Positions 1-32,957 of a stretch of 32,957 nucleotides of DNA are shown piece by piece. The translations under genes and the position numbers were made by a program. Below the pieces are notes generated by a model that worked only from the letters and a program-made list of their open reading frames with translations, was not told the origin of the DNA and did not search any database. How positions within the stretch are numbered: the first letter of the stretch is position 1; each line of letters starts with the position of its first letter. The DNA is from Xanthobacteraceae bacterium. GTDB taxonomy: Bacteria; Pseudomonadota; Alphaproteobacteria; Rhizobiales; Xanthobacteraceae. The DNA lies in NCBI GenBank assembly GCA_030038995.1, contig JASHQS010000300.1:1-32957 (forward strand), given 5' to 3'.

Positions 1-4
1 TGAA

Positions 5-2728
5 ATGGCCGATCAGCGGCGCGATTCCGAACAGCGTCCCTCGCCGGAAGCCTTGCTTGAAGCGGCGCGCCGCGAAGAGCGCCGCGTCGGCAAGCTGCGC
101 ATCTTCGTCGGCGCCGCGCCGGGCGTCGGCAAGACTTATGAAATGCTGCTGCAGGCGCAGGCGCGCAAGAAAGACGGCTACGACGTGGTCGTCGGCATCG
201 TCGAGACGCACGGCCGCAAGGAAACCGAGGCGCTGCTGACCGGCCTCGAAATCATCCCGCGCCGCCGCCTCCCCTACAAGGGCCAACGGCTCGACGAGAT
301 GGACCTCGACGCCATCATCGCGCGGCATCCGCAGATCGTTCTGGTCGACGAGCTGGCCCACAGCAACGTCGAAGGCAGCCGCCATCCCAAGCGCTATCTC
401 GACGTCGAAGAGCTGATGGACCGCGGCATCGACGTTTACACCACCGTCAACATCCAGCACATCGAGAGCCTCAACGACGTCGTCGCCCAGATCACCCACG
501 TGCGCGTGCGCGAGACCGTGCCGGACGCGGTGTTCGACCGCGCCGACGCGGTCGAACTCGTCGATCTGACGCCCGACGACCTGATCGAGCGGCTCAAGGA
601 GGGCAAGGTCTATGTGCCGCGCCAGGCCAAGCGCGCACTCGAGCACTTTTTTTCCCCGGCAAACCTCACTGCGTTGCGCGAGCTGGCCTTGCGCCGCACC
701 GCCGAGCGGGTCGACGAGCAATTGCTCAACGAGATGCAGGCCCACGCCATCAGCGGCCCATGGGCGGCAGGCGAGCGCATCCTGGTCTGCATCAGCGAGG
801 ATCCGCGCTGCGCCGGCCTCGTGCGCTATGCCAAGCGGCTCGCCGACCGCTTGCATGGGCCGTGGGTGGCGCTCTATGTCGAGGGGCGACGCAGCCTGCA
901 GTTGACCGAAGTCGAGCGCGACCGCATCGCCGACACGCTGCGGCTTGCCGAATCGCTCGGCGGCGAAGCGATCACATTGCCGGCCAGCGAGCGCAGCATC
1001 GCCGACGATGTCGTCGGCTACGCGCAGGCCAACAACGTCACGCAGATCATCATCGGCAAGTCGACGCGCTCGCGGTGGTTCGAAATCCTGCACGGCTCGG
1101 TGGTGCACGATCTGGTGCGCCGGTCCGGCAACATCAGCGTCCACGTCATTGCCGGCGACACCATTGCCGGCGAGCCAATTCCGAAAAAAACCGTGCGCGC
1201 CGCCGAGCATGGCCCGCCGTTCAATGTCCGGCCGTATGCCGAGGCGCTGCTCGCCGTCGTGGTCGCCCTCGCCTTCGCCGAACTGATCAAGGCGTGGATC
1301 GGCGTCGGCAACGTCGATCTCGTATTTCTGACCGCGGTGGTCGCAGCCGCGGTGCGCTACGGCTTGTGGCCGTCGCTGTTGGCGAGCTTGGCGTCGGCGC
1401 TTGCCTACAATTTCTTTTTCCTGCCGCCGATCTACACCTTGACCATCACCGATCCGGCCAACGTCGTCGCCTTCGGCTTTTTCACGCTGGTGGCCGTCAT
1501 CGTGTCCGGCGTCACAGCGCGCGGCCACACGCTCGCCATGCCCTCGATGGAACGGGCGCGCACGACCGAATCGCTCTATGCGTTCAGCCGCAAGCTCGCC
1601 GGTACCGCGACGCTCGACGACGTGCTGTGGGCGACGGCCTATCAGACCGCGCTCATGCTCAAGGTGCGCGTGGTGCTGTTGTTGCCCGAGGGCAGCAGCA
1701 TCGCGGTAAAGGCCGGCTACCCTCCCGAGGACATCCTCGACAGCGCCGATCTTGCCGCCGCCAACTGGACCTGGCAGAACGACCGCGCCGCCGGCCGCGG
1801 CTCCGACACGCTGCCCGGCGCCAAGCGCTTGTTCCTGCCGATGCATACCGGACGCGGCGCCGTCGGCGTCATGGGCATCGACAGCGACAAGCCGGGTCCG
1901 CTGCTCACGCCCGATCAGCGCCGGCTGCTCGACGCGCTGTGCGATCAGGGCGCGCTCGCGATCGAGCGCGTCAAGCTGGTCGAGGAAATGGACCGCGTCG
2001 AGCGCGCCGCCGAAACCGAGCGGTTGCGCTCGGCGCTGCTGACCTCGATCTCGCATGACCTGAAGACGCCGCTTGCCGCCGTGCTCGGCGCCGCGGGCAC
2101 GCTGCGCGACTATTCCGAAAAGCTTTCCCCGGGCGAAGAGGCGGAGCTGTTGGCGACCGTCATCGACGAAGCGGAGCGGCTCAATCGTTTCATCGCCAAC
2201 CTGCTCGATATGACCAAGCTCGAGTCCGGCGCGATTGCGCCCAACGTCGCCCTGCATGATCTTGCCGAAATCGTCGGCAGCGCGCTGCGCCGGGCCGGCC
2301 GGATTCTGGGGCGGCATGGGGTCGAGCTCGAACTTGCCCCGGATTTGCCGATGCTGCAACTGGACGCGGTGCTGTTCGAGCAGGTTCTGTTCAATCTACT
2401 CGACAACGCAGCCAAGTACGCGCCACCGGAAACGACCGTCCGCATCCAGGCGTGGCGTGAATCCGCTGCCGTCTACCTGCGCATCTTGGACGAGGGCGAC
2501 GGCATTCCGGCCCAGGAACTCGAACACATCTTCGACAAGTTCTATCGCGCGCAAAAGACCGATCAGGTGCGCGCCGGCACCGGGCTCGGTCTGGCGATCT
2601 CCCGCGGCTTCGTCGAGGCGATGCACGGCACCATCGTCGCGGCCAACCGCACCGACCGCCCCGGCGCCGCCTTTACCATCACTCTGCCGATCCCGCGCCA
2701 GGGTCGGCGGCTGGACGTGGCAGCATGA
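5..2728 (+). CDS. kdpD: KdpD, osmosensitive K+ channel sensor histidine kinase
   Basis: Membrane sensor kinase that responds to potassium limitation and phosphorylates KdpE to switch on the high-affinity KdpFABC potassium pump. The 907 residues match the usual KdpD length (about 900) and order: KdpD sensor domain (about 25-235) with Walker A GAAPGVGKT at 36-44; a universal-stress-protein-like domain (about 258-380); a DUF4118 block of four close membrane helices (about 408-510); a GAF-like region; HisKA with HDLKTPL (phospho-acceptor His684); and a HATPase domain with NLLDNAAKYA near 795 and GTGLGLAIS near 858. The ATG at 5 directly follows a TGA at 1-3, which may be the stop of an upstream gene (kdpC would be usual, but it is outside the window). 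The gene overlaps kdpE by four bases (ATGA), indicating translational coupling. Confidence 0.97.
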   Translation: MADQRRDSEQRPSPEALLEAARREERRVGKLRIFVGAAPGVGKTYEMLLQAQARKKDGYDVVVGIVETHGRKETEALLTGLEIIPRRRLPYKGQRLDEMDLDAIIARHPQIVLVDELAHSNVEGSRHPKRYLDVEELMDRGIDVYTTVNIQHIESLNDVVAQITHVRVRETVPDAVFDRADAVELVDLTPDDLIERLKEGKVYVPRQAKRALEHFFSPANLTALRELALRRTAERVDEQLLNEMQAHAISGPWAAGERILVCISEDPRCAGLVRYAKRLADRLHGPWVALYVEGRRSLQLTEVERDRIADTLRLAESLGGEAITLPASERSIADDVVGYAQANNVTQIIIGKSTRSRWFEILHGSVVHDLVRRSGNISVHVIAGDTIAGEPIPKKTVRAAEHGPPFNVRPYAEALLAVVVALAFAELIKAWIGVGNVDLVFLTAVVAAAVRYGLWPSLLASLASALAYNFFFLPPIYTLTITDPANVVAFGFFTLVAVIVSGVTARGHTLAMPSMERARTTESLYAFSRKLAGTATLDDVLWATAYQTALMLKVRVVLLLPEGSSIAVKAGYPPEDILDSADLAAANWTWQNDRAAGRGSDTLPGAKRLFLPMHTGRGAVGVMGIDSDKPGPLLTPDQRRLLDALCDQGALAIERVKLVEEMDRVERAAETERLRSALLTSISHDLKTPLAAVLGAAGTLRDYSEKLSPGEEAELLATVIDEAERLNRFIANLLDMTKLESGAIAPNVALHDLAEIVGSALRRAGRILGRHGVELELAPDLPMLQLDAVLFEQVLFNLLDNAAKYAPPETTVRIQAWRESAAVYLRILDEGDGIPAQELEHIFDKFYRAQKTDQVRAGTGLGLAISRGFVEAMHGTIVAANRTDRPGAAFTITLPIPRQGRRLDVAA

Positions 2729-3414
2729 GCGCGGCTCCGCTTCGCGTGCTCATAGTCGATGACGAGCCGCCGATCAGAAAACTCCTGCGCACCGGACTGG
2801 CGGCGCAAGGCTATCAGGTCCTCGAGGCGCCGAACGGCAAGGCGGCGCTCGAACAGCTGCAAAACGCGCCCAACCTGATCATCCTCGACCTCGGCCTGCC
2901 CGACATGCGGGGCCACGAGCTGCTCAAGACCCTGCGCAGCCGCAGCGAGAGCGTTCCGATCGTCATCCTGTCGAGCCGCGACGACGAAGCCGGCAAGGTC
3001 CAGGCGCTGGATCTGGGCGCCGACGATTACGTCACGAAACCGTTCGGCATGGACGAGCTGTTGGCGCGCATGCGCGCGGCGCTGCGCCATCAGCTGCAAG
3101 TCCACGGCGAGCGGCCGGTGTTCCGGGTCGGCGAGCTCAGCGTCGATCTGGTGCGCCGCATCGTCAAAGTCGGCGACCGCGAAGCCAAGCTGTCGCCGAA
3201 GGAATACGAGCTGTTGCGCGTGTTGGTTCAGCACGCCGGCAAAGTGCTGACGCACAAATTCTTGCTGCACGAGCTGTGGGACGATTTGACCGACGCCCAA
3301 TATCTGCGCGTCTACGTGCGGCAACTGCGGCAAAAAATCGAAGCCGAGCCGGAGCGGCCGCAATACATTCTCACCGAAACCGGAATAGGCTATCGGCTGC
3401 GCGCGCCGGAGTGA
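2725..3414 (+). CDS. kdpE: KdpE, OmpR/PhoB-family response regulator
   Basis: Cytoplasmic DNA-binding response regulator, partner of KdpD and activator of kdpFABC. The 229 residues hold a receiver domain (about 6-120) with the acidic pair D12/D13, phospho-acceptor D55 in ILDLGLPD, and K105 in DDYVTKPFG. A C-terminal winged helix (about 130-226) contains the LSPKEYELLRVL and YLRVYVRQLRQKIE segments typical of KdpE. The start codon lies inside the kdpD stop (ATGA), so the two are one transcription unit. The gene ends at 3414 and no obvious intrinsic terminator follows. Family assignment is secure; membership of a complete kdp operon is inferred because kdpFABC is outside the window. Confidence 0.97.
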   Translation: MSAAPLRVLIVDDEPPIRKLLRTGLAAQGYQVLEAPNGKAALEQLQNAPNLIILDLGLPDMRGHELLKTLRSRSESVPIVILSSRDDEAGKVQALDLGADDYVTKPFGMDELLARMRAALRHQLQVHGERPVFRVGELSVDLVRRIVKVGDREAKLSPKEYELLRVLVQHAGKVLTHKFLLHELWDDLTDAQYLRVYVRQLRQKIEAEPERPQYILTETGIGYRLRAPE

Positions 3415-3479
3415 GCGTCAACGAGCTTTATGTCGGTTCGCAGCTCGGCTTCGGCACGATGTTCGGCACCATCGAGAAA

Positions 3480-3534
3480 CGGCCGGCGTGCGCGCAATAT
3501 CGGCAGCGGCGCAGCGCCCGGCCGGCGTGCGCGC
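3480..3534. repeat. 16-bp direct repeat in the kdpE-tolC-family intergenic region
   Basis: The 16-mer CGGCCGGCGTGCGCGC occurs at 3480-3495 and again at 3519-3534. The 255-bp gap between kdpE and the TolC-family gene shows no convincing gene or terminator. The repeat could be a small duplication or a regulatory pair; nothing else supports a function. Confidence 0.4.
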
Positions 3535-3669
3535 GCGCCAAGGAGCGCGATGACGCGCTCGTGCCGCAGCGGCAGGCCAAGCGCTGAAGCAAACCGGCAC
3601 GCCGGACGTTCCTTGTAAGCGGCTCCGCCAGCCGGTAAGCTTTACCGGCGGCGGATTGGGGCTGGTGGC

Positions 3670-5121
3670 GTGCGTCGAGCGGGCGCTCCAAAAGTGCGCA
3701 GAGTGTGGCGGCGAGCGCGAGGCCGGCGCTCGCTTGCGGCGATTGCGCTATGCGCCGCCATGATCGCCGCGCCGCTGCCCGGCGTGGCCGAGACCATCGA
3801 AGGCGCGTTGGCCAAGGCCTACCAGAACAATCCGCAGCTCAACGCCCAGCGCGCCATCGTGCGCCAGACCGACGAGGGCGTGCCGCAGGCGCTTTCCGGC
3901 TATCGCCCGAACATCGCCGCCACCGCCTCGATCGGCCGGCAATACTCCGACATCACGCAAACCATCCCGCCGGTTTCGTTCCTGCCCTCGGGCGCCACGT
4001 TCGAGGCCAAGGGTTTGACCACGCCGCGCTCCGCCGGGCTGATCGGAACGCAGACGCTGTTCAACGGCGAGCAAACCGCCAACAAGGTGCGCGCGGCGGA
4101 GAGCCAGGTTTCGGCGGCGCGCGAGACGCTGCGCATGATGGAGGAATCGGTGCTGCTGTCGGCGGCGACCGCCTACATGGACATGTCGCGCGATACCGCA
4201 AACCTGAAGGTGCAGCAGAACAATGTCCGCGTCCTGCAGCGCACGCTGACCGATACCCGCAACCGCTTTGACGCCGGCCAGGTCACCTCGACCGACGTCG
4301 CCCAGGCCGAGGCGCAATTGGCCGCCGGCGAGGCCACGCTCCATGCCGCGGAGTCGCAGCTGATGACGACGCGGGCCAATTACCGGCGCATCATCGGCGT
4401 TGAGCCGACAAACCTCGCCCCCGCGGCGCCGGTCGATCGCCTGGCGCCGACCAACCTCAACGCCGCGGTCGCGGTCGGCATCGCCGAGAACCCGTCGGTT
4501 ACGGCGGCGCTCTATGGCGTCGACGTGGCGCAGCTGCAGGTCAAGATCGCCGAAGGCGCGCTGTGGCCGTCGCTGACCGGCCAGTACAGCATCCAGGAGC
4601 AATCCCAGCCGCAGATACTGACGCCGAAATTGTTCACCAATACGGTGACGCTCAACCTGTCGGTGCCGCTTTATCAGGGCGGCGCCGAATATTCGGCGAT
4701 CCGGCTCGACAAGGAAACTCTCGACCAGCAGCGCCTCAACGTCGACCAGGTCCGCGACCAGGTGCGCGCCAACGTGGTCGAGGCCTGGGGCCAGCTGCAA
4801 GCCGCCAAGGCGCAAGTCGAAGCCGCCGAGCGGCAGAACGACGCCGCCGCCCGCGCCCTCACCGGCGTGCGCAACGAAGCGCTGGCCGGCCAGCGCACCA
4901 CCCAGGACGTGCTCAACGCCGAGCAGGTTCTGGTCAACGCGCGGCAGAGCCTGATCGTGGCGCAGCACGACCGCGTCGTCGCTTCTTACAGCCTGCTCTC
5001 CGCGGTCGGCCGGCTGTCGGCCCGCGAATTGAAACTGCCGGTCAGGATCTACGATCCGCAGGTGCATTACCACCAGGTCCGCGACAGCTGGTTCGGCCTG
5101 CGCACGCCGAGCGGACAGTGA
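3670..5121 (+). CDS. TolC-family outer membrane efflux/type I secretion channel
   Basis: Outer membrane channel of the TolC/AprF type, forming the exit duct of a type I secretion system or tripartite efflux pump. The 483-residue product begins with a basic stretch and a hydrophobic signal (about 20-40) ending GVA before TIEGALAKAYQNNPQLN, the usual start of mature TolC proteins. Two OEP repeats rich in Ala, Gln and Glu follow, as in the periplasmic helical barrel, with TLDTRNRFDAGQVT-like and TGVRNEALAGQRT-like segments at equivalent places in each half. The GTG at 3670 is the first start upstream of the signal; ATG 3760 would cut it off. No ABC or membrane-fusion partner is in the window, so the substrate is unknown. 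Confidence 0.9.
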   Translation: MRRAGAPKVRRVWRRARGRRSLAAIALCAAMIAAPLPGVAETIEGALAKAYQNNPQLNAQRAIVRQTDEGVPQALSGYRPNIAATASIGRQYSDITQTIPPVSFLPSGATFEAKGLTTPRSAGLIGTQTLFNGEQTANKVRAAESQVSAARETLRMMEESVLLSAATAYMDMSRDTANLKVQQNNVRVLQRTLTDTRNRFDAGQVTSTDVAQAEAQLAAGEATLHAAESQLMTTRANYRRIIGVEPTNLAPAAPVDRLAPTNLNAAVAVGIAENPSVTAALYGVDVAQLQVKIAEGALWPSLTGQYSIQEQSQPQILTPKLFTNTVTLNLSVPLYQGGAEYSAIRLDKETLDQQRLNVDQVRDQVRANVVEAWGQLQAAKAQVEAAERQNDAAARALTGVRNEALAGQRTTQDVLNAEQVLVNARQSLIVAQHDRVVASYSLLSAVGRLSARELKLPVRIYDPQVHYHQVRDSWFGLRTPSGQ

Positions 5122-5167
5122 GAGCGCTTCAGCGATTGTGATCCCTGATCTTATTCAGTCACGGCGC

Positions 5168-5295
5168 GCCGTCGATCGCAACGGCTGCAAAAAGTTTCGC
5201 AAGGATTTTTCTGTCAAGGGCGCGAAGCGCCGCCTTCGGCGGTCATAGACAGAAAAATCCTTGCGAAACACGCGGCAGCCGTTGCGATCGACGGC
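5168..5295. repeat. 128-bp nested palindrome (two 21-bp arm pairs)
   Basis: Outer arms at 5168-5188 and 5275-5295 and inner arms at 5195-5215 and 5248-5268 are each perfect 21-bp inverted repeats. They are separated by non-complementary 6-nt spacers on both sides (5189-5194 and 5269-5274). The 32-nt centre holds two further small hairpins, GGCGC-GAA-GCGCC and CCGCC-TTC-GGCGG. The element fills most of the 331-bp gap between the TolC-family gene and the cupin gene. No target-site duplication or ORF is apparent. It could be a palindromic repeat element, a miniature transposon or a strong transcription barrier. Confidence 0.85.
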
Positions 5296-5452
5296 TTTCT
5301 CTGATCTAGAAGAAAACAATCCGCATCAATTGGGCAGGTGCGTGCTGTTGCGCGCCGCGCCCGGCAAATACCGGCCTCACCTCTATGGCGCGCTGCCGGG
5401 CCGATCAAGCGCCGCGACTGCCGACAGCGGAGGCCGACGGGAGGAGCCGACG

Positions 5453-6007
5453 ATGGACTTGAAATCGACACGCCGGATTGTGACCGGCCACGATGCTTCC
5501 GGCAAAGCAGTGGCGTTGTTCGACGCGGCCGTGCCGGCGAAGCAGCGCAGCCCCGGCGGCAACGGCATGACCATGCTGTGGGTGACGAGCGAATTCCCGG
5601 TCGACATGACGTCTTCGGCAGACCGCGCGCAGACGCCGGTCGGGGTACCACCGCCGCCGAACGGCACGATTTTTCGCATCGTCGATTTCGCCCCGGTGAG
5701 CGGCGGCGCGGCGCCGGTCGATCATCACCGGATTCTGCTCGCCATGGGCATCGACCCGGCGACGCAAGGCTACGCGCGGCACGCCAACACGCATCGAACC
5801 CGGACCATCGATTACGCCATCGTGCTCGAGGGCGAAATCGACATGCTGCTCGACGACGGCGAAGTGCATGTCAAGGCCGGCGATGTGCTGGTGCAGCAGG
5901 GCACCAACCACGCCTGGGTCAACAACGGCACAAAACCGTGCCGCATCGCCTTCATCCTGATCGACGCCAAGAAGCCGCCGGCGTGGCAGAAGGGCTGGAG
6001 GCCCTGA
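5453..6007 (+). CDS. Cupin-domain protein, function unknown
   Basis: A 184-residue cytoplasmic protein with a single cupin_2-like beta barrel in the second half: HRTRTIDYAIVLEGE, then DGEVHVKAGDVLVQQGTNHAW, carry the spaced His/Glu and His positions used for metal binding in cupins. The N-terminal half is not recognised. ATG 5453 is preceded by GGGAGGAG about 7 nt upstream, so the longer reading frame that starts at 5261 is not preferred. It stands alone on the plus strand, converging on the sensor kinase. Cupins of this kind occur as small enzymes, isomerases or sensors in catabolic clusters; no substrate can be assigned here. Confidence 0.85.
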   Translation: MDLKSTRRIVTGHDASGKAVALFDAAVPAKQRSPGGNGMTMLWVTSEFPVDMTSSADRAQTPVGVPPPPNGTIFRIVDFAPVSGGAAPVDHHRILLAMGIDPATQGYARHANTHRTRTIDYAIVLEGEIDMLLDDGEVHVKAGDVLVQQGTNHAWVNNGTKPCRIAFILIDAKKPPAWQKGWRP

Positions 6008-6012
6008 CGGGC

Positions 6013-6109
6013 GGAAGTCGGAAGTCGGAAATCGGAAATCAGACACCGGATTGGCTTCTGACTTCTGACTTCTGACTTCTGACTTCTGACTTCCGACTTC
6101 TGACTTCTA
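6013..6109. repeat. Convergent heptanucleotide repeat arrays
   Basis: Left array: four 7-bp units, GGAAGTC, GGAAGTC, GGAAATC, GGAAATC (6013-6040). Right array: seven units of CTTCTGA, one being CTTCCGA (6055-6103), then a partial unit reaching 6109. The right array is the reverse complement of the left with G/A variation, so a transcript could fold into a stem of about 28 pairs using G-U wobbles around a 14-nt loop. The partial last unit supplies the TAG stop of the sensor kinase (6107-6109). The arrays sit exactly between two convergent genes and may act as a bidirectional terminator. Confidence 0.9.
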
Positions 6110-7507
6110 CGTCACGACCGTGATCGCACACACGAGGCCTTCCTTGCGCCAGTCGAAATCGATGTCGCCATTGCACTGGCCGCACACCATGCGCTGCATC
6201 AGGCGGGTGCCAAAACCTTGCCGCTGCGGCGGAACGACCCGTGGCCCGCCCTTCTCTATCCACTGCAGCCGAAGCCGCCTGCCGGACTGCAACTGCCATT
6301 CGACCCTGACGCGGCCTTTCGGTATCGACAACGCGCCGTATTTGGCCGCGTTGGTGCTCAGTTCGTGCAGCGCCATTGCCACGGCCTGCGCCGGATCCGG
6401 ATCGAGCTTCAGGCTTGGACCTGAAATTTCGGCACGGGCATCGCCGTTGCCGAGGTAGGGCGACAGTTCGTCGGCCACGATCGCGCGCAAGTCGGCGCCG
6501 GCCCAGCGCGACTGGGCCAACAACCTGTGCGCTTTGGCCAACGCTTGCAGGCGACCGTCGATCGCCGCCTTCAGCTCGTCCGGCGTGTCGGCCTGGGTCA
6601 AGTGCACGGTGGCTTGCGCCAGCGCCAGCAGATTCTTGGTGCGGTGCTCCGCCTCGCGGGCGAGCAGCGCGATCTGCTCCTCGCGCCGCTTCTGCTCGGT
6701 GATGTCGCGGGCGATCTTGGAAGCGCCGATGACCTTGCCGGATCCGTCGGTCACCGGCGACACCGTCAGCGAGACATTGATCAGGCTGCCGTCCTTGCGC
6801 TGCCGCACCGTTTCGAAGTGGTCGATGCGCTCGCCGCGGCGGATGCGCCGCAGGATGTCGGTTTCCTCATCCAGCCGGTCCTTCGGAATGATGATCGTGA
6901 TCGGCTTGCCGATGACTTCTTCGGCAAAATAGCCGAACAGACGCTCGGCCGCCTTGTTCCAGGTGGCGATGACGCCGTTGAGATCCTTGCTGACGATGGC
7001 GTCGTCGCTCGACTCGACGATGGACGCGAGCCGGTGCGCCACGCGCTCGCCGCGCTGGCGCTCGCTCACGTCGACCAGCATGTTGACCGCGCCGACCATG
7101 GCGCCCGACCCATCGTAGAGCGGCGTCGGAAACGCCATGAACGGCACGCGCGTGCCGTCCGGCCGCTCGGCGATCGCCTCGCCGCCGCGCACGATCCGTC
7201 GTTCCTTGAGTGCCACCGCCATCGGACACTCGTCGTGCCGCATCAGCCGGCCGTCCGGCCAATAGAGCCGCCACGAACCGCACCACTGGTCGCTATTGAG
7301 CGTCGGCCGGCACCCCCACAGCGCCGCCGCTGGCTCATTGAAATAAATGATTTTCCCCGCTGCATCGGTGATGTAGACGGCCGCCGGCAGCTGATCGAGC
7401 ACCTGGCTCGGCACGACCGCCGGCGCGTGCAACACGGACACGCGGCAGGGCCACCCGGCACCGACTGCAACTGCAGCTTCGGCCCAGTTGGATCGTATCA
7501 CACTCAT
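6107..7507 (-). CDS. PAS-PAS HWE-family sensor histidine kinase
   Basis: Soluble sensor kinase of 466 residues. PAS domain 1 (about 35-150) includes AAVYITDAAGKIIYFN. PAS domain 2 (about 160-270) has the SSDDAIVSKDLNGVIATWN signature and ends in a PAC motif (GASKIARDITEQKRREEQ). The kinase core is HWE type: H-box EAEHRTKNLLALAQA with His288, N-box with His381 and Asn386 (ALHELSTNAAKYGAL), and W416-x-E418 in QWIEKGG. HWE/HisKA_2 kinases often feed the PhyR-NepR-EcfG general stress response of alphaproteobacteria. ATG 7507 is chosen over the longer frame to 7684 because GGAGG lies just upstream and an EcfG-type promoter lies at 7548-7572. No cognate regulator is adjacent. The signal is unknown; no heme or LOV cysteine motif is evident. 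Confidence 0.92.
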   Translation of the reverse strand: MSVIRSNWAEAAVAVGAGWPCRVSVLHAPAVVPSQVLDQLPAAVYITDAAGKIIYFNEPAAALWGCRPTLNSDQWCGSWRLYWPDGRLMRHDECPMAVALKERRIVRGGEAIAERPDGTRVPFMAFPTPLYDGSGAMVGAVNMLVDVSERQRGERVAHRLASIVESSDDAIVSKDLNGVIATWNKAAERLFGYFAEEVIGKPITIIIPKDRLDEETDILRRIRRGERIDHFETVRQRKDGSLINVSLTVSPVTDGSGKVIGASKIARDITEQKRREEQIALLAREAEHRTKNLLALAQATVHLTQADTPDELKAAIDGRLQALAKAHRLLAQSRWAGADLRAIVADELSPYLGNGDARAEISGPSLKLDPDPAQAVAMALHELSTNAAKYGALSIPKGRVRVEWQLQSGRRLRLQWIEKGGPRVVPPQRQGFGTRLMQRMVCGQCNGDIDFDWRKEGLVCAITVVT

Positions 7508-7547
7508 TCTGCCAAGCCCCTCCGGTTGCTTCGCATCCGGCGATGCC

Positions 7548-7572
7548 AACGCCCGCGCCACGCTTTGGTTCC
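7548..7572 (-). promoter_or_regulatory. EcfG-type (general stress sigma factor) promoter of the HWE kinase
   Basis: On the minus strand GGAAC (7572-7568), a 16-nt spacer and CGTT (7551-7548) match the alphaproteobacterial EcfG consensus GGAAC-N16/17-CGTT. The -10 element lies 40 nt upstream of the kinase ATG at 7507. The same element with the same spacer is found before the next gene on this strand. Confidence 0.72.
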
Positions 7573-7714
7573 GCGGCGCGTTCCCGCAGCGCGCCGAATC
7601 CAGGCTCGCTGGCCCCTTGCCAGAGCGACTGGGAAACATGTTCGTCACCGTCTGCCCCGGAACAAGGGTCAACGGCCCTTCCACCGAGAGCGGAAAGGCC
7701 GCGACGTCGTGGTT

Positions 7715-8218
7715 TCAGGCCGCCTTGCGGTTGACCTCGGCTTCGGCCATGGCGGTCAGCTTCTTGTCGGCCGCCTTCTCCTCGTCGAGATTTTGCCGCA
7801 ATAGCGTCACGCAATCCTTGCGGCCGAGCTGGTTGGCCCACGCGATCAAGGTGCCGTAGCGCGTGATCTCGTAATGCTCAACCGCTTGCGCCGCGGCGAT
7901 GAGGGCGGCATCCAGAACCGGTTTCCGTTCCACCTCGCCGGCGACGTCCTGCGCCTCTTCGATGATGCCGTCGATCGCCGGGCAATCGACGCCCTGCGGC
8001 TTCTTGCCGGCCATTTGAAAGACCTGCTCAAGCCGCTTCACGTGGTTCTCGGTCTCCCGCAAATGCGTCTGGAAACCCTGCTTGAGCTGCGGGTCGCTCG
8101 ATTTCTCGACCATTTCCGGCAGCGCCTTCACGATCTGTTTTTCGGCATAGTAGATATCGCGCAGGGTGTGCACGAACAGGTCGTCCATGTTCTTGATGTC
8201 CTTGGAGAAGAGTCCCAT
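7715..8218 (-). CDS. YciE/YciF-like DUF892 ferritin-like protein
   Basis: A 167-residue all-helical protein of the DUF892 (YciE/YciF ferroxidase-like) family: MGLFSKDIKNMDDLFVHTLRDIYYAEKQI at the start, then TETNHVKRLEQVF-like, AAQAVEHYEITRYGTL and DEEKAADKKL segments with the Glu and His residues expected of a four-helix di-iron bundle. Family members accumulate in stress and stationary phase; the exact reaction is not settled. ATG 8218 (after AAGGATC) fits the family start. The frame continues upstream to 8335 but crosses the promoter at 8285-8309, so the longer start is rejected. It lies upstream of the HWE kinase on the same strand with its own promoter, suggesting shared stress control. 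Confidence 0.93.
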   Translation of the reverse strand: MGLFSKDIKNMDDLFVHTLRDIYYAEKQIVKALPEMVEKSSDPQLKQGFQTHLRETENHVKRLEQVFQMAGKKPQGVDCPAIDGIIEEAQDVAGEVERKPVLDAALIAAAQAVEHYEITRYGTLIAWANQLGRKDCVTLLRQNLDEEKAADKKLTAMAEAEVNRKAA

Positions 8219-8284
8219 CTTGGCCGATCCTTCAGTTTTTTCGTCGCGGAACGCCGGGCACGCGCGGGCCCGACTCTCGATTGC

Positions 8285-8309
8285 AACGCGCAACGCGCTT
8301 GCGCGTTCC
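8285..8309 (-). promoter_or_regulatory. EcfG-type (general stress sigma factor) promoter of the DUF892 gene
   Basis: Minus-strand GGAAC (8309-8305), 16-nt spacer, CGTT (8288-8285), giving a leader of about 60 nt before ATG 8218. The element overlaps a perfect inverted repeat, AACGCGCAA (8285-8293) with TTGCGCGTT (8299-8307), which may be coincidental or an extra regulator site. The rest of the 359-bp divergent gap (8219-8577) holds one more short dyad, ACGCCA-GGTC-TGGCGT at 8355-8370, and no gene. Confidence 0.75.
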
Positions 8310-8577
8310 GAGCGAGCCGCGGCTGGCGTCGTCAAGCGGCGGGTTTTTCGAAGAACGCCAGGTCTGGCGTCGGTTCGCTCTTGCCGCGCGTTTACGGCTC
8401 GATCGGGCTGGTCGCGCGGCTCAATCGGCCGTCTGCGCTCGTTCGGTAATTCCCTTTGATAATGAAACGGATAACGAAACGTTGCGGCACCTTGACGCCG
8501 CTGGCGAAGTCTTCATGCTGGGCCAAGGTTTTGTTCATTCGTACGGGGCGCGCGCATTCGGATCGACGGGAGATGCC

Positions 8578-9951
8578 ATGAGTTCGCTGACCTTGGACCT
8601 CGGCCGTTTCGTTGCCGATCTCACGCTGCGGCAGATTCCGTCGCAGGGCAGCGCCGTCGCGCGCACCGGCATCGCCGATTGCTTCGGCGTCCTGGTCGCG
8701 GGCGCGCGCGACCCCGAGATCGCGCTGGTCGACCGCGAGCTGGGCGGCAATGGCGGCGAGCGCGGCGACGCCGCGCCGTCCGCCGCGCTCATCCCGTCAG
8801 GCGCGCGGCGCGGCGTCGAGAGCGCCGCCTTGATCAACGGCGTTGCCGCGCATGTGCTCGATTACGACGACGTGAGCCTCGACGGGCACCCGAGCGCCGT
8901 GCTGGTGCCGGCGATTCTCGCCCAAGGCGAGGCTAGCGGCGCGAGCGGCGCCGAGATGCTGACCGCCTACGTCGCCGGTTTCGAAGTCTGGGCGGAGCTG
9001 CTCTTGCGCGAACCGGCGCCGCTGCATCGCAAGGGCTGGCACCCCAGCACGGTGCTCGGCACCGTTGCGGCCGCCGCCGCATGCGCCAAGCTGCGCCGCC
9101 TCGATGCGTCGGGCGCCGCGACCGCGATGGCGATCGCGGCCTCGATGGCGTCCGGCTTGGTCGCCAATTTCGGAACGATGACAAAGTCGTTTCAGGTCGG
9201 CCGCGCCGCGCAATCCGGAGTGATCGCGGCGCGGCTCGCGCAGGCCGGACTGACGGCGTCGCTCGACGCGCTGGAACATCCCGCCGGCCTCCTTGCCGCG
9301 CTGTCGCCGCAAGGCAAGGCCGAGCGCGACCGGCCGTTCGCTGTCGCGCACAAGAAGTGGCACATCGTCGAGGCGGGGCTCAACATCAAACGCTACCCGA
9401 TCTGCTACGCCACGCACCGCGCGATCGACGCCGCGCTCGGCCTGGTCGAGCGCTACGATCTGTCGCCCGACAAGGTCGAACGCATTCACGTCTCGACCGG
9501 CAAGACGCAACTCGTCATGCTGCGCAATGCGCGGCCGCAAAGCGGGCTCGAGGCGAAATTTTCCATGCAGTTCGCCATGGCCGCGGCGCTCGTCGCGCGC
9601 AAGGTCGGTCTTGCCGAACTCACCGATGCCTTCGTGCGGCGCCCCGACGTGCAGGCGATCTTTCCGCTGGTGTCGTTCACGGCGACCGACGCCACCATGC
9701 CGGGCTCGGCTTTCGCGCCCGCCGACGCGGTGGAAATCACCACCACATCCGGCGCAACGCTGACCAGCGGCCCGGTCGAATACGCCAAGGGCAGCCACCA
9801 ACGCCCGCTGTCGCGCGCGGAGCTGTGGGTCAAGTTCGCCGATTGTCTCGGCGCCGATTACCCGGCGCCCAGGAAATCGTCGGCGTTCGAAAACCTGATG
9901 ATCTTCGACCGGCTCAACGGCGCCGCGGATCTGGCGTTGCAGAAGCAATAG
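8578..9951 (+). CDS. MmgE/PrpD-family protein (2-methylcitrate dehydratase-like)
   Basis: A 457-residue cytoplasmic enzyme of the MmgE/PrpD fold, which includes 2-methylcitrate dehydratase and cis-aconitate decarboxylase. Visible family features: the N-terminal helical domain with INGVAAHVLDYDDVSLDGHPS (DYDD 95-98, His104 near the active site), then HRKGWHPSTVLGTVAAAAA, KSFQVGRAAQSGVIAARLA, a HIVEAGLNIKRYPICYATHRAIDA segment, and the small C-terminal lid domain. ATG 8578 has GGGAG about 6 nt upstream and gives the normal family length; the longer frame from 8281 crosses the divergent promoter. No propionate-catabolism genes (prpB, prpC) are adjacent, so the true substrate is open. Confidence 0.9.
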   Translation: MSSLTLDLGRFVADLTLRQIPSQGSAVARTGIADCFGVLVAGARDPEIALVDRELGGNGGERGDAAPSAALIPSGARRGVESAALINGVAAHVLDYDDVSLDGHPSAVLVPAILAQGEASGASGAEMLTAYVAGFEVWAELLLREPAPLHRKGWHPSTVLGTVAAAAACAKLRRLDASGAATAMAIAASMASGLVANFGTMTKSFQVGRAAQSGVIAARLAQAGLTASLDALEHPAGLLAALSPQGKAERDRPFAVAHKKWHIVEAGLNIKRYPICYATHRAIDAALGLVERYDLSPDKVERIHVSTGKTQLVMLRNARPQSGLEAKFSMQFAMAAALVARKVGLAELTDAFVRRPDVQAIFPLVSFTATDATMPGSAFAPADAVEITTTSGATLTSGPVEYAKGSHQRPLSRAELWVKFADCLGADYPAPRKSSAFENLMIFDRLNGAADLALQKQ

Positions 9952-9991
9952 CTGCTGTCGCAGAGCGCGCGAGTTCGCGCCTACCGGAACG

Positions 9992-11878
9992 CTAAGCGCG
10001 CGGGACTATGTTTTTTCTGATCAATTGCGCGACGACGCTTTCGGCCATTTGCTCGGGGCTGGTGCCGACCGTGCGCAAATGAATCTCGGGCGCCGGCGGC
10101 GCTTGGTACGGCGCGTCCACGCCGGTGAAATTCTTGATCCTGCCATCCATGGCCTTGGCGTAGAGGCCCTTCGGATCGCGCCGAATGCATTCGTCGATCG
10201 GCGTGTCGACAAACACCTCGACAAACTCCCCCTCCGCGACCAACCCGCGCACCATCTCGCGCTCTGCGCGATAAGGCGAAATGAACGAGCACAGCACGAT
10301 GAGCCCGCCTTCCACCATCAGCTTGGCGACTTCGCCGGCCCGGCGGATGTTTTCCACGCGGTCGGCTTCGGTAAAGCCGAGATCGCGGCTCAGCCCGTGG
10401 CGGACATTGTCGCCGTCGAGCAGCATGGTGTGATGCCCCATGGCGTGCAGGCGCTGTTCCACCAGATCGGCAATCGTCGACTTGCCGGCGCCGGAAAGAC
10501 CGGTGAACCAGACAATGGCCGGCTGCTGGCGCTTGAGGGCCGCGCGCTGGCGCTTGCCGAGCAGCAACCTTTGCCAATGCACGTTGGCGCCGCGGCGCAG
10601 CCCGAAGGCGATCATGCCGGCGCCCAGCGTGCGGTTGCTCGAGCGGTCGATAATGATGAACGAGCCGGTCCGGCGATTGGCCTCGTAGGGATCGAAGGCA
10701 ATCGGCGCGGCAGTGGCCAGATTGCAAAAAGCAATGTCGTTGAGACCGAGCGTGGGCGCCGCCAGATGTTCGCGGCTGTTGGGATCGATGCGATATTTTA
10801 TTGCCGTTACCGTGATCGGCGTCGTTTTCGTTGCCAGCCGCGCCAAATAGGAGCGGCCCGGCATCAGCGGCTCGTTGTCCATCCAGATGACGTGGGCGGC
10901 GAACTGGTCGGAGACTTCGGGACGCGCGGTCGGGCTGACCAGGATGTCGCCCCTGCAGACGTCTATCTCATCGGTCAGCGTCACCGTTATCGCCGCGCCG
11001 GGACCGGCGGCGAGCGGCCCGTCGCCGGTCACGATCTCCTTCACCCGCGAGCTATGGCCGGTCGTCGCCACCACAACCGTGTCGCCGACCTGGATACGCC
11101 CGCTCGCCACCGTGCCGGCATAACCGCGAAAATCGGAATTGAGGCGATTCACCCACTGCACCGGGAAGCGAAGCGGCTTCTCGACAGCGGCGTCGGCTTC
11201 CACCGGGATTGTTTCCAGGCACTCGATCAGCGAAGGGCCGCGATACCATGGCATGTTACCGGAGCGGTTGACGACATTGTCGCCGAACCGCGCCGAAATT
11301 GGTATCGGAATCACCGCGGTGAAGCCGAGCTGCGCGGCGAAGGCGGCATAATCACCCACGATCCGATCGAATGTCGCCTGCGAAAAATCCACCAGATCGA
11401 TCTTGTTGACGGCGAGGATCACGTGGTGGATGCCCAACAGCGCGCAAATCAGCGAATGCCGCCGGGTCTGCACCAGCACCCCCTTGCGCGCGTCGACCAG
11501 GATCACCGCCAGCTCGGCATTGGAAGCGCCGGTCGCCATGTTGCGCGTATAATGCTCGTGGCCCGGCGTATCGGCGACGATGAACGCGCGCCTGCCGGTG
11601 GTGAAAAAGCGATAGGCGACGTCGATGGTAATGCCCTGCTCGCGCTCCGCCTCGAGGCCGTCCACCAGCAGGGCAAAATCGATCGCTTCGCCGGCGGTGC
11701 CGTGGCGGCGCGAATCCTCCGCCAGCGCCCGCAATTGATCGTCGTAGAGAATCCTGGAATCGTGCAGCAGGCGCCCGATCAGCGTGGACTTGCCGTCGTC
11801 GACTGATCCCGCCGTGATGAAGCGCAAAAGGTCGCATTCATGCTCGTGCTGGCGCCGTGCCGCGGCGGGCGTGTGCAT
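9992..11878 (-). CDS. cysNC: CysNC: sulfate adenylyltransferase subunit 1 / adenylylsulfate kinase fusion
   Basis: Bifunctional sulfate-activation enzyme of 628 residues. The N-terminal CysN GTPase (about 15-430) shows AGSVDDGKSTL (P-loop, 24-31), DTPGHEHYTRNMATGAS and NKIDLVDF and drives ATP plus sulfate to APS with CysD. The C-terminal CysC kinase (about 445-628) has GLSGAGKST, DGDNVRHGLSRDLGF and FVDTPIDECIRRDPKGLYAKA and phosphorylates APS to PAPS. The fusion is common in rhizobial-type bacteria (NodQ-like). The ATG at 11878 shares its A with the cysD TGA, so the two are co-translated. The product could feed cysteine synthesis or sulfated polysaccharides; no cysH, sulfotransferase or nod gene is in view. 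Confidence 0.96.
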   Translation of the reverse strand: MHTPAAARRQHEHECDLLRFITAGSVDDGKSTLIGRLLHDSRILYDDQLRALAEDSRRHGTAGEAIDFALLVDGLEAEREQGITIDVAYRFFTTGRRAFIVADTPGHEHYTRNMATGASNAELAVILVDARKGVLVQTRRHSLICALLGIHHVILAVNKIDLVDFSQATFDRIVGDYAAFAAQLGFTAVIPIPISARFGDNVVNRSGNMPWYRGPSLIECLETIPVEADAAVEKPLRFPVQWVNRLNSDFRGYAGTVASGRIQVGDTVVVATTGHSSRVKEIVTGDGPLAAGPGAAITVTLTDEIDVCRGDILVSPTARPEVSDQFAAHVIWMDNEPLMPGRSYLARLATKTTPITVTAIKYRIDPNSREHLAAPTLGLNDIAFCNLATAAPIAFDPYEANRRTGSFIIIDRSSNRTLGAGMIAFGLRRGANVHWQRLLLGKRQRAALKRQQPAIVWFTGLSGAGKSTIADLVEQRLHAMGHHTMLLDGDNVRHGLSRDLGFTEADRVENIRRAGEVAKLMVEGGLIVLCSFISPYRAEREMVRGLVAEGEFVEVFVDTPIDECIRRDPKGLYAKAMDGRIKNFTGVDAPYQAPPAPEIHLRTVGTSPEQMAESVVAQLIRKNIVPRA

Positions 11879-12840
11879 CAGAAATAGCCCTCGCGCTTTT
11901 TTTTCTCCATCGAGGCAACTTCATCAGTGTCGATCAGGCGGCCTTGCCGCTCCGACGTGCGGGCGGTCTGCAGCTCGGCGATAATATCGTCGATCGAAGC
12001 GGCCTGCGATTCGATCGCGGCGGTGAGCGGATAGCAGCCAAGGGTACGGAAGCGGACGCGCCGCAACTGCGGCCGCTCGCCGGGCCGCAGCGGCAGGCGG
12101 TCGTCATCGACCATGATCCATGCGCCATCGCGCTCGACCACCGGCCGCTCGGCCGCAAAGTAGAGCGGCACGACCGCAATGTTTTCCGATCGGATATATT
12201 GCCAGACGTCCAGTTCGGTCCAGTTCGACAGCGGGAATACCCGGATCGACTCGCCTTCGTTGATGCGGGTGTTGAACAGGTTCCACAGTTCGGGGCGCTG
12301 GTTGCGGGGATCCCAGGCGTGGCCGCGCGAACGGAACGAAAAGATGCGTTCCTTGGCGCGGCTCTTTTCCTCGTCGCGCCGCGCGCCGCCGAAGGCGGCA
12401 TCGAAGCCGAACTGGTCGAGCGCCTGCTTCAGCGCCTCCGTCTTCATCACGCGCGTGTACGGAGCGGATCCCGAGGTCAGCGGATGCATGCCGGCGGCGA
12501 GGCCCTCGCGGTTGACGTGGACGATGAGCTTGACGCCCAGCCGCCGCGCGGTAGCGTCGCGGAACGCGATCATGTCGCGGAACTTCCAGGTCGTGTCGAT
12601 GTGCAGCAGCGGAAACGGCGGCGGCGCCGGATAGAAGGCCTTCACGGCAAGGTGCAGCATCACGCTGGAGTCCTTGCCGATCGAATAGAGCATCACCGGA
12701 TGCTTCAGCTCCGCCACCACCTCGCGCATGATCTCGATCGATTCGGCCTCGAGCCGCCTCAAGTGCGAAGGCATAGCGTGGCGGCTGCCGGCCCCAGCGA
12801 GGTTGTCGGGCGCCTGAAGGTCCATGACAAAGCTTAGCAC
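11878..12840 (-). CDS. cysD: CysD: sulfate adenylyltransferase subunit 2
   Basis: Catalytic small subunit of ATP sulfurylase, acting with CysN to form APS. About 320 residues of the PAPS reductase/ATP pyrophosphatase fold: [18 protein letters not shown], the PP-loop [11 protein letters not shown] (53-59), [49 protein letters not shown]-like and [13 protein letters not shown] are all present. The start is uncertain: 12840, ATG 12825 and ATG 12774 ([12 protein letters not shown], closest to the usual family start) are possible and none has a strong ribosome site. It is the first gene of the cysD-cysNC pair. The region upstream has a GGCTGTGG/CCACAGCC dyad (12898-12948) and then an IS remnant. 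Confidence 0.95.
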
Positions 12841-12897
12841 GCGGACGGCTGCAGCGACAGGCGGACCGCGGCGGACCGCGGACCGCTGCGGCCGGGC

Positions 12898-12948
12898 GGC
12901 TGTGGATTCGTGGACGACGCAACAGCGTTGCCCACAAGCCCCACAGCC
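12898..12948. repeat. Nested inverted repeats upstream of cysD
   Basis: GGCTGTGG (12898-12905) pairs with CCACAGCC (12941-12948). Inside lies a small hairpin, GCAAC-AGC-GTTGC. It could be a regulatory leader of cysDNC or the outer end of the damaged IS next to it. A short tandem of GCGGACCGCG occurs just before it (12861-12880). Confidence 0.35.
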
Positions 12949-13110
12949 GCAGCAGCAGAAGCGGACAATATGATGTGCTGCAAACCGCGGACATCCTCAC
13001 GCGCTACCGACGGCGTGTTAGCGGAGGTCGGCGAACAAACGCGAGGTCGCTGGCGAAGGGAGTGGAATCCAATTCTTTCGAATTCTTCCTTGTATTCAAA
13101 AGGATAGTAA

Positions 13111-13244
13111 CGCCAATTTGCGAAACACTTCCCGAGATGCCGTCTCAGTTCTCCGTACAGCGTCTTTCTGCGATACTTGGGAATGAACACTACGTGATAT
13201 TTGCACTCCCACTTCGTGTGGCTTAGGCTCTCGTAATCGTCCAT
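13111..13244 (-). pseudogene. IS200/IS605-type transposase (TnpA, Y1) remnant
   Basis: The first 38-40 residues from ATG 13244 (MDDYESLSHTKWECKYHVVF, then IPKYRRKTLYGELRRHLG) are the well-known N-terminus of IS200-family TnpA, including the HVVF segment of the HUH relaxase fold. At 13131-13133 the frame breaks: one G appears to be missing from a G run, and the continuation EVFRKLA is found in the next frame. Homology ends at about 13111, so the catalytic HUH pair and tyrosine are gone. AGGAGAG precedes the start. The remnant separates cysD from the Liv operon and marks an old insertion and deletion point. Confidence 0.82.
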
Positions 13245-13333
13245 CGCGAAACTCTCCTTCGTGTGCGTGGTGGCTCACGAATCGAGAGTCTTGTCGATGG
13301 ACGACTGCCTTAGATATCAAACTTCTACTGCCA

Positions 13334-13350
13334 CCCCGGCAGAGCCGGGG
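13334..13350. repeat. Perfect hairpin upstream of the IS200-type remnant
   Basis: CCCCGGC-AGA-GCCGGGG (13334-13340, 13344-13350), about 90 bp upstream of the transposase start. IS200/IS605 elements carry subterminal hairpins as transposase recognition sites, so this may be the surviving end. It could instead act as a terminator for the Liv operon that ends at 13528, though no T-run follows. Confidence 0.5.
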
Positions 13351-13527
13351 GGCCTCCCTTGGTAGGCTAGGCAGCGGGACCCCTCGATCGGTTCTACGAT
13401 TAAGGTCGACGGATGGTCGTATTCCGACGTATTGGCGAGGGGCTGTTCCCGGGTCTGGTCGAGCTTACGGCCGCCGCCCTGGTATGCTGGCGCGGATTTT
13501 GCAAATTCAGAGCATCTAAGGGCTGCG

Positions 13528-14613
13528 TTATTGATCTTTCTTCCAGACCAGGCGGCGCCGGATCGGCAACAGTTCAAGCCCGTAGCTTTGCGAGAGGTAA
13601 CCCCACAGCCCCTTGGGGGCGAACAGCATGACGAGAATCGCCAGCACGCCCAAAAGGATAAGATATACGGCGCCGTAGCTCGCCAGATAGTTTTGCATCA
13701 GATAAAAAATCAGCGTGCCCAGAATCGGACCCTCGATCGTGCCAATGCCGCCAATGACAACGATAAAGATGACATAGGCGGTCCAATCCAGCACCGAGAA
13801 CGCCGCGTCGGGGGAAATGCGCGCCTTCTGCAGATAAATGAGCGCACCGATCATGCCGGTGACGGCAGCGGCGATGACATAGACGGCAAGCTTCACACGC
13901 GCGTTGTCGATGCCAACACTTGCCGCCGCCTCCTCGGAATCCCGGATTGCGCCGAGCGCAAGCCCGCGCCGCGAGCGAAGAATGAGATAGACAAGCAGGG
14001 TGGTTCCGACCGCAAGTGCGAGCGCCGCCCAGTAGGAGATGATATCGCGCGCCGCCGGCGTCCTCACGTCGAGAAGCGATTTGACCCGGTCAATGGCAAA
14101 GACCGCGTTGGTGATATCGGGGCCGAGCGATGTTCCTGTGCCGCCTCCCAATTGCCGAAATTGCGCAAACGACAGGCGATAGACTTCGGCAACCACCCAA
14201 GTGCCGATGGCGAAATAGGCACCGCGCAGCCGAAACACGATGAGCGCGGTCGGCAACGCGAACAGCGCAGAAATTGCGCCGGCAAGGATGATCGCGACAA
14301 GCGGATCGATGCCCGCAATAAGCGTCAGGGCGAACAAAATGTAGCCGCCCAGACCGACGAAGGCCTGCTGACCGACCGAAACCAGCCCGGTGTAGCCTGC
14401 CAGCAAATTCCAGCATTGCGCCAGCGCCAGCATGTATAAGACAAAGATCATGTTTTCGAGAAGATCGCGTCCGGCGAATAAGGGAAGTGCGGCCAACAGG
14501 GCGACCACGATGAGCGTGCCCACCGCCGCCATCAGCGAGACCGGCGTTCCGGTTTCGATGCGGTAATGTCCGGCGCCGGCCAAAGGTTTGTTCTGCTCCG
14601 CCATTTGCCGCAC
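13528..14613 (-). CDS. Branched-chain amino acid-type ABC transporter permease (LivM family), operon 1
   Basis: Inner membrane permease of about 361 residues, second membrane subunit of transporter 1. It has the LivM layout: an N-terminal cytoplasmic tail, about ten hydrophobic segments, the conserved NLLAGYTGLVSVGQQAFVGLGGY motif near residue 70, the EAAASVGIDNARVKLAVYVIAA coupling helix and the VVIGGIGTIEGPILGTLIFYL motif. The frame opens at GTG 14613 immediately after the LivH stop (14614); ATG 14604 is an alternative. It is last in the operon, about 280 bp before the IS remnant. Family members carry branched-chain amino acids, amides or aromatic acids; the substrate here is set by the binding protein and is unknown. 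Confidence 0.93.
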   Translation of the reverse strand: MRQMAEQNKPLAGAGHYRIETGTPVSLMAAVGTLIVVALLAALPLFAGRDLLENMIFVLYMLALAQCWNLLAGYTGLVSVGQQAFVGLGGYILFALTLIAGIDPLVAIILAGAISALFALPTALIVFRLRGAYFAIGTWVVAEVYRLSFAQFRQLGGGTGTSLGPDITNAVFAIDRVKSLLDVRTPAARDIISYWAALALAVGTTLLVYLILRSRRGLALGAIRDSEEAAASVGIDNARVKLAVYVIAAAVTGMIGALIYLQKARISPDAAFSVLDWTAYVIFIVVIGGIGTIEGPILGTLIFYLMQNYLASYGAVYLILLGVLAILVMLFAPKGLWGYLSQSYGLELLPIRRRLVWKKDQ

Positions 14614-15483
14614 CTAATCGACGGCCCGCGGGAAGAGGCCGCGAGGCCGAAACACAAGGATGGTCAGGAACGCAACATGGCCGGCGAGAATCTGCCACTC
14701 TGGATTGATCTGGGCGCCGACCGTCTGCGCGACGCCGATGATGATGCCTCCCGCCAGCGTGCCCCAGAAACTGCCCAAGCCGCCAACAATGACGGCTTCG
14801 AACGCATAGAGCAGGCGTTCCGGCCCTATGGTCGGATCGAAGTTGGCACGCATGCCGAGATAAAGCGCCGCAATCGTCACGACGACGAAAGCGAGCCCCG
14901 TGGCGACCGAGAAAATACGCGGATGATCGATACCCATGAGCTGGGAGATTTCGAGATCGTCGGCGGTGGCGCGAAAGGCGCGGCCGAGAGCGGTGCGATA
15001 GAAAATGAAATTGAGCACCAGGATGACGACGATCGCAGAGGCAAGCGTCAGCAGCGGAACCACGCCGACGCTGACCGCATGGCCTAGCGCGATTGAAGAC
15101 GTTTCGATCGAACCGCCATGCAAGCGCCGACTGTCGGCCGAATAGAGTTCGAGCAGGCCGTTTTCGATGATGATCGACAGGCCGAAGGTCACAAGCAGCG
15201 GTGGCAGGAGGCCGCGGCCGAGCGCGCGGTTGAGAAGGCAATATTGCAGGGCAAAGCCGGCCAGGAACATGATCGGAAGCGCCGCAAGCGTGGCGGCAAA
15301 CGGATCGATATGAAGCCACGCCGCAACGCTAAGGACGACGAACGCGGCGAGAATGATCAGATCGCCATGCGCCAGGTTGACCAGCCGCATGATGCCGAAA
15401 ATCAGCGACAGGCCGGCGGCGAACAGCGCATAAAGTCCGCCGAGCAGGACGCCTTCGATCAGCGCATTGGTCCACAGGATCAT
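14614..15483 (-). CDS. Branched-chain amino acid-type ABC transporter permease (LivH family), operon 1
   Basis: Inner membrane permease of 289 residues. ATG 15483 begins MILWTNALIEGVLLGGLYAL, the normal LivH start, followed by GLSLIFGIMRLVNLAHGDLI, a central FGLSIIIENGL segment, the RATADDLEISQLMGI coupling loop and EAVIVGGLGSFWGTLAGGIIIG. The open frame extends far upstream (to 15876), but that part is antisense-like sequence within LivF and is excluded. It follows LivF with a one-base gap (15483/15485) and abuts LivM, so the genes are tightly coupled. It works as a heterodimer with LivM and the LivG/LivF ATPases. Confidence 0.93.
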   Translation of the reverse strand: MILWTNALIEGVLLGGLYALFAAGLSLIFGIMRLVNLAHGDLIILAAFVVLSVAAWLHIDPFAATLAALPIMFLAGFALQYCLLNRALGRGLLPPLLVTFGLSIIIENGLLELYSADSRRLHGGSIETSSIALGHAVSVGVVPLLTLASAIVVILVLNFIFYRTALGRAFRATADDLEISQLMGIDHPRIFSVATGLAFVVVTIAALYLGMRANFDPTIGPERLLYAFEAVIVGGLGSFWGTLAGGIIIGVAQTVGAQINPEWQILAGHVAFLTILVFRPRGLFPRAVD

Positions 15484-15484
15484 A

Positions 15485-16198
15485 TCAGGTGCCGAAATAG
15501 GCGAGGTGGATCTGTTCGCGCGATAGCTCTGCCGGGCGGCCGGACAGCGAGCAGCGGCCTTCCTGGAAGCAGTAGATGCGATCCGACACCCTGAACGCCT
15601 GCACGATATCCTGCTCGACCACCACGACGCTCGTTCCCGCCGCCTTGATCTGCAGCAGCGCGTTGTAAAGGTCGCGGATGACAATCGGCGCAAGGCCGAG
15701 ACTGATCTCGTCGCATAAAAGCACGCGCGGGTTGGAGACGAGCGCGCGGCCGATCGCCGCCATCTGCTGCTCGCCGCCGGACAGCGTCGTGCTGGCGCTG
15801 TGGCGGCGCGCCTTGAGCGCCGGAAACAGCGCATAGATTTTGTCCAGCGGCCATGGTCCAGGTGCGCTGCGCCCATAGCGGCCGATCAAAAGATTCTCCT
15901 CCACGGTGAGGGAAGGAAAGAGCCGGCGGCCTTCCGGCACCAGCGCAATGCCGCGCTTCATGACGTCGGCTGCCGGACGGGCACCGATCGGCTGGCCGTC
16001 GAACCAGACCGATTCGGCCGGTCCGCGGATCAGGCCGACGATCGATTTGAGATAAGTCGATTTGCCGGCGCCGTTGGCGCCGATGATGGCGACTGTTTCG
16101 CCCGGTTGCAGAGCCGTGTCGATGCCGTAGAGCGCCTGAAAGTCGCCGTAAAAGGCCGTAAGCCCGCGCGTTTCCAATAGCGCCATGCCGGGCCTCAC
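15485..16198 (-). CDS. ABC transporter ATP-binding protein (LivF family), operon 1
   Basis: Cytoplasmic ATPase of 237 residues powering transporter 1. Walker A GANGAGKSTYLKSI (near 40), signature LSGGEQQMAAIGRAL, Walker B VLLCDEISLGLAP and the switch histidine region VVVVEQDIVQAFRVSDRIYC are all intact. The DEISLGLAP form is characteristic of LivF. The frame opens at GTG 16198; ATG 16186 (MALLETRGLTAFYG) is equally possible. It overlaps the LivG stop by a few bases, as usual in liv operons. The C-terminal HLAYFGT resembles the EAYLG ending of LivF proteins. Confidence 0.94.
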   Translation of the reverse strand: MRPGMALLETRGLTAFYGDFQALYGIDTALQPGETVAIIGANGAGKSTYLKSIVGLIRGPAESVWFDGQPIGARPAADVMKRGIALVPEGRRLFPSLTVEENLLIGRYGRSAPGPWPLDKIYALFPALKARRHSASTTLSGGEQQMAAIGRALVSNPRVLLCDEISLGLAPIVIRDLYNALLQIKAAGTSVVVVEQDIVQAFRVSDRIYCFQEGRCSLSGRPAELSREQIHLAYFGT

Positions 16199-16914
16199 GC
16201 CTCGATGCCGATGTAGATTTGCCTTACGTCCGGAGAACCCATGACCGCAGCCGGCTTTCCCTCGGCGATCTTCCTGCCGAAATTAAGCACGATCAGTCTT
16301 CCGACCGCAGCGGTCAAAGCATGGACGATGTGCTCAATCCAGACGATCGTGACGCCGCTCGCATGGAGCTCCTTGATCGTGCCGACGAGCTCGGTGCACT
16401 CGCTTTCGGTCAGGCCGCCGGCAATCTCGTCGAGCAGCAGGAGACGCGGCGAGGTCGCGAGCGCCCGCGCCAGTTCCAGGCGCTTGCGTTCGAGCAAGGT
16501 CAACGAACCGGCGAGCGCATTGGCGCGCCGCAATAGTCCCAGCCGTTCGAGAACTTGACCGCAGAGCTGCGCCGCGCCCGCTTCCGTCTTGTGCCGGCCG
16601 TGAACGGCCGCTACCAGGAGATTTTCAAAAACGGTCAGGGTCTCGAACGGCTGCGGAATTTGATAGGATCGGGCGATGCCGGCAATGCATCGCTCGTGGG
16701 GCCGTGCCGACGTGATATCGCGCCCGTCGAGACGGATAGTGCCGGCGTCGGGAAATAGGCGGCCGGCGATCAGATTGAACAGCGTGGTCTTACCCGCGCC
16801 GTTCGGGCCGATGATGCCGAGCGCCTCACCGGACTCGACGGCGAGCTCGATGTCGTCGGCCGCGACCACCGATCCGAAGTATTTTCGCAGCCCGTGGATT
16901 TCCAGCAGGGGCAC
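16195..16914 (-). CDS. ABC transporter ATP-binding protein (LivG family), operon 1
   Basis: Cytoplasmic ATPase of 239 residues, partner of LivF. Walker A GPNGAGKTTLFNLIAG is intact and the LivG-type GRDITSARPHERCIAGIARSYQIP follows. The signature region reads LTLLERKRLELARAL rather than LSGGQ, and Walker B is LLLLDEIAGGLTESE where classical LivG has DEPAAGMN. The second operon's LivG shares this pattern (LGLLDRKRLE, DEIGGGLTDEE), so both belong to one divergent subfamily. GTG 16914 is the apparent start. It lies 32 bp after the binding-protein stop and overlaps LivF, making this the second gene of the operon. Confidence 0.93.
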   Translation of the reverse strand: MPLLEIHGLRKYFGSVVAADDIELAVESGEALGIIGPNGAGKTTLFNLIAGRLFPDAGTIRLDGRDITSARPHERCIAGIARSYQIPQPFETLTVFENLLVAAVHGRHKTEAGAAQLCGQVLERLGLLRRANALAGSLTLLERKRLELARALATSPRLLLLDEIAGGLTESECTELVGTIKELHASGVTIVWIEHIVHALTAAVGRLIVLNFGRKIAEGKPAAVMGSPDVRQIYIGIEA

Positions 16915-16946
16915 AGACGCATGCCGTCGATCGTTGCCCTAGACGC

Positions 16947-18263
16947 TCAGATGATCGGCTCCATCTCGCCGCCAACCGGGATCGCCGGAAAGGTGCGGTT
17001 TTCGGTGATGACGAGATCGTACTTATTGCCGCCCCGCAATCGCCATTGGCCGCCGACAAGTGGTGTCTTGGCGACATTCTTGGCCGCAAATGGCGGTAGA
17101 TTCGCGCCGTTCCACTGAATGTGGCCGACCACGGTGTCGAGGTTGGTGCCTCTGATGGCCTCCACGATCGCGTCGGCGTCACCCCGCTGCGGCGTGCGCT
17201 TCAGTACATCGACGGCAATCTCGAACAGTGCGTGCACAAAGCCGATCGGCTGCGTCCATTGCTTGTTGGACGCGCTCTCGTAGGCTCCGGCGAGCGCCTT
17301 CGCTGTCATGCCGTTGAGCGAGGATTTGAATGGATGGTTCGGCGTCCACCAGATTTCCGACGACAGATTGTTACCGTCGTGGCCCAAGGCCTCGACCGAG
17401 CTTGGAAACAGGATGGCTTTGCCAATCGATGCGACCTTGGGCTTGAAGTTTTGCTGCAGCGCCTGCTTCCAGAACGTGGTGAAGTCGGGCGGTATCATGA
17501 CGCCAGTGATGATCTCACACTTCGCCGATTTGAACGCGGCAAGTTGCGCGGAAAAATCGTCGGTGAGATCCTGATAGCGCCCTGGATCGGTGAGCTTGTA
17601 GCCGAGCTTGCCGAGCACTGGCGGAAAACCGACGACCTTGTCGCCCCAGGCGTTGCCATCGCCGTCGTTGGGGAAGAGGCCGCCCACGGACTTGTTGGTC
17701 GATACCCCGCCCCACATGGTGGTGTACACGGCGATCACGTCTTCGAGGCCCCAGAAGAAGAGGTAGGTGTAGTTGAACGGCTTCCACGCCGACGGTCCGC
17801 CGGTCGGATTGGCTTGGCGCCCGATGAACCAGGACTGCCAGGGCGCCACCGAGGAGATGCACGGCACTTCCTCGATTTCGCATTGGGTCGAAACCGGGTT
17901 CGTCGTCTCCGGCGTCGAGGCGACCAGCATCAGGTCGATCTTGTCCTGAACGATGAGGTCTTTGGCGACCGCGGCGGCGCGGTTCGGGTTGGACTGGCTG
18001 TCCCTGACCAGGACTTCGACCGGCACCATTGCATTGCCGACCTTGATACCGCCCTTCGTGGCGTTCTTGAAATTGCCGACGATGAAATTATCGGCCTCGG
18101 CAAAGGCCGCGAGCGGCCCGGTTTGCGGGCTGACATAGCCGAGCTTGATCGGTTTCTGCTGCGCGATCGCCGGCGACTCGACGCCGGCGGCAAGAGCGGC
18201 GCCGCTCGCGGCGGAATACTGCAGCAGCGCGCGGCGATTGATTCCACGGGTGTATTTTTTCAT
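16947..18263 (-). CDS. Tat-signal ABC transporter substrate-binding protein, operon 1
   Basis: Periplasmic type I binding protein (Peripla_BP_6/LivK family) of 438 residues, first gene of Liv operon 1. ATG 18263 has GGAGG 7-8 nt upstream and opens with MKKYTRGINRRALLQYSAAS, a twin-arginine-like signal ending near residue 36. The mature part starts KPIKLGYVSPQTGPLAAFAEAD, then shows DKIDLMLVASTPETTNPVSTQCE and MWGGVSTNKSVGGLFPNDGDGNAWGD. The second operon's binding protein has the same plan and nearly the same motifs, so the two are paralogues. The promoter holds a pair of candidate IclR operators (18328-18361) shared with the divergent regulator, suggesting control by that protein. Confidence 0.93.
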   Translation of the reverse strand: MKKYTRGINRRALLQYSAASGAALAAGVESPAIAQQKPIKLGYVSPQTGPLAAFAEADNFIVGNFKNATKGGIKVGNAMVPVEVLVRDSQSNPNRAAAVAKDLIVQDKIDLMLVASTPETTNPVSTQCEIEEVPCISSVAPWQSWFIGRQANPTGGPSAWKPFNYTYLFFWGLEDVIAVYTTMWGGVSTNKSVGGLFPNDGDGNAWGDKVVGFPPVLGKLGYKLTDPGRYQDLTDDFSAQLAAFKSAKCEIITGVMIPPDFTTFWKQALQQNFKPKVASIGKAILFPSSVEALGHDGNNLSSEIWWTPNHPFKSSLNGMTAKALAGAYESASNKQWTQPIGFVHALFEIAVDVLKRTPQRGDADAIVEAIRGTNLDTVVGHIQWNGANLPPFAAKNVAKTPLVGGQWRLRGGNKYDLVITENRTFPAIPVGGEMEPII

Positions 18264-18327
18264 TGGTGCGTCCTCCCGAATCCCCGCCGCCCGGCTCCGC
18301 GGCCGGACTTGACGACGGAGCCGTCTT

Positions 18328-18361
18328 GTTCGATATTCGAACGAGCGTTCGTTATCCGAAA
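18328..18361. promoter_or_regulatory. Paired candidate IclR operators, iclR-type gene/binding-protein promoter
   Basis: Site A GTTCGATATTCGAAC (18328-18342) is a perfect 6-3-6 palindrome. Site B GTTCGTTATCCGAAA (18347-18361) has one mismatch to GTTCG-N5-CGAAC. Their centres are 19 bp apart. Between and overlapping them is another perfect dyad, CGAACG-AG-CGTTCG. Site B ends 20 nt before the regulator ATG (18382), and site A lies 64 nt upstream of the binding-protein ATG on the other strand. The same arrangement recurs at 19266-19299. Confidence 0.7.
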
Positions 18362-18381
18362 CAGTCTCCGCCACAGCATCC

Positions 18382-19203
18382 ATGGAGTCAATGGCTCGCC
18401 GCAAACGTCCGATGGCCGCTTCCGCCGCGCGACCGCACCATCGCGACGACAAGGAATTCATGACGACGCTGGCCAAGGGCCTCGCCGTGCTCGCAGCATT
18501 CGGACGCGAGCACCAGACCATGACCTTGTCCGAAGCCGCGCAGATTGCGAGCCTGTCGCGCGCCGCGGCGCGGCGCGTGCTGCGGACATTGACCGCGCTG
18601 GGCTATGTCGACCAGAACGGCCATGTGTTCTCGCTGTCACCGCGCTCCGTGGAGTTCGGCTTTGCTTATCTGTCGACGCAAAACTGGGTCGACCGCGCGA
18701 CGCCGCTGCTGAGGGATTTGAGCAGCCGGCTGGACGAGTCCTGCTCGGCGGCAATCCTCCGTGGCGCCGAAATCGTCTACGTCGCGCGCGTCACGGCACG
18801 GCGCATCTTGTCGACGGTGCTTGCGGTTGGCAGCTGTTTGCCGGCATTTCATACAGCTTTGGGCCGTGCTCAATTAGGTTTTCTCGATGATGCCGAAATC
18901 TGGCGCCGGCTGATGGCGCTGCGGATCGAGGCCTATACGCCCTATACCATCACGGACGTGCACGCCCTGTTCGTTCGCGTGCGCGAAGACAAGGAGCAGG
19001 GATTTTCGATCGTCGATGAAGAACTCGAGCGCGGGTTGCGCGCAATTGCCGTCCCGATCCTCAATGGCTCGGGTCAGGCGATCGCAGCCGTCAACCTCTC
19101 GACCCACAGCACCCGCACGACCAGAAACGAAATGCGGGACAAATTTTTTCCCGAGCTGCAACAGATCGCCCGGCAACTCTCGGCCTCGCTGGCGCCCCGT
19201 TAA
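18382..19203 (+). CDS. IclR-family transcriptional regulator (PcaR/PobR-like)
   Basis: Cytoplasmic regulator of 273 residues. An N-terminal winged helix (about 28-90; [24 protein letters not shown], then [20 protein letters not shown]) is followed by an effector domain (about 100-270) with [27 protein letters not shown] and [26 protein letters not shown]. The length and features fit the PcaR/PobR/CatR group that controls aromatic degradation. ATG 18382 is the first start; ATG 18391 (MARRKRP), preceded by GGAG, is an alternative. It is divergent from the Liv operon 1 binding protein and upstream of the HpaB-type monooxygenase. Candidate operators occur before all three. The effector is not known; autoregulation is inferred. 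Confidence 0.94.
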
Positions 19204-19210
19204 AGCGGCC

Positions 19211-19226
19211 GCGGTCACAGGACCGC
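19211..19226 (+). terminator. Possible terminator after the IclR-type gene
   Basis: GCGGTC-ACAG-GACCGC forms a perfect 6-bp stem starting 8 nt after the regulator stop, with only a weak pyrimidine tail (CTCTTG). It may separate the regulator from the monooxygenase gene, which has its own operator-bearing promoter. Confidence 0.35.
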
Positions 19227-19265
19227 CTCTTGCCACCGCCGGCATCCAACCGGTATCGTTACTTA

Positions 19266-19299
19266 GTTCGAAATACGGACAGTTGTTCGAAAATCGAAC
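19266..19299. promoter_or_regulatory. Paired candidate IclR operators before the monooxygenase gene
   Basis: GTTCGAAATACGGAC (19266-19280, one mismatch) and GTTCGAAAATCGAAC (19285-19299, perfect; the palindrome extends to TTGTTCGA-AAA-TCGAACAA). The centres are 19 bp apart and the second site ends exactly 20 nt before the ATG at 19320, the same geometry as upstream of the regulator gene. The position next to the ribosome site suggests repression, or activation from a shifted start; the sequence cannot decide. Confidence 0.7.
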
Positions 19300-19319
19300 A
19301 ACTGAGGAGGAGAATTGCC

Positions 19320-20945
19320 ATGGCGGCAAAGGTGCAACAGCAGCGCAAGCCGGTCACCGCAGCGTCGGCCGAGCCCATCGGCAAGGCCAAAGTCGATCGT
19401 CCGCAAAACGGCAAGGAATATCTCGACTCATTGCGCGACGATCGCACCATTTTCATCTATGGCGAGCGGGTCAAGGATGTCACCAAGCATCCGGCCTTTC
19501 GCAATACTGCGCGGATGGTCGCCCGCCTCTATGACGCGCTGCACGACGAGAAACGCAAGCACAAGCTCTTGCTGCCGACCGAAACCGGCAACGGCGGCGT
19601 GACGCACGCCTTCTTCAAAGCACCCAAGACGGCAAAAGAATTGCTTGCCGGACGTGACGCAATCGCCGAATGGGCCAAAATCACCTACGGCTGGCTGGGC
19701 CGCTCGCCCGACTACAAGGCGGCCTTTCTGGCGACGCTCGGCGCCAATGCCGAGTTCTATGATCCGTATCAGGATAATGCGAAGCGCTGGTACAAGTTCA
19801 GCCAGGAGCGTGTTCCGTTCGTCAATCACGCCATCATTCATCCGCCGATCGATCGCGACCGGCCGCCGAACGAAGTTACCGATGTTTGCTGCCATGTCGA
19901 AAAGGAGACCGACGCCGGGCTTATTGTCTCCGGCGCCAAAGTGGTGGCCACCGGTTCGGTGCTGACCAACTTCACCTTTGTCGCCCATCACGGGCTCATC
20001 CCCGTGCAGGACAAGAAATTCGCCGTCGTCTTCATCGTTCCGACCAGCGCGCGCGGCGTCAAATTCATCTGCCGCGCCTCCTACGAGATGACTTCGACGG
20101 CCATGGGCAGTCCGTTCGACTATCCGTTATCCAGCCGGCTCGATGAAAACGACGCAGTCTTCATCCTGGACAAGGTCCTGGTGCCTTGGGAGAACGTATT
20201 CGTCTACGGCGATATGGAGAAGGCGAACAATTTTTTCCCACGCACCGGTTTCCTGCCACGTTTCGTCGTGCACGGCTGCACTCGCCTCGCAGTGAAGCTC
20301 GATTTCATTTCCGGGCTTCTGCTGAAGGCGACGGAAGCCGCCGGCACCAAGGACTATCGGGGGGTACAGGCTAATGTCGGCGAGGTCATCGCCTGGCGCA
20401 ACCTGTTCTGGGGGTTGTCGGACGCAATGGTGCGCGATCCGAAACCGTGGATTGGCGAGTATCTGTTGCCGAACATGGATCCGGGCAACGCCTATCAGAT
20501 CATCGCCACTATGGCCTATACGCGCGTCAAACATCTGATCGAGCAGACGGTGGCATCAGGGCTGATTTATCTGAATAGTCATGCGCGCGATTTCAAAAGC
20601 GAGGAGATCAGGCCCTATCTCGACCGATATCTGCGCGGTTCGAACGGCTACAAGGCCGAGGAGCGAGTCAAGCTCCTCAAGCTGTTGTGGGATTGCATCG
20701 CCAGCGAATTCGGCGGCCGGCACGAGCTTTACGAGATCAATTATGGCGGTTCGACTGAGGAAATCCGCCGCTATTGTTTGTTCGGCGCCATGGCTTCGGG
20801 CAACGCCAGCAAGTTCAAGGGTTTCGCTGAAGATTGTATGGCCGAATACGATTTGAACGGCTGGCGAGTCCCGGATCTCAGCGATCCGGGCGAATTGAGC
20901 TATCACGTCCTGCGCGGCGACGGTCGCCATTCTTCAAGTAGGTAA
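19320..20945 (+). CDS. 4-hydroxyphenylacetate 3-hydroxylase-family (HpaB-like) FADH2-dependent monooxygenase
   Basis: Large oxygenase component of a two-component flavin monooxygenase, expected to hydroxylate a phenolic or related ring using FADH2 from a separate reductase. The 541 residues fit HpaB/PvcC-type proteins (about 480-550). Visible: [22 protein letters not shown] at the N-terminus, [43 protein letters not shown] (substrate and flavin region), [15 protein letters not shown]-like, [11 protein letters not shown], and the C-terminal [26 protein letters not shown] 19320 follows GAGGAGGAG with 7-nt spacing. No HpaC-type reductase is in the window. Candidate IclR operators sit directly upstream. 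Some relatives are acyl-CoA dehydratases (4-hydroxybutyryl-CoA) or biosynthetic enzymes, so 4-hydroxyphenylacetate is not proven as substrate. Confidence 0.9.
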
Positions 20946-20977
20946 TGCGCTGGCGCGCCGACGCCGAGCTGCCGCGC

Positions 20978-21097
20978 CTATGCGCGCAAACCGCCGTCCG
21001 CCATCAAGAGGCCGCCGGTTGTGAAAGCGCTGGCGTCCGAGGCGAGAAACAGCACGGAACGCGCCACTTCCTCGGCGCGGACGTGGCGCTCGAGGTT
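20978..21097 (-). pseudogene. Short-chain dehydrogenase C-terminal remnant
   Basis: About 40 residues ending at a TAG (20978-20980) read LNLERHVRAEEVARSVLFLA then SDASAFTTGGLLMADGGLRA, the standard end of a classical SDR (VARxVLFLASDxSxFxTG, xVDGG). The rest of the enzyme (NAD motif and catalytic Tyr-Lys) is absent: upstream sequence is the LivM gene in another frame. The piece therefore looks like the surviving 3' end of a gene that once followed LivM and was removed by deletion. It now ends 32 bp from the convergent monooxygenase stop. Confidence 0.82.
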
Positions 21098-22116
21098 CAA
21101 TCTGCGCGCGCCTGCTCGGGACCGGGAACGCGGAGGCGATAACCGACCGGCAGCAGGCGCAGTCCCGATTTGTCCTCGACCGTGCCCCACAGGCCGCGCG
21201 GCAGAAACAGCGCAAATAAGGTGGCGACCGCGCCCAGTCCGATGAGGTACCACACACCCGTCTGGCCGAAGAAAAACTCGATCAAGAAGAAAACAACGGC
21301 ACCGACGATCGGGCCTTCGAAAGTGCCCAGGCCGCCGACAAGCACCATGAAGATCATGTAGGCCGTCCACTGCACGCCGAAATAGGTGTTGGGCTGGAAA
21401 GTGATCGAGGTCGCGAGCCACAATGTTCCGGCCAGCGCGCAGCCGAAGGCAGTGAGGAAGAAAATAGTCCACTTGCCGCGCATCACCTTCACGCCGACCG
21501 ACGTGGCCGCATCTTCATCGTCGCGAATAGCCTGCACCGAGGCGCCGAGCCGTCCGCGCAACAGCGCAAAGACGATGGCGAGCAGGACGACCATCGACGC
21601 GAGCGCCAGCCAGTAATTGTCGTCGCGGCGCGTATCCGGGTTGAAGGTGGTCAGGGCGAGCAGCGAAACCCCGGTCTCGCCGTTGACGAGCGGATCGAGA
21701 ACGACGAGGAGATGCGCAAGTTCGGCGACGACCCACATGCCGATGGCGAATTCACCGCCGCGCAGCCGCAGCATCAGCGCCGAGATCGGCAACGAGACGA
21801 GTGCAGCGACCACCGCGCCGAGGAGAAGCGCTGGATAAACGGCTACGCCGTGATAGGAGAGCTGGATTGCGAAATAAGCCCCGAGCCCGAAGAAAGTCTG
21901 TTGTCCAACCGAAATGAGCCCGGCGTAACCGGCAAGCGCGTTCCACATGACCGACAGGATGACGTAAATGAACAGGTTGGTGAGATTGTCGACTACATTG
22001 GCGCCGAACAGCAGCGGCCCGAATGCCAGGACGATCAGCAGCGCGGCGGCGATGACGGTCGTGGCGGCGGAAAGCCGCGTCCATCGCTCGACGATGAAGC
22101 CGGTTTTGCTGCTCAT
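21097..22116 (-). CDS. Branched-chain amino acid-type ABC transporter permease (LivM family), operon 2
   Basis: Inner membrane permease of 339 residues. It shows the LivM motifs NALAGYAGLISVGQQTFFGLGAY near 60, DEDAATSVGVKVMRGKWTIFFLTA (coupling helix) and VLVGGLGTFEGPIVGAVVFFLIE, with about ten hydrophobic segments. ATG 22116 overlaps the LivH stop (22113) as ATGA. It ends LLPVGYRLRVPGPEQARAD at a TGA next to the short-chain dehydrogenase scar, so its last few residues could have been altered by that deletion. It is the last gene of operon 2 and a paralogue of the operon 1 LivM at 13528-14613. Confidence 0.93.
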   Translation of the reverse strand: MSSKTGFIVERWTRLSAATTVIAAALLIVLAFGPLLFGANVVDNLTNLFIYVILSVMWNALAGYAGLISVGQQTFFGLGAYFAIQLSYHGVAVYPALLLGAVVAALVSLPISALMLRLRGGEFAIGMWVVAELAHLLVVLDPLVNGETGVSLLALTTFNPDTRRDDNYWLALASMVVLLAIVFALLRGRLGASVQAIRDDEDAATSVGVKVMRGKWTIFFLTAFGCALAGTLWLATSITFQPNTYFGVQWTAYMIFMVLVGGLGTFEGPIVGAVVFFLIEFFFGQTGVWYLIGLGAVATLFALFLPRGLWGTVEDKSGLRLLPVGYRLRVPGPEQARAD

Positions 22117-23015
22117 GGCCGCCGCGCAAACAAGCCATGCATCCCGCCGCGCGCCCGCATGGCGCCAACTACCAGTCGACCGGCGAGTACGAGCAGGAAC
22201 ACCAAGTGACCGGCGATGAGGAAGCCTTGAGGATTGATCTGTGCGCCGAACGTCTGTGCGACGCCGAGTACGATGCCGCCGACCAGGGTACCCGATAACG
22301 AGCCGATGCCGCCGATCACCACAGCCTCGAAGGCGAAGATAAGCTGGGTCGGGCCGGAATAGGGCGAGAAGGTCTCACGCATGGCGAGAAAGACGCCGGC
22401 CAGTCCGGCCGTGGCGACCGCGATCGCCGCCGCGACCGCGTAGACCGCGCGCGCGTTGATGCCGACCAGTTCGGCGGTATCCGCATCTTCGGCGGTGGCC
22501 CTGATGGCGCGGCCGAGCGATGTATAGTTCAGGAACAATTTCAGCCCGCCGAGCAACACTACGGCAACCGCGAAAATCAACACCGCAAGTTCGCCGATAT
22601 AGATGTTATCGGTAATCGCCCAGCTGTCGAAAGCAAAATCCCCGATGTACGGCGCCAGTGATCGGGAATCGGCACCGAAATATTCGAACAAGCCGTTCTC
22701 GATGACAATGGCGAGACCGAACGTGGTGAGGAGCGGCACCAGCAAACCGGCACGCAAGCTGCGCTCCAGCATCCACCGCTGCAGCGCCCAGCCGCCGACA
22801 GCCAACACCGGAAGCATGACGATGAGGCCGATGAACGGCGACAGGCCGGTCTGGTCGGCAATGAAAAACACCAGGCAAGCGCCCAGAATGGCGAGATCGC
22901 CATGGGCGAGATTGATAATGCGCATCACCCCGAACATGAACGACAGGCCGCAAGCGAGCAGTGCGTAATAGCCGCCGAGCAGAACACCGTTGATGAGTTG
23001 CGACAGCAGAATCAT
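22113..23015 (-). CDS. Branched-chain amino acid-type ABC transporter permease (LivH family), operon 2
   Basis: Inner membrane permease of 300 residues. ATG 23015 starts MILLSQLINGVLLGGYYALL and overlaps the LivF stop as ATGA. The LivH signatures GLSFMFGVMRIINLAHGDLA, TTFGLAIVIENGLFEYF, IRATAEDADTAELVGINARA and EAVVIGGIGSLSGTLVGGIVLG are present. The open frame continues upstream to 23765 through LivF in another frame; that part is not coding. It pairs with the LivM downstream. Similarity in plan to the operon 1 LivH supports duplication of the whole operon or parallel acquisition. Confidence 0.94.
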   Translation of the reverse strand: MILLSQLINGVLLGGYYALLACGLSFMFGVMRIINLAHGDLAILGACLVFFIADQTGLSPFIGLIVMLPVLAVGGWALQRWMLERSLRAGLLVPLLTTFGLAIVIENGLFEYFGADSRSLAPYIGDFAFDSWAITDNIYIGELAVLIFAVAVVLLGGLKLFLNYTSLGRAIRATAEDADTAELVGINARAVYAVAAAIAVATAGLAGVFLAMRETFSPYSGPTQLIFAFEAVVIGGIGSLSGTLVGGIVLGVAQTFGAQINPQGFLIAGHLVFLLVLAGRLVVGAMRARGGMHGLFARRP

Positions 23016-23734
23016 GAGGAGTTCCGGCGCGAGCGCTGGAGACCGAAATAGGCTTCCGTCACTTGCTCGCGCGTCATCTCTTTGGCGACGCCCTGCAGGA
23101 TAATGCGCCCCTCCAGCATGCACATGATCCGCGTCGCCACGGAAAGCGCACGGCCGATGTCCTGCTCCACCAAGACGATGGTAGTTCCTCCCGTGATCAG
23201 CCCGCGCAGCGAGCGATACACCGCCTCCACTGCGATCGGCGCCAGCCCGAGCGAGACCTCGTCGAGCAAGAGGAGCTTGGGGTTGGTCATCAGCGCCCGT
23301 CCGATCGCGGTCGCCTGCTGCTCGCCGCCGGATAGATTGCCGGCGCGACTGTTGAGCCGCCGCTGCAGCAGCGGGAAGGCCTCGAGCACGGCTTCGAGAC
23401 TCCAATGGCCGGACCTGCCATAGGCGGCGGCGAGCAAGAGATTCTCCTTCACCGTCATTCCGGCAAACAGGCGCCGGCCTTCGGGCACGAGCGCAATGCC
23501 GGTGCGAAGCCGGGCGTAGGCGGGGGTCGCGGTGACATCGACGCCGTCGAAGCTGATGCGCCCTGCCGCCGGCTTGTGCGCGCCGGCGATGGTGCGCAAG
23601 AGCGTCGTCTTGCCGGCCCCGTTGGCGCCGACCAATGCCAACGTCTCGCCCGCATCGACGCCGAAGCTGACCCCGCGGACTGCTTGAAGCAGGCCGTGGC
23701 GCGCCTCCAGTTGCTCGACGCCGAGAAGCGTCAT
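23012..23734 (-). CDS. ABC transporter ATP-binding protein (LivF family), operon 2
   Basis: Cytoplasmic ATPase of 240 residues. Walker A GANGAGKTTLLRTIAG, signature LSGGEQQATAIGRAL, Walker B LLLLDEVSLGLAP and IVLVEQDIGRALSVATRIMC are intact, all LivF-type. It starts MTLLGVEQLEARHGLLQAVRG at ATG 23734 and overlaps the LivG stop by four bases. The C-terminus has the usual TEAYFG followed by a short basic tail. It should work with LivG as a heterodimer under the LivH-LivM permeases of this operon. Confidence 0.95.
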   Translation of the reverse strand: MTLLGVEQLEARHGLLQAVRGVSFGVDAGETLALVGANGAGKTTLLRTIAGAHKPAAGRISFDGVDVTATPAYARLRTGIALVPEGRRLFAGMTVKENLLLAAAYGRSGHWSLEAVLEAFPLLQRRLNSRAGNLSGGEQQATAIGRALMTNPKLLLLDEVSLGLAPIAVEAVYRSLRGLITGGTTIVLVEQDIGRALSVATRIMCMLEGRIILQGVAKEMTREQVTEAYFGLQRSRRNSS

Positions 23735-24486
23735 GGCGCCGCCTTGCCGCCGATATAGGCGTCAATCACCACGGCGTCGGCGATCACCGCCTCGGGCTTG
23801 CCGTCGGCGATGATGCGTCCGGCGTCCATGCAGATCAGCCGCTCGATGCCGCGGATCAATACATGCACGATATGCTCGATCCAGATGATCGCCAGGCCGC
23901 GACCGCGCAGCACCTGAATGGTTTCGACGAGATTGTTGGCTTCCTCGTCGGTCAAGCCGCCGCCGATCTCGTCGAGCAGCAACACGCGCGGAGAAGTCGC
24001 CAGCGCCCGCGCCAGTTCCAGGCGCTTGCGGTCGAGCAGGCCGAGTGTTTCGGCACGCCGGTTGGCGACATGCAGCATGTGGCAGAGATCGAGCGCTTCG
24101 ACGCAGCACGCGTAAGCGCGATGGCCGGAGAGGCCGCCTCCGGTGGTGGCGGCGACGAAGCAATTCTCGAAGACCGTCATCCCGGCGAATGGCCGCGGGA
24201 TCTGATGCGAGCGCGCAATGCCAAGCCGGCAGCGTTGCGCGGCATCGAATGCGGTGACCTCCGTTCCATTGAAATAGACGGCGCCGAGGGACGGCCGATA
24301 GGCACCGGCAAGCACGTTCAGCAATGTCGTCTTACCGGCGCCGTTGGGCCCGACGATGCCGACGGATTCGCTGGCGGCGAGCGTAAAGTTCACGCCGTCG
24401 AGAACCGTCAGAGCCCCGAAATGCTTGTAGATACCGGCGCCGACGAGCAGGCCGCCCTCGACGCTGCTCGCAGCCATTTCCTGCAA
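23731..24486 (-). CDS. ABC transporter ATP-binding protein (LivG family), operon 2
   Basis: Cytoplasmic ATPase of about 250 residues. GIYKHFGALTVLDGVNFTLA is followed by Walker A GPNGAGKTTLLNVLAG and RCRLGIARSHQIPRPFAGMT. The signature segment reads LGLLDRKRLELARALA and Walker B LLLDEIGGGLTDEE, lacking the DEP of classical LivG in the same way as operon 1. The frame opens at TTG 24486; ATG 24477 (MAASSVEGGLL) is the more ordinary start codon but has a poorly spaced ribosome site. It lies just after the binding-protein stop (24501), as in operon 1. Confidence 0.93.
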   Translation of the reverse strand: MQEMAASSVEGGLLVGAGIYKHFGALTVLDGVNFTLAASESVGIVGPNGAGKTTLLNVLAGAYRPSLGAVYFNGTEVTAFDAAQRCRLGIARSHQIPRPFAGMTVFENCFVAATTGGGLSGHRAYACCVEALDLCHMLHVANRRAETLGLLDRKRLELARALATSPRVLLLDEIGGGLTDEEANNLVETIQVLRGRGLAIIWIEHIVHVLIRGIERLICMDAGRIIADGKPEAVIADAVVIDAYIGGKAAP

Positions 24487-24500
24487 TGTCCCGACTCAGT

Positions 24501-25841
24501 TCATCTATAGGGCTTTAGCTTAGCACCAATCGGCACATTGGGGTCATCGGCGTTATCGACGATCACCATGTCGAGCTTGTACTTGCTGCCCGGCTTGGCC
24601 TTGATCCATTGCGCGCCGATGAGCGGCGTCGTCGAAACGTGCGGCACCGGGCCGTGAGCGAAATCGACGACGCCCACTGCGGTGGTGACCTTGAAAGTGT
24701 TCAGCTTGTCGACCAGCCCCTGCTTGTCCTTCGGGTTGGTCGTCTTGAGCAGCTCGGCGCCGACGTCGAGCAGCGATTGCGTGCCACCAAGCTGCTGGTT
24801 CCATTGCCGCCCAGTGCTCTTCTCATAGCCATCGGCGAGCTCCTGAGAGGAGTGGCCAGTAAGCGGCGACTTGTACGGGAAGGTGGGGTGCCAATAGCAA
24901 AGGCTGGCGACATTGTAACCGAGCGAACCCAGCGCTTCCATCTGTGAGGGGAACAAGCCGGTTTTGGCGATGCTCTGAATCTTGACGGTCCTGGCCAGAC
25001 CAAGCTGTGCGGCTTGCCGCCAGAACACGGCGAAATCGGGCGGCAGCGGCACGCCGGTGAAGATTTGCACTCCAGCTTGCTTGTATTTCGCGATCTGCGC
25101 CGAGTAGTCGGTAGTGCCGTCTTCGTATCCGCCCGGATCGAATACCGTGAAGCCCGCCTTTTCGAACAGCGGGATCATGTGCTCCCGCAATGCGTTGCCG
25201 TCGGCATCGTTCGGGAACATGACCCCGACCTTCTTATTGGTCGGGAATGGCGCCTTGCTCCATTCGGAAATGTAGGCCTGGGCGAACTGGGCGACGCCGA
25301 AGGAGAAGTGGAAGCTCCACTTGAACGGAAACGGCTTCTCGCCTGGTTTGCCGCCGCGGCCGAAATACCAGGACTCCCAGGGCAGGATGGTGGACACGCA
25401 CGGTATGCCGGCTGCGTCGCAGGCGTCGGCGACCGGGTTGACCACTTCGGGAGTCGAGGTGGTCAGCATCAGATCGATCTTGTCATCGTTGATGAGCGCC
25501 TTGGCCAGCTGGCTGGCGCGGGCAGGATCCGATTGCGAATCGCGGTCGATAATCTCGATCTTGTACGTCCTGCCGCCTGAGCTGAGGCCGTTGGCGAGCG
25601 CCTTGCGCGCCAAGCCGAGCACATACGGGTCGCTTTCGCCGAACCCGCCCAGTGGTCCGGTGCGCGGACTGACAAAGCCGATCTTGACCACGTCGCTCGC
25701 TTGGGCAAAAGCCGACGGAACTTTTCCGGCGAGCGCAAGGCCGCCCGCGCTCGCCGCAGCGCGCTTGACGAAATCGCGCCGCGATACGCCGACTTTGGGG
25801 GCTAATGGTTTCCAGGTTTCAGTCCGGTTGCTCGACTTCAT
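24501..25841 (-). CDS. Tat-signal ABC transporter substrate-binding protein, operon 2
   Basis: Periplasmic type I binding protein (Peripla_BP_6/LivK family) of 446 residues and first gene of Liv operon 2. ATG 25841 follows GGAGGGAG. The N-terminal signal contains VSRRDFVKRAAASAGGLALA, an almost ideal twin-arginine motif, ending FAQ near residue 47. The mature chain begins SDVVKIGFVSPRTGPLGGFGESD and contains DKIDLMLTTSTPEVVNPVADACD and TNKKVGVMFPNDADGNALR, closely parallel to the operon 1 protein. A 15-bp palindrome (25964-25978) lies 122 nt upstream. Ligand unknown; relatives bind aliphatic amides, aromatic acids or branched amino acids. Confidence 0.94.
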   Translation of the reverse strand: MKSSNRTETWKPLAPKVGVSRRDFVKRAAASAGGLALAGKVPSAFAQASDVVKIGFVSPRTGPLGGFGESDPYVLGLARKALANGLSSGGRTYKIEIIDRDSQSDPARASQLAKALINDDKIDLMLTTSTPEVVNPVADACDAAGIPCVSTILPWESWYFGRGGKPGEKPFPFKWSFHFSFGVAQFAQAYISEWSKAPFPTNKKVGVMFPNDADGNALREHMIPLFEKAGFTVFDPGGYEDGTTDYSAQIAKYKQAGVQIFTGVPLPPDFAVFWRQAAQLGLARTVKIQSIAKTGLFPSQMEALGSLGYNVASLCYWHPTFPYKSPLTGHSSQELADGYEKSTGRQWNQQLGGTQSLLDVGAELLKTTNPKDKQGLVDKLNTFKVTTAVGVVDFAHGPVPHVSTTPLIGAQWIKAKPGSKYKLDMVIVDNADDPNVPIGAKLKPYR

Positions 25842-25963
25842 TTCTCCCTCCAGAGTGTGGTTTCTTGCGGCGTCGCCCGCTTCATCACGAACAGATAGGA
25901 CAAAAATTCTCGTGGCGCGCACCATAACGAGTGCGAATTGGCCGGTCCAGCAGACTCGTTGCG

Positions 25964-25978
25964 GTTCGCCAAGCGAAC
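25964..25978. promoter_or_regulatory. Candidate operator upstream of the operon 2 binding protein
   Basis: GTTCGC-CAA-GCGAAC is a perfect 6-3-6 palindrome of the same GTTCG-N5-CGAAC form as the sites near the IclR gene. Its complement, extended to 17 bp (25962-25978), matches the site at 26194-26210 in 16 of 17 positions on the opposite strand. The 392-bp divergent gap 25842-26233 holds these two sites, an 11-bp tandem GGAATTCGCCG (26129-26150) and no gene that can be supported. Confidence 0.55.
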
Positions 25979-26193
25979 ACAAGGACGCCGTCGCTCTGGA
26001 ATGTTCTTGGGCGCCAGTCTGCCGTGCGGGAACAATTGCGGGAAACGCGGCAAATTGTCGGCGCGGTCGGCGGCACCGACGAAGGAAAGCGTATCCATCC
26101 CTCCATCGACTGCGCGCCATCTGCGCAGGGGGAATTCGCCGGGAATTCGCCGGACTATGAGCTTCGGCTTTGCCGCGCTAAATTCCATTGCCG

Positions 26194-26208
26194 GTTCGCT
26201 TGGCGGAC
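26194..26208. promoter_or_regulatory. Candidate operator upstream of the alcohol dehydrogenase gene
   Basis: GTTCGCTTGGCGGAC, one mismatch from GTTCG-N5-CGAAC, ends 25 nt before the ATG at 26234. It is the inverted near-copy of the site at 25964-25978. The shared form suggests the same regulator, or a relative of it, acts on the second transporter and the dehydrogenase. Confidence 0.55.
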
Positions 26209-26233
26209 CGTCGGACGATCAGGGAGAGAAGTC

Positions 26234-27355
26234 ATGCCGGCGTCGTCGAATGCCGTAACCGCCGCGGTCGTTCGCCGCAAAGGCGGACCATTCAACATCG
26301 AGACGCTGCAGCTCGAAGCGCCGCGCGCCGACGAGGTCGTGGTGCGTATCGTCGCGACCGGGATGTGTCACACCGACATGGTTGTGCGCGATCAGGTATA
26401 CCCGGTACCGCAGCCGATCGTGCTGGGACACGAGGGTGCCGGCATCGTCGAAAGCGTGGGTGCCGCCGTCACCAAGGTGCAGACCGGCGATCACGTGGTC
26501 CTGAGTTTTTTGCCGTGCGGGCGTTGCCGGCAGTGCCAGGAAGGCCGTCCCGCCAATTGCCTCGACTTCAATGCGCATAATTTCAGCGGCGGGCGCATCG
26601 ACGGCACGCACAGCCTGCGCGACGGCGAGCGGCTGGTGTACGATCATTTCTTCGGCCAGTCGTCGTTCAGCACGCTCGCGCTCGCCCATGAGCGCAATGT
26701 CGTGAAAGTGCGCAAAGACGCACCGCTTGAACTTTTGGGACCGCTCGGCTGCGGCATCCAGACGGGTGCGGGGGCGGTGATGAATTCGCTCAAGGTCGGT
26801 CCTGGTGCGTCCTTCGCGGCGTTCGGCGCCGGCGCGGTCGGATTGAGCGCGGTGATGGCGGCGCGAGCGGTTGGCGCGACCACGATCATCGCCATCGATA
26901 TCGTGCCTGCACGGCTTGCGCTCGCCAAGGAGGTCGGCGCGACGCATGCACTCGATGCCAGGGAGCAAGATCCGGTGGCGGCGATCAAGAAAATCACCGG
27001 CGGCGGAGTTCAGTTCAGCCTTGAAACCACGGCGCTGAGCCCCGTGGTGCGGCAGGCTGTCGACGCGCTCGGCGTGCGCGGCATGTGTGGCATCGTCGGC
27101 GCGGCGCCGCCGGGCACCGAGATCGATCTCGACGTGACCGAGTTCATGCAGATGTCGAAAACGCTCTATGGCATCATCGAGGGCGACAGCGTACCGGACG
27201 TATTCATCCCTCGGTTGATCGACCTCCATTTGCAAGGCCGCTTTCCGTTCGACCGGTTGACGAAATTCTATCCGCTCGACCGCATCAACGAGGCGGCACG
27301 TGACAGCGAACGCGGGCTCACGGTCAAGCCGATCATTCGCATCGGCAAGCTCTGA
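26234..27355 (+). CDS. Zinc-dependent aryl-alcohol-type dehydrogenase (NAD-binding MDR family)
   Basis: Cytoplasmic medium-chain alcohol dehydrogenase of 373 residues, closest in appearance to benzyl/aryl-alcohol dehydrogenases (XylB type), oxidising an alcohol to an aldehyde with NAD. Catalytic zinc ligands C45 (GMCHTD), H66-E67 (GHEGAG) and C173 (LGCGIQTGAGAV) are present. Structural zinc cysteines C95, C98, C101 and C109 lie in PCGRCRQCQEGRPANC. The Rossmann motif GAGAVG (198-203) is followed by acidic D222, consistent with NAD preference. ATG 26234 follows AGGGAGAG. It is divergent from transporter operon 2, convergent with the aldehyde dehydrogenase, and has a candidate operator 25 nt upstream. 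The aldehyde product may go to that enzyme; this is inference. Confidence 0.92.
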   Translation: MPASSNAVTAAVVRRKGGPFNIETLQLEAPRADEVVVRIVATGMCHTDMVVRDQVYPVPQPIVLGHEGAGIVESVGAAVTKVQTGDHVVLSFLPCGRCRQCQEGRPANCLDFNAHNFSGGRIDGTHSLRDGERLVYDHFFGQSSFSTLALAHERNVVKVRKDAPLELLGPLGCGIQTGAGAVMNSLKVGPGASFAAFGAGAVGLSAVMAARAVGATTIIAIDIVPARLALAKEVGATHALDAREQDPVAAIKKITGGGVQFSLETTALSPVVRQAVDALGVRGMCGIVGAAPPGTEIDLDVTEFMQMSKTLYGIIEGDSVPDVFIPRLIDLHLQGRFPFDRLTKFYPLDRINEAARDSERGLTVKPIIRIGKL

Positions 27356-27403
27356 TCCGAACCGGCAATGTCAGGCAAAAACGTGTGACACGGAAGTGCG
27401 ATC

Positions 27404-27451
27404 ATGAAAGTCACCACGTTCCATTTCATGCCTTGCCAGAGATGGCAATGA
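27404..27451 (+). pseudogene. Possible luciferase-like monooxygenase start remnant
   Basis: ATG 27404, preceded by GGAAG, reads MKVTTFHFMPCQRWQ then a stop. The first ten residues resemble the start of one group of LLM-class flavin monooxygenases (MKVTTFHFMPY-like), after which similarity is lost. The remaining sequence of the 198-bp convergent gap (27356-27553) shows no further coding match, so this could be a deletion scar. The match is short and from memory of the family only. Confidence 0.3.
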
Positions 27452-27553
27452 GATCAGCGGCCTGCAATGCGAGACATCCGAAAGCCCTCATCAGTCTTCT
27501 GTTGGGCCGATGCGTCAGCTCTTGCGGTGTCGCCGGTCGCCCGGCTCGACCGG

Positions 27554-28981
27554 TCACATCATCAGATGCGACACGTTCTTCACGACCGTGTAGTGCAAAA
27601 GTCCCTCGGTGCCGCCTTCGCGGCCATAACCGCTATCCTTGACTCCGCCGAATGGGGTCTCGGCGATGGAGGCCACGAGGTTATTGATTGACAAATTGCC
27701 GACCTCGATGCCTTCAGCGAGCCGATCCGCGTTCCGTACCGAACGGGTAAAGGCATAGGCAGCCAAGCCATACGGCAAGGCGTTTGCTTTTTCGATTGCG
27801 TCGTCCAGTGATTTGACAGGGTTGATCAGCGCCAGCGGACCGAATGGCTCCTCGCGCATCGCGCGCGCGTCATCGGGCAAATCGGCGAGCACCGTGAGAG
27901 GATAATAATAACCCCGGTTTCCCAGCCGCTCGCCGCCGGCAAGCAGCCGCGCCCCCTTTGCCTTGGCGTCGGCGACGAACATCTCCATCGCTTCGATGCG
28001 GCGATGGTTGGCAAGCGGCCCCATCTGGTTTGTCGGGTCGAGACCGTCGCCGACCTTCACGGCGCGCGCCTTCTCCGTGAACGCTTCGGTGAATTTGCCG
28101 TAAATCGCGTCTTCGACAAAAAAACGCGTCGGTGACACGCAGACTTGGCCGGCATTACGGGTCTTGCCGGTCACCGAGGTCGCCGCGGTGGCAACGGGAT
28201 CGACGTCGTCGCAGACGATGACAGGCGCGTGACCGCCGAGCTCCATGATGGCGGGTTTCATATGGCGGCCCGCCATTTCGGCGAGGTGTTTCCCGACCGG
28301 AATGGAGCCGGTGAACGTGATCAGACGGATCAGATCCTGTGGAATGAGATATTCGGAGATTTCGGCGGGCTTTCCGAAGACGAGATTGAGCACGCCGGGC
28401 GGCAGGCCGGCATCGTGGAAGGCGCGGACAAGCTGCACGGCGCCAGCCGGTGTTTCCTCCGACGCCTTCAGAATGATCGAGCACCCGGCTGAGAGCGCAC
28501 CACCCACCTTACGGGCCGGCGAACTCATCGGAAAGTTCCATGGTGAAAAGGCCGCGCCCACGCCGATCGGCTGGCGCAACACCATGTGCTTCATTCCGGG
28601 CTCGCTCGGGATGACGCGGCCATAGACGCGCCGGCCCTCCGAAGCGTCCCACTCGATGATCTCGCAACCGCGCAGGATTTCGAGCCGCGACTGCGCGATC
28701 GGCTTACCCTGTTCCAAGGTCATGGCTACTGCCATCTCTTCGACCCGTTGGCGCATCAGCGCCACAGCCTTGAGAATGATCTCGGAGCGCTTCAACGGCG
28801 ACGTCCTGCTCCAGACCTTGAAACCTTGTGCAGCGACGGACAGCGCAGCATCGAGATCAGATTGCGTCGCCGTCGGCACGGTGCCGAGCACGCTTTCGTC
28901 GGCCGGATTTAGCACGGGCTGGCCCGGCGCCTTCTTCCACTGGCCACCGATGTAGAGTCCGAGATCAGGATACTGTATCAT
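27554..28981 (-). CDS. NAD(P)-dependent aldehyde dehydrogenase (succinate-semialdehyde dehydrogenase-like)
   Basis: Cytoplasmic ALDH-superfamily enzyme of 475 residues, oxidising an aldehyde to its acid. Features: YIGGQWKKAPGQPVLNPADES near the start, FSPWNFPMSSPARKVGGAL (145-163), FTGSIPVGKHLAEMAG, general base E247 in MELGGHAPVIV and nucleophile C281 in GQVCVSPTRFFV, then EEPFGPLALI, and AETPFGGVKDSGYGREGGTEGL near the end. The pattern is that of the GabD/XylC-related group. ATG 28981 follows AAGAGG. Its first 17 bases overlap the end of the upstream unknown gene, so they are probably co-transcribed. Physiological aldehyde unknown; the adjacent alcohol dehydrogenase is a plausible supplier. 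Confidence 0.93.
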   Translation of the reverse strand: MIQYPDLGLYIGGQWKKAPGQPVLNPADESVLGTVPTATQSDLDAALSVAAQGFKVWSRTSPLKRSEIILKAVALMRQRVEEMAVAMTLEQGKPIAQSRLEILRGCEIIEWDASEGRRVYGRVIPSEPGMKHMVLRQPIGVGAAFSPWNFPMSSPARKVGGALSAGCSIILKASEETPAGAVQLVRAFHDAGLPPGVLNLVFGKPAEISEYLIPQDLIRLITFTGSIPVGKHLAEMAGRHMKPAIMELGGHAPVIVCDDVDPVATAATSVTGKTRNAGQVCVSPTRFFVEDAIYGKFTEAFTEKARAVKVGDGLDPTNQMGPLANHRRIEAMEMFVADAKAKGARLLAGGERLGNRGYYYPLTVLADLPDDARAMREEPFGPLALINPVKSLDDAIEKANALPYGLAAYAFTRSVRNADRLAEGIEVGNLSINNLVASIAETPFGGVKDSGYGREGGTEGLLHYTVVKNVSHLMM

Positions 28982-29471
28982 GGCTTGCCTCTTGAGATTC
29001 GCCCGCGCCAAAAGACGACACGACATACCGGCGATTTTGCTTTCGTGACGGACCCGGCGGGATCAAGGCCGCGGCAATCGCTTCGTGCGTCAACGTCGTT
29101 CTTCGCAGTTCAACCCAATGCTGTTTTGCTCTTCGAATATCGTCGATCTGGCGGGCATAATAATCCAGGCGGGCTTTCCGCACAGAAGACTCGTTTCGCG
29201 GCTTGGCGATGCTACCCAGGTAACGTTCACGGGCGTCCATTGCAAAATAGACGTCGCAAACTGAAACCGCGTTGATCAATTTACCGATGCGGCCGATTCG
29301 CGTCTCCGCTTTGAACAAGCCCCATCCGGCGTGTTCGTAGACGTCCTCGACCTCGACGATGAGGAGGTTTTCGTCGAACAACGCAACCATCATGAAGGCC
29401 AAGTCGTTACGCACGGCTGGGGGCAGCCCGACAAAGAAGAGCTCGAAGGCTTCCAGTATGGTCTCCGACAT
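28965..29471 (-). CDS. Hypothetical protein, unknown family
   Basis: A 168-residue, probably soluble protein that I do not recognise. It starts MSETILEAFELFFVGLPPAV, has a central mixed hydrophobic segment (AFMMVALFDENLLIVEVEDVYEH-like) and a basic helical C-terminal half (RKARLDYYARQIDDIRRAKQHW). There is no signal peptide, clear membrane span or metal motif. ATG 29471 has AAGGT about 10 nt upstream; the frame is open to 29690, and ATG 29663 with AGGA is a possible longer start, but the extra part looks low-complexity. The gene end overlaps the aldehyde dehydrogenase start by 17 bases, so it likely leads that transcription unit. A role as a small accessory or sensor protein would be a guess. 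Confidence 0.65.
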   Translation of the reverse strand: MSETILEAFELFFVGLPPAVRNDLAFMMVALFDENLLIVEVEDVYEHAGWGLFKAETRIGRIGKLINAVSVCDVYFAMDARERYLGSIAKPRNESSVRKARLDYYARQIDDIRRAKQHWVELRRTTLTHEAIAAALIPPGPSRKQNRRYVVSSFGAGESQEASHDTVS

Positions 29472-29663
29472 GGCCTGTGACCTTTTGACCGGCAGCCACG
29501 CTGCCGCATGGATCCCACCGCCGAACGGACTGCGCGCGTCCCGATCCGGCGCTTTCAAGCGGCGGACGGCAGCAGCGGCGCTGACCGAAGAGGCGCGCAG
29601 GACACAGTACCCGCTCCAAGCGCGCTGTTCCGGCCAATTCGACTCGGCCGCCAAGCCGACCAT

Positions 29664-29687
29664 CGTTGTATCCTTACGAATATAACG
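29664..29687. promoter_or_regulatory. Candidate ModE-like binding site
   Basis: CGTTGTAT (29664-29671), 8-nt spacer, ATATAACG (29680-29687): the arms are complementary in 7 of 8 positions and recall the ModE box arms CGTTATAT and ATATAACG. It lies in the divergent gap between the unknown gene (start 29471) and the ModE-type gene (29867). A second dyad, TAACG-ATG-TTGG (29802-29813) with CCAACGTTA (29825-29833), sits 33 nt before the ModE-type start. The rest of the 395-bp gap (29472-29866) shows no gene. Confidence 0.45.
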
Positions 29688-29866
29688 CACTCTGTGTCAA
29701 CGGCGCCACGCCTCATGAGCCAAGAAGTGATTCGGCAAGGAGACGCACTGTGCTTCGGAGACCGCCGGACATACAACTGATGCTGCCGCTGTAGACACGG
29801 ATAACGATGTTGGGTTTGGATACACCAACGTTAGACTGCGTCCCCAACAACCGGTGACCACTGGCC

Positions 29867-30175
29867 ATGGCCGAGACGCGCCTCAGCATTCGGGTTGATT
29901 TGAAGAGCGGCAACCGTATCGGGCCTGGGAAAATTGCACTATTGGAAGCCATCCGCGAGACGGGTTCAGTATCGGCCGCGGCACGCAAGGTCGGGACGTC
30001 CTATCGTCATGCGTGGCGCTTGATCGAACAGATCAACGCGGCGCTGGATAGCCCCGCAGTGGTTCCCATAACGGGAGGACGGCAGGGAGGCGGTGCCGTC
30101 GTGGCCCCGTCGTTGTGCATGCCGGGCCTGATCAGGCGAGCAACCTTAAGGGCGGTCAATCTGCCGACGAACTGA
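29867..30175 (+). CDS. ModE-type winged-helix transcriptional regulator, single domain
   Basis: A 102-residue protein with the DNA-binding domain of molybdate regulator ModE and no molybdate-binding (TOBE/MOP) domain. Visible: [40 protein letters not shown] (helix-turn-helix, about 32-50), [10 protein letters not shown] and [13 protein letters not shown], the wing. The usual continuation (T-P-F-G-x-x-L-I-x-x-Y) is replaced by [21 protein letters not shown] before the stop, so the last 25 residues may be altered by a frameshift or simply divergent. It precedes tRNA-Ser, fdhD, mobA and moeA, which supports a link to molybdenum or formate dehydrogenase. ATG 29867 is the only good start; no strong ribosome site is seen. 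Confidence 0.75.
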
Positions 30176-30316
30176 GCCACATATCCACGTCTTTACCCCC
30201 GACCGCGATGCGAGTTTGGGCGGATGCGGGCGACCTCGAGCGGACTATAAATCAGGAAAATGTGGCGGTTTTTCAATTTATTCACGGACAACCGCGAACA
30301 TCTGCGAACACCAAGC

Positions 30317-30406
30317 TGGCGGAGGGAGTGGGATTCGAACCCACGATACGGTTTCCCGTATACACGCTTTCCAAGCGTGCGCCTTCAGCCACTCGGCCAC
30401 CCCTCC
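30317..30406 (-). tRNA. tRNA-Ser (anticodon GGA)
   Basis: On the minus strand the 90-nt gene begins GGAGGGGTGGCCGAGTGG and ends with TTCGAATCCC, the acceptor strand, discriminator G and an encoded CCA (30319-30317). The anticodon loop CTTGGAAAG carries GGA, which reads UCC and UCU serine codons. A long variable arm (TACGGGAAACCGTA) is class II, as expected for serine. Acceptor, D, anticodon and T stems are all complete. Confidence 0.95.
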
Positions 30407-30725
30407 GGCGCGACAGATGCCGGCAATATAGCCGCGGCTCTCGGCCAGACAACCCGACGAAAAACTTGCGACGGAAAACTTCGCCGGACGAGGCGTTGCA
30501 GCAGTCGCCGTGAGTCCGCGTCGGTTCCGGCACACGGCCAGGGCCGCCGGTGCCGGCGTCCGCTGCGGAGCCGACCGTCCCGCGCCGAAGCTTCCTCGGC
30601 CCGGCATCTTAAGGCCACAGAGCCGCCGCTGAACCCGCCCCAAGCCGCTGCGTGCCCGGCCGCGAACCGCGTGGAACCTTTTGTCGGCAGCGCCGTTAGA
30701 CCAGGCGAACCCCGGAGCGGCAGAT

Positions 30726-30765
30726 GAAGGCGCCGCGGGACGTTGGACATTGTTGGGGCGCCTTC
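30726..30765 (+). repeat. Inverted repeat in the fdhD leader region
   Basis: GAAGGCGCC (30726-30734) and GGCGCCTTC (30757-30765) are perfect 9-bp arms. They lie inside a 22-codon ORF starting at ATG 30725 and ending at TGA 30791-30793, which has GGAG six nt upstream. The 522-bp gap between the tRNA and fdhD (30407-30928) contains this, the hairpin at 30856-30883 and no gene I can identify. Confidence 0.45.
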
Positions 30766-30855
30766 GTGCTCCGCTGCCGGTTGTTTTCGTGATCTGGCCC
30801 TTTGCGGCCTGCACGGCCAGGAATTTTCAGGCGACGCGTCGAACTTTGTAGCGTG

Positions 30856-30883
30856 CAGAGGCCCGGCTTGGTCCGGGCCTCTG
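30856..30883 (+). terminator. Strong hairpin upstream of fdhD (terminator-like)
   Basis: CAGAGGCCCGG (30856-30866), loop CTTGGT, CCGGGCCTCTG (30873-30883): a perfect 11-bp stem. It lacks a T-run, so it may be a factor-assisted terminator, a leader structure of fdhD (ATG 30929, 45 nt downstream) or a dispersed hairpin. Confidence 0.5.
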
Positions 30884-30928
30884 GCTTATGCGCTTTCGCC
30901 GGCCGCGGCATTGCCCTACATTGCCGTT

Positions 30929-31813
30929 ATGGCACCGCGCGCCGACGATTATCTGGTCCGCCCCGACCCGCTCGATCCGCGGCTGACCGAGCGCGTCCAG
31001 GGCGTCGATCAGACCGGGGAGCGAATCGAGACCGCGGTGACGGTGGAGCGTGCGCTGACGATCTTCCTCAACGCGCAGGAGATCGTCACCGCCATGACCA
31101 TCAACGACTACCCCGAATACCTCGCGCTCGGCTATCTGCTCAACCAGAACATGCTCATGCCCGACGACATCGTCACCGGCGTCGACTACGACGACGAGCT
31201 GTCGGTGGTCGTGGTGCGCACCAGGCGCAAGACCGATTACGAAAAAAAGCTGAAGAAGAAGGTGCAGACCTCGGGCTGCGCCCAAGGCACCGTGTTCGGC
31301 GACCTCATGGAGGCGCTGGAGAACGTCACGCTGCCGGCGGCGCAATTGCGCACGTCGTGGCTCTACGCGCTCACCCACAAGATCAACACCACGCCGTCGC
31401 TCTATCTCGAGGCCGGCGCCATCCACGGCTGCGTGCTCGCGGTCGCCGACCGGCCGCTGGTCTACATGGAGGACGTCGGCCGCCACAACGCCGTCGACAA
31501 GATCGCCGGCTGGATGTTCAAGCATCGCGTCGGCGCGGCCGACAAGATTTTCTACACCACCGGGCGGCTCACCTCCGAGATGGTGATCAAGACCGTGCGC
31601 ATGGGCATTCCGATCCTCATTTCGCGCTCGGGATTCACCGCCTGGGGCGTGGAGCTCGCCCGCAAGGCGAATTTGACTCTCGTCGGTCGGGCGCGCGGCA
31701 AGCGCTTCATCGCGCTCGCCGGCGAGGACCGCATCGTCTTCGACCAGGACCTCGCCTATGTGGAGGACGAGAGCGCCAAGCACCGGCGCAAGGCCGCGGT
31801 GCATGACGAATAA
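30929..31813 (+). CDS. fdhD: FdhD, formate dehydrogenase accessory sulfurtransferase
   Basis: Cytoplasmic protein of 294 residues that transfers sulfur from a cysteine desulfurase to the molybdenum cofactor of formate dehydrogenase. Family marks: ERALTIFLNAQEIVTAMTIN near 40-60, EYLALGYLLNQN, the active-site loop TSGCAQGTVFGD with Cys117, AVADRPLVYMEDVGRHNAVDKI and ILISRSGFTAWGVELARKAN. E. coli FdhD has a CxxC loop; here only one cysteine is present (C-A-Q-G), a pattern I believe is also seen in alphaproteobacterial members. ATG 30929 is chosen for the usual N-terminus; the frame runs upstream through the hairpin at 30856-30883. mobA follows after six bases. Confidence 0.94.
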   Translation: MAPRADDYLVRPDPLDPRLTERVQGVDQTGERIETAVTVERALTIFLNAQEIVTAMTINDYPEYLALGYLLNQNMLMPDDIVTGVDYDDELSVVVVRTRRKTDYEKKLKKKVQTSGCAQGTVFGDLMEALENVTLPAAQLRTSWLYALTHKINTTPSLYLEAGAIHGCVLAVADRPLVYMEDVGRHNAVDKIAGWMFKHRVGAADKIFYTTGRLTSEMVIKTVRMGIPILISRSGFTAWGVELARKANLTLVGRARGKRFIALAGEDRIVFDQDLAYVEDESAKHRRKAAVHDE

Positions 31814-31819
31814 GCGCGC

Positions 31820-32446
31820 GTGACTGTCTCCCCTACTCTTGGCCTCATCCTCGCCGGCGGCCTCGCTCGCCGCATGGGCGGCGGCGACAAGGCGCGCATC
31901 CGCATCGGCGGTGCCACCATCCTGCAACGCGTGCTCGCACGGATGGCGCCGCAGTGCAGCCGCATGATCATCAACGCCAACGGCGACCCGGCGCGCTTTT
32001 CCGATACCGGGCTTGCGGTCGTCGCCGACAGCGTGCCCGACTTCGCCGGCCCGCTCGCCGGCATTTTGGCCGGGCTCGATTGGGCGGCCGCGAACGCGCC
32101 GGATTATGCCTTCATCGCCAGCGCGCCCGGCGATTGCCCGTTCCTGCCGAAGGATTTGGTACCGCGCTTGCACGAAGCGCGCCGCGTCGCGAACGTGCCG
32201 CTCGCTTGCGCGCGCTCCGGAGAGCAGAGCCATCCGGTGGTCGGCCTGTGGCCGCTCGCGCTGCGCGAGGATTTGCGTCGCGCGCTCACCGTCGAAGGTT
32301 TGCGCAAGATCGACGTTTGGACCGCCCGTTACGGCATCGGCACGGCAGAATGGCCGGATGCGCCGTTCGATCCGTTCTTCAACGTCAACACGCCGGAGGA
32401 CGCCGCGCGCGCCGAAGCGATCGCGAAGAACTATCCGGACGCCTAG
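31820..32446 (+). CDS. mobA: MobA, molybdenum cofactor guanylyltransferase
   Basis: Cytoplasmic enzyme of 208 residues that joins GMP from GTP to molybdopterin, making the MGD cofactor used by formate dehydrogenases and other DMSO-reductase-family enzymes. The nucleotide-binding motif LAGGLARRMGGGDKA (11-25) and the SAPGDCPFLPKDLV and FFNVNTPEDAARAE segments are the family hallmarks. The GTG start at 31820 lies six bases after the fdhD stop, so the two are an operon. The stop is nine bases from the convergent moeA stop. Confidence 0.95.
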   Translation: MTVSPTLGLILAGGLARRMGGGDKARIRIGGATILQRVLARMAPQCSRMIINANGDPARFSDTGLAVVADSVPDFAGPLAGILAGLDWAAANAPDYAFIASAPGDCPFLPKDLVPRLHEARRVANVPLACARSGEQSHPVVGLWPLALREDLRRALTVEGLRKIDVWTARYGIGTAEWPDAPFDPFFNVNTPEDAARAEAIAKNYPDA

Positions 32447-32455
32447 GCCGCCCGA

Positions 32456-32957
32456 TCAACCGATCAGCGAAGCGTACGGCAGAAAGCCGACGGTCGCGCC
32501 CGGCTCGACCACCGTCACGTCCTCGGTCAGCTCCGCCAAGCCGTCGGTTTGGGTGAGCGAGGTGAGCACGCCGGCGCCGTCCTGCGGGTGCTTGAACGCC
32601 GCGATGCCGCCGTCGGGCGCCGCGCGCAGCGCAACGCGCACATATTCACGCCGGCCTTTGCGCTTCTTGTAGGAAAACGCCGCGCGTGCCGGAAGCGCGA
32701 TCAGCGGCTCGGACAGGGCGCCGGCAAGCCGCAGGATCAGCGGCCGCACCACGCGCACGAACGTGACGAACGCCGCCACCGGATTGCCGGGCACGCCGAC
32801 GAAGGCCGCGCCGTCGCCGACGTTGCCGCCGCGGATCACGCCCATCGCCACCGGCCGCCCGGGCTTGATGGCGAGGCGCCAGAACACGATGCGGCCGACG
32901 CTCTCGATCGCGGCGCGCACGTGATCGGCCTCGCCGGTCGAAACGCCGCCCGATGTC
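32456..32957 (-). CDS. moeA: MoeA, molybdopterin molybdenumtransferase (3' part; 5' end outside window)
   Basis: C-terminal portion (about 166 residues) of MoeA, which inserts molybdenum into adenylylated molybdopterin. At the window edge the frame reads TSGGVSTGEADHVRAAIES, the conserved SGGVSxG motif of the MoCF domain. It continues with VFWRLAIKPGRPVAMGVI, FVGVPGNPVAAFVTF (the GLPGNP-like motif) and a C-terminal domain IV ending VEPGATVGFLPYASLIG. The gene continues beyond 32957, so the start cannot be given. It converges on mobA; together with fdhD they form a molybdenum-cofactor locus. Confidence 0.93.
   Translation of the reverse strand, partial: TSGGVSTGEADHVRAAIESVGRIVFWRLAIKPGRPVAMGVIRGGNVGDGAAFVGVPGNPVAAFVTFVRVVRPLILRLAGALSEPLIALPARAAFSYKKRKGRREYVRVALRAAPDGGIAAFKHPQDGAGVLTSLTQTDGLAELTEDVTVVEPGATVGFLPYASLIG

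Follow-up and report, generated by a model that had tools for sequence, protein, structure and literature searches.

The stretch of DNA analysed here carries the gene for an IclR-type regulator between two pairs of inverted repeats of the pattern GTTCG-N5-CGAAC, and the question that it raises is whether these pairs are operators, which protein would bind them, and with what effect on the regulator gene, the divergent Liv1 transport operon and the neighbouring monooxygenase gene. The window, i.e. the whole stretch of 32,957 nucleotides, is the entire contig C234 of the G000 assembly of a Xanthobacteraceae bacterium (4.6 Mb, 316 contigs, 91% complete). The genes that bear on the question are the following.

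16947..18263, minus strand: Liv1 periplasmic binding protein (PF13458), first gene of the divergent transport operon
18382..19203, plus strand: IclR-family regulator, PcaR/PcaU/PobR subfamily-like (PF09339, PF01614, TIGR02431)
19320..20945, plus strand: HpaB-type flavin-dependent monooxygenase, oxygenase component (PF11794/PF03241)
24501..25841, minus strand: Liv2 binding protein (second Liv operon)
26234..27355, plus strand: zinc alcohol dehydrogenase
27554..29026, minus strand: aldehyde dehydrogenase

By its predicted domains the regulator is a member of the IclR family, with both HTH_IclR (PF09339, 50.6 bits against a cutoff of 22) and IclR_C (PF01614, 133.8 bits against a cutoff of 24) present. 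By far its best-scoring model is TIGR02431 (PcaR/PcaU/PobR; 283.1 bits, just under the cutoff of 284.75), and PcaR (8eju) is its second-best solved chain (190.7 bits). The recognition helix reads SRA(A/T)(A/S)RR in all 24 ortholog loci described below, and the spacing of its Arg residues is that of the critical residues of PobR as listed in PMC8222616, a comparison with that list rather than with an aligned PobR.

The oxygenase scored 687.1 bits against TIGR02310 (HpaB equivalog), below the cutoff of 885.2, and is therefore assigned as an HpaB-type flavin monooxygenase only; its best structural chain is 4oo2 (chlorophenol-4-monooxygenase). A two-component monooxygenase needs a flavin reductase, as would be supplied at locus L060 (genus g24) by the flavin reductase-like gene directly 3' of the oxygenase, which is below every model cutoff; no such gene was noticed next to the oxygenase of the window. 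On the minus strand of the window, 20978-21095, which comes after the Liv2 permease, reads like the C-terminus of a short-chain dehydrogenase and is perhaps a gene remnant, and 12834-13244 looks like the beginning of a transposase-like frame of the IS200 type that continues into unrelated sequence.

The two pairs, which we call operators A and B, consist of the following sites.

18328..18342: operator A, perfect site GTTCGATATTCGAAC, which includes the putative regulator -10 GATATT (18332-18337)
18347..18361: operator A, weaker site GTTCGTTATCCGAAA, 1 mismatch, adjoining the putative Liv1 -10
19266..19280: operator B, weaker site GTTCGAAATACGGAC, 1 mismatch, just past the putative oxygenase -10
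19285..19299: operator B, perfect site GTTCGAAAATCGAAC

An earlier note on this DNA had described GTTCG-N5-CGAAC pairs at 18328/18347 and 19266/19285, and the letters agree with it: each pair is one perfect and one 1-mismatch site, and the centres lie 19 bp apart in both (as do the site starts). That note had also placed the end of each pair exactly 20 nt before a start codon. This holds in the window (ATG at 18382 and 19320) but does not extend to the orthologs, where 4 of 17 loci have exactly 20 nt. Plausible in-frame start candidates for the HpaB-type gene lay 13 to 66 nt from the operator in the 17 of 18 loci that gave candidates (L043 gave none), and a few loci also had nearer candidates, 2-17 nt away. 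A fixed distance to the start codon is thus ruled out as a functional feature, since the distance varies among orthologs.

The rarity of the sites depends strongly on how strictly they are defined. With 17 single sites at up to 2 mismatches, against 30.9 expected, the window shows no enrichment, so that single weak sites mean little. Perfect sites number four in the 4.6-Mb assembly (the backwards pattern has 11), three of which fall in the window, at 18328, 19285 and 25964; the fourth, at G000:C214:2704-2718, is single and unpaired. When the assembly was searched with the 34-bp tandem pattern GTTCG-N5-CGAAC-N4-GTTCG-N5-CGAAC at up to 3 mismatches there were two matches, i.e. operators A and B with 1 mismatch each, and none for the backwards control. 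A three-box search of G000 at up to 1 mismatch gave no targets beyond these two.

The remaining perfect site of the window lies in the Liv2 region.

25964..25978: possible third, single site GTTCGCCAAGCGAAC, perfect, 123 nt upstream of the Liv2 binding-protein start

Among five same-genus Liv2 loci (at least 83% identity) a perfect site 123-126 nt from the Liv2 start was found only in the window (123) and in G005 (126). In the Liv2 region of G009 there are sites at 97 nt (2 mismatches) and at 338 nt (1 mismatch), the regions of G014 and G019 have no site at up to 2 mismatches, and two more distant Liv2 loci (61-65% identity) have no site. From this pattern 25964 could tentatively be counted as a third operator, an uncertain member of the set. 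The interval from the Liv2 binding-protein gene to the alcohol dehydrogenase gene also holds a 1-mismatch site, at 26194-26208; the earlier note had omitted both sites.

We looked at the conservation of the pairs among orthologs of the regulator, which were picked by protein identity alone (at least 57%, E <= 1e-70), with a clear gap to the next homologs at no more than 45%. The set comprises 24 loci including the window, 23 of them from genomes with handles and one a named record. The ortholog is patchily distributed, occurring in 5 of 397 order genomes, 20 of 391 family genomes and 1 of 385 class genomes (the window's own), these samples overlapping. Three named records carry the regulator, namely two Xanthobacteraceae MAGs and one labelled Candidatus Binataceae. 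The last of these (L036), which is included in the counts, has a regulator 79% identical to that of the window together with the same operators, and its contig is possibly mis-binned or transferred. Loci that repeat wide loci, i.e. L035 (contig of L038), L037 (contig of L039) and the narrow loci L006-L016, were counted once, and the thinned counts given below omit six of the seven genus-g24 loci (L063-L068).

A perfect site stands upstream of the regulator in 24/24 loci and before the HpaB-type oxygenase in 18 of the 19 loci that have HpaB downstream. This is the phylogenetic footprint that the earlier note had suggested, and the pairs are conserved in it; the targets proposed there, i.e. the regulator itself, the divergent Liv operon 1 and the monooxygenase, also appear to stand, the pairs being conserved before the same genes in orthologous loci. 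The one exception, L070, has an HpaB-type gene with a promoter-like TTGTCT/TATTGT and loose 2-mismatch matches in place of a perfect operator, a possible loss of control. At the order-level ortholog L062 (G122) the operator faces not a Liv operon but two frames that we take to be CoA-transferase-like (no NCBIfam match at E <= 1e-20), together with pcaF (3-oxoadipyl-CoA thiolase; TIGR02430, 654 against a cutoff of 597).

The partner of the perfect site is also conserved, at a fixed distance. For operator A it lies at exactly +19 with at most 1 mismatch in 16/24 loci and at most 2 in 20/24; L043 and L044, which have lost the outer box, are poor at 4 mismatches, in L045 the partner (2 mismatches) is 18 bp away, and L069 lacks a partner site. 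For operator B the figures are 14/18 and 16/18, L043 and L044 again being poor. In the thinned sets (18 loci for A, 12 for B) the mean partner match at 19 bp was 7.8 (A) and 8.4 (B) of the 10 specified bases, against 0.7-4.8 at other distances between 15 and 30 bp, i.e. a sharp optimum at 19 bp, and on the opposite side of the perfect site these sets gave no peak of partner matching. The conservation of the four boxes in the thinned sets was 0.71, 1.65, 2.0 and 2.0 bits for operator A, in which the outer box nearest the Liv1 promoter (18357-18361) is degenerate, and 1.52, 1.80, 2.0 and 2.0 bits for operator B; because the alignment was anchored on the perfect site the 2.0 bits follow from that choice, while the weaker site was not so chosen.

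The pairs also track the presence of the regulator. Tandem pairs were found in 18, 21 and 22 of the 23 ortholog-bearing genomes at up to 1, 2 and 3 mismatches respectively, compared with 1, 3 and 9 of the 24 genomes in which no ortholog was found; G011 has the ortholog and no tandem pair at up to 3 mismatches. For 18/23 against 1/24 Fisher's test gives p ~1e-7, and a second p-value for the co-occurrence was ~4e-8, relatedness being ignored in both. In the 1-mismatch exception, G022, the pair lies near a contig end and directly before a Liv1-like binding-protein gene, so that the regulator may be missing from the assembly. The 2-mismatch exceptions without an ortholog are G027, where the pair is upstream of a paralog, and G004.

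Paralogs complicate the use of the motif as a marker. In relatives, nearly identical motifs precede the genes of PcaR-type paralogs (examples are found in G056, G027, G005 C225 and G014 C66), and the motif alone therefore cannot single out this regulator; cross-talk between PcaR-type regulators in these relatives is possible. Paralog operators were noted at L106 6364, L107 6811, G005:C225:2052 and G014:C66:8778. Among 18 paralog loci (37-45% identity, 350 nt upstream searched) an 18-22-bp pair was present in 1/18 at up to 2 mismatches and in 5/18 at up to 4, and a single perfect site in 3/18. By this contrast the strict pair is characteristic of this ortholog group, and the motif as such is more widespread. 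When 15 of the 23 genomes with the ortholog were searched for three-box sites (at most 1 mismatch), two extra perfect matches came up (G005 C225 and G014 C66), both upstream of paralogs, together with about ten more 1-mismatch matches in five genomes, which are near chance, as each strand of a genome has 0 to 2 matches to the backwards control. One three-box-like sequence with 1 mismatch, GTTCGGAATGCGAACAATTGTTCT, is common to the genus-g24 genomes G170 (G170:C165:91282) and G753 (G753:C1:5339809), and its location there is a possible further target. In G602 a 1-mismatch tandem pair lies apart from the regulator locus, at G602:C30:34949 (L105 6950).

We then set the pairs against predicted sigma-70-like promoters.

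18363..18391, minus strand: putative Liv1 promoter, -35 TTGACT (18391-18386), 17 bp, -10 GAGACT (18368-18363)
19230..19259, plus strand: putative oxygenase promoter, -35 TTGCCA (19230-19235), 18 bp, -10 TATCGT (19254-19259)
18309..18337, plus strand: putative regulator promoter, -35 TTGACG (18309-18314), 17 bp, -10 GATATT in the perfect site

Read towards its target gene, each pair comes after the predicted promoter: operator A starts 1 nt past the putative -10 of Liv1, with the putative regulator -10 inside it, and operator B starts 6 nt past the putative oxygenase -10. On a scale with a maximum of 12.3, and against shuffles that preserve base composition only, the best score averaged 8.8 on the Liv1 side (24 loci; shuffles 5.9, maximum 6.45 of 200), 8.7 on the oxygenase side (18 loci; shuffles 5.8, maximum 6.62 of 200) and 8.7 for the regulator promoter (24 loci; shuffles 6.8, maximum 7.25 of 200). 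The regulator promoter is the weaker case: its -10 is provided by the operator site, its spacing ranges between 15 and 19 bp among loci, and the L040-L044 group has a poor -35. The start of the regulator is likewise uncertain (ATG at 18382 or the alternative ATG at 18391), since the Liv1 -35 overlaps its proposed first codons; the first N-terminal residues vary among orthologs. The lowest Liv1-side scores belong to L047 (7.2), L069 (6.1) and L070 (5.2), three loci in which we saw no divergent binding-protein gene and no CoA-transferase gene, a contrast that was noticed post hoc and not planned. L069 has a short membrane-protein-like frame at the divergent position, and L046, which is truncated by its contig end, scored 11.3.

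The earlier note had known of no description of the motif, and here it was mistaken: the class GTNCG-N5-6-CGNAC and its tandem arrangement are reported in PMC8222616. As given there (Suvorova and Gelfand 2021), IclR group 1 has the motif GKTYCRYW3-4RYGRAMC or GTNCG-N5-6-CGNAC, tandem sites 18-22 nt apart (mainly 19-21) occur in 94 orthologous groups, paired sites are read as agreeing with tetramer binding, and group 1 targets include aromatic catabolism and transport, among them Liv-type transporter subunits. The sites described here are GTNCG-N5-6-CGNAC palindromes near a regulator, as in the group 1 definition, and the 19-bp pair lies within the tandem definition (centres 18-22 nt apart). 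The main text of PMC8222616 names no Bradyrhizobium, Rhizobiales or monooxygenase, and the regulator was not found in it.

Several individual systems resemble this one. The Pseudomonas putida PcaR site GTTCGATAATCGCAC (PMC12455658; PMC8222616, Table 1) is a near-identical 15-mer whose ATAAT centre also occurs in many of the orthologs, and in the account of PMC12455658 PcaR represses where its box overlaps or follows the -10; the targets here differ, being a Liv transporter and an HpaB-type oxygenase, while the G122 ortholog faces the CoA-transferase-like pair and pcaF. The Corynebacterium glutamicum PcaR site GTTCGC-N3-GCGAAC (PMC8222616, Table 1) has the same symmetric GTTCG-N5-CGAAC core and is fitted letter for letter by the 25964 site, although the host is distant and the likeness is at the level of the site. 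The three-box sites of Acinetobacter baylyi PobR and PcaU, described in PMC8222616 as a palindrome with an external direct repeat of a half-site, recall operator A, where a palindrome and a further half-site come with a degenerate fourth box, but in our case the region past the putative -10 holds a second palindrome that is partly preserved. The IclR repressor PheR, whose core sequence is different, has a reported footprint from -21 to +23 (PMC13273656), so that placement over the start region fits a repressor. Already in print, therefore, are the motif class, the symmetric PcaR core, the P. putida site and tandem sites 18-22 nt apart; the present analysis adds a footprint across the orthologs, the polarity of the promoters and a corrected view of the 20-nt distance.

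The pairs are very likely operators of this regulator, because they are the sole tandem matches in the assembly, are conserved in 24/24 and 18/19 loci and show a sharp 19-bp peak. We hold with good confidence the fuller reading, i.e. that the adjacent PcaR/PobR-type IclR protein would bind both pairs and block three promoters until an effector releases it. In each pair two inverted repeats stand in tandem at a distance of 19 bp, or roughly two turns of the helix, which would place two dimers nearly on one face of the DNA and would suit a dimer of dimers. The bound regulator would block initiation at the Liv1 and oxygenase promoters and at its own, and an aromatic effector or pathway intermediate would release it from the operators; tetramer binding and the class of the effector are what we infer, and the pcaF and CoA-transferase-like frames faced by the G122 operator hint at aromatic or beta-ketoadipate effectors. 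Repression of Liv1 and the oxygenase together with autorepression is the likeliest sign of control, because the sites cover the expected Liv1 and oxygenase starts and the regulator -10 in the predicted promoters.

The regulator might instead activate the oxygenase and Liv1 promoters from the same sites, as PobR does at pobA. PobR and PcaU of Acinetobacter are activators. By its best model (TIGR02431, just under the cutoff) the regulator is probably of the same subfamily as PobR, and the one-sided degeneracy of operator A resembles the three-box sites of PcaU, PobR and HmgR. Accounts in the literature leave room for either sign, with A. tumefaciens PobR inducing pobA and repressing itself (PMC12285266) and the sign of PcaR able to change with promoter architecture (PMC12455658). 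However, at both targets the pair comes after the putative -10 and covers the expected start, where an activator would clash with RNA polymerase, and we regard activation as unlikely. We think it more improbable still that another IclR paralog in the cell binds, or shares, the sites: near-identical motifs do stand upstream of paralogs in relatives, but the occurrence of the pairs follows that of this ortholog group and its targets, and in G000 (91% complete) the sole match to the regulator at E <= 1e-40 is the regulator itself. Exclusive binding by another protein is thus unlikely, while some cross-talk is possible.

Both pairs could fall in the 5' leaders of their genes, and the repeats might then function as small mRNA hairpins in leader control rather than as DNA sites. 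This is very hard to reconcile with one module serving two transcripts in opposite directions, with a fixed 19-bp phase and with a motif of the regulator's own family type. Least credible of all is that the palindromes arose by chance; loose matches are indeed common (the 17 in the window at up to 2 mismatches, a number below expectation), but chance is refuted by the 24/24 and 18/19 conservation with fixed spacing.

Repression by the adjacent regulator, the reading that we prefer, also allows a more speculative extension, to which we give a minority chance. The two operators may be a polarised module, i.e. a -35/-10, a weakened palindrome and, 19 bp on, an invariant palindrome, with the same polarity at two target promoters (one per strand) and the regulator -10 within the invariant palindrome of operator A. 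Shut-off might then be graded, with the regulator silencing itself first via the strong site, and transport and the oxygenase following when the weak site becomes occupied; selection would then keep the outer box weak.

The general picture of the IclR family is unchanged by these operators. The candidate regulon is compact, with only two tandem operators and three promoters in the assembly, and may offer a practical route to learning which substrate the HpaB-type oxygenase and the Liv transporter handle in this alphaproteobacterial group.
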